Source of the DNA: Akkermansia muciniphila
Lineage (GTDB): Bacteria > Verrucomicrobiota > Verrucomicrobiia > Limisphaerales > BJHT01
Direction: 5' to 3'
Length of the DNA: 58,033 bases
NCBI GenBank assembly: GCA_945861535.1
Contig: CAMAUZ010000047.1
Span: forward strand, 1-58,033
The first letter of the stretch is position 1; every line of letters begins with the position of its first letter. Below, in pieces: positions 1 to 58,033 of this stretch. The position numbers and the translations under genes were made by a program. The notes under the pieces were generated by a model that saw only the letters and a list, made by a program, of their open reading frames with translations, was not told the origin of the DNA and ran no database searches.

Positions 1-126
1 TCCCAAATGCTACAGATTGTGAGCGTCAACGCGTTTGAGCAAGTGCCTATGGCTGAGCTGTTTGCCAATATCGGCTCTCAAGATGAGGCTACCGCCTCTC
101 GTAACCAGTTGATGCTGTGGGACTAA
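1..126 (+). mobile_element. 3' end of an IS4-like transposase gene (partial)
   Basis: The frame is open from the window edge and codes for about 41 residues ending NQLMLWD before a TAA. The ILQI/LQIVSV-type stretch followed by a short tail ending in NQL-x-LWD resembles the C-terminus of IS4-superfamily transposases. The DDE catalytic core would lie to the left of the window and cannot be checked. The element points into the broken clpS gene on the opposite strand, and its right end is probably near position 144, where clpS homology resumes. No terminal repeat can be proven because the other end is outside the window. Confidence 0.55.
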
Positions 127-144
127 TATCCGGATGGTTATGAT

Positions 145-291
145 TTCAAACACATGCGTGACATAATCCATCAGGTTCACCGGATCGTCCCAGCAGATGA
201 CTTTGAACCCCGGCGCGAGCTGGTCCTTGGACTGGACCTGCTGCTCCTGATCGATTCCCGGTTCGGCCACCGGCATGGCTACTTCACTCAT
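145..291 (-). pseudogene. clpS: clpS N-terminal part, truncated by an insertion sequence
   Basis: Reading from the ATG at 291, the first 49 residues contain FKVICWDDPVNLMDYVTHVF. The WDDPVNLMDYV stretch is the signature of ClpS, the adaptor that brings N-degron substrates to ClpA or ClpC. After residue 49 the ClpS pattern (helices with the H-x-x-G segment) stops. The frame then runs antisense through the IS tail as meaningless sequence to a stop at about position 10, giving a 93-residue chimera. A normal ClpS is about 100 residues, so roughly half of the fold is lost and the gene is probably dead. The missing half should lie left of the IS, outside the window. Confidence 0.75.
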
Positions 292-540
292 GGCGCGAGC
301 TTAGGACACCCCATCGCGCATTTCAACCGGGCGTTGCCGCCGGGTGGAAAAATAGGGAAGAAAAGATTGAAGAAAGCCGGACCGATGAACGATTTGAGCG
401 GGCCGCCGTAGCGCCGGGTCGGGCCGGACGACCTCCCGGCCCGCGTTTCTGCTCCCCGACCTCGGCCGTCGCCAAAAAAACGTTGCCCGGAAGAATTATC
501 TTGGCCGGGCGGGGCACAACCGGTACTTCATCGCGCCACT

Positions 541-1206
541 ATGTCAGGACACGGCATCCCCCATCACGCAGCCAACGACGAACACAAACGCATCGGCATC
601 TTCATCGGTGTCCTGGCGGTCATCATGGCGGTCATCGGCGCGTTCGCCAAAGGCCAGGCCAACGAGATGATTGTCAGGGAGGTCAAGGCCTCGAGCCGAG
701 AAGTGAAGGCGTCCAATGGCTTCGCTTGGTATCAGGCAAAACGCCAGCGCACCTACCTCAACGATTTGGAATTAAAACGCATCGATATTGAGCTGGCTGG
801 CACGGTCACCGATGCCCAGAAGAAAATGCTGGAAGGACAGAAGCTCAAGCTCACAGGCAAAAACAGCGAATATGAGACTGAAGGGAAGGTCATCATCGCG
901 GAAGCCGAGGCAGAACGTGCCAGTGCAGAAGCCGATCGCGCCGCCGCCGCCACCGCCGCGCACAAACACCACTGGTTCGAGTACGCCGAGATCAGCCTCC
1001 ACATCGCCGTCGTCCTCTGTTCGCTGGTGCTGCTGACGGAGCAAAAGATCTTCTTCCGCATCGGCCTCTTCGCCACGGTCGTGGGTGTGCTCATCGCGGT
1101 GGCCGCTTTCTTCAAAGGCGGCCATCACGAAGGCGAACACCCGACGTCGGCACCCGCCGCGAGCGCCCCGGCCACCAAAACGCCGGGGACGGCCCCGGCG
1201 CATTAG
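541..1206 (+). CDS. DUF4337 family membrane protein
   Basis: A 221-residue protein with one membrane segment near residues 18-36, a long charged helical region rich in Ala, Glu and Lys (about 90-140, likely coiled coil), and two more membrane segments near 152-166 and 172-191. It ends in a His/Ala/Pro-rich tail. This arrangement (TM, soluble helix, TM-TM, with WYQAKRQR after the first helix) matches DUF4337 proteins, whose function is not known. The ATG at 541 follows a 250-base gap shared with the divergent clpS remnant, so it probably has its own promoter there. Confidence 0.75.
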   Translation: MSGHGIPHHAANDEHKRIGIFIGVLAVIMAVIGAFAKGQANEMIVREVKASSREVKASNGFAWYQAKRQRTYLNDLELKRIDIELAGTVTDAQKKMLEGQKLKLTGKNSEYETEGKVIIAEAEAERASAEADRAAAATAAHKHHWFEYAEISLHIAVVLCSLVLLTEQKIFFRIGLFATVVGVLIAVAAFFKGGHHEGEHPTSAPAASAPATKTPGTAPAH

Positions 1207-1263
1207 CCAGTTCGTTGCCTTGGGATCGCCGGCTTGGAAGCGGGGCCTCTTGGGCCGGAGATC

Positions 1264-1668
1264 TCACCGCACCGCCAGCGAGCGCGACGTTGCCTGGCGC
1301 AGCGCACGGTGGACTTCCATAAGGATTTGATCCAGCGGCAGGGTCTTGGTGACATAGCCCGCCGCCCCTTTTTCCAAGGCCTCTTGCAGGAGTTCATCAT
1401 CGTAGCCCATGCCCGTCATCATGATGACCGGCAGGTCCGGGAAGCGCATTTTGAAATCCGCGAGCAACTCGAGACCGTCGGCATTGCCGAGCGCGACATC
1501 GAGAATGATCAGATCAAACGACATCTCGCCCGCCAGGTGGAGCGCCTCGGTGTCGGTCGCCGCCGTGGTGACGTGGTAGCCGCGCTTTTCGAGAAAGGCG
1601 TGCATCAGTTCGCGCACCGGCAGTTCGTCATCCACGACGAGCAGGTTGGGACGGGGGAGGCTGTTCAT
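1264..1668 (-). CDS. Receiver-only response regulator
   Basis: A 134-residue CheY-like receiver domain with no output domain. The acidic pocket is D13-D14-E15, the phospho-acceptor is D57 in LIILDVALG, and the switch residues are T85 (IMMTGMG) and K108 (YVTKTLP). It presumably takes phosphate from a histidine kinase and acts through protein contact; no kinase gene is nearby. The start is placed at the ATG at 1668. The open frame continues upstream to 1737, but that part translates a simple-sequence repeat (Pro-Ile and Pro-Ser alternation), which is unlikely to be real protein. Confidence 0.88.
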   Translation of the reverse strand: MNSLPRPNLLVVDDELPVRELMHAFLEKRGYHVTTAATDTEALHLAGEMSFDLIILDVALGNADGLELLADFKMRFPDLPVIMMTGMGYDDELLQEALEKGAAGYVTKTLPLDQILMEVHRALRQATSRSLAVR

Positions 1669-1669
1669 A

Positions 1670-1713
1670 AGGCTTGGGCTCGGGCTTGGGATTGGGATTG
1701 GGATGGGGGAGAT
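1670..1713. repeat. G-rich hexanucleotide-like simple repeat
   Basis: Repeats of GGGCTT, then GGGATT, run for about 40 bases immediately upstream of the response regulator start. On the minus strand they read as Pro-Ile/Pro-Ser dipeptides. Length changes in this tract could alter the leader of the regulator gene. Confidence 0.7.
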
Positions 1714-1974
1714 TGGCGTCCGCTCATTCACCGGCACGCCGCGGTCACACGGCTTTGGTTTCGGGGCGCAGGGAATGGGGTTGAGCGGCGATCATTTTTG
1801 GTATGCGGGTGCGACGGCGGCGCGGCACCCTTTGGGGAGACCATCGGCAGGAGGCGCGATGACTTGAGTGAATTTGATGATATGCCGTGCGGCGCTCAGA
1901 ACGGCCCCTCGGATTCGGCGGTGCCGGACCGGCGCCGAGCCTGCCCGCTTCGGCGGCCGGTGCGCGCCCCGTTT

Positions 1975-2250
1975 CACTGCGGTACATCCAGAGGCTGTCG
2001 GTCAGCGCCCGCAAGCCGCTGTTCTCCGTCCGGCACGCCGGCGGGTGAAAGCACTCGGAAGGTGTGATCGGCACCCTGCGGCCCCGGAGCGCGGCCGTCC
2101 TCGGCTAAACCGGCGTCCGCATGGGCGAGCGCGTAGAAAATGAACCGCACCTCACCGCGTACCATCCCGCTGCGCCCGGGGACGGGCGCACTCCGACGGG
2201 AAGCTGCGGACTGCGGCCTCCCGGTCCCAAGCCGGGACCGAATCCTCCAA
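1975..2250. repeat. Dispersed palindromic repeat, family A, copy 1 (minus orientation)
   Basis: A core of about 110 bases (2084-2194) is bounded by inverted ends reading CCGGAGCGCGGCCGTCC and GGGACGGGCGCACTCCG. The flanks (1975-2083 and 2195-2250) also match, in reverse complement, the sequence around the copy at 40222-40500. A third, shorter copy is at 23464-23576. It has no coding capacity. The rest of the 1714-2329 gap holds nothing I recognise. Confidence 0.75.
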
Positions 2251-2329
2251 CCGCCTCGGGAGGCTCCGGTGCCACGGCCGCCACGGATTTGCCCCTTGCC
2301 ACTCCGGCCGCGATTCCTACATTCCGCCC

Positions 2330-3253
2330 ATGCGCGCCCTCCTCCTGCTGCTGGTCTGCTGGCTTGCCGTGCCCGCCAGCGGATTCAGCCAGAAAATCAA
2401 AATCGATCTCACCAACGAGCGCGACCACTTCCTCGCCGGCGAACCGATCCGGATCGCAGTCAAAATCAGCAATTTCTCCGGCCGCCCGCTCGTGCTCGGC
2501 CTCGATAACGAATGGCTGAGCTTCACCATCATCGGCCCCAATCGCAAACCGCTCGACCGGCTTCAGGAACTCCCGGTGCAAGGCCCGTTCGAGGTCCCGG
2601 CGGGCGCTGTCACCAGCCGCCTCTACGAGCTCACCTCCAGTTTTGATTTCGCCGAACCCGGCCCCTACGCCGTCACCGCCAGCATTCAGGTCAAGGACTG
2701 GAACGAAGCCTTCCGCACCGCCTATCCGAAGAAAATCGAACTCGTGCGGGGCATCAAACTCATCGAGCAGGAAGTCGGTATCCCGGCGGTCCCCGGCGCG
2801 CCCGCCAGCCCGCCCGAGAGCCGCCGCTTCGCCCTGCTCCAGGTGCGCCAGAACCAGCAGCTCTTCCTTTATTTCCGCCTCACCGATGCCTCCGGCGCGA
2901 AGATTCTGCGGGTCTTTCCCCTCGGCCCGCTCGTGGCCTTTGGCCGTCCGGAATTCCAGATTGACCGCAACAGCTACCTGCATGTGCTCTACCAGACCAG
3001 CGCGCGGACCTTCACCTATTGCGCGTTGAATCCCAACGGCGACGTGTTCATCCGCCAGTCCCACGAATACGTGACCAACCGTCCCACCTTCGCCACCGAC
3101 AGCGTCGGCGACGTGCTCATCACCGGCGGCCGCCGCCGCTTCCTCACCTCCGACATCCCGCCGTCGAACATGCTCGCCAAGCCGGAGGATGAAGCGGTGG
3201 AAAAGCCCGTGGCCCCCCCGGTCGTCCCCAGTGAGAAGCCCCGCGCGCGGTGA
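2330..3253 (+). CDS. Secreted protein of unknown function
   Basis: A 307-residue protein with a clean signal peptide (residues 1-20, hydrophobic [15 protein letters not shown], cleavage before QKIKIDL). The first mature 100 residues look like a beta-sandwich: alternating strands, with phrases such as [21 protein letters not shown] and [12 protein letters not shown] that resemble immunoglobulin-like or intracellular-proteinase-inhibitor-like domains. The C-terminal part is a separate region, ending in a Pro/Lys-rich tail. I do not recognise the family. It sits 150 bases upstream of the pseudopilin gene and may share its transcript. Confidence 0.75.
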
Positions 3254-3404
3254 CTGGGCGGGAAGGCAGGCGATAGGAGGCAGAAATCAGGAGGTCGAAG
3301 TCACGGATCACGAATCCCCGTTTCCGCCTTCAGTCCTCATCCATTCGGCCCGCTCCATCGTCGCTCGTCTTGCATTTCCCCGGCCCGTACCGCACGGTCG
3401 CCCG

Positions 3405-4157
3405 ATGAAAACTCGCCGCCCGCCGCTGCGCGGATCCGTTCTGCGCTCGCCGCCCGCGTTCACGCTTATCGAACTGCTTGTGGTCATTGCCATCATCGGC
3501 ATCCTCGCCTCGATGCTGCTGCCGGCCCTCGGGAGCGCCAAGGAACGGGGCAAGATGACCAAGTGCCTGAATAACACCCGCCAGCTCGGCATGGCGTGTG
3601 TCATCTACGCCAGCGACTTCCCTACTTTCCCACTGCACGAGACGGTCGCCTCGACGCCGTTTTCGGCCACGCCCGTCGCCAATCAATCCCGTTACGCCGC
3701 AGTGTATTACTCGACCAAATGGCTGGACTTCATCGACCCCTATCTCGGCAGCAACGCCACCGTGGCCCTGTGCGCGAGTGACTCCGGCAAGCTCCCAACG
3801 GACGCGACTACTTTCAAGACGACCGGCCCGCCAATCACCTACGGCCTGAACGTGTACTCCTTCTCCATCGGCACCCTGCCCAATCCGTCGCGACCCGAGG
3901 ACATCCTGTCGCCCGCGGACAAAATTTTCCTCGGCGACACCGTGGGGAGCGTGGGCTTGTGCCACATCGGGCTGTGGGCCTTCGCCGCCTCGGGCACCCA
4001 GCGCCACGGCCCCGGCATCGGGGCCAACTACGCTTATTTCGACGGCCATTCCGAATACGTGAAAAAGAAGGCGGCGTGGGATCCCGCCGCCGGCAACTGG
4101 CAAAACGCGGCGTTCGTCGCCGCCAACGCACCGGAGTGGGCCGCATGGATACGCTAA
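3405..4157 (+). CDS. Type II secretion-like pseudopilin (prepilin N-methylation domain)
   Basis: A 250-residue protein. After a basic leader of 18 residues (MKTRRPP...SPPA) comes [18 protein letters not shown], the class III prepilin signal with Phe at +1 and Glu at +5 for methylation. The cleaved position has Ala instead of the usual Gly at -1. Near the C-terminus is [14 protein letters not shown], the FDGH motif typical of the large family of pseudopilin-like proteins in Verrucomicrobia, Planctomycetes and Lentisphaerae. These sit in the inner membrane or are exported; their substrates are unknown. The ATG at 3405 is chosen over the longer open frame from 3189 because it gives a normal leader. 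The stop overlaps the next gene. Confidence 0.88.
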
Positions 4158-4504
4158 CTTTTCGCCGCACCATTGCCATCGTCCGGGCCGGCGCGTTCGC
4201 GTTGCCCGTCGCGCTGGCGGTCCTCCTCACCGCGTGCAGCCGCGAACAAGCACCGGCCCCCGGCGCGCCGTCCGCGAGCGCCGCGCCCGCGACAGAAGTT
4301 TCCATCCTCCCCACGACCCCATCCGCCGCAGTCGAGATTTCCGCGACTCCGACCGTGACGGAAACCGCGATCCCCGGTCAGGCCATGCCCCAGCCCACCA
4401 CCGAGATGATGCTTCAATTCGAAGCCCGCTTCGGCCGCCCGCCGACGAACTACACCGAACTGCGCCGCCTCAACCAACCCGCCCCCAAGCCCACGCCACG
4501 CTAA
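4145..4504 (+). CDS. Small lipoprotein downstream of pseudopilin
   Basis: A 119-residue protein with a signal sequence ending in a lipobox-like LLTAC (Cys about 31), then an Ala/Pro/Thr-rich low-complexity stretch and a short ordered end containing [22 protein letters not shown]. The start overlaps the pseudopilin gene by 13 bases, which implies translational coupling and a shared job. The end segment resembles the helical region that often follows pseudopilin genes in this phylum, but no function is known. Confidence 0.72.
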
Positions 4505-4575
4505 CCCGTCGGCCCGCGAAAAAAAAATCCGCCCGGCGTTTGGATCAGCACCAAATCCCACCACCGACGCCCGCC

Positions 4576-4728
4576 ATGACCCCAGACCTCCACAACTTTT
4601 TCCGCCAACTGCTCCACCACGCGATCCACTCCGGCATCCAGAGCGCGTTTTGGAAACTGCCCCTCGTCTGGGTGCTCCTGCTGGTGGCCGTCCTCATCGG
4701 CGTCGCGGTTTATTTCAAGTTGTACTGA
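4576..4728 (+). CDS. Small single-span membrane protein
   Basis: A 50-residue protein: an amphipathic first half ([20 protein letters not shown]) and one membrane helix ([19 protein letters not shown]) near the C-terminus. It starts 72 bases after the lipoprotein gene on the same strand. The family is unknown. The size and the single helix suggest a membrane-anchored accessory peptide. Confidence 0.6.
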
Positions 4729-5015
4729 GGCGGAGTCCACTCCGTCCCCCGGGAGCGCGAGTGGCCCGCACCGTGTTGCTCACACTCGAACAGTGCGGCG
4801 GGATGCGGAGCGCCAGCCGCAGCACGCTGAAACACTCGCCGTCGTTCTTTTCAAGCCACCGCGCCAGCCGATCACGGCCGCCACAGTTGGTTTGCGACCC
4901 AGCGGCGTTCCGGGCCGCCAGATCGCAGTTGTGCGCGTTCCCGAGTTCGCCGAGAATCCGCGGGACCACGAACCCACAAACACAACGAACCGAAAACAAC
5001 GAACCCAAAAAAAAT

Positions 5016-5735
5016 ATGGACCCGCTAAATCGCCGCCAAGCCCTGCACACCACTGCCCTCATGGGCGCAGCCGTCACGGTCGGAACCTGCTTCAACCCCG
5101 GGCGCGTGGTCGCGGCCGAAGCCGCCGCGCCCTTCACCCTGCCGCCGCTGCCGTATGCCTTCGATGCGCTGGAGCCGCTGCTGGACGCGCAGACGATGCA
5201 GATTCACCACGACAAGCATCACGCGGCATACGTGACCAATTTGAACAAAGCCGTCGCCACCCAACCCGCGCTGGCCGGCCAGTCCATCGAGGCGTTGCTG
5301 AAAAATTTGAGTGCGGTGCCGGAAGCCATCCGCGCGGCGGTGCGCAACCACGGCGGCGGGCACGCGAACCATTCGCTGTTCTGGCAGTTGTTGAAGAAAA
5401 ACGGCGGGGGCCGGCCGACGGGTGAGTTGAGCAAGGCGATCGACGGGAAGTTCGGCAGCTTCGCCACTTTCCAGGAGAAATTCACCGAGGCCGCGATGAA
5501 ACAATTCGGCAGCGGCTGGGCCTGGCTCACCCTGGACGCCGGCAAGCAACTGTCCGTCGAGGGCACGCCGAATCAGGACACGCCGCTGTCGGCCGGCCGC
5601 ACGCCGCTGCTGGGGATTGATGTCTGGGAGCACGCCTACTATCTGAAATATCAGAACCGGCGCGCCGATTACGTCGCGGCGTTTTACCACGTCATCAACT
5701 GGGACGTGGTGAGCGAACGCTTTCAAAAGGCGTAG
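5016..5735 (+). CDS. sodA: Exported Fe/Mn superoxide dismutase
   Basis: A 239-residue protein that dismutates superoxide to oxygen and peroxide. The first 33 residues are an export signal with a twin arginine ([15 protein letters not shown]), suggesting Tat export of the folded, metal-loaded enzyme. The mature part begins [15 protein letters not shown], the canonical Fe/Mn SOD start. Metal ligands visible are H64 in IHHDKHH, the His of HANHSLFW, and the Asp and His of DVWEHAYY. The QFGSGWAWL stretch is also canonical. It is monocistronic, preceded by an A-rich stretch just before the ATG. Fe versus Mn preference cannot be assigned with confidence from the sequence. Confidence 0.93.
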
Positions 5736-6483
5736 TCCGGTGACGCGGTGTCCGACCGGGAGAGAATTCTTCCGTCTGGCAGATCGCGCCGTGCGCTGCC
5801 GGGCCGTCTTCCGGCGGCGAATTGCCTTGCGAAATCCGCCGCGTGAATTGAAGCTTCCCTCACTGACATCCGCTTGGTGTTACCGGGGTGTCCTGCTCTT
5901 TGAGAGTGGCAACTGCAAAATTTTTGACCCTGCCATGTTCGTGCATTGCAACAAAATCCTTGAACCGTACTTAAACAACACGGGACCTTGACTACACGGG
6001 TGGCCGACAGGCCTTGACTGGAAGTCGAAAGCCACTGTTTGGGTCCCACCTGTTCGAACCGCAGTTCACAGGAGCTGTTCACACACGGCATTACGGCGGG
6101 GTTATTTTTTTTCGGGCTTCCCGGCGATTCGGAAATAAATGGATCGCAGCAGGCTGTTCCCCCCTCAAATTCCTACCTCAAAGTTCGCTCGAACAGTCCC
6201 AGTTCACCACTCCACTCTCAGGGAGCTATTCCACCTCCAAGTTTCTCCACTCGACGACTGAGTTGCAGACTTTCTTGCCGTCTGATTTCCCGCGGTCCAA
6301 TGACATCCGTTCCGTGTTTGGCCGCCCCGGTTTGGACCTTGAAAATTGAACCTTCCCTTGAGCTTTGACCTTTGTCCTTGGAATTTTCCCACCACCAACC
6401 GCAAAAAGCATCGCGCACCAGCGACCTGAGGCGCGCTGAGACTTGCGCGGTGAGCCTGATCCGGCATCGTTGGGCCGCGAACT
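5736..6483. other. Gene-free stretch
   Basis: About 750 bases, less GC-rich than the rest. No frame has gene-like composition and I see no RNA gene. Near 6340-6390 it holds a degenerate TTGAGCTTTGACCTTTG stretch related to the AGCTTTGAGCTT repeats at 31.6 and 47.8 kb. Confidence 0.6.
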
Positions 6484-6867
6484 ATGTTGCATCCTGAAGA
6501 TCATCGTTGGAACTCCAGCAACCAGCGCACTGCATTTCTCGAGAAATTCGCGGAGTGGGAGTCGCGGGACTGGCGGTCATGGCTGATGGAGCATCTTACT
6601 TTCCCGTTCACCGCCAAACGGGACGACGACAATGACGATGCATTCTTTGACCAGGAGGCGGCGGCGGAACCCTTCCGCCTCGGTCACAAAATGCAGGTCC
6701 TGGGTCTGGCTAAGAAGGAGGACGAACGGTGGGGACTCCTGGTCCGCGCCCAGGAAAAGCAGCACGTCGGCCTGGTGCCCTTGTGTGACTTGAAGGTGAT
6801 GCCCAGAAAGGATCCGAACTTCTGGCCCGTGCAAGAGTACGTCGTGTGGTTTGCCAACAGCCGCTGA
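6484..6867 (+). CDS. CcbP-like calcium-binding family protein
   Basis: A 127-residue soluble protein. The pattern W-xx-WL-x-HLTFPFTAK, then an acidic stretch (RDDDNDDAFFDQE), then F-x-LGHKMQVLGL and LLVRAQEKQHVGLVPLCDLKV matches the small acidic calcium-binding protein family typified by cyanobacterial CcbP. In that family the acidic residues bind Ca2+ and the fold is a small beta-barrel. It is followed after 43 bases by the pseudogene at 6911 on the same strand. The family match is from pattern memory; binding is not proven. Confidence 0.65.
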   Translation: MLHPEDHRWNSSNQRTAFLEKFAEWESRDWRSWLMEHLTFPFTAKRDDDNDDAFFDQEAAAEPFRLGHKMQVLGLAKKEDERWGLLVRAQEKQHVGLVPLCDLKVMPRKDPNFWPVQEYVVWFANSR

Positions 6868-6910
6868 ACGCACGAAGTCACCGTTCCTCACCCGCTGACG
6901 GATCGTGGAA

Positions 6911-7203
6911 ATGGAGCAGCGGGACCGGGACTTCGTGGATCTGGTTTCATCCGGCCACCTCACGTTCCATCCCGCCGGGACGGGACAACTGCATTTCGGT
7001 TGCGTGAATGCCGAACTGGACTGACACCTCACGACCGCTGCGGAACGGATCGAGTTCACGTTCGTCGGCTTCGACGAGGGCGACGAAGTGAGCGGACATG
7101 GCTGGGCCAGGGAGGAGGGCGCGCGACTGACGGGCCGGATCATCTTTCATCAGGGCGATGAGTCGGGATTCCGCGCGGTCAGGGGCGAGCGTGGTCAGTA
7201 GCC
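6911..7203 (+). pseudogene. Small conserved protein, broken by stop and frameshift
   Basis: From the ATG at 6911 the frame gives 37 residues ending NAELD, then TGA at 7022-7024, and continues in the same frame with a recognisable protein: ERIEFTFVGFDEGDEVSGHGWA. At about 7139-7141 the frame shifts (two extra bases or one missing), and the conserved end RIIFHQGDESGF continues to a TAG at 7201. The pattern FDE-x-D-xx-SG-x-GWA ... I-x-FH-x-GD-x-SGF is a widespread small protein family of unknown function. Two lesions make this a decayed gene rather than a TGA recoding event. Confidence 0.7.
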
Positions 7204-7309
7204 GCCGCCGCCAAGGTCAGCTCCGCGCCGAGTGAAATTCAGTGCCGCCGGCAATAGCGGCCGGGCACCGAGTGGTGCTGACGTCGGGGTGCCGCTGGCA
7301 ACGCCGGGG

Positions 7310-8191
7310 CTAAGGACGGGCCTGCTTTTTCTTAGCCGCCCACGCGTCCCATTGGGCGCGATATTCGGCGGTCATCGGGGTGAAGGTAATCTTCACTTTG
7401 GGCAGGTCCGCCTTGAGTTTGGCGAGGTCCTCGGGCGGGAGGGCGACATCCTTCAGGTCGAGGATGGCGAGATGGGGAATCTCTTTGAGCCGGTTGAGTC
7501 CGCCGGCGTAGGTGAAGACGGAGAACTCAAGGGAAAGTTTGCTCAGTTTGGGAATTGTCACCAGGGAAGCGAGCGCGGCATCGCTGAGGCCCGCGTAGCC
7601 TTTCGCCCACAGTCGCACGGATTCCAGCGACGGATGGTTCTTGAGCAGTGCGACGAATGGGTCGCTGGCCGCGCCGTGTTTCAAGTCCACGCGCTGAAGC
7701 TTCGGCGCGGTTACAGCCTCGATACAAAACGCGCCGTCACTCGAGAAGACTTCGAGCGTAGGATGCGCGCCGAGCGCGGCCTTGGCCTCGGGAGTCGGCT
7801 TGGTGATGTGCAGGGTGTGGAGGGCTTTCAGCGACTTCATCTCGCCGAACTTGGCCGCGCCGTTGCCGGTGACGAGTGAGCCGTTCACCGTGACGGTCAC
7901 GGGGTTCAGTGCCACGAGCCGTGCCATGCCGGCATCGTCCAACGCCGCGCCGCTGAAGCTGAAGGCGCGCGCGCGAAGGGATGAAATGGCATCCCACTGT
8001 CCGGCGGTCAGCGGAGTCTTGGAGTCAACGCTCAGGGCAAGGCCTTCGGGCTTGCGTTCGGCGAGCGTGGCCTTGGCGGGCCTGAGCACTTCGGGCACCT
8101 CGGGCAGCGGGAGCGGTTTGTTCTGAGCGTGGGCACAGGTGGGAAGAGTGAAGCTGAGGAGCAACGTGGTGAGGAGTGAGGAATAAGTCAT
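7310..8191 (-). CDS. Secreted leucine-rich-repeat-like protein
   Basis: A 293-residue protein with a signal peptide (SSLLTTLLLSFTLPTCAHA, cleavage before QNK). The mature part has repeating units of the type L-xx-L-x-L (for example LKALHTLHIT, HPSLESVRLWA, IPKLSKLSLEF, IPHLAILDLKDV), spaced about 25-35 residues apart as in ribonuclease-inhibitor-like LRR proteins. It probably acts in protein binding outside the cytoplasm. The ATG at 8191 is preferred over the in-frame ATG 27 bases upstream because it starts the signal peptide. It lies 41 bases after the esterase gene on the same strand, so the two form an operon. Confidence 0.75.
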   Translation of the reverse strand: MTYSSLLTTLLLSFTLPTCAHAQNKPLPLPEVPEVLRPAKATLAERKPEGLALSVDSKTPLTAGQWDAISSLRARAFSFSGAALDDAGMARLVALNPVTVTVNGSLVTGNGAAKFGEMKSLKALHTLHITKPTPEAKAALGAHPTLEVFSSDGAFCIEAVTAPKLQRVDLKHGAASDPFVALLKNHPSLESVRLWAKGYAGLSDAALASLVTIPKLSKLSLEFSVFTYAGGLNRLKEIPHLAILDLKDVALPPEDLAKLKADLPKVKITFTPMTAEYRAQWDAWAAKKKQARP

Positions 8192-8232
8192 GGAGGGTAA
8201 TTTTTTCGGAGTTAGCAACTTTGCTGGCTGAC

Positions 8233-9504
8233 TTACTGGCTGACGATCAGCGAAGTCGGCTCGGAAGTAATCTTCAACCCGGGGATCGTGATAACTCCGC
8301 TACCATCAGCTTTCCCTTCTCCGTGCGCGCCGACAAAGGTCCATTTGAAAGTCTCACCCGGTCCGAAGTGAGTGTTCTGGATTCGGCGCAGGGACACGTC
8401 CGCAGTCGCTTCCTTCGGAATTTCAAAAGTAGTCTTCAGCGTCGCCGGCGTAGCGAGGAAGAGTGCCATCTCCACCCGGCCTTTGGCATCCGAGATATTC
8501 TTCCAGCGGAAGAAGGCATTGCGCTGACCGGCGGCCTTGCTCTTCAGATCGGCGGGCCAGGGGAGGGTGCCGTTGCCGGATGCGTTGGCGAACACGGGAT
8601 AGGCTTCGTTCTTTTTGACACTCAACCAATCGAAGGAATTGACCAGGTCGTTCACCTTCTCGATGGCGGCGTGGTTGTTGGCGTGGCCGAACGGTCCCCA
8701 ATAAAAATAGAGCGCATACCTCCGGTCGTTCATGGCTTTGACAAACCGGTCGTGGCCGACGGACCAGCCGTCATTCTGGCCGGAGTAGTCGATGGCCACG
8801 GGCGGTTCGGGTAGTTTGACCGACTCCGGGACTGACTGCGGCGGGAAGCCCATGCGATGGGAGGCGTGTTCGATGCCGGCGGGCACATTCGCCTTGATCG
8901 CGGCGAAGACATCGCCGTGACGCAGGCCGATGCCGAGCGTTCCGCTGCCGCCCATCGAGTTGCCGGAGAGATAGACGCGGTTGGGATCAATCGCATATTT
9001 CGCCATGACCCAGCGGATGGAATCCATCACGCGCTTCTCCGCCGGAGTCAGGTTGGGACCACCATTGCGCTGGGTCATTCCAGCGTCACCCATGTGCATG
9101 CCACCCCACCACCAGTCACCTTTGTTCGCGCGGCAGTCGAGATAGAGCGCGTAGAAGTCATCGGGCGAGCGGTAGATGTCGTGATTGCCGACGGTCCGTG
9201 TGCATTTCAAACACGACATCACATCGTGCCCCGCCGAATGGAGCACGACATAGAGCGGGGCGTTGGTGCGCGCGATCTTGGGGTGGACCACGATGAAGGT
9301 ATCGCGCTGCGGCTGTTTGTAGCCCCACTCGGGGCGCACGCCGTGGTGGAACACTTCCACGGGTCGCTGATTGATCAGCAGGTCGTCGAAACTTCCGACC
9401 TTGAGCGTGGGCGCGCTGTCCGCCGGCCAATCGTTCGCCACGGAAACGAGCGGGAGGACGGGTGCCAGAAGCAGAGCCAGGACGACATGGGGCATTCGGT
9501 TCAT
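8233..9504 (-). CDS. Secreted alpha/beta hydrolase (esterase/PHB depolymerase-like)
   Basis: A 423-residue exported protein: signal peptide 1-23 (VVLALLLAPVLPLVSVAN), an alpha/beta hydrolase fold with LYVVLHSAGHD as the oxyanion region, the nucleophile in GNSMGGSG near residue 184, a candidate acid in GQNDGW, and His in FGHANNHAA. Between the core strands it has several Cys and Trp residues (SCLKCT, DWWWGGMHMG). The C-terminal 100 residues (from about 320) form a beta-rich accessory domain. The substrate is not clear; polyester, carbohydrate ester and peptide substrates are all possible for this fold. First gene of a two-gene unit with the LRR protein. Confidence 0.8.
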   Translation of the reverse strand: MNRMPHVVLALLLAPVLPLVSVANDWPADSAPTLKVGSFDDLLINQRPVEVFHHGVRPEWGYKQPQRDTFIVVHPKIARTNAPLYVVLHSAGHDVMSCLKCTRTVGNHDIYRSPDDFYALYLDCRANKGDWWWGGMHMGDAGMTQRNGGPNLTPAEKRVMDSIRWVMAKYAIDPNRVYLSGNSMGGSGTLGIGLRHGDVFAAIKANVPAGIEHASHRMGFPPQSVPESVKLPEPPVAIDYSGQNDGWSVGHDRFVKAMNDRRYALYFYWGPFGHANNHAAIEKVNDLVNSFDWLSVKKNEAYPVFANASGNGTLPWPADLKSKAAGQRNAFFRWKNISDAKGRVEMALFLATPATLKTTFEIPKEATADVSLRRIQNTHFGPGETFKWTFVGAHGEGKADGSGVITIPGLKITSEPTSLIVSQ

Positions 9505-9884
9505 GATTCGCGGTGTTTATCAGGTTCCGCGCGGTTCAAGCCGCCGGTTCTTGGGGGCTAAGACCGCCGGGCACAAAGAGGCTTTCACGCTCTCCGTTGC
9601 CGGCGAGTGTGCGGCCCGAACGCGAGTTGCCAAGGGTATTCTCGACGCCGCGGCGCGGCCCGGTAAGGAGGCGAAGTTTCGGCAGGTGACAAAGCCGAGG
9701 TCGCGCCCAACTCCGCGGCTGCTGCCGGGGAACCAAAGCGCGGGAGAAGGTTGTTCAAGGTTTACAGGCAATCGGCGCGTGTACCCATCAACCGTGTGTG
9801 AAACCCGGCGCGGCACCTGGTCTTGCGCGCAATTTCGGAGAGGGTTTGCCAACGGGCGGGCCGATGGGGACACTCGCGCGTCGC
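9505..9884. other. Gene-free divergent spacer
   Basis: 380 bases between the divergent esterase and deoxyhypusine-synthase-like genes. It probably holds both promoters; no convincing motif, repeat or RNA was seen. Confidence 0.5.
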
Positions 9885-10997
9885 ATGAACGAATATCCTA
9901 CGCCGCTCGATTTGAACCAACTGCGCGTCTATCCGCTGGCGGAGCGCCGCAGCATGGCGCGAATCGAGGACATCCTGGTGGATCCCGATGCGCCGTGTCC
10001 GCCGTGCGAAGATGCGGCACGCGCGATCATCGAGCGCTGCGCGGAACGCATCCTCGCGGCGCGACGGAGCGAGGCGGCGGTGATGTTTATCTACGGCGCG
10101 CATCTGGTGAAGAACGGGGCGGCCGCAATTGTGGAGCACTTGCTCGAGGGCGGCTGGGTGACGCATCTGGCGACCAACGGCGCGGGGAGCATTCACGACT
10201 GGGAGTTCGCGTTTCAAAACTGGTCCACAGAAAGCGTGGAGCAAAATGTCGCGACCGGCACCTTCGGGACGTGGGACGAGACGGGGCGCAACATTCATCT
10301 GGCGCTGCTCGCGGGCGGCGTGCGCGGCGAGGGCTACGGCGTGGCGCTCGGCCGCTTCATTCAGGAAGACGGCGTGACGTTGCCGGAGCCGGCGGAGCTG
10401 GAGCAGTTGTTGCGGGACAATCCGGCGCATCCGCTCGCGCCCGCGCGCGCGGATTTGCTCGTGGCCATGAAAACGCACGGTTTGGCGGCGGGCCGGCACG
10501 AGGTGCGGCATCCGTGGAAACACACGTCGATCTTTGGCCACGCCTTCAAGCATCGCGTGCCGCTGACAGTGCATCCTGGCATCGGCTACGACATCATCGC
10601 CAATCATCCCATGTTCAACGGTGCGGTGATCGGGCGCGCGGCGGGTGTGGATTTTCGGTTGTTCGGCGCGGCGGTCGAGCGGCTGGCCGGCGGCGCGGTG
10701 CTGTCGGTGGGGTCGGCGATCATGGCGCCGCAGGTGTTCGAGAAGAGCCTGAGCTGCGTGAACAATCTGCGTTTGCAGGCGGGGCGGCCGATTGTGAAGG
10801 ACCACAGCTTTTTCGTGGTGGATTTGCAGGACGGCGGCAACTGGGACTGGACCCGGGGCGAGCCGCCGAAGAGCAGCCCGGCCTACTATCTGCGCTTCTG
10901 CAAGAGCTTCTCGCGGATGGGCGGCGCGATGAACTATCTCCAGTGCGACAATGTGGTGTTCGCACATAATTTGCTGGAGCGGTTGCGGCGGGCGTGA
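9885..10997 (+). CDS. Deoxyhypusine-synthase-like conserved protein
   Basis: A 370-residue soluble protein. It has a Rossmann-like pattern: AVMFIYGAHLVKNGAA, GWVTHLATNGAGSIHDWEFA, TVHPGIGYDIIANHP, and a Gly-rich AVLSVGSAIMAPQVFEKSL. The combination G-A-H-x-x-K-N-G, then ATNGAG, then a late conserved basic region resembles the bacterial branch of the deoxyhypusine synthase (NAD-dependent) superfamily, but I cannot see the catalytic Lys context of true DHS with confidence. The reaction is unknown; bacteria lack eIF5A, so another amine or NAD reaction is likely. The ATG at 9885 is chosen because conservation seems to start with TPLDLNQLRVYPLAER. Confidence 0.6.
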   Translation: MNEYPTPLDLNQLRVYPLAERRSMARIEDILVDPDAPCPPCEDAARAIIERCAERILAARRSEAAVMFIYGAHLVKNGAAAIVEHLLEGGWVTHLATNGAGSIHDWEFAFQNWSTESVEQNVATGTFGTWDETGRNIHLALLAGGVRGEGYGVALGRFIQEDGVTLPEPAELEQLLRDNPAHPLAPARADLLVAMKTHGLAAGRHEVRHPWKHTSIFGHAFKHRVPLTVHPGIGYDIIANHPMFNGAVIGRAAGVDFRLFGAAVERLAGGAVLSVGSAIMAPQVFEKSLSCVNNLRLQAGRPIVKDHSFFVVDLQDGGNWDWTRGEPPKSSPAYYLRFCKSFSRMGGAMNYLQCDNVVFAHNLLERLRRA

Positions 10998-11168
10998 GCG
11001 GCCAAGGGAAGGTAATCAGTAATTAGTGATTAGTGAGGTCACCCGCTTGTTACCTGCCCCCTGACTTCTGACTCCTGACTCCTGACTCCCACCTTCATCG
11101 GCCTTGCTTCGAGGGAGGGGATTTCTACAGTGCCGGCGCAGGGCCGGAAGCGGCTACGGGCGATTTTT

Positions 11169-11510
11169 ATGGGCAAAATTGATGTCAACCTGCTGGAAGC
11201 GGGAATGGAATTGGAAGCCGATGCGCGCGAGGCCAAGGGTCTGGTGCTGCTGTCGGCCGGCACGGTCATCACGGAAAAGCACATCGGCATGTTGCAGTCG
11301 TGGGACGTGCCCGAGGTGGCGGTGAAGGGCGCCTCGCAGGCGGATTTGCTGGGGCGCGAGGCGGCAAAGGTGGACCCGGCGAAGCGCGAGGATGTCACCA
11401 GGCAATTGACCGAGCTGTTCCGCCACACCGATCGCGAGGACCCGGCGACGCAGGAAATTTTCCGCCACTGCCTGATCCGCGCCGCCACGGTCGGTCACAG
11501 CTCGCTTTGA
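11169..11510 (+). CDS. Small protein resembling the N-terminal module of HD-GYP proteins
   Basis: A 113-residue protein. LLEAGMELEADAREAKGLVLLSAGTVITEKHIGMLQSWDV matches the short beta-rich module found before HD-GYP and similar signalling domains (the 'LxxGMxLAxDVxxxxGxxLLxxGxxLTxxHI' pattern). It has no catalytic domain of its own. Its stop is one base before the start of the HDOD gene, so the two are translationally coupled and may work as a split version of a fused signalling protein. Confidence 0.65.
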   Translation: MGKIDVNLLEAGMELEADAREAKGLVLLSAGTVITEKHIGMLQSWDVPEVAVKGASQADLLGREAAKVDPAKREDVTRQLTELFRHTDREDPATQEIFRHCLIRAATVGHSSL

Positions 11511-11511
11511 T

Positions 11512-12369
11512 ATGTATTCCAGCGCCACCGCCCTCGTTCGCGGCTCCGACAAGATTGGCTCGCCGCCCGAAGTTTTCGTGCGCCTCAACGAAGCGTTAAA
11601 TCGCGGCAGCTACAGTGTCGATGAACTGGCCGGCATCGTGGCGGCAGACGCGGGGTTGACGGTGCGGTTGCTGTGCGTGGCCAACAGTTCGTTTTTCGGC
11701 TTCTCGCGGAAGATCGTCAATTTGTCCGAAGCCATCGGCGCGATCGGCGTGAACCACCTGCGCGAGCTGGTCACGGCTTCGAGCGTGATCAGCAAGTTCG
11801 GCGCGGTGCCCGGCAACCTGGTGTCGATGGATGCTTTCTGGCGGCACAGCGTCGCGGTGGGATTGGCGGCGCGGATTCTGGCGGGCGCGCGGAAGGAGTT
11901 GAACCTGGAGAATTATTTCATCGCCGGCGTGCTCCACGATGTCGGCCGGCTGGTGATGCTGCTGAAGATGGCGGAGCCGTATCGGCAGGTGATCGAGCGG
12001 TGCCGGGCGTCGGGAGAGCTGCTGTATGTGGTGGAACGCGAGCGCTTCGGATTCGATCACGCCGCCGTGGGCGAGGCGCTGCTCCTGCAGTGGAATTTGT
12101 CGCCGATGCTGGCGGAGGCGGTGGGCGCGCATCACGCGCCGAAGAACGCCGAGCGGCACGCCATGTGTGCGGCGATGGTGCATCTCGGGGATGTGCTGGC
12201 GCACGCGCTGGAACTGGGCGGGAGCGGCGAACGGTTTGTGCCGCGGATTTCGCCGGTCGCGTGGGCTCGCTTTGGGCTACATCCGAGCGTGCTCGGAACG
12301 GTGATGGAGCAACTCGATCAGCAATATCAGCAGATGGTTTCGCTGATTGTGACGGGGACGGGGAAGTAG
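11512..12369 (+). CDS. HDOD domain signalling protein
   Basis: A 285-residue protein. The HDOD hallmarks are visible: LPPEVF-like start (IGSPPEVFVRLNEAL), DAGLTVRLLCVANSSFFGFSRKI, LSEAIGAIGVNHLRELV, FWRHSVAVGLAARIL, and the degenerate HD motif in IAGVLHDVGRLVML with FGFDHAAVGEALL and VGAHHAP. HDOD proteins are HD-superfamily members involved in regulation of motility, biofilm or DNA stress; here several metal-binding His/Asp residues are kept (HDVGR, HHAP), so weak hydrolase activity cannot be excluded. Coupled to the small protein upstream. Confidence 0.85.
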   Translation: MYSSATALVRGSDKIGSPPEVFVRLNEALNRGSYSVDELAGIVAADAGLTVRLLCVANSSFFGFSRKIVNLSEAIGAIGVNHLRELVTASSVISKFGAVPGNLVSMDAFWRHSVAVGLAARILAGARKELNLENYFIAGVLHDVGRLVMLLKMAEPYRQVIERCRASGELLYVVERERFGFDHAAVGEALLLQWNLSPMLAEAVGAHHAPKNAERHAMCAAMVHLGDVLAHALELGGSGERFVPRISPVAWARFGLHPSVLGTVMEQLDQQYQQMVSLIVTGTGK

Positions 12370-12595
12370 CCATGCGGTGGGTGCGGGAGGCGCGAGGAAT
12401 GGGGGGGAGGTTCGTGGTTCCGTGACCTGCGGGGTGGGGACGGCTCGTCCGCTCAGGATTGGCGGAGACACGCTGTCCCCGCTTGGTTCGCGCGCGAGTG
12501 CGCCCGGCCGCGGACGCAAGAGATGCCCGCTGTCACGGGTACACCGGATCATCCCAAACGATTGATCCTACCCGGGTCGCCCCACACTCGAGCCG

Positions 12596-12970
12596 TCACT
12601 TCTTCGCTCCAAAATGCGGATTCGCCGCGAAGGCAAACTCCGCCACCACGCGCCCGCCAATCAGATGCTCCTGGATGATCCGCTCCAGCACCGGCGGATG
12701 ACACGAGTGATACCAAACGCCTTCCGGATAAACCACTGCCACCGGCCCCTGCACGCACACCCGCAGACAATTCGCCTTCGTCCGAAACACCAGCGGTTCC
12801 GGCCCCACCAGCTTCAGCTCCTTCAACCGCGCCTTCAGAAACTCCCACGCCGCCAGCCCCGCCTCCTTGGCGCAACACTTCGCCTCCGTCTGATCCGCGC
12901 ACAAAAAAATGTGCCGCCGATAGTGCTCCAGCCCGAGGCTCGCCACCGCTGATTTCAGTTCTGTTTCCAT
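12596..12970 (-). CDS. Thioredoxin-like [2Fe-2S] ferredoxin
   Basis: A 124-residue protein with a thioredoxin-fold ferredoxin pattern: [16 protein letters not shown] early, then [21 protein letters not shown]. The Cys pairs (in LC...CC and CLRVC) are placed as in the Aquifex/Clostridium-type 2Fe-2S ferredoxins, which carry single electrons in the cytoplasm. The start is set at the ATG at 12970 because upstream sequence in the frame (to 13078) does not look like protein and would crowd the upstream gene. It shares strand with the PIN-like gene, about 100 bases apart. Confidence 0.85.
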
Positions 12971-13074
12971 AAAATTTTCCAATCCGCCAATGCGCGCGCG
13001 TTCGTGCGACCCACGACCGGTTCCGTCAAGCGCCGCACGCCATCGCGGTTCGTGTCCGAGCATCCAGTTCGCCA

Positions 13075-13764
13075 TCATTCGACGCGTCCCAGACCCGTCT
13101 CGCCAGTGATCCGAGGTGCGCCCGCACCCGGCGGAACGCTTTGATCAGGGTAAGTCACGGTCTCTTTTTCGCCGATGCTGAGGTGCCCGTCTTTGCTCAG
13201 CGCTTCGATCAGCTTGACCACATCCGCCTCAGTCGCGGTCTTGCCGCAGACGGCGAGCAAATGACTCATCAGGGTCTTCTTGCGTTTGGGCCGGGTGGCG
13301 GCGTTTTTGCGCAAATGCCCGAGGACGCGGGGCAGTAGATCCTCCGACGGAGCCGACGGCGACTTGGTCCGTCCGGGAACGGCCAGGGAAGCAAAATCAT
13401 CGTGCCGGAGAACGCGCAATTGTTGGCTGCGCAGATGTTCGACCAAAGGCTCAAATCCGTTGTCTTTGGAGATGATGTGAAAACTGGCGGTCGGGTTCGT
13501 CAACACCGCCCGGCCCAGGTAATAGGCGAGGGCGAAGTCCAGCGCGTTCCTGCCGGACGAAGTCAGCCGGATGAGCTGCACCGTGGCCGCGTGCGCCATG
13601 AGCTTCTCCACCAACGCCACATCCAGCTTGGTTTGCTGGGCACCCAAGAGGAACGTGAAGTGGAACGACTCGGCGCCGATCAACGCGGCGTCAACCGGAT
13701 GGATGTTTTCGCAATCGACGAAAACATGGTGCTTGGGCGCTGGCGGCGGGGTGAGAGTGGACAT
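13075..13764 (-). CDS. PIN/NYN-like ribonuclease domain protein
   Basis: A 229-residue protein. The first 130 residues have the PIN/NYN pattern of spaced acidic residues: [14 protein letters not shown], then [16 protein letters not shown], then [16 protein letters not shown]. These Asp residues would coordinate Mg2+ or Mn2+ for RNA cleavage. The C-terminal 90 residues contain a Lys/Arg-rich stretch (RPKRKK) and a small helical domain that may bind nucleic acid. The target is unknown. No antitoxin-like partner is adjacent, so this is not an obvious VapC toxin. Confidence 0.7.
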
Positions 13765-13911
13765 AGGTCATCAGATCGAGTGCGAGTTCAAACACGAATC
13801 ACTCGAATGCAAAAGGGTAAAGCGCGTGTTCCAATGTCCGCCACCTCCCCAGCTCCCATCCTCCTTCACGCCGCCTTGCCCATCCCCGCGCCCGGTGGCT
13901 ATGCTCCGCGC

Positions 13912-15240
13912 ATGAAATTTCAATCTCCACGTCCCGTGCCCCGCCACCTCCTTCCCGCGCTCGCGCTCGCCGCCCTCACCCTGCTCGCCCCGCGCGCCAC
14001 CGCCGCGCAATGGCCCTCGTGGCGCGGGCCGAACGGCGACGGCACTTCGCCCGAAAAGACTCTCCCGCTCAAATGGAGTCCCACCCAAAATGTGAAATGG
14101 AAGACGCCCCTGCCCGAGCCAGGCGACTCCTCGCCCATTGTCTGGGACGACAAAATTTTCATCACCCAATCGTTCGAAGCCGAGGGCGGCCGCACCGTGC
14201 TGTGCTTCGATCGGGCGACCGGCAAGCAGCTCTGGAAACAGGGCACGACTTGGAAAAAGCCCGAGAAACGCTACGGCAAGAACCCCTACTGCGCGGCCTC
14301 GCCCGTCACTGACGGCACGCGGGTCATCGCCTTCTTTGGTTCGGCCGGCCTCTTCTGCTGGGACATGAACGGCCGCGAACTGTGGCGTCGCGACCTCGGC
14401 CAGCACGAACACGAATGGGCCTACGCCGCCTCGCCCCTCATCCACGGCGACCTCTGCATTCTCTACTTCGGTCCCGGCCTGAAAGCCCGCCTCGTGGGGC
14501 TGGATAAAAACTCCGGCAAGACGCTCTGGGAGTCCGCCGAGCCCGCCATCGTTCCGCGCCGCCGCACCGATGGTTTTCAAGGTCAGGAAAAAGGCGGGAT
14601 GGTTGGCTCGTTCACCACACCCATCATCGTGCGGGCCGGCGACCGCGATGAACTCATTCACACCTATCCCCAGCAAACGCGCGCCCTTGACCCGCTCACC
14701 GGCAAGCCGCTCTGGAATTGCGACGGCCTCAACGAACTCGTCTATGCCTCCCCCATCCACGGCCGCGGCGTGCTCGTGGGGATGGGCGGCTACCTTGGGA
14801 CCAGTATCGCGGTCAAGACCGGCGGCACCGGGGATGTCACCGCGTCGCATCGGCTGTGGCAGAGCGTCCGCACCAAGAACCGGCTCGGCAGCGGCGTGGT
14901 TTTTGGCGACCACGTTTACGTCCTCAACAGCGACGGCATTGCCGAATGTCTCGAACTCACCACCGGAAAATCCCTCTGGCAGGAACGCGTGAAAGGCTCC
15001 GGCCCGCAAGGCGACTCGTGGTCCTCGATGATCCTCGCCGGCGACCACATTCTCGTGCTCAACAAATCCGGCGACACGCTCGTGCTCAAGGCCAGCCCGA
15101 CGTTCCAGCTCGTCGGAGTCAACTCCCTCGGCAACGAAACCTGCAACGCCTCGCACGCCCTCAGCAACGGCGATCTCTTCATCCGCACCCACAAAAACCT
15201 CTGGTGCATCCGCGACGCGCAGAAGGCCGCCGCGCCGTAG
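13912..15240 (+). CDS. Exported PQQ-like beta-propeller protein
   Basis: A 442-residue protein: signal peptide 1-30 (LLPALALAALTLLAPRATA, then AQWPSWRGPNGDG) and repeated blades with the W-motif (VLCFDRATGKQLWKQ, LVGLDKNSGKTLWES, TRALDPLTGKPLWNCD, CLELTTGKSLWQE). WPSWRGPNGDG at the mature start is typical of the Verrucomicrobia/Planctomycetes PQQ-like family. Because the propeller lacks a clear dehydrogenase domain, it is more likely a scaffold or binding protein (BamB-like fold) than an alcohol dehydrogenase. The TAG stop lies in the first bases of a palindromic repeat (family H). Confidence 0.87.
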   Translation: MKFQSPRPVPRHLLPALALAALTLLAPRATAAQWPSWRGPNGDGTSPEKTLPLKWSPTQNVKWKTPLPEPGDSSPIVWDDKIFITQSFEAEGGRTVLCFDRATGKQLWKQGTTWKKPEKRYGKNPYCAASPVTDGTRVIAFFGSAGLFCWDMNGRELWRRDLGQHEHEWAYAASPLIHGDLCILYFGPGLKARLVGLDKNSGKTLWESAEPAIVPRRRTDGFQGQEKGGMVGSFTTPIIVRAGDRDELIHTYPQQTRALDPLTGKPLWNCDGLNELVYASPIHGRGVLVGMGGYLGTSIAVKTGGTGDVTASHRLWQSVRTKNRLGSGVVFGDHVYVLNSDGIAECLELTTGKSLWQERVKGSGPQGDSWSSMILAGDHILVLNKSGDTLVLKASPTFQLVGVNSLGNETCNASHALSNGDLFIRTHKNLWCIRDAQKAAAP

Positions 15241-15270
15241 CCGCTGACGTGAGGAGGCGGATTTTCCCAC
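15237..15270. repeat. Family H palindromic element, left end only
   Basis: GTAGCCGCTGACGTGAGGAG followed by GCGGATTTT matches the left ends at 43791 and 49517. The first four bases GTAG supply the stop codon of the PQQ-like gene. Confidence 0.7.
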
Positions 15271-15275
15271 CGGCA

Positions 15276-15372
15276 GGAGCGCGGCGTTCACGCCGCTTCA
15301 CCATCCGCACACCATTTCGCGTTCGCACCCGCGCCGACGCCCCACGTTGAAGCGGCATAAATGCCGCGCTCC
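15276..15372. repeat. Family D palindromic element, copy 1
   Basis: Ends read GGAGCGCGGCGTTCACGCCG and the near-perfect reverse complement CGGCATAAATGCCGCGCTCC. Two better-matched copies sit side by side at 51315-51421 and 51445-51552. Confidence 0.75.
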
Positions 15373-15378
15373 GCAGCG

Positions 15379-15457
15379 GTAGGGCGCGTCTGTCCTCAGC
15401 GCGCCGCTTGCGTGTGCGTACGTCCCGCGGCGCGCTGAGGACAGACACGCCCTACCA
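15379..15457. repeat. Family E palindromic element
   Basis: A 79-base element with ends GTAGGGCGCGTCTGTCCTCA and TGAGGACAGACACGCCCTAC, nearly perfect inverted repeats of about 29 bases. Single copy in the window. Confidence 0.75.
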
Positions 15458-15687
15458 ACGTCGGCGGATGGGCCGAGCCTGCCGCTGGGCAGGGGGCGTC
15501 GGGCGGGCGGACGGTTTGGGGAAAGGTTACGGACGCGCGGCAGCGCATCCCTACCAACGCTCCGGCGCTCTCACCCACGCGGCACTTGCACGGAGGTGGT
15601 CCCTCGCTACAGTGCGCCGCCGTTTGACCCGACCCTGTGCCGCGCGGAATGCCGGCGACGAAACCTTTTAACAAACACGATTTTTTT

Positions 15688-16689
15688 ATGAGTTGGAAAG
15701 TATTGATCACCGCCCGAACGATCACCGAAGTCGGCGCCCACGCGCTGGAAATTCTCCGGAATGCCGGCTGCGAAGTCATCATTCCCGAAAAGCTCGGGCC
15801 GCTGCCCGCGGACGAAATCCTCAAGCTGTTGCCGGGCGTCGATGCCGCGCTGGTCAGCCCGGACGCCTACAACGCCGCCGTGCTCGGCTCCCCCGCCGCC
15901 GCGCAGCTCAAGGCGATCTCGCGCTGGGGCGTGGGCTACGACTCGATCGACATTCCCGCCGCGACGCGGCTCGGCATCGTGGTGGCCTACACGCCGGGGA
16001 TGCTTGACGAGACGGTCGCCGATTACACCTGGGCGCTGCTGCTGGGCATCGCGCGGCGGATTCATCTCGGGCACATGGGCATGGCGGCGGGCAAATGGGC
16101 GCCGGCGTGGGGTCACGATGTGTTCGGCAAAACGCTCGGCGTCGTCGGCTGCGGGCGCATCGGGCAGGCGGTGGTGCGGCGCGCGGCGGGGTTCGGAATG
16201 CGCCTGCTGAGCTACGACGTGATGCCGAATCCAAGCGCGGAGAAACTCGGCGTGAAATTCGTGTCGCTCGACGAACTGCTCGAACAGAGCGACTTCGTTT
16301 CACTGCACGCGGCCTCGACGCCGGGGAATCGCGGGATGCTCGGCGAGGCGCAGTTTCGCAAAATGAAAAAGGCGTCGTATCTCATCAACGCGGGCCGGGG
16401 CGCTCTGATCGACGAGGCGGCGCTGGTGAAGGCGCTCAAGGAAGGGTGGATCGCAGGCGCGGCGCTGGACACGTTCATCCAGGAGCCAATGGCGGCGGAG
16501 CATCCGTTCCGCACCACGCCGAATCTGCTGATCGCGCCGCATCAGGCGTCGTTCGCGCGCGAGACGGGCGAGCGGGTGAGCAACGCGGCGGCGCAGGCGA
16601 TTGTGGATTTGATGCAGGGGCGGCGGCCGCAGTTGCTGGTGAATCCGGACGTGCTGAGTTCGCCGGCGGCGCGGGTGAAGGTGGGGTGA
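15688..16689 (+). CDS. D-2-hydroxyacid dehydrogenase (SerA-like)
   Basis: A 333-residue NAD(P)-dependent dehydrogenase that interconverts a 2-keto acid and a D-2-hydroxyacid. The coenzyme fold is at LGVVGCGRIGQAVVRR. The catalytic Arg is in LINAGRGALIDEAAL and the catalytic His in LLIAPHQASFA; the acidic partner is in the region before it. It lacks the C-terminal ACT domain of many phosphoglycerate dehydrogenases, so the substrate is uncertain. The ATG at 15688 begins MSWKVLITARTI, the usual start of the fold. An HpaI-like aldolase follows 370 bases downstream on the same strand, which hints at sugar-acid or 2-keto-acid metabolism. Confidence 0.88.
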   Translation: MSWKVLITARTITEVGAHALEILRNAGCEVIIPEKLGPLPADEILKLLPGVDAALVSPDAYNAAVLGSPAAAQLKAISRWGVGYDSIDIPAATRLGIVVAYTPGMLDETVADYTWALLLGIARRIHLGHMGMAAGKWAPAWGHDVFGKTLGVVGCGRIGQAVVRRAAGFGMRLLSYDVMPNPSAEKLGVKFVSLDELLEQSDFVSLHAASTPGNRGMLGEAQFRKMKKASYLINAGRGALIDEAALVKALKEGWIAGAALDTFIQEPMAAEHPFRTTPNLLIAPHQASFARETGERVSNAAAQAIVDLMQGRRPQLLVNPDVLSSPAARVKVG

Positions 16690-16725
16690 GGTGGAGCGTG
16701 ACGGAGCGCGGCCCGTGTTCGTGTT

Positions 16726-16939
16726 TAGCCCCAACGGGGCGATGACATATCAGCCCAGGGCAGAGCGCAGCGCCGCCCTGGGTGAGGATGCCAAAAATGG
16801 AACTCAGCCCTGAAGGGGCGTTCCACGGGCGGGTGCAGCGTGGCGCGGAAGATGGGGCGCCCCTTCAGGGCTTTGGCACGTCGCTACGTCAACCCAGGGC
16901 GATGCCCTGGGCTGGTATGAGTCCGCCCCGTTGGGGCTA
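16726..16939. repeat. Family G triple-nested palindromic element
   Basis: Three inverted pairs nest inside each other: outer TAGCCCCAACGGGGCG / CGCCCCGTTGGGGCTA, then CAGCCCAGGGC / GCCCTGGGCTG-type pair, then CCCTGAAGGGGCG / CGCCCCTTCAGGG. No open frame with gene-like features. It fills most of the gap between the dehydrogenase and aldolase genes. Confidence 0.8.
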
Positions 16940-17062
16940 AAAAACTGCCGGCCGATTGGGCCGCCGCAGTTGCTAGGGTGTTGGAAATTTTAGGGCGTTG
17001 TGGTGATGGCGATGCTGCAGCGGGCGGGACGCCCGCGCTCCGGGACGAAGTGAAACAAATTT

Positions 17063-17860
17063 ATGAAGACCAATCATGTTAAGGCGAAGTTGAAACGCGG
17101 CGAACCGAGCATCGGCACATGGCTGACGCTGCCGGATTCCATGTCGGCGCGGCTGATGGCGCGGGCGGGGTTCGACTGGCTGACGGTCGAGCTGGAGCAC
17201 ACGCCGATCACGTTCGAGACGGCGGCGCAGGATTTTGCGATCATCGCGGCGACCGGTCCCGCGCCGCTGGTGCGCATCCCGTGGAACAGCGCGGAGACGA
17301 TCAAGCGCGTGCTGGACACGGGCGCGTGGGGCATCGTGGTGCCGATGGTGAACTCGCGCGCGGAGGCCGAGGCGGTGGTGGACGCCGCGCTGTATGCGCC
17401 GCAGGGCAACCGCTCGATCGGCGGCTATTCGCACGCGGCAAATTTCGACACGGATGCGGCGACGTATTACGCCAAGGCGAACGAGCAGATTCTCGTGGTG
17501 GTGATGATCGAGCACATCCGCGGCGTGGAGCGGGCGGACGAAATCCTAAGCGTGCCGGGCATCGACGCGGTGTTCATCGGGCCGAACGATCTGCACAATT
17601 CCATGGGGCTGAAGCCGGTGTTCGAGAGCGACGACAAGCGGTTTGTCGATGCGGTATCGCATGTGCTCAAGACGGCGAAGGCGAACGGCATCGCGGCGGG
17701 CATTCACGTGGTGGACGCACCGGCGGCGCAGCGGCGCATGACGGAAGGCTTCCAGTTCATCGCGGTGGCGAGCGAGGCGGGTATGATGCTCGCGAAGGCG
17801 GGCGAGATCACCAAGGCGCTGAACCTCGGCGCTGGCAAGCCGGCGCTGGCGAAGTACTGA
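17063..17860 (+). CDS. HpcH/HpaI-type class II aldolase
   Basis: A 265-residue metal-dependent aldolase that cleaves a 2-keto-4-hydroxy acid to pyruvate and an aldehyde. The family pattern is clear: GTWLTLPD, FDWLTVELEHTPI, APLVRIPWN, DTGAWGIVVPMVNSRAEAE, VVMIEHIRGVERADEIL (the metal-binding Glu), and IDAVFIGPNDL (the metal-binding Asp). These match 2-dehydro-3-deoxyglucarate aldolase and 4-hydroxy-2-oxoheptanedioate aldolase, which cannot be told apart here. Context with a hydroxyacid dehydrogenase fits sugar-acid breakdown. Confidence 0.9.
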   Translation: MKTNHVKAKLKRGEPSIGTWLTLPDSMSARLMARAGFDWLTVELEHTPITFETAAQDFAIIAATGPAPLVRIPWNSAETIKRVLDTGAWGIVVPMVNSRAEAEAVVDAALYAPQGNRSIGGYSHAANFDTDAATYYAKANEQILVVVMIEHIRGVERADEILSVPGIDAVFIGPNDLHNSMGLKPVFESDDKRFVDAVSHVLKTAKANGIAAGIHVVDAPAAQRRMTEGFQFIAVASEAGMMLAKAGEITKALNLGAGKPALAKY

Positions 17861-17900
17861 GCGGGGGCGCCCCGTGGGATTTCCAGTCGCTCGCCACCCG

Positions 17901-18560
17901 ATGAACGCACAACCACAATTTTCGCCCGAGGAGGTTTGCGATTTGCGCGGCGGCTTCGGCTCGTTGTTCGCGCAGTTGGGACGGCCGGAAGCGCTCGCGA
18001 CGGATGGCGAACGGGCGGCGGCGCTGAAATTCACGCGGATCGAGAATGTGCCGGCGCTGCGGCTGTTTCTGCGGGCGTACGTCACGGAGATTTTACTACC
18101 GCTCGAACTGCCGGCGATTGCGCGCGCGTTCTCACAGGTGCAGCGCAACGAATTGCGGGAGTTGCTCGAAACCACGCGGGCGCTGGGGAGCGAGCCGCGG
18201 TTGCGCGAATTCGCGACGGCGAGCCAGCGCGTGGGCGGGAGTCATTTGGAGCGGTTGCGTCCGCTGGCGGACCAGCGGCTGGTGCAGCGGTTTCGGCAGG
18301 CGGTGGCGGCGGGGCAGGCGGCGCCGTGGCACACGGTGGTGTTCGGGCTGACGCTGGCGATTTACTCGCTGCCGCTGCGGCAGGGGCTGGTGCATTACGC
18401 GCGGCAAATGCTCGGGGGATTCATCGCGGGCGCGGCACCGCCGCTGCGGTTGAACGAAGCGGCTGCGGATGAGTTGCTCGAAGACCTGTGCGCGGGGCTG
18501 GCGGCCGGCGTCGAGGCGGTCGTAACCGCGCACGCCGGCGGTGGGTTGCGGGTGGTGTAG
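17901..18560 (+). CDS. Unrecognised mainly helical protein
   Basis: A 219-residue soluble, Arg/Leu/Ala-rich protein starting 40 bases after the aldolase gene. No signal peptide or membrane segment. The C-terminal third (WHTVVFGLTLAIYSLPLRQGLVHYARQMLGGFIAGAAPP) faintly recalls UreF urease accessory proteins, but no other urease gene is present and the N-terminus does not fit. I leave the function open. Confidence 0.6.
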   Translation: MNAQPQFSPEEVCDLRGGFGSLFAQLGRPEALATDGERAAALKFTRIENVPALRLFLRAYVTEILLPLELPAIARAFSQVQRNELRELLETTRALGSEPRLREFATASQRVGGSHLERLRPLADQRLVQRFRQAVAAGQAAPWHTVVFGLTLAIYSLPLRQGLVHYARQMLGGFIAGAAPPLRLNEAAADELLEDLCAGLAAGVEAVVTAHAGGGLRVV

Positions 18561-18569
18561 CGCCAGCGC

Positions 18570-18902
18570 GTAGCCGACGACGGGAGGAGGCGGACGGCCC
18601 CGTTCGACGGCCGATCCGCCTGCCAACGTACCCCGCTCCGTGGCCGGACCCATTGCCGTCTTCCGCGCGGAATCCGAGATCATAAAAGCCTTGTAAACAG
18701 GTGGCTTTGCAACCTTTTGTCGCATACGCGACAAAAGGTTGCAGCGGTCGGTGCCGGGGTTTTCCACGCTGCTTTTGCCGAAATCCGCAGCTCTCGGGGA
18801 ACAGGACAGGGACTCCCAACCCATCCCCCGTCCGCCTGCCGGGTACGTTGGCCCCATGCTGCGCCGTTGCGGCGCTCGGGTTCTCCTCACGTCGGCGGCT
18901 AC
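18570..18902. repeat. Family H composite element with an internal perfect hairpin
   Basis: Left end GTAGCCGACGACGGGAGGAG and right end CTCCTCACGTCGGCGGCTAC are inverted. Shared sub-ends CCGCCTGCCAACGTAC and GTACGTTGGCCCCATGCTG also occur in the 43791-44037 copy. The remaining gap to 19330 shows no gene. Confidence 0.75.
18709..18742. repeat. Perfect 15-bp stem, 4-base loop hairpin
   Basis: GCAACCTTTTGTCGC, loop ATAC, then GCGACAAAAGGTTGC. It is nested in the family H element and is not followed by a T-run, so it does not look like a simple rho-independent terminator. Confidence 0.85.
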
Positions 18903-19330
18903 GCCGCGCTTGCTTGTCCTCGAAGCTCAAATCCAGTTGCGGGCGGACGAAGCCGGATCGGATTGCGCGCCATCTAGGGCAGGCCGAGCGAGAGGCTCAG
19001 CACCACAACCAGCAGGGCGGTGGCAAGGCGACGGGCATGAAATCAGCCGGCAGCGGAGGTGCGAGAGGGTGTTGCGAAAGTTTGTGTAAGTCCTTGGAAT
19101 TCGGGGACTTGGTCACGGAAAAAGCCATTATCATCGCCAACCCCGAGTACAGGCATTCCTACGGGGGGCCAAATGTGGGTGAAACCCGCGCTACCACGAG
19201 GGTTTGTTCGGGTTCCCATTCGCCCGCGTTCGCTCCACATAAAGGAGAGGAAATAAGGAAATCCGTGAATTGGCCAATGAATCCGCAATTCGCGTCCGAC
19301 CCTTTCGCAACACCCTCTTCGACGCGCGGA
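18903..19330. other. Gene-free stretch downstream of the envelope cluster
   Basis: About 430 bases, AT-richer around 19070-19300. No open frame with gene-like composition, no RNA gene and no strong terminator was seen. Confidence 0.5.
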
Positions 19331-20158
19331 TTACTTCACGTTCAGCGCGATGTCCTGCATGAGGACGAGCGCGACGGATTCGGTGAATTCCTGAATCGTG
19401 TTGGCGCGCAGCGCCGCGCCGAGGTTGGGCTGGCGCGAGAGCAAATCGGTGGCGTTGGCCTGGCCGATGATCTGCGAATCGCGCAGGCGGATGGCCGTGG
19501 CCTGGATGTCGGGCACGGTGTAATCGCGGTCACCGGAAATCTCGCGGACGCTGACGGAGCGCGAGGAGATGAGGACTTCGATGACGACATCGGCGAGGCG
19601 GGAGAGGGCCTCGCGGTCAGTCTTGATCCAGTCGAGCGGGTTGCGGGAACTGGTTTTCTCCAGGCCGGTGAACATGCTCTCGGGCAGGTCGGACAGCGCG
19701 GCCTCGGCGATGCGCAGCGGACGACCGAAGAGTTTCTCGACTTCGCGGAAGGTGAGTTTGTCCGTGAGGGTCGGGGCGCTGGAAGCGGGCGGAGTGGTGG
19801 GTGCCGCGGCCGCGGGCGTGCTGTTGGTGGCCCCGGTGGCAGGGGCGGCGGCGATCTCTTCCAGCACGACGCGATTGACCTGAATGGCAAAGCGCGGGCC
19901 GCCGAGCTTCGGCAACGCGGCCTTGAACTGGCCGAGAATGGCCTGCGCCTGCTCGGCGGTGACGAGCTTGGCCGCGGCGCTGAATGGCCGCTGCTCGTAC
20001 ACGAACAGCGGCCTGGCCGACGCGGGCGGGGTGACGATCTGCGTCACCGGCGGGGGCGGTTGCGGCCTCGGCACGAAGGTGTTGGGCGGCGGTGGCTGGG
20101 GACCGGCGACAAGGCGGGACGCGGCGAGCGTCAGGCCGAGGAGGGGGAGAGTTTTCAT
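19331..20158 (-). CDS. Secreted protein of the LpoB-like envelope cluster, unknown function
   Basis: A 275-residue protein. It starts with a signal-peptide-like segment (LPLLGLTLAASRLVAG), then a Pro-rich linker (PQPPPP repeated), then an alpha/beta domain: FAIQVNRVVLEEIA, ADVVIEVLISSRSVSV, YTVPDIQATAIRLRDSQIIGQ. The last third resembles the CsgG/LpoB-like scheme in which a state-reporting strand is followed by IIGQANATDLLS, but the match is weak. It is the last gene of a same-strand set of five envelope genes and lies 66 bases after the YcfL-like gene. Confidence 0.65.
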   Translation of the reverse strand: MKTLPLLGLTLAASRLVAGPQPPPPNTFVPRPQPPPPVTQIVTPPASARPLFVYEQRPFSAAAKLVTAEQAQAILGQFKAALPKLGGPRFAIQVNRVVLEEIAAAPATGATNSTPAAAAPTTPPASSAPTLTDKLTFREVEKLFGRPLRIAEAALSDLPESMFTGLEKTSSRNPLDWIKTDREALSRLADVVIEVLISSRSVSVREISGDRDYTVPDIQATAIRLRDSQIIGQANATDLLSRQPNLGAALRANTIQEFTESVALVLMQDIALNVK

Positions 20159-20224
20159 CGGCTGGTTTTGGATATTGTTTCGCAGCCGGCGTGCGGCCGC
20201 GGTCGGAACGCCGGCCGCAGCCGC

Positions 20225-20638
20225 TCAGTGCGCCTCGCGGATGCGGATGGTGTACTTTTTGGCAAGGTTGTTGAGCGAGGTGAACTTCACGGCTTCCTGC
20301 GCGTTCTCGGTCAGGATGAGCGTTTGGAAGGGGGACTCGTCGCCGGTGGGAAAGCCGTTGGCATCCTTGAACACGCAGCCGATTTGCACCTCGATGCGGC
20401 GGCCTTCGCGGTTGCGGATGTTGGCGGCGATTTCGAGCCGGCCGTCTTCGAGCACGCGTTCCTGAATGCCGGAGCAGGTGACCGAGCGCTGCACGCGGGC
20501 GTCGAGCAGGACGAGCTTCTCGCGGTTCTCGAGATCGTACTTGGTGGTGTTCTTCGGCAGGTAAGCGCCGCCGCCGCAACCGGCCCCGAGGCCAAGGCCG
20601 AGGGTCAGGAGCGCGAGGGAGAGGGTGAGGTTTTTCAT
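20225..20638 (-). CDS. YcfL-like lipoprotein (DUF1425)
   Basis: A 137-residue lipoprotein: signal sequence with lipobox LGAGC, then a beta-rich domain with DARVQRSVTCSGIQERVLEDGRLEIAANIRNREG and a later CVFKDANGFPT. The strand pattern matches YcfL/DUF1425. In gammaproteobacteria ycfL sits beside lpoB, and here an LpoB-like gene is two genes upstream, which supports the call. The ATG at 20638 is chosen over the longer frame so that the signal peptide starts at MKNLTLSLALL. Upstream gene ends 16 bases away. Confidence 0.75.
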   Translation of the reverse strand: MKNLTLSLALLTLGLGLGAGCGGGAYLPKNTTKYDLENREKLVLLDARVQRSVTCSGIQERVLEDGRLEIAANIRNREGRRIEVQIGCVFKDANGFPTGDESPFQTLILTENAQEAVKFTSLNNLAKKYTIRIREAH

Positions 20639-20654
20639 AGGCTGTGGGGTTGGA

Positions 20655-21776
20655 TTATCTATCGCTGAGAAAGACAACGGTGTCACGTCCGGGCACGACT
20701 TCGAGGATGACAGATCTGGTCAGGCGCGCGACCGGCTGGCCGCGGGCATCGAGGAATTCGACGGTCGCATTGTGCCGGCCCGGCGGCACGGCGAGCGCGG
20801 CGAAGCTGAGGAATTGCGGGAGGTTGTCCCAACTGCGCGTGTCGGCGCGCGGCGTGGTGGCGCCGGAGACGACCTTGTTCAACACGCCGAAGAGCGCGAG
20901 GCCGAGGCCCGCCTCGCGCGCGGTGCGGTCGCGGCTTTGCGTGAGGACGAGGCCGCTGAGGAGCGAGGCGTTGCCGAGGGCGTCGGTGGTGCCTTTGAAG
21001 GCGGCCTTGTTCGCCAGAATTTTGTCCATCACACGGCCGCCGCGGGTGTGCGCTTGGAAGGTCAGGTCGTCGAAAATATCGGCGCGGTGCGTGACACCCG
21101 CGAAGGTGATGCGGGCGGAGTAGGCTTCGGAATAGCCGTCGCGATAGACCAGGGTTTCACCGTACTGGCCCCCGGCGAACTTGGTCGGACCGTAGCCGAA
21201 CTGGAGAAAGAACAGCACGTTCGCCTGCGGATCGTAGGACGGCGGCGTGGCGTGCTTGGCGTTGGCCCGGGCGCGCTGCCAGGCGTCCGCGCCGTCGCCA
21301 CCGAGCTTCGCGCTGGCGAGGCCGTCGAGGTAATCGAGGAGCGCATAGTCGCCGGAGAACTGCTGGCCCTGCGCGTCGCTGTCGAGGAACTGGCCGTTGC
21401 GGAAACACGCGCGGGCATTGTCCGGTTCGCCATCCATCCAGTAGAGCACGCCGCGATAGAAGTAGGCCATCACGCGCTCGTATGGCTCGCCGAAGTAAAC
21501 CTTGGAGGATTCCTCGTTGAAAAATCCGCGCGCACGGCGGGCCTCGGGATCCTTCGCGGGCACGCCGCTGATGGTGAGAATTGCGTCGTCGAGAAGCGTC
21601 TTCGCCTGCTCGAAATTGTGTGCGCGCAAGGCGGCGGCGGCCTTGCGGTATTGCGAGAGCACCTTGTCTTTGTCGCGCGGGGAGGCACCGCCGCCGCTCT
21701 TGGTCGCGGACGTGGTCGCGCAGCCGAGCAGTAGGCCGCAAAGCGCCACCGAGGCGAGACGGGGGAAAAGTTTCAT
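20655..21776 (-). CDS. COG3014-like lipoprotein
   Basis: A 373-residue lipoprotein with lipobox LLLGC (Cys about 19). The first half is helical and TPR-like (VLSQYRKAAAALRAHNFEQAKTLLDDAI, ERVMAYFYRGVLYWMDGEPDNARACFRNGQ), and the second half is beta-rich, with LPQFLSFAALAVPPGRHNATVEFLD near the end. This order and the partnership with YcfL- and LpoB-like genes match COG3014, a lipoprotein family of unknown function. The YRGVLYWMDGEPDNAR stretch is the clearest family marker. Confidence 0.75.
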   Translation of the reverse strand: MKLFPRLASVALCGLLLGCATTSATKSGGGASPRDKDKVLSQYRKAAAALRAHNFEQAKTLLDDAILTISGVPAKDPEARRARGFFNEESSKVYFGEPYERVMAYFYRGVLYWMDGEPDNARACFRNGQFLDSDAQGQQFSGDYALLDYLDGLASAKLGGDGADAWQRARANAKHATPPSYDPQANVLFFLQFGYGPTKFAGGQYGETLVYRDGYSEAYSARITFAGVTHRADIFDDLTFQAHTRGGRVMDKILANKAAFKGTTDALGNASLLSGLVLTQSRDRTAREAGLGLALFGVLNKVVSGATTPRADTRSWDNLPQFLSFAALAVPPGRHNATVEFLDARGQPVARLTRSVILEVVPGRDTVVFLSDR

Positions 21777-21793
21777 CCTGGGTTCGGCAGTTG

Positions 21794-21945
21794 GGCCTCA
21801 CGCAAAGGGCGCAGAGGACGCAAAGGGGAGGGGCGGCGAAGCGGAGATGATTTCACGCTGTGGATAAAGGCTGCTGCAGACGATGTGGAGCAAAGAATTC
21901 CCCTCGGCGTTGCGCCCTTTGCGTCCTTTGCGTGAGGCATCGGCG
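21794..21945. repeat. Inverted pair of CTCACGCAAAGG(G/A)CGCA type
   Basis: GCCTCACGCAAAGGGCGCAG at the left and its near reverse complement (GCGCCCTTTGCGTCCTTTG, then CGTGAGGC) at the right, about 150 bases apart, filling most of the gap between the COG3014-like and LpoB-like genes. Confidence 0.7.
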
Positions 21946-21988
21946 ATCGTTCGTTTCATCAGCGTTTGGCCGGGATGGTCAAACGAGC

Positions 21989-22624
21989 TTACCGATACGC
22001 CGCGTCCTCGAGGCCCTGCTTTTTGATTTCCGAGGCGTCCTCCCAGACGATCACGCTCGTGCGGGCGTCGATGAGCTGGAAGCTGTAGAGGATGTAATCG
22101 CTGGTGCCCTTGGCGCTGCGCGTCGAGAGTCCTTGGAGCTTGCCGGTGAGGAAAAAGTCCGCGCCCTTGAACTCGACGACGCGCGCGTCGCTGCTGCTGG
22201 TGACCGCGCCGGATTGCTTGAGATCGCGTTCGCGTTCGAGGGCGGGCATGCGGTTGCGCGCGAGGAAGACCACGCGGCCCTTGGCTTTGCTGTTCAGTTC
22301 GGTGCGGATGCGCGTGAGGAAGATGTCCTTGTTCACGGCAAAGCGCGTCTCGTTGATCACGGGATCGAGAACAATCACGGGACGCCCGGCGGCATTGGCG
22401 ATTTCCGGCGTGCTCAGGATGCTGCGGGCCATCTTGTCGGTGACGGCGACGAGGTCCTGCGACTCGATGCCCGTCCCGGCGACGAAGCCGCGTTCATCGG
22501 CGCGCATCTGGGTGACGGCGATGCCGGAGGGGTTTTTGACGCCGGACGACGCGCAACCCGAGAGCAGGGCGGCGAGCGCGAACGCGGACACGTGGACGGT
22601 GAGTTTCAAGAGTTCAAGTTTCAT
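21989..22624 (-). CDS. lpoB: LpoB-like lipoprotein (penicillin-binding protein activator)
   Basis: A 211-residue lipoprotein with lipobox LLSGC (Cys about 24). The body has the LpoB pattern: GTGIESQDLVAVTDKMARSIL near the start, PVIVLDPVINETRF, and VVEFKGADFFLTGKLQGL ... DYILYSFQLIDARTSVIVWED. In E. coli LpoB stimulates PBP1B from the outer membrane. No penicillin-binding protein gene is in the window, so a target is not visible. It lies in a same-strand set with a glycine-zipper protein upstream and COG3014- and YcfL-like genes downstream. Confidence 0.82.
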   Translation of the reverse strand: MKLELLKLTVHVSAFALAALLSGCASSGVKNPSGIAVTQMRADERGFVAGTGIESQDLVAVTDKMARSILSTPEIANAAGRPVIVLDPVINETRFAVNKDIFLTRIRTELNSKAKGRVVFLARNRMPALERERDLKQSGAVTSSSDARVVEFKGADFFLTGKLQGLSTRSAKGTSDYILYSFQLIDARTSVIVWEDASEIKKQGLEDAAYR

Positions 22625-22663
22625 AATTTGCGGAGCGATGGATAACGGCGAGCGGGGAGAGAT

Positions 22664-23326
22664 TCAACGACCGAAAAGGGAATTCGCGCGCGACATGGGA
22701 CTGGCCGGGTAGGGATTGACGACCGTGGAATGCTGCGGCGCAGGCGAGACGACCGGGGCGTTGGGCACGGCGGGGGCGTTCGGGATCGTCGAGTAATAGG
22801 GCGCGGGCGGCTGGGAGATCGGCGTGGATTGCACGGGCGTGGAACCGTAGTTGCGGGCGGCCTCCTGCCGGCGCGCCTGTTGTTCGGCAATGCTGCCGAG
22901 CAACAGCCCCGCGCCCGCGCCGATGGCCGCGCCTTCAAGACCGCGATGGCCGGAGTTGTTGCCAATCACCGCGCCCGCGATGCCGCCGAGCACGGCCCCG
23001 GTGCCCGCGTAATTGGGGCGGGAGTAATATTCGCGGGACTCGTAGCCGTAGCCATACGACGGGGCGTAGCCGTAGGTCGGAGTCGCGCCGTAGCTCGGAT
23101 AATACCCAGAATCGCCGCGCCCTGCGCTGGACAGCGCGCCGAGCACCAAGCCGGCACCCGCCCCGATGGCAATGCCCTCGCCCGTGCGCCGGCCGCTGTT
23201 GTGCCCGATGATGCCCCCGAGCAGCCCTCCCCACACCGCCCCGCCAAACGCATCGGGCGAGAGCCACTGCGCCTGCGCCGGCAAAATGCTCAGCGCCGCC
23301 AAACCCGCCAAAATTAGTTTTCTCAT
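22664..23326 (-). CDS. Exported glycine-zipper protein
   Basis: A 220-residue protein with a signal peptide (MRKLILAGLAALSILPAQA). The mature part has two glycine-zipper blocks of nearly the same sequence: GGLLGGIIGHNSGRRTGEG with AIGAGAGLVLGAL, and GGIAGAVIGNNSGHRGLEG with AIGAGAGLLLGSI. Between them lies a Tyr/Gly/Ser-rich stretch (YGYAPSYGYGYES). Glycine zippers often form membrane hairpins in envelope proteins. The internal duplication suggests a domain repeat. The start at 23326 is chosen for the signal peptide; an in-frame ATG 12 bases upstream also exists. Confidence 0.8.
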   Translation of the reverse strand: MRKLILAGLAALSILPAQAQWLSPDAFGGAVWGGLLGGIIGHNSGRRTGEGIAIGAGAGLVLGALSSAGRGDSGYYPSYGATPTYGYAPSYGYGYESREYYSRPNYAGTGAVLGGIAGAVIGNNSGHRGLEGAAIGAGAGLLLGSIAEQQARRQEAARNYGSTPVQSTPISQPPAPYYSTIPNAPAVPNAPVVSPAPQHSTVVNPYPASPMSRANSLFGR

Positions 23327-23463
23327 AATGTGCTCCATCGTTGCGACCGGGCATCCCCCGCCCGCGCGGCGACTCCGCGCCCGCATCGTCCCGGCCTTTG
23401 TTCGCAGCGTAACACAGCGACCGGGCGCGGCAATTTTTGCATATCGTGGTAGGGCCGCGTTGC

Positions 23464-23576
23464 CCCGGAGTGCGCCCGTCCCCGGGCGCAGCAAGATGGA
23501 ACGCAGGAAGACGCTGGCCGATCCTAAATCTCCGTGCGGGCGTGCGTCGCTGCGGCCGAGGACGGCCGCACTCCGG
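23464..23576. repeat. Family A palindromic element, copy 2
   Basis: Ends CCGGAGTGCGCCCGTCCCCG and CGAGGACGGCCGCACTCCGG are inverted; it shares this core with 2084-2194 and 40279-40389. Confidence 0.8.
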
Positions 23577-23646
23577 GTACGCCGCGCCGCGCGCCCCGTC
23601 TCTCCCGCCTTGTAACTCCCCGCCTCGTGCCTACCCTCGCCGAAAT

Positions 23647-24119
23647 ATGAAACGCGGAGATTTCCTGCGGCGATGGGGCTTGTCCGGTCTGAAACTGAAC
23701 CTCGGTTTTCTCGAGGCCGAGTTCGCGCCGACCGAACCCGACCGCCTCGCCGCGTGGGAACTCTACATCGAGCTTCTCACCCGCATCACCACCCAACCGC
23801 TCCCCGCCACGGACGGCGACGAAGCGACCGCCCTCGCGAGCGTCCACGCGCTTTTCCCCCTCACGCGCGAAATCCTCCGCAAACACGGTCCCGGCAGCAA
23901 CGAGTTCGCCAAGCTCGCCATCCCCGTCCTCAACCAAATCATCCGCCCCTTCACCGCCCGCTGGCACAAGCTCTCCCTCGCCAGCGCCATCGCCGATCCC
24001 ACCCAGCGCGCCCAATTCCGCGCCGAACTCGCCACGCTCCAGCCGCTGCTCCGCCATTACACCAGGCCCTCGCGGCGCCGGCGGGCGTGGAGGACTTGAC
24101 CGGGTTGTCTTCGGACTGA
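23647..24119 (+). pseudogene. Small 'ITTQ-domain' protein, probably frameshifted at its end
   Basis: The frame from the ATG at 23647 gives 150 residues (to a TGA at 24099): AWELYIELLTRITTQPLP, GDEATALASVHALF, FAKLAIPVLNQIIRPFTARWHKLS. The same pattern (LWVELTTRITTQRL, GDEETAAANVSSLF, FALKLLNDTLGPYTARWHGW) forms the first 100 residues of the patatin at 25456, so this is a domain shared by a stand-alone protein and a fusion. After HYTR the frame gives Arg-rich nonsense, while the next frame reads ALAAPAGVEDLTGLSSD and a stop at 24119. This looks like the true end displaced by a one-base indel near 24064. It may still be partly functional, since only the last 18 residues are affected. Function unknown. 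Confidence 0.65.
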
Positions 24120-24393
24120 TCGGCGCACTCTTTTGAACCACAATTGGACACCGATGTGTTCGGATCAGCACAGGACCGCTTTCTCATCGCGCCCGAGGCG
24201 CAATGAGTCACGGCAAGCTCCAATCACCATAAATTTTGCTCCAGATTTCCTCGAATTCGTCCCGTTCCCGATACCAACACGGATCGCTCGACAAAGCGAA
24301 ACCAATCATTGACGCTATGCGAAGAAATATGACTTACACGACACGTCTGGATATAGGCGTTTGGGGTGGAAATATTTTACCAACATTTGTCGC

Positions 24394-25005
24394 ATGAGTA
24401 TCTGGAACTGGCTTACGACTACGTACCTGTCACTTGCATTTCTGACCTTTCTTCCGACGCTATGGGCCATTTGCCGTGGCACAGAGCTTAAGCCAGGCGG
24501 AGCATCGTTCGATGTAAGCCCACATTTTTCCGAAGAAGCGAGACAACTACTCAACCAACACTACAGTCGAATCAACGGAACATTATCATTCTGGAAGTCC
24601 GAAGCTGCCAAGAATGCGCGCTTTCACTACTACTGTCTGTGGTGGAGTATCATTTCCTCAGCACTGATGCCGATTTTCACACAATTCATCGAGAAGGGTG
24701 CGGATGTTAAGTGGTTGTTGACCGCCGTTTCAATCCATATTGCGCTTATCCTAGGATTCCACAAAGGTCTGCGAGTTGCTGAAAACTTCCGCGCATTTCG
24801 CCACGGTGAATCGGAATTCTACGATCTTTACCGGCGAATGCTCGACATGCCTAAGCGGCTGGGTGACACCGAGCAAGAACAAGTCGACCGCTACTTCGAA
24901 CAAGTGGAGGCGCTCCGGCGCTTGATTCGAAACGCCGAAACTGACAACCTACCGACTTTGGACAATATTCGAACGCCTCAGCGGTCCGGTCCGACCTCCA
25001 GTTGA
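24394..25005 (+). CDS. SLATT-like three-helix membrane protein
   Basis: A 203-residue protein in an AT-richer block. Membrane segments lie near residues 6-26 (LTTTYLSLAFLTFLPTLWAI), 77-99 (YYCLWWSIISSALMPIFTQFI) and 108-127 (LLTAVSIHIALILGFHKGL). After the last is a soluble helix: RVAENFRAFRHGESEFYDLYRRMLDMP, then YFEQVEALRRLIRNAETDNLPTLD. Membrane helices followed by an ae-like W/F-R-x-x-E-x-E-xx-Y helix resemble SLATT/DUF4231-type proteins, which are predicted pore-forming effectors in nucleotide-signalled defence systems. The ATG at 24394 is preferred to a TTG 33 bases upstream. The base composition differs from flanking genes, which suggests transfer. Confidence 0.6.
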   Translation: MSIWNWLTTTYLSLAFLTFLPTLWAICRGTELKPGGASFDVSPHFSEEARQLLNQHYSRINGTLSFWKSEAAKNARFHYYCLWWSIISSALMPIFTQFIEKGADVKWLLTAVSIHIALILGFHKGLRVAENFRAFRHGESEFYDLYRRMLDMPKRLGDTEQEQVDRYFEQVEALRRLIRNAETDNLPTLDNIRTPQRSGPTSS

Positions 25006-25047
25006 AAAATTTAGTTCGTGCGGCAAGAGAATCAGTGTCGGCATTAG

Positions 25048-25459
25048 GCGCGCCTACGGGGTGAAGGTGAAGATTGATTACAATCCACCGAAGGATGAAT
25101 CGGAGCGGCGCGCGCGGAGGGCCGGGGACGCGCAGTGGGGCTGGATGCTGTATCTCAAGCTCGCGATGGTCGGCTACGGGCCGGGCTAGGTGATGGATTA
25201 CAAACGGCAGCATCCGGAGTTTCCGCACGAGAGCACCGGGGATCAGATTTGCGACGAGGCGCAGTTCGAGGCGTATCGCGCGCTGGGCGAGATGTTTGCG
25301 GAAAGTTTTTTCAGAGAGGAGTTGATCGACAAAAAGTCGCCGCAGAATTTGGAGGACTGGCCCCAATCACTGGTGTCGGCGATGTTGCCCCCGGATGATG
25401 AAGTATTACGACGCCAGGGAACCGAACTTCCACAAACCCGAAGAATACCAATTCAATGA
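25048..25459 (+). pseudogene. Remnant of a second patatin copy (C-terminal end only)
   Basis: Aligned by eye, this stretch matches the end of the intact patatin (27955-28310): YGVKVKIDYNPP here against YGVMVKIDYRPP, WGWMLYLKLAM, VMDYKRQHPEFPHE, GDQI, and FEAYRALGE. A TAG at 25187-25189 interrupts it in frame (after GYGPG). The part after the TAG keeps an open frame to 25459 and ends with a short foreign tail. Only about 120 of 957 residues are left, with no patatin active site, so it is a dead relic. It lies directly between the SLATT-like gene and the intact patatin. Confidence 0.85.
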
Positions 25460-28329
25460 ACCCCGACGATGCCTCCGCCCACACACTCTGGGTCGAACTC
25501 ACCACGCGCATCACCACCCAGCGCCTCCATAACCGCAGCGGCGACGAGGAGACGGCGGCGGCGAACGTCTCGAGCCTCTTCAAGAAGACATGTGAATTGC
25601 TTGGGGAGCATCCCGACGCCAAGGCATTCGAGACCTTCGCACTGAAGTTATTGAACGACACGCTGGGACCCTACACCGCGCGATGGCACGGGTGGATGAC
25701 GGCGGACAAGGAACTGCGCGACGGGGATGGCAAGCCGGTGTTGAAGTTCAAGGACGAGTGGTACCGGCGGCAATTCCGGCGCGAGCTGCGGGAGTTGCAG
25801 CCGCGGTTGGTGGCGTATGCGCTGAAATTCGAGGCGCTGCGGGATGGTCGCCCGCCGGAGGATTGGTGGTTCAATCCGAATCCGGTGCAATTGCTCGAAT
25901 TGCAGCGGCGATGCGCGCCGCTGCCGAAAGCCAACCTCGGCGCGCCGCTCGTGGCGGGGATCGGCGATCAGGTGCGGTTCGCGCATCTGGAGGATGACAA
26001 GCGGAGAGAACTGTGGGGCAGCATCAACGAGGCGGAGCGCCGCGAAATCTGGCGGCGGCGCGGGATGGATACGACGGCGCCGGTGGTGAATGCGACGGCG
26101 CTGGCGTTTTCCGGCGGCGGGATTCGGTCGGCGACATTTTGCCTCGGGATCACGCAGGTTCTCGCGCGGCGGGGGTTGCTGAAGGAGTTCGATTATCTCA
26201 GCACGGTGTCGGGGGGCGGTTATTTCGGGGCGTTTCTGAGCACGTATCTGGGAAGCGATGATGCGGAGAAGAAGCTGGCGACAACGGGCGGAGCGCCGTT
26301 CTCCGATCCGGCGCGTGGGGGCCAGTCGGGGCAACGCGCCGGGCCGGAGGCCGGCGCTCCGGGGGCGGGGCGCGGCGGCGCGGCGGGGGAGCGGATCGCG
26401 GAGACGTTCGCGCCGGCCGCGAACCAGCGTGAGCCGCGGCCGTTGCGGCATTTGCGGAATCGCAGCCGGTATCTGGTGGACGGGGATTTTCAGGGCAAGG
26501 TGATCGGCGTCGGGATGGTGCTGGTGGGGGTGCTGTTTAATCTGCTGATCCTGCTGCCGGTGCCGCTGATGGTGATTCTGGTGACGATGTTGTTCCGCCA
26601 CCAAGGCTGGTTTGGTGACTTGGGCTGGGTGGACCAGTTCGCGGGGTGGGTGCCGGGTTGGGATGCGCCGGTGAGCCAACTGCTCGGCGGGACGCTCGGT
26701 CTCACCGGGGTGGCGGCACTGGCGTATCCCTGGATCAAGGCGCGGTCGAATCGGTCCCGGAACGGGGATGGGGTATCCCGTTGCTTTCGGTGCTGGCGCG
26801 TCACATTTCTGGGGTTGCTGGCTGTTAGCGTCGTGCTGCTTTCCTCGTGGCTGGTGCCGTTTGGATTCCGCCTGTACATCGCGGCCCGCACGGCGGAGTT
26901 TTGGAACGAATTCGTGTTGCTGGGCGCGAAGCTGGAACAACTCAGCACCCTGCTGGGGGTGTCGGCGGTCGCGACTTTGGGGGTGCTGGCGAGCAAAGTG
27001 AACGTCGGCGGCAAGCTCGGCTGGCTGCTGCAAAAACTGGCCATTCTGGCCGGGCCGCTGCTCTATTTGTTCGTCTTCTACAGTGTCGGGTATCGCCTGA
27101 TGTTCGCGGAACCGGTTGATCAGTGGCATTGGAGCTACGTGTTGGGAACTGCGACGATCATGGTGCTGTGGGGCTGGTGGCTCGTGGACATCAACACCTA
27201 CTCGCCGCACGGCTACTATCGGGACCGGCTGGCGGAGTGTTATCTGATCCGGCCGCGCAAGGTGACGGGCGAATCGCGGGACCTGCCGGCCATCGAGCTG
27301 GAGCCGGCGAATCGCTTGAAGCTTTCGGAACTGAACGCGACGGGCATCGCGCCGTACCATCTCATCAACACGACGGTGAATCTGCCGTCGAGCGAGCTGC
27401 GCGAGATGCGGGGGCGCAACGGGGATTTCTTCGTGTTCAGCCGGCATTTCTGCGGCAGTCCGATGTGCGGCTATTATCCGACGGCGGAGCTGGAGGCCGC
27501 CGATCCGCAACTGAATCTGGGGACGGCGATGGCGATCTCCGGCGCGGCGGCGTCCTCGAACATGGGCTGGCAGACGCCCAATTCGCTGCGCCTGGTGCTG
27601 ACGCTGGCGAACGTGCGCCTCGGCTACTGGCTGCGGCATCCGCGCCTCGGCACGGAGAAGACGACCAAGATGAACGGACCGGGACCGTTGCTGTTGTTTC
27701 GCGAGATGTTCGCGATGCAGATGGATGAGCGCCGGCATTTTCTGAACCTGTCCGATGGCGGGCATATCGAGAATCTTGCCGTGTACGAACTGCTGCGGCG
27801 GCGGTGCAAGTTCATCGTGTGCGTGGATGGAGGGATGGAGCCGGAGATGCAGTGCGAGGACTTGATGCGGTTGGAGCGGTACGCGGCGATCGATCTGGGC
27901 ATCAAGATGCACTACGACCTTGGTGATTTGATGCTGCACACGAACGGCTACAGCCGCGCCTACGGGGTGATGGTGAAGATTGATTACCGTCCGCCGGCGG
28001 ATGAAGCGGCCCGGAGCGCGCGCAAGCCCGGCGAGGCCGAGTGGGGCTGGATGCTGTACCTCAAGCTGGCGATGATCGGTTACGCGCCGGGCTACGTGAT
28101 GGACTACAAGCGGCAGCACCCGGATTTTCCGCACGAGCCGACGGGCGATCAGATTTACGAGGAGGGGCAGTTCGAGGCGTATCGCGCGCTGGGCGAGGCG
28201 GCGGCGGAGAGCTTTTTCACGGAGGAGCTGATCGACGGCGGGAAGCCCGCGAACGTGGAAGCGTGGTTCCAGGCGCTGGTGTCGGCGCTGCTGCCGGACA
28301 ATGATGAGGTGTTTGCAAAGGGGTCCTAA
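25456..28329 (+). CDS. Large membrane patatin-like phospholipase
   Basis: A 957-residue protein in three parts. Residues 1-110 hold the domain shared with the small protein at 23647. The patatin core starts at ALAFSGGGIRSATF (about 220-227, the oxyanion loop) and LSTVSGGGYFG (Ser about 252, the nucleophile in a GxSxG-like V-S-G-G-G form). It is split by several membrane helices between about 349 and 595 (for example VIGVGMVLVGVLFNLLILLPVP and VTFLGLLAVSVVLLSSWLVPF). The catalytic Asp is in NLSDGGHIENLAVYE (about 767). It should cleave acyl chains from membrane lipids, anchored in the inner membrane. A palindromic repeat lies in frame inside residues 278-302. The ATG at 25456 follows an upstream relic. 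Confidence 0.85.
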   Translation: MNPDDASAHTLWVELTTRITTQRLHNRSGDEETAAANVSSLFKKTCELLGEHPDAKAFETFALKLLNDTLGPYTARWHGWMTADKELRDGDGKPVLKFKDEWYRRQFRRELRELQPRLVAYALKFEALRDGRPPEDWWFNPNPVQLLELQRRCAPLPKANLGAPLVAGIGDQVRFAHLEDDKRRELWGSINEAERREIWRRRGMDTTAPVVNATALAFSGGGIRSATFCLGITQVLARRGLLKEFDYLSTVSGGGYFGAFLSTYLGSDDAEKKLATTGGAPFSDPARGGQSGQRAGPEAGAPGAGRGGAAGERIAETFAPAANQREPRPLRHLRNRSRYLVDGDFQGKVIGVGMVLVGVLFNLLILLPVPLMVILVTMLFRHQGWFGDLGWVDQFAGWVPGWDAPVSQLLGGTLGLTGVAALAYPWIKARSNRSRNGDGVSRCFRCWRVTFLGLLAVSVVLLSSWLVPFGFRLYIAARTAEFWNEFVLLGAKLEQLSTLLGVSAVATLGVLASKVNVGGKLGWLLQKLAILAGPLLYLFVFYSVGYRLMFAEPVDQWHWSYVLGTATIMVLWGWWLVDINTYSPHGYYRDRLAECYLIRPRKVTGESRDLPAIELEPANRLKLSELNATGIAPYHLINTTVNLPSSELREMRGRNGDFFVFSRHFCGSPMCGYYPTAELEAADPQLNLGTAMAISGAAASSNMGWQTPNSLRLVLTLANVRLGYWLRHPRLGTEKTTKMNGPGPLLLFREMFAMQMDERRHFLNLSDGGHIENLAVYELLRRRCKFIVCVDGGMEPEMQCEDLMRLERYAAIDLGIKMHYDLGDLMLHTNGYSRAYGVMVKIDYRPPADEAARSARKPGEAEWGWMLYLKLAMIGYAPGYVMDYKRQHPDFPHEPTGDQIYEEGQFEAYRALGEAAAESFFTEELIDGGKPANVEAWFQALVSALLPDNDEVFAKGS
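26289..26361. repeat. Palindromic element inside the patatin coding sequence
   Basis: A 73-base stretch with ends CGGAGCGCCGTTCTCCG and CGGAGGCCGGCGCTCCG (15 of 17 complementary) and an inner pair CCGGCGCG / CGCGCCGG. It is read in frame as a Gly/Ala/Arg-rich segment between the nucleophile region and the first membrane helices. Confidence 0.75.
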
Positions 28330-28509
28330 AGCAACGGGGGCGGTCCTGACTCCAGACCGCAATGCCCCGAGACCAACGATGACCCCGGATGGGGCGCGCA
28401 CCAAGTTCCCCTAAAAACGCTGGTAGATTTCGTGGCACGCGGTTTTTCCGCGCGGGCACCGAAGACGGCACCCGGGGGCGGGTGCGTACCCCGATTGGGG
28501 AGACCGGGC

Positions 28510-29196
28510 TTAAAGCACGCCTTGGCGGAGCAGCAGTTCGAGATAGGGAACGTCGGGGGGCGCGGTGGCTTTGGGATTGGGGGCGGCGCTCTCGACAAGC
28601 TTGACGCGCTGGCCGATCAACTCGCAGGCGGCGGTGTCATCGGTGACGTGCAGGCCGCGGTCGCGCACGGTTTGGAGGGCGCGGCGGATGACTTCGACGC
28701 GAAAGGTCTGGGGCGTCTGCACGGCCCAGAGGCGGGCGCGGTCCACGTTGCGCGCAATGAAGGTGCCGTCGTCGGTTTCCTTGATGGTGTCGGTGACGCG
28801 CTGCGCGGCGACGGCGGCCCCGATTTCGCGGGCGGCCTCGATGGTCGCCCGGATGAGCGCGCTGCCGGTGCAAGGGCGCGCGCCGTCCTGGATCGCGACG
28901 ATTTCCGTCGCGGGGGCGAGCGCGGAAAGGCCGTTCCAGACGGAGTCCTGGCGCTCCTGGCCGCCGATCGCGAAGCGGAACGGTTTCCGAAAACCCGACT
29001 CGCGAACCAAGTCGATGAAGGCGTCCTGCAAGCCCTCGCGCACGACGACGATGATCTCGTCGATGCACGCGGCGCGCTCGAACCGCTCCCAAGTGTGGGC
29101 GACGAGCGGACGTCCGGCCACCTCGAGGAAAAGCTTGTCCACATTGGGTCCCATGCGGGTGCCCCGGCCGGCGGCAACGATGATGGCGGCAGTCAT
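28510..29196 (-). CDS. ispD: 2-C-methyl-D-erythritol 4-phosphate cytidylyltransferase
   Basis: A 228-residue enzyme of the MEP isoprenoid pathway that adds CMP to MEP. Signatures: IIVAAGRGTRMG with the catalytic Lys in VDKLFLEV (CTP loop), VAIQDGARPCT, WAVQTPQTFR, and VTDDTAACEL. The length fits the family (about 230). The start at 29196 is chosen because MTAAIIVAAG begins the fold; the frame continues 400 bases upstream in non-protein-like sequence. It is alone in its transcript, with patatin pointing toward it from the left. Confidence 0.93.
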   Translation of the reverse strand: MTAAIIVAAGRGTRMGPNVDKLFLEVAGRPLVAHTWERFERAACIDEIIVVVREGLQDAFIDLVRESGFRKPFRFAIGGQERQDSVWNGLSALAPATEIVAIQDGARPCTGSALIRATIEAAREIGAAVAAQRVTDTIKETDDGTFIARNVDRARLWAVQTPQTFRVEVIRRALQTVRDRGLHVTDDTAACELIGQRVKLVESAAPNPKATAPPDVPYLELLLRQGVL

Positions 29197-29643
29197 GACG
29201 GCAGTGTGCGGTGCGGCCGGCGGACGATAAATGAAAAACCACGAAACCACTGACCGGCACGAACCGGCACTTGGCCGTATCCCGCCGTGGAAACCGATGA
29301 GTGGACCTCCGAGAGCCGATGAACACAGGGCGGCGGAGCCGCAACCCAAGGAGCGCGGCCGTCCCGGCCGCAGCACGTGAAGAGGGAATGGCGCTGGGGG
29401 AATTACCGACGACCCGCGGCCGCGTGCCCGCTGCCGGCGCGGAGGGATCTGCGTGATTTGGTTGGCGGCGCTGGACGGAACCGCTCGGGAGCAGGGCCGA
29501 GTTGGGCAGGGGAATTTTGGGCAAAGGAATGGGAACTGGCGAGTTGGTTGCGGGTCAGACTGGCCGTTCGTGCGACGGTAAAAGCCTCGCACCATGCGAG
29601 GATTTTGCTGGGTTGAGGTACAGGGCTGCGGGACTGCAACTTA

Positions 29644-29736
29644 GGCGGTCCCGGCCGCAGCGGCGACACCGGAGCCGGGGCGCTGGCAATCTGTTGCGCC
29701 CTCGCGAGTGCGGCGCCGCTGCGGGCGGGGACCGCC
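29644..29736. repeat. GC-rich palindromic element
   Basis: Inverted ends GGCGGTCCCGGCCGCAGCGG and its near reverse complement about 93 bases apart. Confidence 0.65.
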
Positions 29737-29931
29737 CGCGCGCCGAAAGTTTCGCGGCGCGCGAGGAGTATGGAGGATTGAGGTACAGGGAAAAACCAAG
29801 GGTGGCGTAGCCACCAGAAACTCACCTGCCAGTGACTCGATGTCGGCCAGCGAATTCTTCGTCGGCTCGGTGTTCATCGTGTCGCTGTGTTCCATCAGAC
29901 TCGGTTCGACTGCGCCTAGAAAAATCAGTCG

Positions 29932-30072
29932 GAACCACGAAAGACACGAAAGGCGAAGGGCTGGCGGATGCGGGAGTTGTCAGCCGGCGGATGAGTTATT
30001 CGGATGTCGAGGAACCACGCTTCCGCCCTTTGTTTTCGGGATTTTCGTGTCTTTCGTGTCTTTCGTGGTTCA
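29932..30072. repeat. ACCACGAAAGACACGAAA inverted pair
   Basis: The left arm AACCACGAAAGACACGAAAG and the right arm TTTCGTGTCTTTCGTGGTT (with an extra tandem TTTCGTGTC) are inverted, about 140 bases apart. Confidence 0.7.
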
Positions 30073-30186
30073 ATCCGACTGCCGTTTCCATGTTTACAGG
30101 CGGAAGGCACTTCTCGGAGCACGCGCTCGGTCCGCTCGTTCGGCCACTTGACTTTTGGCGGTCCGGCCAAAGACTGCGCGACCTAT

Positions 30187-30516
30187 ATGGCATCTATTCC
30201 TGCTCAATTCACCGGTGTGACCGCGATCGCGAAAGCCAACGTTTATTTCGGCGGCAAGGTCGTAAGTCACACCATCCTGTTCCCCGATGGCTCCAAGAAG
30301 ACGCTGGGCCTGATTTATCCGGGCAAATTCCACTTCGGCACGGCCCAGGCCGAGCGGATGGAAATCGTCGCCGGCGCGTGCGTCGTGAAGCTCGATGGCC
30401 AGAACGCGACGGCCGGCTATGGGGCGAATCAGGCGTTCGATGTGCCCGCCAAATCGGGGTTCGACATCGAGGTGTCGGAGGGGATTTGCGAGTACATCTG
30501 CTCGTTCCTCGACTGA
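30187..30516 (+). CDS. ppnP: Pyrimidine/purine nucleoside phosphorylase (DUF1255)
   Basis: A 109-residue single-domain cupin. The pattern ANVYFGGKVVSHTILFPDGSKKTLGLIYPGKFHFGTAQAERMEIVAGACVVKL is broken here into parts that match PpnP (formerly YaiE): VYFDGKV-like, LGVMLPG-like and F-x-T-x-x-E-x-MEI. PpnP cleaves nucleosides with phosphate. The late part VPAKSGFDIEVSEGICEYICSF matches the conserved FxVPANSxF end. The ATG at 30187 is the best start; the last strand gives the family length. Confidence 0.92.
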   Translation: MASIPAQFTGVTAIAKANVYFGGKVVSHTILFPDGSKKTLGLIYPGKFHFGTAQAERMEIVAGACVVKLDGQNATAGYGANQAFDVPAKSGFDIEVSEGICEYICSFLD

Positions 30517-30574
30517 GCGCGGCGAACGGGACGGTCTGACGGCGGCTAAAGACTTTGCCGGCGCATCTCCCCCC

Positions 30575-30624
30575 AAAAAAAATCTGCGGCATGAGGGTTC
30601 TCCCTCACGCCGCTCGCTTTTTTT
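30575..30624. terminator. Bidirectional rho-independent terminator
   Basis: A-run, then GCGGCATGAGGG, loop TTCT, CCCTCACGCCGC, then a short spacer and a T-run. It has one G-T-type mismatch in a 12-bp stem and lies between convergent ppnP and the membrane fusion gene, so it can serve both. Confidence 0.85.
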
Positions 30625-30636
30625 GCCGCCAGTCCG

Positions 30637-31350
30637 CTACTTGGCGGGCTTCTCCGTCTTCGGCGCCTTGGTGATCACATCAGGCACGACGGTCAGATCC
30701 ACCAGCTCTCCGGGGAAAAGTTTCAGCGACTTGGGAATGCTGATGATGATCGGCAGGCCCAGTTCGACACGCGTCTGCCCCACCGGCAGGAGCGAGCCGC
30801 GGATGGGCGCCAACTGCGGGCTGACGTGGAGGACGGAACCTTCATAGACACCCTTGAGGCGCGCCCGCGGGCGGACATCCACCCGCATCCCTTCCTTCGG
30901 TTCAAACGTCATCGGCTGGCGCAGGAACGCGATGATCCGGTCCGGCTCGGGCGCGGTCACCGTCATGATCGGCTCGCCGGCGGCCACCGTTTCTCCCGGA
31001 AATTTCCGAATCTGCGTCACCACGCCCTGATACGGCGAGGTTAACGGCAGCGGGTTCTTCGGGTCCGCGCCGACGACGCGCGCGACGATTTCTCCCGCCG
31101 CGACTGCCTGAAAGGTGCGCACCCGTTTGGGCGCCTCGGCGACGACGCCCGGCTGCGGGCTGGAGACGTACGCCTCGACTGTCTCCGCCTCGCCGTGCAG
31201 CGTCTGGGGTCCCAGGCGCGAACTCCACAGCGCCCAAGCGACCAACGCCACGGCGATGAACATGAAGACCGGCAGGTAATTGATGTTGAACTCGCGCCAG
31301 CGCACCAGCGGCGGCGTGGGTATGGGGGGGAGTTTTTCGGGGGCGGCCAT
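30637..31350 (-). CDS. HlyD-like membrane fusion protein
   Basis: A 237-residue protein: a Pro-rich N-terminus, one membrane helix (residues about 28-45, LPVFMFIAVALVAWALW), then a barrel-sandwich and beta-barrel part: AYVSSPQPGVVAEAPKRV, YQGVVTQIRKFPGETVAAGEPIMTV, IIAFLRQPMTFEPKEGMRVDVRPRA. This is the core of the HlyD/EmrA family without the long coiled coil. No inner-membrane pump or outer-membrane channel gene is close, so the partner is unknown. Confidence 0.8.
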   Translation of the reverse strand: MAAPEKLPPIPTPPLVRWREFNINYLPVFMFIAVALVAWALWSSRLGPQTLHGEAETVEAYVSSPQPGVVAEAPKRVRTFQAVAAGEIVARVVGADPKNPLPLTSPYQGVVTQIRKFPGETVAAGEPIMTVTAPEPDRIIAFLRQPMTFEPKEGMRVDVRPRARLKGVYEGSVLHVSPQLAPIRGSLLPVGQTRVELGLPIIISIPKSLKLFPGELVDLTVVPDVITKAPKTEKPAK

Positions 31351-31804
31351 GATCGTTCGCTTCTAAAATCGCACCAATAATTTCACCGTGCAGCCATCCG
31401 GCGCAGACCGGCGACCACCGCTTGCCGGTTGCACAACCGCAGTCTCAAGGGGAGGACCCCGGTGAATCAGCGGGCGGCGAGCGGCGCGGCGAATAGTACG
31501 GAGCACGGCCTTTGAGGCAAGCCCCTTCCGCCGCCCGGTGGAGATTTTTTGGTGCTTGGGGTTTTGCGGCGCGGGCGGCGGAAAAGCTCAAAGCTTAAAG
31601 CTCAAAGCTCAAGGAAAACTCCAAGGGAGGATTTTCAAACCAGTCTGTGCGGGCGCACGCCGCCGCCGCTCGGTGGTCCTTGGCGCATGGCGCTTGGCCC
31701 TTCCCTCGAGCTTTGAGCTTTAAGCTTTGAGCTTTCGCGCCCAACGCAAAACACCCGGGCACAATTTTCATACAAATCCGCCAAGCGCGTTGTCTATCCG
31801 GTGA
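31351..31804. other. Divergent spacer with AGCTTTGAGCTT repeats
   Basis: Between the divergent membrane fusion and sigma factor genes. At 31587-31618 are repeated AAAGCTCAAAGCTTAAAG units, and at 31698-31736 the inverted form GAGCTTTGAGCTTTAAGC, together an inverted pair about 150 bases across. Related units lie near 47030 and 47800. Confidence 0.75.
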
Positions 31805-32398
31805 ATGAACGACGAACCGGCGCCCGGACAGTCCTGGTGCGAAACCCTCTTCCACGCGCACGCCCGCGGCCTGATTCTCTACGGTCGCGCCCTCGGCCTG
31901 TCGCACGGCGAGGCCGAGGATGTCGTGCAGGAAACGTTTCTGGCGCTGCTCAAACTGCCCGCCCCGCCCGACGAGCCAGGCCGGTATCTGCTGCGCGCGT
32001 TCCGCAACCGGTCGGTGAATTTCCGCCGCGGCCTGTGGCGGCGCGTGGCGCGCGAGTTCGAGGCGCGGAGTTGGTTCGAGCCGGCGGACACAGACGACCC
32101 CGCGACCGCGGTCGCGATGCGCTGTCTCAGGACGCTGCCCGCGGAACAGCGCGAGGTGATCGTCCTCAAAATCTGGCACGGCCACACCTTCCAGGAGATC
32201 GCCGACCTGCTCGATCTCTCGCCCAACACCATCGCGGGCCGCTACCGCTACGGCCTGCAACGCCTCCGCACCTGTCTCGAAAAACGGCAAAGAAACCGCA
32301 ACGCCCTCGCTGCACTCCATGAACCCGATGAACTCACTGAACGACTGGGAGAACCGCTTGCGTTCCTGGACGCCGCGCGGTCCGTCCCGCACCCTTGA
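31805..32398 (+). CDS. ECF-type RNA polymerase sigma factor
   Basis: A 197-residue sigma-70 family regulator. Region 2 is seen as LILYGRALGLSHGEAEDVVQETFLALLK (core binding and -10 recognition), and region 4 as LRTLPAEQREVIVLKIWHGHTFQEIADLLDLSPNTIAGRYRYGLQRL, a helix-turn-helix for the -35 box. The next gene, in another frame, overlaps its last 80 bases and codes for a single-span membrane protein, which would be the natural place for an anti-sigma factor. Confidence 0.87.
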   Translation: MNDEPAPGQSWCETLFHAHARGLILYGRALGLSHGEAEDVVQETFLALLKLPAPPDEPGRYLLRAFRNRSVNFRRGLWRRVAREFEARSWFEPADTDDPATAVAMRCLRTLPAEQREVIVLKIWHGHTFQEIADLLDLSPNTIAGRYRYGLQRLRTCLEKRQRNRNALAALHEPDELTERLGEPLAFLDAARSVPHP

Positions 32399-32762
32399 GC
32401 AACGCCTCTTCGCGGCCGCTCCGCCGCCCCGCCCGGCTCCGCGTCCGCGCCACGCGCCGCTGCCCGCCTGGCCCGCGCTACTCACCCGCCGGTTGGCCGC
32501 CACCGCGGCGCTGCTCGCGCTGGTCAGCCTCGTCGCCGCGTGGCGGCCGGCCGGAACGAGCGACGCAAAACCCCTGTGGCCCGCGGGTTTGATCGCCAGC
32601 ATCAGCCTCAGCAACCAGCAGTCCGTCGCCTATCAAACCACCCGCGACCACAGCGGATGGAACCACTGGCACACACCGATAATAAGGTGGACAAACCTCG
32701 CTCTTCTGCCATCAAGTGCCCCCCGTTTTCCGCTGGAAAATACCAACACGGTGATTCACTGA
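32319..32762 (+). CDS. Single-span membrane protein overlapping the sigma factor (possible anti-sigma)
   Basis: A 147-residue protein with a Pro/Arg-rich cytoplasmic half, one membrane helix (LLTRRLAATAALLALVSLVAAW, about residues 54-75), and an exposed part with NQQSVAYQTTRDHSGWN. It overlaps the sigma gene by 80 bases. The start ATG at 32319 and the overlap suggest coupled translation. No zinc-binding HxxxCxxC anti-sigma motif is visible, so the anti-sigma role is only inferred from place and topology. Confidence 0.6.
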   Translation: MNPMNSLNDWENRLRSWTPRGPSRTLEQRLFAAAPPPRPAPRPRHAPLPAWPALLTRRLAATAALLALVSLVAAWRPAGTSDAKPLWPAGLIASISLSNQQSVAYQTTRDHSGWNHWHTPIIRWTNLALLPSSAPRFPLENTNTVIH

Positions 32763-32765
32763 CTC

Positions 32766-35700
32766 ATGGGTTCTGAAAATCAAAAACCGGCGCAGTCCGC
32801 TGCTGCTCCGCCCTCCAAAAAAGCTCCGTCCGGCCCCAAACCGACCGCTGGAAACCCCCGGTCAAACACCGCCGCCAAACCACCGCCGCCACCCACCCCG
32901 CCGCCCCCACCGTTGTTCCGCCGCATGGACTGGATCACCGCCGCGGTCACCACCGTGCTGGTGTTCATCGGCTACTTCCTGACCCTCGCGCCCGACCTCA
33001 CCCTCGAGGACTCCGGCGAACTCGCGGTCGGCTCCTTCTATGCCGGCGTGCCGCATCCGCCGGGCTACCCGGTGTGGACGCTCTACAGTTGGCTCTTCAC
33101 CGTGCTGGTGCCGGTGTCGAACATCGCCTATCGCGTCGGCCTCTCCTCGGCCTTCGCCGGCGCGATCTCCTGCGGCCTGCTCGCGCTCATCACTTCGCGC
33201 GGCAGCAGCATGATTCTCGAGAGCATCGAGGAGTTCAAAGGCATCGACCGCAAACTCGAGAACGCCCTGTGCATGATGGCCGGCTGGGTTGCCGGCCTGC
33301 TGCTCGGCTTCAACGGCTACATGTGGAGCCAGGCGGTGATCGTGGAAGTGTACACCTTCAGCGTCCTGTCGCTCATGGGCGTGCTCTGCTGCCTGCTGCG
33401 CTGGCTGTACGCGCCCGAACAACGGCGGTATCTCTACTGGGCGCTGTTCCTCTTCGGCATCTGTTTCACCAACCACCAGACGCTGATCGTCGCCGCCATG
33501 GGCATCGAGGTCTTGATCCTCATGCGCGACCCGAAGCTCGGCCGCGACCTGCTTTTCTTCAACAGCGCCGTCTTCATCTTCGGCCTGCTGCTCAAGGCCA
33601 GCGGCTCGCTCGGCGCCCTCGGCAGCAACCAGGCCATCTTCAACATTTTCATCCTCATCGGCGTGGTCTCGATGGCCGGCTGTTTTGTGCTGATCGTCAA
33701 GACCCAGCAGCTCCTGAGTGAATGGAAAGCCGCCGTCATCATGGGCCTCCTGTGGGCGTTCGGCGCGGGTTTTTACCTCTACATGCCACTGGCCTCGATG
33801 AGCAATCCGCCGATGAACTGGGGCTACGCGCGCACCCTCGAGGGCTTCATCCACGCCCTGACCCGCGGCCAGTATGAAAAGGCCAGCCCCAACGTCGCGC
33901 CCGAACGCCTCCTCACCCAGCTCAACATGCTCAAGGAAGGCGCAATGGACGAATTCACCCCGGTGCTCCTGCTCGTCGCCATTGTGCCGTTCTTCTTTTA
34001 CTCGCGCATGAAAGCCCGTGAGCGCGCCTGGCTCATCGGACTGGTGTCCACGTACGCGTGCCTCGCGTTCCTGCTGCTGATTTTGCTCAACCCCTCCGCC
34101 GACCGCCAGAGCCGCGAACTCACCAAGGTCTTCTTCACCGCGTCGCACGTGATGATCGCCGCCTGCATCGGCTACGGGCTGGTGCTGCTGACCGCCTGGC
34201 TGTCCTTCGCCTACGAGCAGCGGCGGCGGCACTTCCTCATCGGCTGCGTGCTGGCCACCGCGCTGTCCCTTTACATCGCCATCGTCGTTCACGGTTCGAC
34301 CGAGACCGCGCCACCCGTCCGCACGGGCATGGGCCACGCGATCATCGACCTGCTGTTCTCGATGCCCGTCGATCCAAGCTCGTATGCGCTCGACCGGTTC
34401 AACGCCAAATACGGCTTCGCGTGGGCCGCCATCCTGACGCTCTCGGTCGTCATCTTCCGCCGTCGCGCCCCGGTGGCGATGCTCATCGGCATGTTCGCGC
34501 TCTTCCCCGTCCAGTCGGTCCTCTCGCACTGGGCGAAGAACGAGCAGCGCGGCCATCTCTTCGGCTTCTGGTTTGGCCACGACATGTTCACGCCGCCCTT
34601 CGTAGGGGCGGACGGCAAGTTCAGCTACAAGCGGAAAGAGCGTGAGGAAATGCTCAAGAAACCTGGCGCGGAATTGATCTATCCGGAGATGACGAAGAAC
34701 GCCGTGCTCTTCGGTGGCACCGATCCCGGCCGCTTCTGCCCGACGTACATGATTTTCGCCGAGAGCTTCATCCCGCCGGAAAAACGGCGCGACCCCGAGT
34801 TCGATCGCCGCGACGTGTACATCATTACGCAGAACGCCCTCGCCGACGCGACCTACCTGATGTACATCCGCGCGCACTACAACCGCAGCACCCAGCCGGA
34901 CCCGCCGTTCTTCCAGAACCTGCTCGCCCGCGTGCCGATCGCCTCCGCTCTGGCTGGACCGTTCGACAGCTTGTTCACGGGCCTCGGCGCGAAGATCGAG
35001 AAGAGCCGCCGCGCCGAAGGGGTCTATCCGCCCAAGGAAATCCACACCCCCTCGCTCGTGGACTCCCAGCAGTCCTTCGAGGAATACGTCAACGACGCCC
35101 AGAAACGCCTCAAGCTCAACCAGCTCCGGCCCGGCGAAGATGTGAAGGTCGTGGACAACCGCATCCAGGTCAGCGGCCAGGTCGCCGTCATGGCCATCAA
35201 CGGCCTGCTCACCAAGGTCATCTTCGACAAAAATCCCGAGCACGAGTTCTTCGTCGAGGAAAGCTTCCCGCTCGACTGGATGTATCCGCACCTGACGCCC
35301 TTCGGCATCATCATGAAGATCAACCGCCAGCCGCTGCCCGAACTGACCGAAGACATCGTGCGGCGCGACCACGAATTCTGGAGCAAGTACACCGAGCGCT
35401 TCATCGGCAACTGGATCACCTACGACACCACGGTCTCCAACATCTGCGCCTTTGCCGAGCGCACCTATCTGCGCCGCAACCTCGAGGGCTTCAAGGGCGA
35501 CCCCAAGTTCATGCGCGATGACGATGCGCAAAAAGCCTTCTCGAAACTCCGCAGCGCCATCGCCGGCGTGTACTCGTATCGCATCAACGACGCCGGACAA
35601 AAGGGCAACGCGGCGCTGCAACAACGCATGATTCGCGAGGCGGAATTCGCCTTCAAACACGCCTTCGCCTTCTGCCCCTTCAGCCCCGAGGCCGTGTTCC

Positions 35701-36632
35701 GCTACATCAACCTCCTCAGCAGCCTCGGCCGTTTCGACGACGCGCTGCTCATCGCCAAGACCTTCAAGAAGCTCGACCCCTACAACACCGCCGCCGACGG
35801 CCTGCTCGATCAGCTCGGCAAGTTCAAGGGCAACTCCGCGCAAGTCACCCAGGCGCAGAGCCAGCTCGTGCAGGCCGAAGCCCAGTTCCGCAGCAACCCC
35901 GCCAACGCCCAGCTCGGCCTCGGCCTGTTCGGCGCCTACATCCAGATGGGCAACACCAACCAGGCCTACGCCACCATTGATGCCCTCGTCCGCCACTCCA
36001 ACACGCCGCCCGAGGCCATCGTCGCCGCCGCCCAAGCCCTGACCCAAGTCGGCCAGGCCGGCCGCGCCCAGGCCGCCATCGCGCTGGCGATTCCCAAATA
36101 CGACCGGCTGATGACCAACACCCAGTTGGATCACAACGCCCTCGTCAGCGCCGCGCAGGCCTACTCGATGATCGGCAACCTCCCGAAAATGGAGGAGGCG
36201 ATGGACCGCCTCGTGAAGCTCACGCCGAACAATCCCGAGGCGTTTTACGATCTCGCCGCCATCCAGACCGTGCTCAGCAAAAGCAATCAGGCCGTGCAAA
36301 ATCTGACCCGCGCCGTCCAGCTCAGCGACCAGCGCGCCAGCCAGCAAACCAACACGCCCAACCTGCGCCAGATGGCTCCGAACGACCCGCGCTTCGCCAA
36401 TCTGAGGACGATGCCGGAGTTTCAAAAGGCGGTGGCGACAAATGTGGTTTTGCCCATGCTCCCAAGGATCAACCCGGCTGGCATCCTAGATCGCAGCCAG
36501 ACGCCAACCTCCGCTGTCCCCACCTTAGCTCCGGGAGAAACTAATTCTAAGTCACCGCACCCCCTCGTGCCGCCTGTCAACAGCACGAACGCCCCCGGAC
36601 GAACCTCCGCTGTGCCGCCCTTGAAGAAGTGA
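32766..36632 (+). CDS. DUF2723 membrane protein fused to TPR-like repeats
   Basis: A 1288-residue protein. The N-terminus is Pro/Ala/Lys-rich and unstructured (about 50 residues). From about residue 55 it has many membrane helices with the DUF2723 signature LTLEDSGELAVGSFYAGVPHPPGYPVWTLY, in which an acidic pair and the HPPGYP loop recall GT-C glycosyltransferases (protein O-mannosyltransferase-like). After the membrane part is a globular, then a TPR-like region (AAQALTQVGQAGRAQAAIALAI, YDLAAIQTVLSKSNQAVQNLTRAVQL). It is likely a lipid-linked sugar transferase, but the sugar and target are unknown. It starts 3 bases after the previous stop. Confidence 0.85.
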   Translation: MGSENQKPAQSAAAPPSKKAPSGPKPTAGNPRSNTAAKPPPPPTPPPPPLFRRMDWITAAVTTVLVFIGYFLTLAPDLTLEDSGELAVGSFYAGVPHPPGYPVWTLYSWLFTVLVPVSNIAYRVGLSSAFAGAISCGLLALITSRGSSMILESIEEFKGIDRKLENALCMMAGWVAGLLLGFNGYMWSQAVIVEVYTFSVLSLMGVLCCLLRWLYAPEQRRYLYWALFLFGICFTNHQTLIVAAMGIEVLILMRDPKLGRDLLFFNSAVFIFGLLLKASGSLGALGSNQAIFNIFILIGVVSMAGCFVLIVKTQQLLSEWKAAVIMGLLWAFGAGFYLYMPLASMSNPPMNWGYARTLEGFIHALTRGQYEKASPNVAPERLLTQLNMLKEGAMDEFTPVLLLVAIVPFFFYSRMKARERAWLIGLVSTYACLAFLLLILLNPSADRQSRELTKVFFTASHVMIAACIGYGLVLLTAWLSFAYEQRRRHFLIGCVLATALSLYIAIVVHGSTETAPPVRTGMGHAIIDLLFSMPVDPSSYALDRFNAKYGFAWAAILTLSVVIFRRRAPVAMLIGMFALFPVQSVLSHWAKNEQRGHLFGFWFGHDMFTPPFVGADGKFSYKRKEREEMLKKPGAELIYPEMTKNAVLFGGTDPGRFCPTYMIFAESFIPPEKRRDPEFDRRDVYIITQNALADATYLMYIRAHYNRSTQPDPPFFQNLLARVPIASALAGPFDSLFTGLGAKIEKSRRAEGVYPPKEIHTPSLVDSQQSFEEYVNDAQKRLKLNQLRPGEDVKVVDNRIQVSGQVAVMAINGLLTKVIFDKNPEHEFFVEESFPLDWMYPHLTPFGIIMKINRQPLPELTEDIVRRDHEFWSKYTERFIGNWITYDTTVSNICAFAERTYLRRNLEGFKGDPKFMRDDDAQKAFSKLRSAIAGVYSYRINDAGQKGNAALQQRMIREAEFAFKHAFAFCPFSPEAVFRYINLLSSLGRFDDALLIAKTFKKLDPYNTAADGLLDQLGKFKGNSAQVTQAQSQLVQAEAQFRSNPANAQLGLGLFGAYIQMGNTNQAYATIDALVRHSNTPPEAIVAAAQALTQVGQAGRAQAAIALAIPKYDRLMTNTQLDHNALVSAAQAYSMIGNLPKMEEAMDRLVKLTPNNPEAFYDLAAIQTVLSKSNQAVQNLTRAVQLSDQRASQQTNTPNLRQMAPNDPRFANLRTMPEFQKAVATNVVLPMLPRINPAGILDRSQTPTSAVPTLAPGETNSKSPHPLVPPVNSTNAPGRTSAVPPLKK

Positions 36633-37136
36633 CCGCTCGGGCAATCCCGACCGCGGCCCGGCCCACGCCGGTTTCCGGCTGGCCGGTGGTCACGCAACCT
36701 CCCGCGCCCGCTTCCTCGCCTCCGCTTCGTGCCGGAGGCACGCAAGAAATTAGCCGGTGGTGAAGCGTAGCGGAACCACCGGACCCACCGCCCCAACCCA
36801 ACCGTGCGCCCCTGCGGGGCGCGAGAGGCATGAACCCCGCCGACGCTCGGCCTTTCCGCCCGCCCGCGCCCACGCAGTTGCCCCGGGGCGGACGCGGTAA
36901 CAATGCCGAAGCATTGGGATGGCGCGGCGGCGGCGGGGTTTCGCAGTTCTCGCGCCCCGCCGGAGCGCAGCGCTTTTGGGTGCGGTCTTTCCGGTGGTTC
37001 CGCTGCGCCCCACCACCGGCTAATATCTTGCGTGCCAGCGGCACGACGCCGAGGCGAGGCAGCGCGCGGTCCATGCGGTGGCAGCATGCGGACAGCCGGC
37101 CATCGACGTGGTCCGCTCTGATCGCGGTCCGGGAGA
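36633..37136. other. Gap holding repeat family F copy 1
   Basis: No gene; see the family F element at 36727-37046. The last 90 bases before the zwf start show no clear promoter. Confidence 0.55.
36727..37046. repeat. Family F long-TIR element, copy 1
   Basis: About 320 bases with terminal inverted repeats of about 57 bases. Left: TCGTGCCGGAGGCACGCAAG, then AAATTAGCCGGTGGTGAAGC, then GGAACCACCGG. Right: the matching inverted CCGGTGGTTCCGCTGCG, then CACCACCGGCTAATATCTTG, then GCACGA. The interior holds a further GCGCCCCTGCGGGGCGC palindrome. The second copy is at 47302-47651. Confidence 0.85.
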
Positions 37137-38738
37137 ATGATTGAATTGCACGCGGCACGACTTCAGGGTGCGCGGATGGACGACCTAAATCAGTTGGATG
37201 AGTTGATGGCCTGCCGGTTGGACGAAGGCCGCAAAACGTTGGAGCCGTGTTCCATCGTTATCTTTGGCGCGAGCGGCGACCTGACCGCCCGCAAGCTGAT
37301 TCCCGCACTGTATCACCTGCTGGTCGAGAAGCAGATGCCCGCGCCGTTTCGCGTGGTGGGCGTGGCGCGGCGCGAGAAAACCGACGCGGCCTTCCGCGAG
37401 GAGATGCGCCAGTCGGTGCAGCAATTCTCCCGCACCAAGTCCGTGGACCCGGCGGTGTGGGAGGTTTTCGCGGCCAACCTGTTTTACTGCCAGGGCGATT
37501 TCAACGAGCCGAAAACCTACGAACGCCTGACCGGCGTGCTGGACAGTTTCGGGCATCCGCAGTTGCGCAAGAATCTGCTGTGCTATCTGGCGATTTCGCC
37601 GACGCAGTTCGGCGACGTGGTGGAGAACATGCACAGCGCCGGGTTGCTGATGAAAGAGGAGCAGGCGGACGCCTGGCAGCGCGTGGTGGTGGAGAAGCCC
37701 TTCGGCCAGGACCTGCCGAGCGCGGTGAAACTGAACAACGAGCTGACGCGGTTCTGTCACGAAAAACAGATTTACCGCATCGATCATTATCTCGGCAAAG
37801 AGACCGTACAGAACATTTTGATGTTCCGGTTTTCCAACTCGATCTTCGAGCGGCTGTGGCAGCGCGAGTCGGTGGACCATGTGCAGATCACGGTCAGCGA
37901 GAAGCTCGGCGTCGGCGGGCGCGGCGGGTACTACGAGGAATCGGGGGCGATCCGCGACATGCTGCAAAACCACATGCTGCAGGTGTTGTCGCTGGTGGCG
38001 ATGGAGCCGCCGGTGAGCCTGCATTCGGAATCGGTTCGGGACGAAAAAGTGAAGCTGCTCAAATCCATCCGGCCGCTGCGCGCGGCGGACGTGGCCAAGC
38101 AGATCGTGCGCGGCCAATATTTTGCGGGGCAGATCGATCAGCAGCCGGTGCCCGGCTACCGGCAGGAGGTGAAGGTGCGGCCCGATTCGAGCGTGGAGAC
38201 TTACGTGGCGATGAAGCTCTTCGTCGATAACTGGCGCTGGTCGGGCGTGCCGTTTTACCTGCGCACCGGCAAGCGGCTCCCGATGAGCGCGAGTGAAGTG
38301 CGGATTCAGTTTCGACCGACGCCGAACGTGTTGTTCGCCGCGCAGTGCGGCCCCAAGCTGGACACCAACGCGATCACGCTGCGCTTGCAACCGAACGAGG
38401 GGATTTCGCTGCGGTTCAACGGCAAGGTGCCCGGCACCAGCCTGCAGGTGCGGCCGGTGCGGATGCACTTCAGCTACAACACCGAGTTCGGCGCCTACAC
38501 GCCGGAGGCCTACGAGCGGCTGCTGCTCGAGGCCATCGCGGGCGACTCGACGCTCTTCATCCGGCGCGACGAAGTGGAGACGGCGTGGGGGATCGTGGAC
38601 TCGATCCGCGCCGGGTGGGAAGGCAAGCCGCTGACAAACCGCGAATTCTATGCCGCGGGCACGTGGGGACCGATGGCCGCGGAAGATTTGCTGGCTCAGT
38701 CGGGGCACCTCTGGCGCGATCCGCAGCCGATCAGTTGA
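37137..38738 (+). CDS. zwf: Glucose-6-phosphate 1-dehydrogenase
   Basis: A 533-residue enzyme that oxidises glucose-6-phosphate to 6-phosphogluconolactone with NADP+. The coenzyme loop is IVIFGASGDLTARKL (from about residue 40), the active-site motif RIDHYLGKETVQNI is near 215, and EKPFGQDL and PFYLRTGKRLP are also canonical. The next gene is 6-phosphogluconolactonase, so the two oxidative pentose phosphate steps are consecutive. The ATG at 37137 gives a 35-residue leader before the fold; the in-frame ATG at 37176 is an alternative. Confidence 0.95.
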   Translation: MIELHAARLQGARMDDLNQLDELMACRLDEGRKTLEPCSIVIFGASGDLTARKLIPALYHLLVEKQMPAPFRVVGVARREKTDAAFREEMRQSVQQFSRTKSVDPAVWEVFAANLFYCQGDFNEPKTYERLTGVLDSFGHPQLRKNLLCYLAISPTQFGDVVENMHSAGLLMKEEQADAWQRVVVEKPFGQDLPSAVKLNNELTRFCHEKQIYRIDHYLGKETVQNILMFRFSNSIFERLWQRESVDHVQITVSEKLGVGGRGGYYEESGAIRDMLQNHMLQVLSLVAMEPPVSLHSESVRDEKVKLLKSIRPLRAADVAKQIVRGQYFAGQIDQQPVPGYRQEVKVRPDSSVETYVAMKLFVDNWRWSGVPFYLRTGKRLPMSASEVRIQFRPTPNVLFAAQCGPKLDTNAITLRLQPNEGISLRFNGKVPGTSLQVRPVRMHFSYNTEFGAYTPEAYERLLLEAIAGDSTLFIRRDEVETAWGIVDSIRAGWEGKPLTNREFYAAGTWGPMAAEDLLAQSGHLWRDPQPIS

Positions 38739-38780
38739 ACGCCGTCGAGGTCAGAATTAGACCCCCCAGAAACCGCATCC

Positions 38781-39569
38781 ATGTCGCAACCTGAAGCCCA
38801 CGACCGGGACGGGGAGATGATTCCAATGGATTCGCGGCCGCCGGTCCACGGCCGACTGGAGAAGGTTGCCTGCGCCGATGAAACGGTGCTCGCAGCGAGC
38901 GTGGCGGAGGAGTGGCTGAACGCGGTCGCGAGCGCGAACGGATCGGGCGCGCGGCGTTGCGTGGCATTGTCCGGCGGCCGGATCGCGCGGCAGTTTTTCA
39001 CGGCAGTGGTGGAATTGGCGCGGGCAAGAGCGGCGAACCTCGACGCGCTGGATTTCTTCTGGGGCGATGAGCGCTGCGTGCCGCCGGACGATGCGGAGAG
39101 CAACTTCGGCGTCGCGACGAAACTGCTGCTGGCGCCGCTGGGCATTGCGCCCGGGCGCATCCACCGCATCCGCGGCGAACTAAATCCCGACGCGGCGGCA
39201 CACGCAGCGGAAGCGGAGTTGCTGAAGTACGCATCGCGAACAACGGCGGGGCAACCGGTGCTCGACTGGGTCTTCCTCGGCATGGGAGAGGATGGTCACG
39301 TGGCGTCCCTGTTTCCCGGCGAATCCGCTGAAGTGATGGCAAGCCCCGCGATTTACCGGAGCGTGATCGCCACCAAGCCGCCGCCCCAACGCATCACGCT
39401 CGGCTACGCAACCATCGCCGCCGCGCGCGAAGTATGGGTGCTTGCATCAGGAGCGGGCAAGGAGGCGGCGCTGCGGGAGTCGTTCCGCTCGGACAGAACC
39501 ACGCCGCTGGCACGCGTCATTGCGCTGCGGGAACGGACGCGGGTTTTCACGGACCTGCTTCCCATGTGA
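38781..39569 (+). CDS. pgl: 6-phosphogluconolactonase
   Basis: A 262-residue enzyme that hydrolyses 6-phosphogluconolactone. The NagB-like fold is seen as CVALSGGRIARQFF, LDFFWGDERCVPPDDAESNFG and DWVFLGMGEDGHVASLFPG, all diagnostic for Pgl (GDERCVP, GMGEDGH). It follows zwf by 42 bases in the same direction, forming an operon. 6-phosphogluconate dehydrogenase is not in the window. Confidence 0.93.
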   Translation: MSQPEAHDRDGEMIPMDSRPPVHGRLEKVACADETVLAASVAEEWLNAVASANGSGARRCVALSGGRIARQFFTAVVELARARAANLDALDFFWGDERCVPPDDAESNFGVATKLLLAPLGIAPGRIHRIRGELNPDAAAHAAEAELLKYASRTTAGQPVLDWVFLGMGEDGHVASLFPGESAEVMASPAIYRSVIATKPPPQRITLGYATIAAAREVWVLASGAGKEAALRESFRSDRTTPLARVIALRERTRVFTDLLPM

Positions 39570-39603
39570 AGTGAAGGACCGCGGAGAGGCGGGCTATCCC
39601 GGG

Positions 39604-39858
39604 CTACCCGGAGATTTCCTGCAAGTTGCCCGGACGCTGCCCCATCGAGGCGGAAACGAAGCCCAAGGTGAGCGCGCACGGTTCGCCGTTGACCAGGCTG
39701 TACACCACTACCTTCTCCAGCGTGAGATTATCCCGCGGCTCCGAGCAGAGGCGCACCATCTCCTCGAGAGTCTTGAAGGGAATGGTCTCCTCCGCAAAAT
39801 CCGGAATATCCGTCCGAATAAAAACCGCCTGCCCGATGGCATATGAAGACGCGTCCAT
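39604..39858 (-). CDS. Small conserved protein, unknown function
   Basis: An 84-residue protein: ASSYAIGQAVFIRTDIPDF, then TIPFKTLEEMVRLCSEPRDNLTLEKVVVYSLVNGEPCALTLGFVSASMGQRP (given in parts). The regular alternation of strands and the charged turn suggest a small beta-rich domain. The frame stays open far upstream through repeat DNA, so the ATG at 39858 is chosen because the composition becomes protein-like there. It faces pgl with a 34-base gap. Confidence 0.6.
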   Translation of the reverse strand: MDASSYAIGQAVFIRTDIPDFAEETIPFKTLEEMVRLCSEPRDNLTLEKVVVYSLVNGEPCALTLGFVSASMGQRPGNLQEISG

Positions 39859-39937
39859 GAGGAATCCAGTGACCAGTGGATACGCCCGAAACCCCGCCAA
39901 AGCAAGCGGGGACTGGCCACCGGAGTAGCGAAGGGTG

Positions 39938-40193
39938 CATCTCAGTTTCCTGCAACCTTCGGCAGGCACGGGTGCCGTGCTCGAGGCAACCTCCGGCGGC
40001 ACGGGCGCGCACTGGGTGGGGCAGGCACCCTTGCCTGCCAGTTCGAGCGGCATCCCTGCCGCCCGTTTCCGTGGCCGCCCACCCCCGCCGAACTGGGAAC
40101 ACGGGGCAGAGATGCCCCGCCAACTGGCAGGCAAGGATGCCTGCCCCACCCGGCTGGCGCGGACGCCAGGCCGCGTGCAAGAAACAGAGATGC
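39938..40193. repeat. Family K nested palindromic element
   Basis: Outer pair TGCATCTCAGTTTCCTGC / GCAAGAAACAGAGATGCG, inner pair GTGGGGCAGGCACCCTTGCC / GGCAAGGATGCCTGCCCCAC (40016-40150), and a third pair further inside (GGCATCCCTGCC / GGCAGAGATGCC-like). Confidence 0.75.
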
Positions 40194-40221
40194 GCCCAGC
40201 AGCGAAGGGTGCATCGCGCAG

Positions 40222-40500
40222 CGGTTGCAGAATTCGGTTCCGGCTCCCGCCCGGGAGACCGCAATCCACGAAGCCCCCCAGAGTGCGTCCGTCCCCGGGA
40301 GCAGCGCGGTGGCGGACAGCACGGTGCTATCCCTTTCTACCCGCGCGCCCAGGCAGACGGCGCTGCGGACGAGGACGTCCGCACTCCGGGGCCGCAGCGC
40401 GCCGATCGCTCCTTCTGGTGCTTTCGCACGCCGGGGTCCCGACTGGAGAGCACCGGCTTGCGGGCGTTGACCTGCAACTTCGGGATGCCCGGAAGGCCGA
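40222..40500. repeat. Family A palindromic element, copy 3 with long flanks
   Basis: Core 40279-40389 with inverted ends GAGTGCGTCCGTCCCCGGG and GGACGTCCGCACTCCGG. Its flanks match the flanks of the 1975-2250 copy in reverse complement, so the repeat unit is about 280 bases. Confidence 0.75.
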
Positions 40501-40559
40501 ATGCCAACCGTCAACTTACGCCGCCCGGATCGCGCCCCGCCTCCCGCCCCGTCGTCCGC

Positions 40560-41330
40560 TCACAACAGGCCGGCCGATTCCGCGTCCAAGAGCAGTTGTG
40601 CCTGCGGCAGCGAGCGCAGGACCGACGCGGGGCACCCCGAGCTGATTTCGCCGTGGAGCGTTTTGCGGATGATCGCGGCCTTGCGCTTGCCGGGGGCGAG
40701 GCACAGCACTTTCTCCGCGGCGCAGAGCGCGGGAATCGTGAGCGTGAGGCCGTAGAGGGGGACTTCCGCGATGGTTTTGAAATAGCCGTAGCCGGTCTGT
40801 TGTCGGCGCGTTGTCTCATCGAGGCGCACGATCTTGACCCAACGCTCGTCCTCGAAATCCGCCACCGGCGGATCGTTGAACGCCAGATGCCCGTTTTCGC
40901 CCACGCCCAGCACACACAAATCGATCGGATGGCGGCGCAGCAACGTTTCGTAATGTTCGCACTCTTTGAGCGGCTCGGGCGAATCGCCGGTGAGGTAGTA
41001 AAATTCCTTCGGGTTGACGCGCTCTTCGACCCGCTCGCGCATGTAGCGCGCGAAACTCGCCGGATGGTCCGAGTGGACGCCGAGATACTCATCCATGTGA
41101 AAGAGCGTCACGCGCGACCACTCGACGCCGCCGAGCTTCACGAGGGTGTCGAGGAACTGGAGTTGGGAATTGCCGGTCGCCAGAATCGCCGCCGCCTCGC
41201 CGCGTTCGCGGATGCCATGCTGAAGCTGGTGCTGTGCGAGCCGCGCCGCCGCGGTCACCAAGGCGGCGGAACTGGGGTAGATTTGGACCGTCAACCGGTC
41301 CACCGGAAAAGTCTTAGTTGGCGCAGCCAT
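40560..41330 (-). CDS. nagB: Glucosamine-6-phosphate deaminase family protein
   Basis: A 256-residue enzyme that converts glucosamine-6-phosphate to fructose-6-phosphate and ammonia. Signatures: ATGNSQLQFLDTLV, VTLFHMDEYLGVHSDHPASFARYMRERV, DLCVLGVGENGHLAFNDPPVADFED, and LTIPALCAAEKVLCLAPGKRKA. The DEYLG, GVGENGH and NDP motifs are those of NagB-type sugar-phosphate isomerases. The start is set at the ATG at 41330; the frame runs further upstream into repeat-rich sequence. The zwf-pgl pair is close by, and Pgl and NagB share the same fold. Confidence 0.9.
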   Translation of the reverse strand: MAAPTKTFPVDRLTVQIYPSSAALVTAAARLAQHQLQHGIRERGEAAAILATGNSQLQFLDTLVKLGGVEWSRVTLFHMDEYLGVHSDHPASFARYMRERVEERVNPKEFYYLTGDSPEPLKECEHYETLLRRHPIDLCVLGVGENGHLAFNDPPVADFEDERWVKIVRLDETTRRQQTGYGYFKTIAEVPLYGLTLTIPALCAAEKVLCLAPGKRKAAIIRKTLHGEISSGCPASVLRSLPQAQLLLDAESAGLL

Positions 41331-41447
41331 GGTTACTTTTGGGCGATGCAGTCCGGCGTTGGTACGGCATCGTCCGGGAAATGGCAAACCTTGATGACAA
41401 ACAATTCCAACGACGATGGGCGGGCGGCAGCCGCGCACTGTCCCCCG

Positions 41448-41602
41448 TACCGCAGACTTCCAAGTCTGCTGTATCGCCGATTTCTAAATCGGCAGAGGCC
41501 ACGGGTTTTCGGGCGCGTGCGACAAGGCGAGAGTTGGCCGGTGCCCGGACGGCCCGCGGGTTTGGAAACCCGCGATACAGCAGACTTGGAAGTCTGCGCT
41601 AC
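41448..41602. repeat. Family C palindromic element, copy 1
   Basis: About 155 bases with inverted ends GTACCGCAGACTTCCAAGTC and GACTTGGAAGTCTGCGCTAC plus CTGTATCGC / GCGATACAG. The second copy, at 53432-53587, is inside a coding sequence. The rest of the 41331-41711 gap has no gene. Confidence 0.85.
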
Positions 41603-41711
41603 ACGGGGGCTGCGCGGATGTGCACGAACCGGGCCGAGTCTTTCTGCTTTCAATAAATCCCGACTGTCGTGATCCACGCCGGGTCTGTTGCTCTCCCGTC
41701 TGCGGAGCGGA

Positions 41712-41933
41712 TTAACGGTTGGGCTTGGCGTGGCCCGATTCGACCGAAGTGACCCCTGTCAGGTTGAACAACTCAAACCCGCCGTCCGGCTCCCACAGCA
41801 GAAACATGCGCCCGCCCGGTTCCACCACGATGTGTTCACCGTGCCGGACATGACTGGCGCGTCCGTCCGCCAGGTGGATGTCGAAGGGTTGCGTTTGGTG
41901 GGCGTATTCTCGGAAGGCCTTTGCGGTAATCAT
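41712..41933 (-). CDS. Small conserved protein, unknown function
   Basis: A 73-residue protein: FREYAHQTQPFDIHLADGR, then HGEHIVVEPGGRMFLLWEPDGGFELFNLTGVTSVE. The pattern 'PF-x-hxLaDGR ... V-xH ... vhxxxxxfxhxdhxxVTxxE' is that of small proteins common in Planctomycetes and Verrucomicrobia. It probably forms a small beta barrel. Function unknown; no partner is evident. Confidence 0.65.
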   Translation of the reverse strand: MITAKAFREYAHQTQPFDIHLADGRASHVRHGEHIVVEPGGRMFLLWEPDGGFELFNLTGVTSVESGHAKPNR

Positions 41934-42076
41934 AAGTCTTAGCTCGCGTGATAAAGCCTGCCACTTGCAGACGCACCCGGCGGGACATCATGCCCGGTCT
42001 GCCCGCGAATCATTCAACCCCGGTTAGCACCGGGGACTGCGCCCCATTTTGACCTTCGTTGTTAGGCCGCACGGTC

Positions 42077-42606
42077 TCAATCATCGAACCCTGTGTGTCT
42101 CGGCTCTCCCGCCACAAACTCAACGCGCCAAGCTCGTTCGCCGTTGCGGGAGTCGATAAATTCGAACGTGAAATCGCCTGGTCGTTGCTCGTCGGTAACG
42201 TCGAGAGCGTAGAGTTCGAGCGTCCCGTCGCGAACCTCAGCCTCTCTGGTCCGAAGAAACTTGATGGCACGCTGCTCCACCTCGGCAAACCGTCCGAGGA
42301 TGTGCTGCCCTTTCGCGAGAAGCCTCTCGCTCGGCCCACTCTCTGTGCCGCCAACGACAACCCGAATGTCTCTGCCATCACGGCGAATCTCGCACATCCA
42401 AAGGCGTTGTCGGAAGTGAACAGTCCAAGCTCCGGGTGCCGGAACTGACGCTCCGGCTTGCGCTCTCGGAGATAGTAGTGAGCTATGCCATAAGCAATCC
42501 TGCCGACGCCGAACACCAACAAGCCAACGGCAAGCAGTAGCGCAACCGCGAGTCCACCGATGAGCGGGTAATCAGGCACCGGTGTGCAGTGTGGCCTAAT
42601 TTCCAA
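42077..42606 (-). pseudogene. Single-span membrane protein gene with a one-base frameshift
   Basis: From the ATG at 42606: a membrane helix (YPLIGGLAVALLLAVGLLVFGV, about residues 13-34), then REKPERQFRHPELGLFTSDNAF-like text. At about 42398-42403 the frame breaks: the expected Phe-Trp-Met reads Phe-Gly-Cys, consistent with loss of one T. In the next frame the protein resumes as MCEIRRDGRDIRVVVGG and continues to LYALDVTDEQRPGDFTFEFIDSRNGERAWRVEF, ending at 42077. The joined product, about 176 residues, fits a family with HP-x-x-G-x-x-x-x-x-D ... SDEQRP-x-DFTFEF. It is either a real lesion or a sequencing error. Confidence 0.7.
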
Positions 42607-42627
42607 ATCACCCGCACCTCTCTCGGC

Positions 42628-43611
42628 TCAGCCCCCCACCTCCGCGCGCGCCTCGGCCGCCAGCGCCGTGCTGAGATAGCGCTCGCCCGTCGAGCACGCG
42701 ACCGTGACGATGATCTTGCCCTTGTTCTCCGGGCGTTTGGCCACCTCAATGGCCGCCCACACGTTGGCGCCCGTAGAGATGCCGACCAGGATGCCTTCTT
42801 CCTTCGCGAGGCGGCGGGCCATCGCAAACGAGTCGTCGTTGCTCACCTGCACGCACTCGACGATCTGCGCGTTCCCCTGTCTGTCTTTGAGATGGAGATT
42901 CTTCGGCACGAAACCCGCGCCCGTGCCTTGAATCTTGTGCGGTCCCGGCTTCACCGGCTGCCCGGCCAGCGTCTGCGAAATCACCGGCGAATCCTTCGGC
43001 TCGACCGCGATCGCCTGGAAGGTCGGCTTGCGCGGCTTGATCACTTCGCAGCAGCCCGTGATCGTCCCGCCCGTGCCCACGGCGGCGACGAAGATGTCCA
43101 CCTTGCCCGCCGTGTCGTCCCAGACTTCCTCGGCCGTGGTCTGGCGATGGATCTCCGGATTGGCGGGGTTTTCAAACTGCTGGGGAATCCACGAATTCGG
43201 CGTCTCCTTCGCCAGCGCCTCGGCCCGCGCGATTGCGCCTTTCATGCCCTCGGTGCCCGGCGTGAGCACCAGCTTGGCGCCGAGCATCGCGAGCAGCGTG
43301 CGGCGTTCGACCGACATCGTCTCGGGCATCGTGAGGATCAGCTTGTAGCCCTTGGCCGCCGCGACGAACGCGAGCGCGATGCCCGTGTTGCCGCTGGTCG
43401 GCTCGATGATGATCGTGTCCTTGGTCAAGATGCCCCGGCGTTCGGCGTCGGCGATCATCGCCATGCCGATACGATCTTTCACGCTGCCGAGTGGATTAAA
43501 AAATTCGCACTTGAGCAGGATCGTGGCCTCCAGGCCCGCCGTCACCCGGTTCAACCGCACCAGCGGCGTGTGTCCGACAGTCTCGACAATGTTGTTGTAA
43601 ATGCGGCCCAT
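42628..43611 (-). CDS. cysK: Cysteine synthase (O-acetylserine sulfhydrylase)
   Basis: A 327-residue PLP enzyme that makes cysteine from O-acetylserine and sulfide. The PLP lysine is K45 in [11 protein letters not shown], with [33 protein letters not shown] and the later GAGFVPKNL and [12 protein letters not shown] motifs. Length and order match CysK/CysM. The start at 43611 begins [20 protein letters not shown], the family start; upstream sequence in the frame is repeat DNA. Confidence 0.93.
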
Positions 43612-43790
43612 AATTTTCCTGTGGTAAGTAAGTTTTGTCCAAAAAACGACTGGTTGTGTGCCGGGGGATAGTGGGCAAACCCCGCACCGCAGCAAGCGTT
43701 TTCCCTCCCGCGGCCGCCGGCCGCTGGCAGGGCGCGTTCGGGCACCACCCCTTGGCTGAAGAGCTTGAGTGAAAAGCGCATCGCGCCCCT

Positions 43791-44037
43791 GTAGCCACCG
43801 ACGTGAGGAGTCGGATTTCCCCGCAATTCGCGTGCGTTCCATCCGCCTGCCAACGTACGGTACCGCAGGCGTCTCGCCTGCGAGTTCGCGGGGCGTCTCG
43901 CCCCGAGTCGAAACGGGCGGCGAGACGCCTGCGGTACCACGACCTCGGCCCGCCCGCTTGCCGCGCCCCACGCAGGTACGATGGCCCCATGCTGCGCCTT
44001 CTCTTGGCGCTCGGGTTCTCCTCACGTCGGCGGCTAC
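43791..44037. repeat. Family H composite element, copy with nested family B
   Basis: Left end GTAGCCACCGACGTGAGGAG and right end CTCCTCACGTCGGCGGCTAC. It shares CCGCCTGCCAACGTAC and GATGGCCCCATGCTGCGCC sub-ends with 18570-18902. Confidence 0.85.
43859..43938. repeat. Family B palindromic element, copy 1
   Basis: Ends GGTACCGCAGGCGTCTCGCC and GGCGAGACGCCTGCGGTACC are a perfect inverted pair, with an inner GGGGCGTCTCGCCCC palindrome. Copy 2 is at 53593-53697. Confidence 0.9.
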
Positions 44038-44191
44038 GTTTTCACACAGCCGGTGAAGCCGGGTGCTGACGAGCTGGCGGCATCGACTGCCAGCGGCTGA
44101 TCTGCGCCGGGCAGCAACCGCATCAAGAAGACCAATTGATTTCACCCACTCCGCGATTCAAGCTCGCCCATCGCAAAACAATCACGCAGCC

Positions 44192-45790
44192 ATGAGCCTG
44201 AAGCCACTGAATCGCCGCCGCTTCGTCGCGGTTTCCACCACCGGACTGGGCGCGCTGTTGCTGCCGTTTCCCGCGCGCGCCGCCGCGCCCGTGCCGCGCG
44301 ACAACCCGTTTGCGAACCTCAAACTCGCGTGGGCCGACGCGCTCCCGTGGGACAATGTCGTGGACATCACCACCCAACCGGGCGACACGCCGGCGCAGAA
44401 ACTCGCCGTCGCGCAGATCCTGCTCGCGAGCAAGGGCGGCGGGGTCGCCTACTTTCCCGCGGGCGTTTATCGCTTCTCCGAATCGCTCCGGCTGCAGCAC
44501 GGCATCATCCTCCGCGGCGCGCCGCCCAGCGGGTCCGTGCGGGCGCACGACGACGGCTTCCAGCTCGCCACGCGCTTCGAGTTTCCGAAATACGAGCCGT
44601 CCTTCACCAGCGACGGCACGCCGACCACGACAGCCTTCAAGGGCATCTACGCGCAAAGTCCCGCGACCGATTCCAACTGCGGCGTGGTGAACGTGGACAT
44701 CAACCGCGGGCACATCCATCTCGTCGATGACGGCACCGAGGCACATCGCGCCGGGCGCAACCGTTTCGTCGTCGGCTGCATCCTGCGCAACGCCGCCGTG
44801 GCCGATCCCGCGGTGCCGAACCTGAAGCTGGGCCAGAAACCGTGGCAGCGCTTCACGCAGCGCCATTCCGCCGCGATCGACGTGCAGGCCGAAGCCAACC
44901 TCCTCGTCGCGAACAACCGCCTGCCGCGCAGCGGCGACGACAACTTCACGATGAACGGCTTCCTCCTGCTTGACCCGAAAAAGAAGCCCGTCGAAACCGA
45001 CGGCATCGTGTTCGATTACGACAACCGGCCCGCGATCTACGTGAACCACTACGGCATCGGCGGCGCGGGCGGCGGCGGTCCGGACGGCACGCCCGAGACG
45101 CACCCGCACGGCTTCCGCAAAGGCATCGTCATCCGCGACAACTACATTTTCAACACCGGCCGCATGGGCATTGGCTTCTGCGGCGACGGCGTCGAGTGCC
45201 GCAACAACGTCATCCGTTTCCCCGATGATTTCTGGCGGCCCACCGCCACCGGCCAGGCGCTCACCGCCGGCTCAAGCACCAACGACAACCGCGCCATCGA
45301 GATGCGCGGCTGGCGCTGGATCGTCGCGGACAACGACTACCAGGTTCACCGCAACTGGGCCTTCGACCGCAAATACCGCATCAACGACGGCGAGGGCCTC
45401 ATGCACGAGGACCATGTGAACTCGACCGTGAAAGACAGCGTGCTCGCCAACAACCGCGGGAACACCTACCTGAGCATTTACAAAACCGCCGGCATCGACG
45501 GCCTGCTCATCGAGGGCAACGACATCCGCCTCGGCGACGGTCGCCAGACCATCGCCAACGGCACCGCGATCTTCGCCGACGCCAACCGCAACAAGGCCGC
45601 GTTCCCCTGTCGCAACGTGCGCATTGTGAACAACACCACTGCCGGCGGCGGCATCCTCGTCGCCGGTTCCCCCGCCGAAGGCAACGTGGTCAAGGGCAAC
45701 CGCCACCTCGGCGACACCCCCGCCCGCCTCCTCAACCGCGCCAGCGCCCGCCTCGAAGCCAACACCAACTACACCAGCGAATCCGCCTGA
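44192..45790 (+). CDS. Tat-exported parallel beta-helix protein
   Basis: A 532-residue protein. The N-terminus LNRRRFVAVSTTGLGALLLP has the twin Arg and hydrophobic run of a Tat signal, cleaved after ARA. The mature part has right-handed beta-helix features: short strands with repeated N-rich turns (GGVAYFPAGVYRFSESLRL, IHLVDDGTEAHRAGRNRFVVGCILRNAAV, GIVIRDNYIFNTGRMGIGFCGDGVECRNNVIRF, DGLLIEGNDIRLGD). This fits pectate-lyase-like or other polysaccharide-cleaving folds, but no family active site is visible. The ATG at 44192 is set for the signal. Confidence 0.75.
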   Translation: MSLKPLNRRRFVAVSTTGLGALLLPFPARAAAPVPRDNPFANLKLAWADALPWDNVVDITTQPGDTPAQKLAVAQILLASKGGGVAYFPAGVYRFSESLRLQHGIILRGAPPSGSVRAHDDGFQLATRFEFPKYEPSFTSDGTPTTTAFKGIYAQSPATDSNCGVVNVDINRGHIHLVDDGTEAHRAGRNRFVVGCILRNAAVADPAVPNLKLGQKPWQRFTQRHSAAIDVQAEANLLVANNRLPRSGDDNFTMNGFLLLDPKKKPVETDGIVFDYDNRPAIYVNHYGIGGAGGGGPDGTPETHPHGFRKGIVIRDNYIFNTGRMGIGFCGDGVECRNNVIRFPDDFWRPTATGQALTAGSSTNDNRAIEMRGWRWIVADNDYQVHRNWAFDRKYRINDGEGLMHEDHVNSTVKDSVLANNRGNTYLSIYKTAGIDGLLIEGNDIRLGDGRQTIANGTAIFADANRNKAAFPCRNVRIVNNTTAGGGILVAGSPAEGNVVKGNRHLGDTPARLLNRASARLEANTNYTSESA

Positions 45791-45883
45791 TTCCACGCAC
45801 CCCATTCGCCCTTCCCCATTTCCTATTCCAAATTCGCCACTCGAAATTCTCCATTCGGAATTCCCCATTCACCCTTCCCCGCC
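45791..45883. repeat. Spacer of repeated CCATTC/GGAATTC words
   Basis: The short gap before the aminotransferase consists of tandem-like CCATTCxxxAATTCxCC phrases, similar in style to the ACTCCTGACTCCTGACT stretch at 11040-11100. Confidence 0.55.
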
Positions 45884-47017
45884 ATGATTGATCCCCTCCG
45901 CCGCGCCCAAGACTTCCCCGCGCTCTCCTCCCTCTGCTACCTCAACACCGCCGCCGAGAGCATCCCGCCCACCTGCGTCGGCGAGGCGTTGCAAGACTAC
46001 TGGCGCGACAAACTGCTCGGCATGAAAGGCCGCGACGGCCACTACGCTCGCGCCGAGCAATGCCGCGACATCGCCGCGCGCACCCTCGGTCTCACGCCCG
46101 CGGAAGTCGCCTTCTGCTCGTGCAGCGCCGAGGCCTACAACCTCCTCGCCACCGCCGTTGAACTGCGCCCCGGGGACGAAGTGCTCATCAGCGATCTCGA
46201 CTTTCCCTCGGGCGCGACGCCGTGGCTCGCGAACCAGCGCCGACACACCGTCCGCGTCTGGCGCAACCGCGACGGCCAGCTTGAAACGCACGAACTGCCT
46301 CCGCTCCTCAACGCCCGCACACGGCTCGTGCAAGTCTCGCTCGTGAGCTTCTACAACGGCCAGCGCTTGGACTGGCGGCCCTTCCACGACACCGTGCGCC
46401 GCTACGCGCCCAACGCCCTCATCGCCGTCGATGTCACGCAGGCGCTCGGCCGCATCCCGCTCGATTGCCGCGACGCCGACTGCATCATCTCGAGCACGCA
46501 TAAGTGGGTGCTCGGCATCCACGGCGGCTGCATCATCGGCATCCCGCAGGCGCGCGCGGCCGAACTCACGACCCGCGCCGGCGGCTGGTTTCATCTCGAG
46601 AACGCCTTCGATGCCGACCGCTTCGAGCGCGTCGCCGTGAAAAAAGGCGCGGCGAGCTGGTCCACCGGCATGCCCAATTTTGCTGCGATCTACGCGCTCA
46701 ACGCCGCGCTCCGCTATCTCGCCGACATCGGCATCGAGAACATCGCGCGCCACGCCGACCCGCTCACCGAGCGCACCTATCAAGGCCTGCAAAATCTCGG
46801 CGTGAAACTCATGGCCCCGTGGTCGCGCAAAAATCCCTCCGGCATCATGGCCTTCCGCCACCCGCGCACCGCCGAGATTTACGACGCGCTCGACCGCGAA
46901 AACATCCACGTCATGCACCACGCCGGCCGCCTCCGCGTCGCCATTCACGGCTACACTACGGCGGCGGATGTGGAGCATTTCCTGAGCACGATGCAGAAGG
47001 CGCTGGCGGCGGGGTGA
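45884..47017 (+). CDS. Aminotransferase class V family protein
   Basis: A 377-residue PLP enzyme of the NifS/isopenicillin-epimerase-like branch. The lysine that binds PLP is in DCIISSTHKWVLGIHGG (the SSTHKW motif). Further signs are EVAFCSCSAEAYNLLATAV, DEVLISDLDFPSGATPWL and IAVDVTQALGRIPLD. The substrate is not evident: class V members act on cysteine, serine, kynurenine or others. It starts 94 bases after the beta-helix gene, with repeat sequence between. Confidence 0.85.
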   Translation: MIDPLRRAQDFPALSSLCYLNTAAESIPPTCVGEALQDYWRDKLLGMKGRDGHYARAEQCRDIAARTLGLTPAEVAFCSCSAEAYNLLATAVELRPGDEVLISDLDFPSGATPWLANQRRHTVRVWRNRDGQLETHELPPLLNARTRLVQVSLVSFYNGQRLDWRPFHDTVRRYAPNALIAVDVTQALGRIPLDCRDADCIISSTHKWVLGIHGGCIIGIPQARAAELTTRAGGWFHLENAFDADRFERVAVKKGAASWSTGMPNFAAIYALNAALRYLADIGIENIARHADPLTERTYQGLQNLGVKLMAPWSRKNPSGIMAFRHPRTAEIYDALDRENIHVMHHAGRLRVAIHGYTTAADVEHFLSTMQKALAAG

Positions 47018-47870
47018 GCGGGGAGGTGAAGCTCAAAATTCAAAGCTCAAAGTTCAAGGGAAGCAGCAAGAACCAGGTTCCTACGCGATCGGCAAAGGGT
47101 GGGCGGATCTCAGTTTATTGCAGACGGCCTGCTTCGCCGTTCCAGCCCGGCGGGCGAAAGAAAATAGCCCAGCACTTCAGTGCTGGGTTCGCTGCGGCGC
47201 CGAACCAAGTCCCGCCAGGGACGAAAGAGTTGGTGCGCCGGTGATCGATCGGGCCCTGTGAATCTCGGCGATGATCGCCGTATCCCTTGTTCGCCGCCGC
47301 TTCGTGCCGGAGGCACGCAAGAAATTAGCCGGTGGTGAAGCGCAGCGGAACCACCGGAAAAAACACACCGAAGAGCTGCGCCCCGGCGGGGCGCGAGATC
47401 GGTGGCTCCCCGCCGACACAGCTCGCCATGGCGACGTTGCATCACTGGCGGACCTTCCGGCCTGCTGGCAACCCCGTGAGCGCGCGCCGGCCGGGAAGCC
47501 CGCGCGACGGGGAAGGTGTCGTGGAGGCGGGAGGATGGCGCGCTTTCACGGCTCTCGCGCCCCGCGGGGGCGCACGGTTGGGCGGGGCGGTATATCCGGT
47601 GGTTCCGCTGCGCTTCACCACCGGCTAATATCTTACGTGCCTCCGGCACGACACGGGACGCGCGCCAGCAAAAGGACCATGAAGGCTCCGCGCAATCAGC
47701 CTAGATTCCGATCACCGGACCGGTGCAGGCACCTTCGCCGGTCGCAACACAAACCCCGGAAACGATCCTTTTGGAAACTTGTCTCTTGCAGCTTCCCTTG
47801 AGCTTTGAGCTTTAAGCTTTGAGCTTCGCCCCCCCGCTTCCCCCCTTGCCTGCCAGGCCGCGCCGCCCCC
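47018..47870. other. Large gap filled by repeats, including family F copy 2
   Basis: More than 850 bases without a gene: AAGCTCAAAATTC-type words at 47028-47060, an AGCCCAGCACTTCAGTGCTGGGTT palindrome area at 47165-47195, family F at 47302-47651, and GAGCTTTGAGCTTTAAGC at 47800-47826. Confidence 0.7.
47302..47651. repeat. Family F long-TIR element, copy 2
   Basis: About 350 bases; its ends are nearly identical to those of 36727-37046 (TCGTGCCGGAGGCACGCAAG and GCACGTAAG-like/ATATCTTACGTGCC). The interior has CGCCCCGGCGGGGCG and CGCGCCCCGCGGGGGCG palindromes but differs otherwise. Confidence 0.85.
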
Positions 47871-48440
47871 ATGCTCAACCCCATGATTACACTGATCGTC
47901 GGCACCAATCGTCCGGGCAGCAACTCGCGCAAAATCGCGGCGCACATTGAGGAAATCTACGCGGGCTTGAAAGTCCCACTGACCGTCCTCGACCTCGCCA
48001 AGCTGCCCATCGACGTCTTCCTGCCGCAGGCGTACGCGGAGAAACCGGCGGCTTTCCAACCGTTCAGCGACGCCGTCCTCGCCTCCGACGGCCTCGTCGT
48101 CGTGACGCCCGAATACAACGGCGGCATGCCGGGCGTGCTGAAATATTTCATCGACCTGCTGAAGTTCCCCGAGAGCTTCCAGAGCCGTCCGGTCTGCTTC
48201 GTCGGCGTGGCCGCCGGCATGTGGGGCGCGCTGCGACCGGTCGAGCAGTTGCAGCAGATTTTCGGCTATCGCAACGCCTTCCTCTATCCCGAGCGCGTGT
48301 TCCTCCCTGGCATCGGCGGCCTGCTCGACGACGCCGGCCGTCTCAAAGATGCCGAACTGCTCGGCCGCTTGGAGAAGCAGGCCGCGGGATTCGTGGACTT
48401 CGTGGAAAAAGTGAAGGGCGTGAAGCAGCGCGGGGCGTAG
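47871..48440 (+). CDS. NAD(P)H-dependent FMN reductase
   Basis: A 189-residue flavodoxin-like protein. ITLIVGTNRPGSNSRKIAAHI is the FMN phosphate loop, and VVVTPEYNGGMPGVLKYFIDLL is the classic flavin-binding PEYNGG-x-PG motif of the FMN_red family. It reduces FMN with NADPH to supply flavin to other enzymes or act as an azo/quinone reductase. The ATG at 47871 is followed by an in-frame ATG at residue 5. Confidence 0.9.
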   Translation: MLNPMITLIVGTNRPGSNSRKIAAHIEEIYAGLKVPLTVLDLAKLPIDVFLPQAYAEKPAAFQPFSDAVLASDGLVVVTPEYNGGMPGVLKYFIDLLKFPESFQSRPVCFVGVAAGMWGALRPVEQLQQIFGYRNAFLYPERVFLPGIGGLLDDAGRLKDAELLGRLEKQAAGFVDFVEKVKGVKQRGA

Positions 48441-48726
48441 AGGAAGGCACGGAACGCAGCGCTGAACCCGAGCGCCAGCGCTGCTCGGGGAGCGCGCGCG
48501 GCCCGCGTGCGCGTTTGGGCGGCCCGCCCAAACCTCGTTCCCCAGTCTGCCTTTCTCTCCGCAAAAAAAGTGAGTCACACGATGTTTTCAGCAGGCCGCC
48601 GAAAACAGCACGCCAGCGGCGTGCGCTCCCCGCGGCGCCTCTCGCTGCCGCCACCGCCGCCCACCCTTCCCCACCGCCGCCCCGAAAGCCTTGCCGCCGG
48701 CAAACGCGACACCCTAGATTGCGCGC

Positions 48727-49506
48727 GTGCCTAGCTATGTCATGGCGGTTGCCAATCAAAAAGGCGGGGTGGGGAAAACCACCACGTCCGTAAACCTCGC
48801 GGCCTGCCTCGCCGCCCTCGGCCAGCGCGTCCTGCTCGTCGATGTGGACCCGCAGGCCAACGCCACTAGCGGCGTCGGCATTGAGAAAACCCCCGGTGCC
48901 AGCGCCTACCGGCCGCTTCTCGGCGAAGGCACCCTGCTCGAAAAAGTCCAGCAGACGGCTTTCGACCGCCTCCATCTCATCCCCAGCGAGGTGGACCTGT
49001 GCGGCGTCGAGGTCGAACTGGCGCGCGGCGAAAACCATCTCCTGCGCCTGCGCCAGGCGCTCGAACCCGTGCGCGCCAGCGGCCAGTTTGATTTCATCAT
49101 CCTCGACTGCCCGCCCTCCCTGGGCGTGCTCACGTTGAACTGTTTCGCCGCAGTGGATTGGCTCCTCGTCCCGCTCCAGTGCGAGTATTACGCGCTCGAA
49201 GGCGTGTCGATGCTCACCCGTATCCTGAGCCAGTTGCGCGACTCCGGCGTGAATCCGGGCCTCGAACTTCTCGGCATCGTGATGACGATGTTCGACAGCC
49301 GCACCAACCTCTCCAACCAGGTCGTCGGCGAAGTGCGGCAGCATTTCGGCGCGAAAGTTTTCGACACCGTCATCCCCCGCACCACGCGCCTCGCCGAGGC
49401 ACCCAGCTTCGGCAAACCCATCATCTACTACGACAAATACAGCGCCGGCGCCTCCGCCTATGAAGTGCTCGCCGAGGAACTGATGGAGCGCGTCGGAAAA
49501 CGGTAG
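48727..49506 (+). CDS. parA: ParA/Soj-type chromosome partition ATPase
   Basis: A 259-residue deviant Walker ATPase. The P-loop is NQKGGVGKTTTSVNL with K12 as the signature Lys, switch I is VDVDPQANATSGVG, and switch II is FIILDCPPSLGVLT. The C-terminal third has EYYALEGVSMLTRIL and VVGEVRQHFGAKVF, typical of Soj. It should drive chromosome or plasmid movement with ParB and parS, but no parB gene and no 16-bp parS-like site were found near. The listed start is GTG at 48727; ATG at 48742 is an alternative. Confidence 0.9.
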   Translation: MPSYVMAVANQKGGVGKTTTSVNLAACLAALGQRVLLVDVDPQANATSGVGIEKTPGASAYRPLLGEGTLLEKVQQTAFDRLHLIPSEVDLCGVEVELARGENHLLRLRQALEPVRASGQFDFIILDCPPSLGVLTLNCFAAVDWLLVPLQCEYYALEGVSMLTRILSQLRDSGVNPGLELLGIVMTMFDSRTNLSNQVVGEVRQHFGAKVFDTVIPRTTRLAEAPSFGKPIIYYDKYSAGASAYEVLAEELMERVGKR

Positions 49507-49516
49507 CGCCCCGCCC

Positions 49517-49584
49517 GTAGCCGCCGACGTGAGGAGGCGGATCGGGCGCTCGGCAGATGCCTCCTCCTGCCAACGCACGGTACC
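49517..49584. repeat. Family H, left part
   Basis: GTAGCCGCCGACGTGAGGAG, then CTCCTGCCAACGCACGGTAC. Only the left half of the element is present, in the gap between parA and nadE. Confidence 0.8.
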
Positions 49585-49605
49585 GCCCGATCGCCGCGCC
49601 CCGCC

Positions 49606-51243
49606 TCACACCTCCCGAAATTTCTGCGCGATCGGAATCCGCCTTCCCACCCCGAACGCCTTGCTCGTCACCTTCAAACCCGGCGCGGCCTGCCGGCGTT
49701 TGTACTCGGTAACATCGATCAGCCGCAGAATCCGCCGCACCGTTTCCTCCTTGAACCCTTGCGCCACAATCTCCGCAAACGACCGCCCTTTCACGACGTA
49801 CTCCTCGAGAATCGCGTCGAGATCCTCATACGGCGGCAGCGAATCCTGATCGGTCTGATTCGGCCGCAACTCCGCCGACGGTGGCTTGGTGATTGACGGC
49901 GTGGGAATGATCTCGCGCTCGCGATTGATCCACCGCGACAGCCGGTAAATCAGCGTCTTCGGCACGTCGCTGATCACCGCCAACCCGCCGCACATGTCGC
50001 CGTAGAGCGTGCAGTAGCCGACCGCCAGTTCGCTCTTGTTCCCCGTCGTCAGCAGCAGCGAGCCGAACTTGTTCGACATCGCCATGAGCGTCACGCCGCG
50101 CAGGCGGGCCTGCATGTTTTCCTCCGTCGTGTCCTCCGCCAGCCCCGCGAAGAGCGGCTGCATCTGCGCCTTCACCGCGGCGAACATCGGCTGGATTGAA
50201 ACCACGTCGTAGCGAATACCCAAGTTCTCCGCCAACACCCGCGCATCATCGAGACTGCCCGACGACGAGAACTGCGACGGCAACGAAACCCCGCGCACGT
50301 TCTCGCGCCCGAGCGCCTCCGCCGCCAGCACCGCCGTCACCGCCGAATCAATGCCGCCGCTCAACCCCAGCACCGCCGATTTGAAGCCGCACTTGTGCAG
50401 GTAATCGCGCAACCCGAGCACGAGCGCGCGATAGATTTGCTCCTCCTCGCACGGTGCCGCCGCGACCACCGGCACCGCCGTCGCCGTGTCCACCACGATG
50501 AAATCCTCCGCAAACTGCGCCCCCTGCGCGATCAGTTCGCCGCGCGCATTGAAAACCAGACTGCTCCCATCAAAGACCAGCTCGTCATTGCCCCCGACCA
50601 GATTGCAATACACCACCGGCCGCCCCGCCTTCGCCGCCAGGCTCGCCAACATTGCGGCGCGCGTCGCGTCCTTGCCCATCTGCCACGGCGACGCCGAGAT
50701 GTTGAAAATAATTTCCGCACCGCCCGCCACGAGGTCCATCGCCGGATTGCGCCGATACCGCCGCTCGCGCCAGAAGTCCTCATCGTTCCACACGTCCTCG
50801 CAGATCGTGAGACCGACGCGCCGCCCGGTCAGTTCGGCCACCGCATTCTCCGTCGCCGGTTCAAAATAACGGTCCTCGTCGAACACATCGTACGTCGGCA
50901 GCAGCGTCTTGGCGCGCGTCGTCTGGATGCGCCCGTGCTGGAGCAGCGCCACGGAATTGGTCGCCTCGCGCCCCGGCCGCCGGTCATTCCTTCCAACGAC
51001 GCCCACGAGCAAAGCCGTCTCCCCCGTCGCCGCCGCGAGCCGCTCCAGCGCCGCCAGATTGGCCGGAATGAAACTGTTCTTGAGCAACAGATCACGCGGC
51101 GGATAGCCCACGATCCCCAGCTCCGGCGTCAGCACGACCGCCGCCCCCGCCGCGACGCCGCGCTGATAGGCGGCGAGAATCTTCCGCTCGTTGCCGGGGA
51201 TGTCTCCGACCGTGGTGTTGATTTGCGCCAGCGCGATTTTCAT
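49606..51243 (-). CDS. nadE: Glutamine-dependent NAD+ synthetase
   Basis: A 545-residue two-domain enzyme that makes NAD+ from deamido-NAD+ with ATP and glutamine. The N-terminal nitrilase-like domain has the catalytic Cys in VGLTICEDVWND, with Glu in LTPELGIVGYPP and Lys in KTLLPTYDVF. The C-terminal synthetase domain has the ATP loop LGLSGGIDSAV (from about residue 290) and SNKFGSLLLTTGNKSELAVGYCTLYGD. Order and length fit the two-domain form. It is convergent with parA. Confidence 0.95.
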   Translation of the reverse strand: MKIALAQINTTVGDIPGNERKILAAYQRGVAAGAAVVLTPELGIVGYPPRDLLLKNSFIPANLAALERLAAATGETALLVGVVGRNDRRPGREATNSVALLQHGRIQTTRAKTLLPTYDVFDEDRYFEPATENAVAELTGRRVGLTICEDVWNDEDFWRERRYRRNPAMDLVAGGAEIIFNISASPWQMGKDATRAAMLASLAAKAGRPVVYCNLVGGNDELVFDGSSLVFNARGELIAQGAQFAEDFIVVDTATAVPVVAAAPCEEEQIYRALVLGLRDYLHKCGFKSAVLGLSGGIDSAVTAVLAAEALGRENVRGVSLPSQFSSSGSLDDARVLAENLGIRYDVVSIQPMFAAVKAQMQPLFAGLAEDTTEENMQARLRGVTLMAMSNKFGSLLLTTGNKSELAVGYCTLYGDMCGGLAVISDVPKTLIYRLSRWINREREIIPTPSITKPPSAELRPNQTDQDSLPPYEDLDAILEEYVVKGRSFAEIVAQGFKEETVRRILRLIDVTEYKRRQAAPGLKVTSKAFGVGRRIPIAQKFREV

Positions 51244-51314
51244 CGGCGCGAGGATAAGCCGGAAAGCAATGGGGAGGGAAAGGAATCAGTTCGGCCAGGA
51301 GCGCGGCATTGGCA

Positions 51315-51421
51315 GGAGCGCGGCGTTTACGCCGCAGAAACGTGAAGACGGAGAGGAGCGGTCGGACTGGCCGGACGTTGGTTGACAGGCGGACGCCTCT
51401 GCGGCGTGAACGCCGCGCTCC
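51315..51421. repeat. Family D palindromic element, copy 2
   Basis: Inverted ends GGAGCGCGGCGTTTACGCCG and CGGCGTGAACGCCGCGCTCC. It is followed 24 bases on by a nearly identical copy (51445-51552), a tandem pair with a period of about 130 bases. Confidence 0.9.
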
Positions 51422-51444
51422 GGGCGGGGCGCGCGTGGGGCGCA

Positions 51445-51552
51445 GGAGCGCGGCGTTTACGCCGCAGAAGCGTGGAGTGGGAGAGGGCGCGGTCGGACTG
51501 GCCGGACGTTGGTTGGCAGGCGGACATCTCTGCGGCGTGAACGCCGCGCTCC
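51445..51552. repeat. Family D palindromic element, copy 3
   Basis: Same ends as copy 2; the interior (GGTCGGACTGGCCGGACGTTGG) is shared with copy 2 but not with copy 1 at 15276. Confidence 0.9.
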
Positions 51553-51611
51553 GGGCGCTGCCAGTGCTGTCCGCGCGGGCATGGAGGATCAATTTCCGCA
51601 GCGTCTCCGTT

Positions 51612-52136
51612 TCACTGCCGTCGAAAGAAAGTCTCCCGCAACGTCCCGCGCTCGGTGCGGATGACGGTCCCGACGCCGACCCGGTTGCGCTCGAACCAGC
51701 CGCGATTGGTTTCAAGGACGTACTGAATGTTGTCCGACCCCGCCGTCACGCCGGTCTCGTCGAGCCGCTTCAGTTCGCGAATCTCGACGATCACGCCCTC
51801 GGGATCGATGTAAGCCGCCGAGAGCGGCAGCACGGTGTTCTTCATCCAGAACGACGCCCGATGCGGTCCGGGGAAAACGAAGAGCATTCCCTCCATCTCG
51901 GCCATGTTCGTGCGGAACATCATGCCGCGCTCCTTCTCCTTGGGCGTAATCGCGAGTTCGGCGGTCATCTCGTGCGGGCCGAGCCAGAGCTTGAGCGTTG
52001 GGAGCTTCGGCTGGGGTTGGTCGGCGGCCGCGGCGGCGTCCGGCGCGGGTGACGGCGTGACGGTCGAGTTCTCGCAGCCCATGCCCATGCCGAGAATCAG
52101 CACGGTCAGGAGACTGATGGTTTGAAAATGTTTCAT
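51612..52136 (-). CDS. DUF192 lipoprotein
   Basis: A 174-residue protein with a signal sequence and lipobox GMGC (ILGMGMGC, Cys about 21), a short Ala/Pro linker, then the DUF192 domain: LAITPKEKERGMMFRTNMAEMEGMLFVFPGPHRASFWMKNTVLPLSAAYIDPEGVI (given in parts) with the conserved RGLMFR-like and F-WMKNT-xLPLxxxFID pattern. DUF192 is a small beta-rich domain of unknown function in secreted proteins. The ATG at 52136 is selected because the longer frame lacks signal features. Confidence 0.87.
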   Translation of the reverse strand: MKHFQTISLLTVLILGMGMGCENSTVTPSPAPDAAAAADQPQPKLPTLKLWLGPHEMTAELAITPKEKERGMMFRTNMAEMEGMLFVFPGPHRASFWMKNTVLPLSAAYIDPEGVIVEIRELKRLDETGVTAGSDNIQYVLETNRGWFERNRVGVGTVIRTERGTLRETFFRRQ

Positions 52137-52212
52137 AAAAATTCTGCCCCGAAGAACACCGCAATACGCGCCGGCAGAAGCCCGGATATTTCGAAGGCGT
52201 CCGCGCCAACCT

Positions 52213-52262
52213 GGGTGGCACAGGCTACCAGCCTGTGCCGTCCGGCGACTCGCCGGACGGAA
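52213..52262. repeat. Double short palindrome
   Basis: GGCACAGGCTACCAGCCTGTGCC followed by GTCCGGCGACTCGCCGGAC, each a hairpin, in the gap between the DUF192 and acetyl-xylan-esterase-like genes. Confidence 0.75.
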
Positions 52263-52331
52263 TGGTAGCGACGCGGTCTTGGGCAGAGCGCGCCCAAACC
52301 TAACGACGTCTCCCGCCGCGCCACCCACCGC

Positions 52332-53753
52332 CTACCGCTGCAAACTCCGCCCCAGCCACTCCACCGTCTTCGCCCACATCTCGGGCAGATACACATGGCC
52401 GAGGTCGGGATAGATCACGTTCCCAAAGTCCGCCTCGCGCTCATACAGCGCATACACCGGCTTCACGCGGCGCTCGATGAGGCGGATGCCCTCCACCGGC
52501 GACCCGTAATCCTTGTCGCCCGTCATGAACAACATCGGCCGCGGCGCGGCCAGCGCGACGATCGCCTCGGTGTCGTAGTGATTCAGCATCCCCGGCACAA
52601 AGTAATAAATGCCGTGATACTTCAGGCCCTGGGTTTTGATCAGATCCTGGTAACGCGTCAGACACGCCACCGCGACGCCGCACTTCGGCCGCTCGTCCAG
52701 CGCCATGATCCACCACGTCCGCGTCGCGCCCATGCTGATGCCCGTGACGCCGATGCGGGTCGCGTCCACCTCGGGCCGCGTGCTCAGATAATCCAGCGCC
52801 ATCAGGTCATCGCGGATGATCATCCCCCAGAGCGAACGCCCCGCCCACAGGTTGAACTTGCTCGCCGTCATCTCGCCGCCACTCCCCTTCTCCGCCGGGC
52901 CGCCCGGCCCCATGCCGTTGCGTTCGCCGAAGCAGTACGCGTCGATCCCCAGCACGACGTAGCCTTTGCGCGCCAGTTCCGGCCCCGCGGCAACCGGCGT
53001 CGCGTTGGTCTTCAGCAACTCCTCCTTGCCGATGTCGTATTGGCCTCCGTGCCAGTGGCAGTAGAGAATCGCGGGCGATTTCCCCGTCGCGTTCTTCGGG
53101 AGGAAGGCGTAACCCGGCACCGTCGCCCCCGCGCCGTTGTCGAAGGTGAATTTCTCCAAGATGAAATCGCCGCGGTCCTCGCGGCTGAGGAGCTTCACGT
53201 CCGGTCGCACGGGACGCGGCGGCATTTTTCCGAGCAAATCGCCGAGGCGCGCGCGAATCTCGAGACGCTGTTTCTCCCACGCCGCGCGCGAGACGGGCGC
53301 GACGAACTCCGGCGCGGCCGGCAGCGCAGCGAGCCAGCGGTCGGCGGTGGTGGTTTCGGTTTGTGCCATGAGCGAAGAGCCGCCGGAGAGTGCCAGCAAC
53401 AGCACCGACAGCAAGCCCGCGCGCCCGCCTTGTACCGCAGGTTTCCAAACCTGCTGTATCGCCGATTTCCAAATCGGCAGGCGCCGCGACGTTCCGGGCG
53501 CGTGCGACAAGCCGGGGCGCTGCGGGTGGTCGGACGGTCCGCGGGTTGGGAAACCCGCGATACAGCAGACTGGGAAGTCTGCGGTACCCGCGGGTACCGC
53601 AGGCGTCTCGCCTGCGAGTTCACGGGGCGTCTCGCCCCGTGTCGGAACGGGCGGCGAGACGCCGCCCGAACTCGCAGGCGAGGACGCCTGCGGTACCGGG
53701 GCAGCGCCGGACCGCACCACGCGCCGCAGGAAACCGCCAAATCGTGTAATCAT
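52332..53753 (-). CDS. Secreted acetyl-xylan-esterase/dienelactone-hydrolase-like protein
   Basis: A 473-residue open frame. The catalytic part (from about residue 130) is an alpha/beta hydrolase: [44 protein letters not shown] (nucleophile Ser in GISMGA), then [10 protein letters not shown] (acid) and LGHVYLP (His). The start region is odd: [16 protein letters not shown] is followed by about 88 residues translated from palindromic repeats B (53593-53697) and C (53432-53587), then [19 protein letters not shown], a signal core. The likely ancestral gene joined the first and last pieces as one signal peptide. A start inside the signal is an alternative. Confidence 0.8.
53432..53587. repeat. Family C palindromic element, copy 2 (inside a CDS)
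   Basis: GTACCGCAGGTTTCCAAACC and CTGTATCGC at the left; GCGATACAGCAGACTGGGAAG and GCGGTAC at the right; closely matches 41448-41602. It is read in frame in the hydrolase gene. Confidence 0.9.
53593..53697. repeat. Family B palindromic element, copy 2 (inside a CDS)
   Basis: GGTACCGCAGGCGTCTCGCC at the left and GCGAGGACGCCTGCGGTACC at the right; adjacent to the family C copy and also in frame in the hydrolase gene. Confidence 0.9.
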
Positions 53754-53830
53754 CCGCGGGTATTAACACGCCGCCGCGCCGTTTCCAAAACACTCTTGCA
53801 ATGGTCCCCTCCCCCCCTAGCGTCCTGCGG

Positions 53831-56767
<2,937 letters not shown>

Positions 56768-56801
56768 CCCCGGGAGCGCGGGCGGCTCGCCCGCGAGTAG
56801 C

Positions 56802-56981
56802 CTTGTAGGAGACGACGTGAGGAGACTCTGACTTTTTCCCTCGCGAGACTGGTGAACTGTCGTGAGCCGACTCAGAAACGACGAAAAGAACACGGCCTGG
56901 GTTTCATCATGCATCGTCGGGTGGTTCGGACGGGCCTCTCGCTGAAGGAGGTTTGAGTCTCGTTACCTCGACTCCTACAAG
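56802..56981. repeat. 180-base element with imperfect 27-base inverted ends
   Basis: CTTGTAGGAGACGACGTGAG then GAGACTC at the left; GAGTCTCGTTACCTCGACTC then CTACAAG at the right. Single copy in the window, directly after gcvP. Nothing else is seen in the 56768-57044 gap. Confidence 0.75.
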
Positions 56982-57044
56982 GGACGGAGGCGCAGACGGC
57001 CGGCCCCGCGCTCTGGGAGGGCGTTCCGCCAGCGACCTTTATCC

Positions 57045-57515
57045 TCACTTCATCCGCGGAATGGCGATCGTCACTTCATAGTCCGCGCCGCCGTTGGGCG
57101 AATCACCAAGATAAAGGTCGAAGCCCTCGGCGGTGTGTTCGAGCGCAATGATGTCGCGGCCTTTGCGGCTCACGATCTTCGCCTCGCGCAGGTTCAACTG
57201 GCTCCCAATCATCCGCCACACTGCGGGGGTGGCCGCCAGATTCGGCCACGATTCCCCGCCGAAGGAGACATCCACCGGCGGCTCCCAATTGCGATGTTCG
57301 TAGCGCACTTTCTGGTTGGTGAAAATTAAGCGCCCGCTGCCATCCACGTACGCCGTGATCTTCAGCAATTTCGGATTTACCCCGTCGTAGCCGGCCGACG
57401 TTCCGGTGATTTTTCCCGCACCGGGTCTGCCGCTGGCGACGCCACTCTGATTGGCCGCACAACCCGCAACGGCGAAACTCACGGCCAGCATTATCGCGAT
57501 TTTCAGTAAGTTCAT
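57045..57515 (-). CDS. Small lipoprotein, unknown function
   Basis: A 156-residue protein with a signal sequence and lipobox AVAGC (Cys about 19). The mature part is beta-rich, with GKITGTSAGYDGVNPKLLKITAYVDGSGRLIFTNQKVRYEHRNWEPPVDVSF split into strands, and DYEVTIAIP at the end. I do not recognise the family. The ATG at 57515 starts MNLLKIAIMLAVSF; the longer frame (to 57554) adds a non-signal leader. Confidence 0.75.
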   Translation of the reverse strand: MNLLKIAIMLAVSFAVAGCAANQSGVASGRPGAGKITGTSAGYDGVNPKLLKITAYVDGSGRLIFTNQKVRYEHRNWEPPVDVSFGGESWPNLAATPAVWRMIGSQLNLREAKIVSRKGRDIIALEHTAEGFDLYLGDSPNGGADYEVTIAIPRMK

Positions 57516-57658
57516 GGTGGCGGTGAGTGTTTCCAAAAGTCTCCGGCTCGACAATCAATTCCGAGCGGCACGAGGAATCGTCGGTTCGGTGCCAGCGACC
57601 GTCCTGTCGATGTTTGCGAAAGTTCGTGCTGTTCGCACCGTGACCTCCGGCTCCCTCG

Positions 57659-57679
57659 CCTCCGTTCGGAACGGAGGAG
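57659..57679. repeat. Short hairpin
   Basis: CCTCCGTTCGGAACGGAGG forms an 8-bp stem with a 3-base loop in the gap between the lipoprotein gene and the IS tail; no T-run follows. Confidence 0.6.
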
Positions 57680-57721
57680 AGATGTTCTCTGTGCTGAAAA
57701 GGGCTTTTTCATGGGAGTTAT

Positions 57722-58033
57722 TCACTGCGTGGCGGGTGCGGTTTTGGTGGCGGCGGCGATCAGGGCTGGCACCCAGGAGCCATGCTGCTTTTGGTCTTGC
57801 TGATGCCGGGCTTCGTCGTAGGTCGTGTGGTCGGTCCACAGGCGCCAGAGAATTTTCAACCAGCGCTTCCCCAGACACCGCAAGGCGCTGGCGTGGTCCT
57901 GGCCTTCGGCCCGTTTCTGTTGGTAATACGCGGCCGCCCACGGGCTGGTTTTGCGGCTGCCATCGGCCCACAGATGCACGGTGTGGCGCAGGACCGTGTC
58001 ACACGCCCAGCGGATGCGGGCTTTGTCCAGCTT
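57722..58033 (-). mobile_element. IS110-like transposase, C-terminal part (partial)
   Basis: The frame is open from the right edge (58033) to a stop at 57722. Residues such as KARIRWACDTVL, then WAAAYYQQKRAEGQDHASALRCLGKRWLKILWRLW, then YDEARHQQDQKQHGSW, match the C-terminal transposase_20-side tail of IS110/IS116-family elements (YYxxxRxxGxxHxxAxRxLxxKWxxIL...YDExxH). The family uses a DEDD recombinase with no inverted ends, so the element boundary cannot be fixed here. The N-terminus lies outside the window. Confidence 0.75.

What the first reader, a model, noticed from the sequence alone, without database searches (positions are those of the whole stretch)
53432..53753. Two dispersed palindromes inserted in frame within a signal peptide region
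The hydrolase frame starts with [13 protein letters not shown], runs through copies of families B and C, and then reaches the hydrophobic signal core. Both families have another copy in non-coding gaps (43859 and 41448), so these are insertions. Without them the two ends would join as a normal Sec signal. The gene may now be silent, exported with a long leader, or started inside.
Basis: partly seen in the sequence, partly recalled or inferred. Interest (0 to 1): 0.55.

Follow-up and report, generated by a model that had tools for sequence, protein, structure and literature searches.

The report
REP palindromes wedged into signal peptide
In an uncultured verrucomicrobial genome, two copies of common bacterial palindromic repeats have landed, without breaking the reading frame, just after the start of a gene for a probably secreted enzyme; this kind of insertion is already known, but a close relative that lacks it makes this a clean example.

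Summary
ORF 52332-53753 (-) encodes a 473-aa alpha/beta-hydrolase. Between codon 11 and the signal-peptide core lie a 105-bp (53593-53697) and a 156-bp (53432-53587) palindromic dimer, both high-copy REP elements built like the known GTAG class. A congeneric genome (G001) has the gene without them: 373 aa, exactly 100 codons fewer, [25 protein letters not shown] against [11 protein letters not shown]-[insert][14 protein letters not shown]. No REP-peptide match was found among orthologue loci (93 distinct). So insertion is supported.

"In frame" deserves less weight: five of six frames of the insert are stop-free, and its dicodon score is not coding-like (-0.14; mature part +0.62). Surveyed copies avoid gene interiors (0 of 61 here, 1 of 38 in the sister, 540 of 1000 random places); this one sits at the 5' edge of its gene, where that survey is blind. 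The enzyme part shows no decay (dN/dS 0.12; 7 against 6 replacements), but the insertion is undated. Which start codon is used, and whether export survives, is undetermined. Intragenic GTAG-REPs, including in Verrucomicrobiota (Opitutus terrae), were described in 2013. Verdict: new member of a known kind, modest interest.

The parts
52332..53753 (-). alpha/beta-hydrolase ORF, 473 aa (Abhydrolase_7 / Peptidase_S9 / DLH / AXE1-like), including the insert
53726..53753 (-). original 5' end of the gene (ATG and first codons, MITRFGGFL..), homologous to the sister's MSSRFLAS..
   Evidence: alignment of 53701-53761, score 46, against a maximum of 27 in 300 shuffles
53426..53725 (.). inserted block, 300 bp, absent from the sister genome
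   Evidence: the 6 bp CGCGCC stand at both borders (53420-53425 and 53720-53725), so the ends are ambiguous by 6 bp
53593..53697 (.). B-type REP dimer, ends GGTACCGCAGGCG / CGCCTGCGGTACC
53432..53587 (.). C-type REP head-to-head dimer, consensus ends GTAGCGCAG / CTGCGCTAC (this copy reads GTAC at both ends)
53698..53725 (.). 28 bp between B and the old gene start, origin unresolved (outer REP flank or a short duplication of the target)
53361..53423 (-). signal-peptide core [21 protein letters not shown], residues 111-131
53508..53510 (-). candidate internal start, in-frame TTG (residue 82, inside the C element)
   Evidence: sequence only
53412..53414 (-). candidate internal start, in-frame TTG (residue 114, in the core)
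   Evidence: sequence only
53801..56767 (+). divergent neighbour, glycine dehydrogenase gcvP
41447..41602 (.). other C-type copy in the window; flanks do not score as coding
43859..43938 (.). other B-type copy in the window (80-bp shortened form); flanks do not score as coding

Best explanation
A 300-bp block holding two REP dimers (one B-type, one C-type, built like GTAG-type REPs) inserted between codon 11 and the hydrophobic core of the signal peptide of a probably secreted alpha/beta-hydrolase, most likely after this species split from its known congener. The reading frame stayed open because these GC-rich palindromes contain few stops and the block happens to be 300 bp long; nothing indicates that the repeats encode something selected. 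SHOWN: the empty site in the congener, the homologous 5' stub, the high-copy families of both repeats, no decay in the enzyme part between the two species. INFERRED: the REPs were copied in by a RAYT-type or similar transposase acting in trans (no linked enzyme found). ALSO INFERRED, about 0.5: the block now acts as a structured 5' leader and the enzyme is made from a start inside or after it; about 0.2 that the old ATG makes a precursor with a 100-residue longer N-terminus; about 0.25 that expression or export is lost too recently to show as decay.
For: Congener orthologue is 373 aa against 473, no insert, the two ends contiguous. Window 53701-53761 aligns to the congener's gene start (score 46; 0 of 300 shuffles reach it; maximum 27), while gcvP's upstream region gives 22, which 22 of 300 shuffles reach. 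REP peptide without relative in 108 upstream peptides from 109 orthologue loci (93 distinct). 268 C-arm and 73 B-arm places, controls 0. C arms keep pairing through changed stems (GGTTT/AAACC, ACTT/AAGT, GGCTT/AAGCC, ATTT/AAAT). Insert: 5 of 6 frames stop-free; dicodon score in frame -0.14, other sense frames -0.30 and -0.22, antisense -0.13, -0.14 and -0.33; mature part 0.62. dN/dS 0.12; 7 replacements on the window branch, 6 on the sister branch, 12 unpolarised. Copies avoid gene interiors: 0 of 61 and 1 of 38, against 540 of 1000 random places.
Against: The insertion is undated, so the 7-against-6 count may mostly reflect time before it. Only one congener is held, so loss from the congener is argued against only by more distant orthologues. 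Several B copies lie at or near contig ends (C23, C107, C123, C162), so these repeats seem to break this assembly and the exact 300 bp could be wrong. The coding score of the 11-codon stub is poor here (-0.18) and worse in the sister (-0.5), so it cannot tell coding from not. The hydrolase frame of the insert scores higher than the other two sense frames and is matched only by two antisense frames, so a weak coding signal is not excluded. The survey of gene interiors scored the two copies of this very gene as not intragenic, because the stub is short, so it cannot see insertions at a gene's 5' edge. No transposase with matching tags was found among 9.
Confidence: 0.8

Rival explanations
1. The REP block is translated and tolerated, as reported for RPE-type insertions: the enzyme is made from the old ATG with about 100 extra residues before the hydrophobic core.
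For: The old ATG and its surroundings are shared with the congener; the frame is open throughout; the enzyme part is under purifying selection. PMC3733652 section 15 (read) cites in-vivo expression of R. conorii proteins with N-terminal RPE-1.
Against: Insert composition is not coding-like and 5 of 6 frames are open; the RNA around and after the start folds very strongly (z -7.4); surveyed copies avoid gene interiors. A core more than 110 residues in would be a poor Sec signal (established knowledge, not tested here).
Confidence: 0.2
2. The insertion silenced the gene and it is a young pseudogene.
For: The insert separates start and signal core; strong hairpins follow the start.
Against: No stop, no frameshift; pairwise dN/dS 0.12; replacement changes 7 and 6 on the two branches, 12 unpolarised. 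The C copy differs from the consensus of 23 others at 3 of 118 conserved columns, mid-range among 24 copies (0 to 10), so it is not visibly newer than the rest.
Confidence: 0.25
3. Assembly artefact: unrelated sequences joined at a high-copy repeat.
For: Several B copies lie at or near contig ends; the congener has a different upstream neighbour.
Against: The piece on the far side is homologous to this gene's own start, and gcvP head-to-head with this gene is found in 4 other organisms (5 loci; two of them duplicates), so both sides probably belong together. Against this: 102 of the 110 loci showed no gcvP within the fetched flanks.
Confidence: 0.05
4. The extended N-terminus is ancestral and the congener lost it.
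For: Only two genomes of the genus are held.
Against: 77 of 93 distinct orthologue loci have a stop within 100 codons upstream; no REP peptide in 108 upstream peptides searched.
Confidence: 0.02

Closest known systems
GTAG-tagged REPs (Di Nocera et al. 2013, PMC3733652; abstract, sections 5, 15, 16 and found passages read)
   Same: Stem-loops with a GTAG tag, head-to-head dimers, several families per genome, reported as enriched in a verrucomicrobial species (O. terrae); some inside ORFs, more at the NH2 end than at the other end; clusters encoding 43-82 aa noted in Thauera and R. conorii.
   Different: Here each arm is two hairpins in a row, the cluster joins two families, the block spans 100 codons, and it separates start and core of a signal peptide. 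The copies in this gene read GTAC; the paper names variation at the second and third tag positions and GTGG, not GTAC. I could not compare with its figure 1 consensus (figures not held).
Rickettsia palindromic elements (RPE)
   Same: Palindromic repeats inserted in frame into genes that probably stay functional (passage in PMC3733652).
   Different: In the copies surveyed here insertion inside genes is not a habit: 0 of 61 in this genome. Sequence relation to RPE not tested.
Enterobacterial RU-1/2/3 repeats (PMC2759123; passages read)
   Different: There the repeat supplies signal sequence; here it splits an existing one.

Membership tests
GTAG-type REP | terminal GTAG tag next to a stem-loop, high copy (C family) | tested here: met
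   268 places with GTAGCGCAG..TGTATCGC at up to 2 mismatches, control 0; 22 of 24 aligned copies start GTAG, the two window copies GTAC.
GTAG-type REP | terminal GTAG tag (B family) | tested here: inconclusive
   B copies of this genus mostly read GTAC; three other genomes of the order read GTAGCGCAGGCG (G151, G097, G192). GTAC is not among the tag variants named in the section read.
GTAG-type REP | head-to-head dimers with tags outside | tested here: met
GTAG-type REP | stems kept by compensating changes | tested here: met
   stem variants GGTTT/AAACC, ACTT/AAGT, GGCTT/AAGCC, ATTT/AAAT seen in the listed places. RNAalifold on 24 copies gives a covariation term of only -0.02 and 4 of 54 pairs with a double change; arms hardly vary in that set and it pairs the whole dimer.
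GTAG-type REP | mainly extragenic | tested here: met
   0 of 61 (own) and 1 of 38 (sister) inside an unbroken coding frame, control 540 of 1000; 2 of the 61 have the same coding frame on both sides but a stop between
GTAG-type REP | RAYT gene flanked by the same REPs | tested here: not met
   9 Y1_Tnp loci in the genome; none holds GTASCGCAG or GCTGTATCGC within about 1.5 kb; the short linker GCGAGTTY occurs in 3 of the 9. [quoted passage not shown]
Rickettsia palindromic elements | sequence relation to RPE families | not tested
   no RPE sequence fetched
Abhydrolase_7 (PF12715) | Pfam match over cut-off | tested here: met
   39.4 bits, cut-off 21

The most novel reading that the evidence does not exclude
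The REP block works as a switch of protein location: starts before it give a cytoplasmic or anchored form and starts inside it (TTG at 53508-53510, which would give a basic n-region of about 30 residues before the core) give the exported form, with the hairpins setting the ratio.
Probability: 0.06. Interest if true: 0.55.

Novelty: new member of a known kind. Interest (0 to 1): 0.27.

Why it matters
It gives a clean before-and-after pair for how REP insertion alters the start of a probably secreted protein's gene, and a warning that continuous frames across GC-rich REPs are easily mistaken for real N-terminal extensions in annotation.

Tried and rejected
Target-site duplication of about 27 bp around the block: not supported. 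The alignment of the two window flanks is reached by 396 of 2000 shuffles; against the sister's 5' end it is reached by 13 of 2000; but outer flanks of another REP copy score higher (29 and 28 against 26). A 6-bp identity (CGCGCC) at both borders remains and was not tested further.

5' stub coming from gcvP's side: rejected (score 22 against 46).

Linked transposase: 9 Y1_Tnp loci, none with C or B tags nearby.

Empty sites for other copies from 2.37 Mb of the sister: 9 of 65 copies had both flanks on one sister stretch; eight of these had 187-358 bp between, the ninth (4 bp) lies in a cluster of repeats, so no clean empty site was read.

Covariation by RNAalifold: uninformative. DUF192 as a synteny marker: dropped, because its query was translated in the wrong frame; the gcvP, acs and hydrolase queries of that call were in frame.

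Literature (listings): palindromic element, in-frame, protein-coding, Rickettsia: 6 papers; repetitive extragenic palindromic with verrucomicrob: 4, one on the subject by title; REP-associated tyrosine transposase, open reading frame, signal peptide, two of three: 10,925, 12 listed; four of five terms on palindromes splitting signal peptides: 0; Opitutus terrae with palindromic: 4, none on REPs by title. I make no claim beyond these that the case is unpublished.

Full report
What is there. The minus-strand ORF 52332-53753 (473 aa) is an alpha/beta-hydrolase: Pfam Abhydrolase_7, Peptidase_S9, DLH and AXE1 match within residues 149-455; the best solved relatives are a SusD/RagB-associated esterase-like protein (E 6.2e-7) and a putative acetyl xylan esterase (E 2.8e-5). 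The enzyme part is taken here to start after LMAQ, as in the aligned relatives. Upstream lie a hydrophobic core ([21 protein letters not shown], residues 111-131), about 100 residues of odd sequence, and [11 protein letters not shown]. The odd stretch is mostly two inverted-repeat elements: B, 53593-53697, and C, 53432-53587.

The repeats. The genome (7.94 Mb, 169 contigs) holds 268 C-arm places at up to 2 mismatches and 73 B-arm places at up to 3, with no match for the reversed control patterns. C measures 156 bp in 20 of 31 near-full copies: GTAGC, hairpin, TGTATCG, hairpin, a spacer of moderate conservation, then the mirror image. B has the same plan with GTACC at its ends; three other genomes of the order carry GTAGC instead. 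Hairpin stems vary in step. The C arm is found in 36 of 156 genomes of the order (this genome and the sister included), patchily; the B arm at one mismatch in 6 of 293, the same two included. These are features of GTAG-tagged REPs and their head-to-head dimers (PMC3733652: abstract, sections 5, 15, 16 and passages read), except that the copies in this gene read GTAC, a variant not named in the section read. A linked RAYT was not found: 9 Y1_Tnp loci, none with C or B tags nearby.

The empty site. Of 146 genomes searched, this one included, 45 have a hydrolase match at E <= 1e-60. Its protein is 373 aa and begins [31 protein letters not shown], in plan the window's two ends without the insert. 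DNA homology on the core side runs to 53425. On the other side, the 69 nt 53698-53766 align best to the congener's own gene start (score 46 over 53701-53761; 300 shuffles gave at most 27), and not to gcvP's upstream region (22; reached by 22 of 300 shuffles). The block is thus 53426-53725, 300 bp, 100 codons. In the congener gcvP lies on another contig and an acs gene stands upstream of the hydrolase. Among the 110 orthologue loci gcvP is head-to-head with the hydrolase in the window's own and in 5 others, two of which (L041, L136) are the same sequence, so 4 organisms; 102 loci show neither neighbour within the fetched flanks. From the shared adjacency I infer that the congener was rearranged and that the window's two sides belong together.

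Orthologues. Of 110 loci (30 from the genome search, 80 from genome contigs) one is the window. Of the other 109, 89 have an in-frame stop within 100 codons upstream of the anchor, 17 are open longer and 3 run off the locus. The REP peptide was compared with the 108 upstream peptides longer than 20 residues and finds nothing better than E 0.57. After removal of duplicates: 93 distinct, 77 short, 14 long, 2 at an edge.

Does the frame mean anything? Little. Five of six frames of the block are stop-free; 16 of 26 near-full B copies are open in all six frames and the other 10 in five; the 31 C copies are open in two to six frames (5, 9, 14, 2 and 1 copies). So, by inference, something like one insertion in four of such a block would keep the frame. 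The dicodon score of codons 12-112 is -0.14 in the hydrolase frame, -0.30 and -0.22 in the other sense frames, -0.13, -0.14 and -0.33 antisense, against 0.62 for the mature part. Surveyed copies avoid gene interiors: 0 of 61 in this genome (4 more too near an edge) and 1 of 38 in the sister (3 more at an edge) lie in an unbroken coding frame, against 540 of 1000 random places in the sister; 2 of the 61 have the same coding frame on both sides with a stop between. Two limits: the copies are the best-scoring ones that the searches returned, not all; and the two copies of this gene count as not intragenic in the survey, because the 11-codon stub is too short to score, so it does not see 5'-edge insertions. 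The single sister case is again near an N-terminal edge, in an FdhD gene (REP at residues 20-55 of the open frame, domain from 84); this genome has no match to that FdhD at E <= 1e-30.

Is the gene alive? Between the two species the mature part has dN 0.040, dS 0.32, ratio 0.12; of 25 replacements, 7 fall on the window branch, 6 on the sister branch and 12 cannot be placed. There is no sign of decay, but the insertion is undated. The window C copy differs at 3 of 118 conserved columns, mid-range among 24 copies (0 to 10). The RNA of 53380-53770 folds far more strongly than shuffles (-232.6 against -186.8 kcal/mol, z -7.4, 0 of 100 shuffles as strong). In-frame start codons after the old ATG are TTG at residue 82 inside C, then TTG 114, GTG 117, TTG 119 and ATG 129. 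None could be tested.

Judgement. The insertion and its nature are well supported; its effect is open. I lean to an internal start with the block as a structured leader, because the block is not coding-like while the enzyme is conserved, but this is inference. [quoted passage not shown] terrae, more at the NH2 end than at the other end, and warns that many of these may be extragenic because translation may start downstream.

Noticed in passing
window 52101-52340: The gap after the hydrolase stop holds a pair of hairpins that look like another repeat family (CGTCCGGCGAGTCGCCGGACG, GGCACAGGCTGGTAGCCTGTGCC); in the congener the same gap holds a B-type REP dimer. Copy number of these hairpins was not searched.
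   Followed up: partly
window 51293-51557: Tandem pair of about 130-bp units, each with GGAGCGCGGCGTTTACGCCGC and GCGGCGTGAACGCCGC inverted repeats, beside the DUF192 gene.
   Followed up: no
L307:3568-4644 (sister genome): FdhD ORF with a B-type REP dimer in frame near its N-terminal edge (residues 20-55 of the open frame) before the Pfam domain; no match to it in the window's genome at E <= 1e-30.
   Followed up: partly
L069:756-2029: A Y1_Tnp-type transposase locus (match 1501-1734) with seven hairpins of the type CTCGACATTSSAATGTCGAG, some imperfect, on both sides, possibly a REPtron of another family.
   Followed up: no
window 36711-36783 and 47286-47358; 36921-37047 and 47526-47652: Two further repeat families in the same order and nearly the same spacing about 10.6 kb apart.
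   Followed up: no
own and sister copies: Coding flanks next to the surveyed REPs begin more often than they end: 30 against 15 in this genome, 17 against 13 in the sister, unlike the mostly downstream location reported in PMC3733652 (abstract).
   Followed up: no
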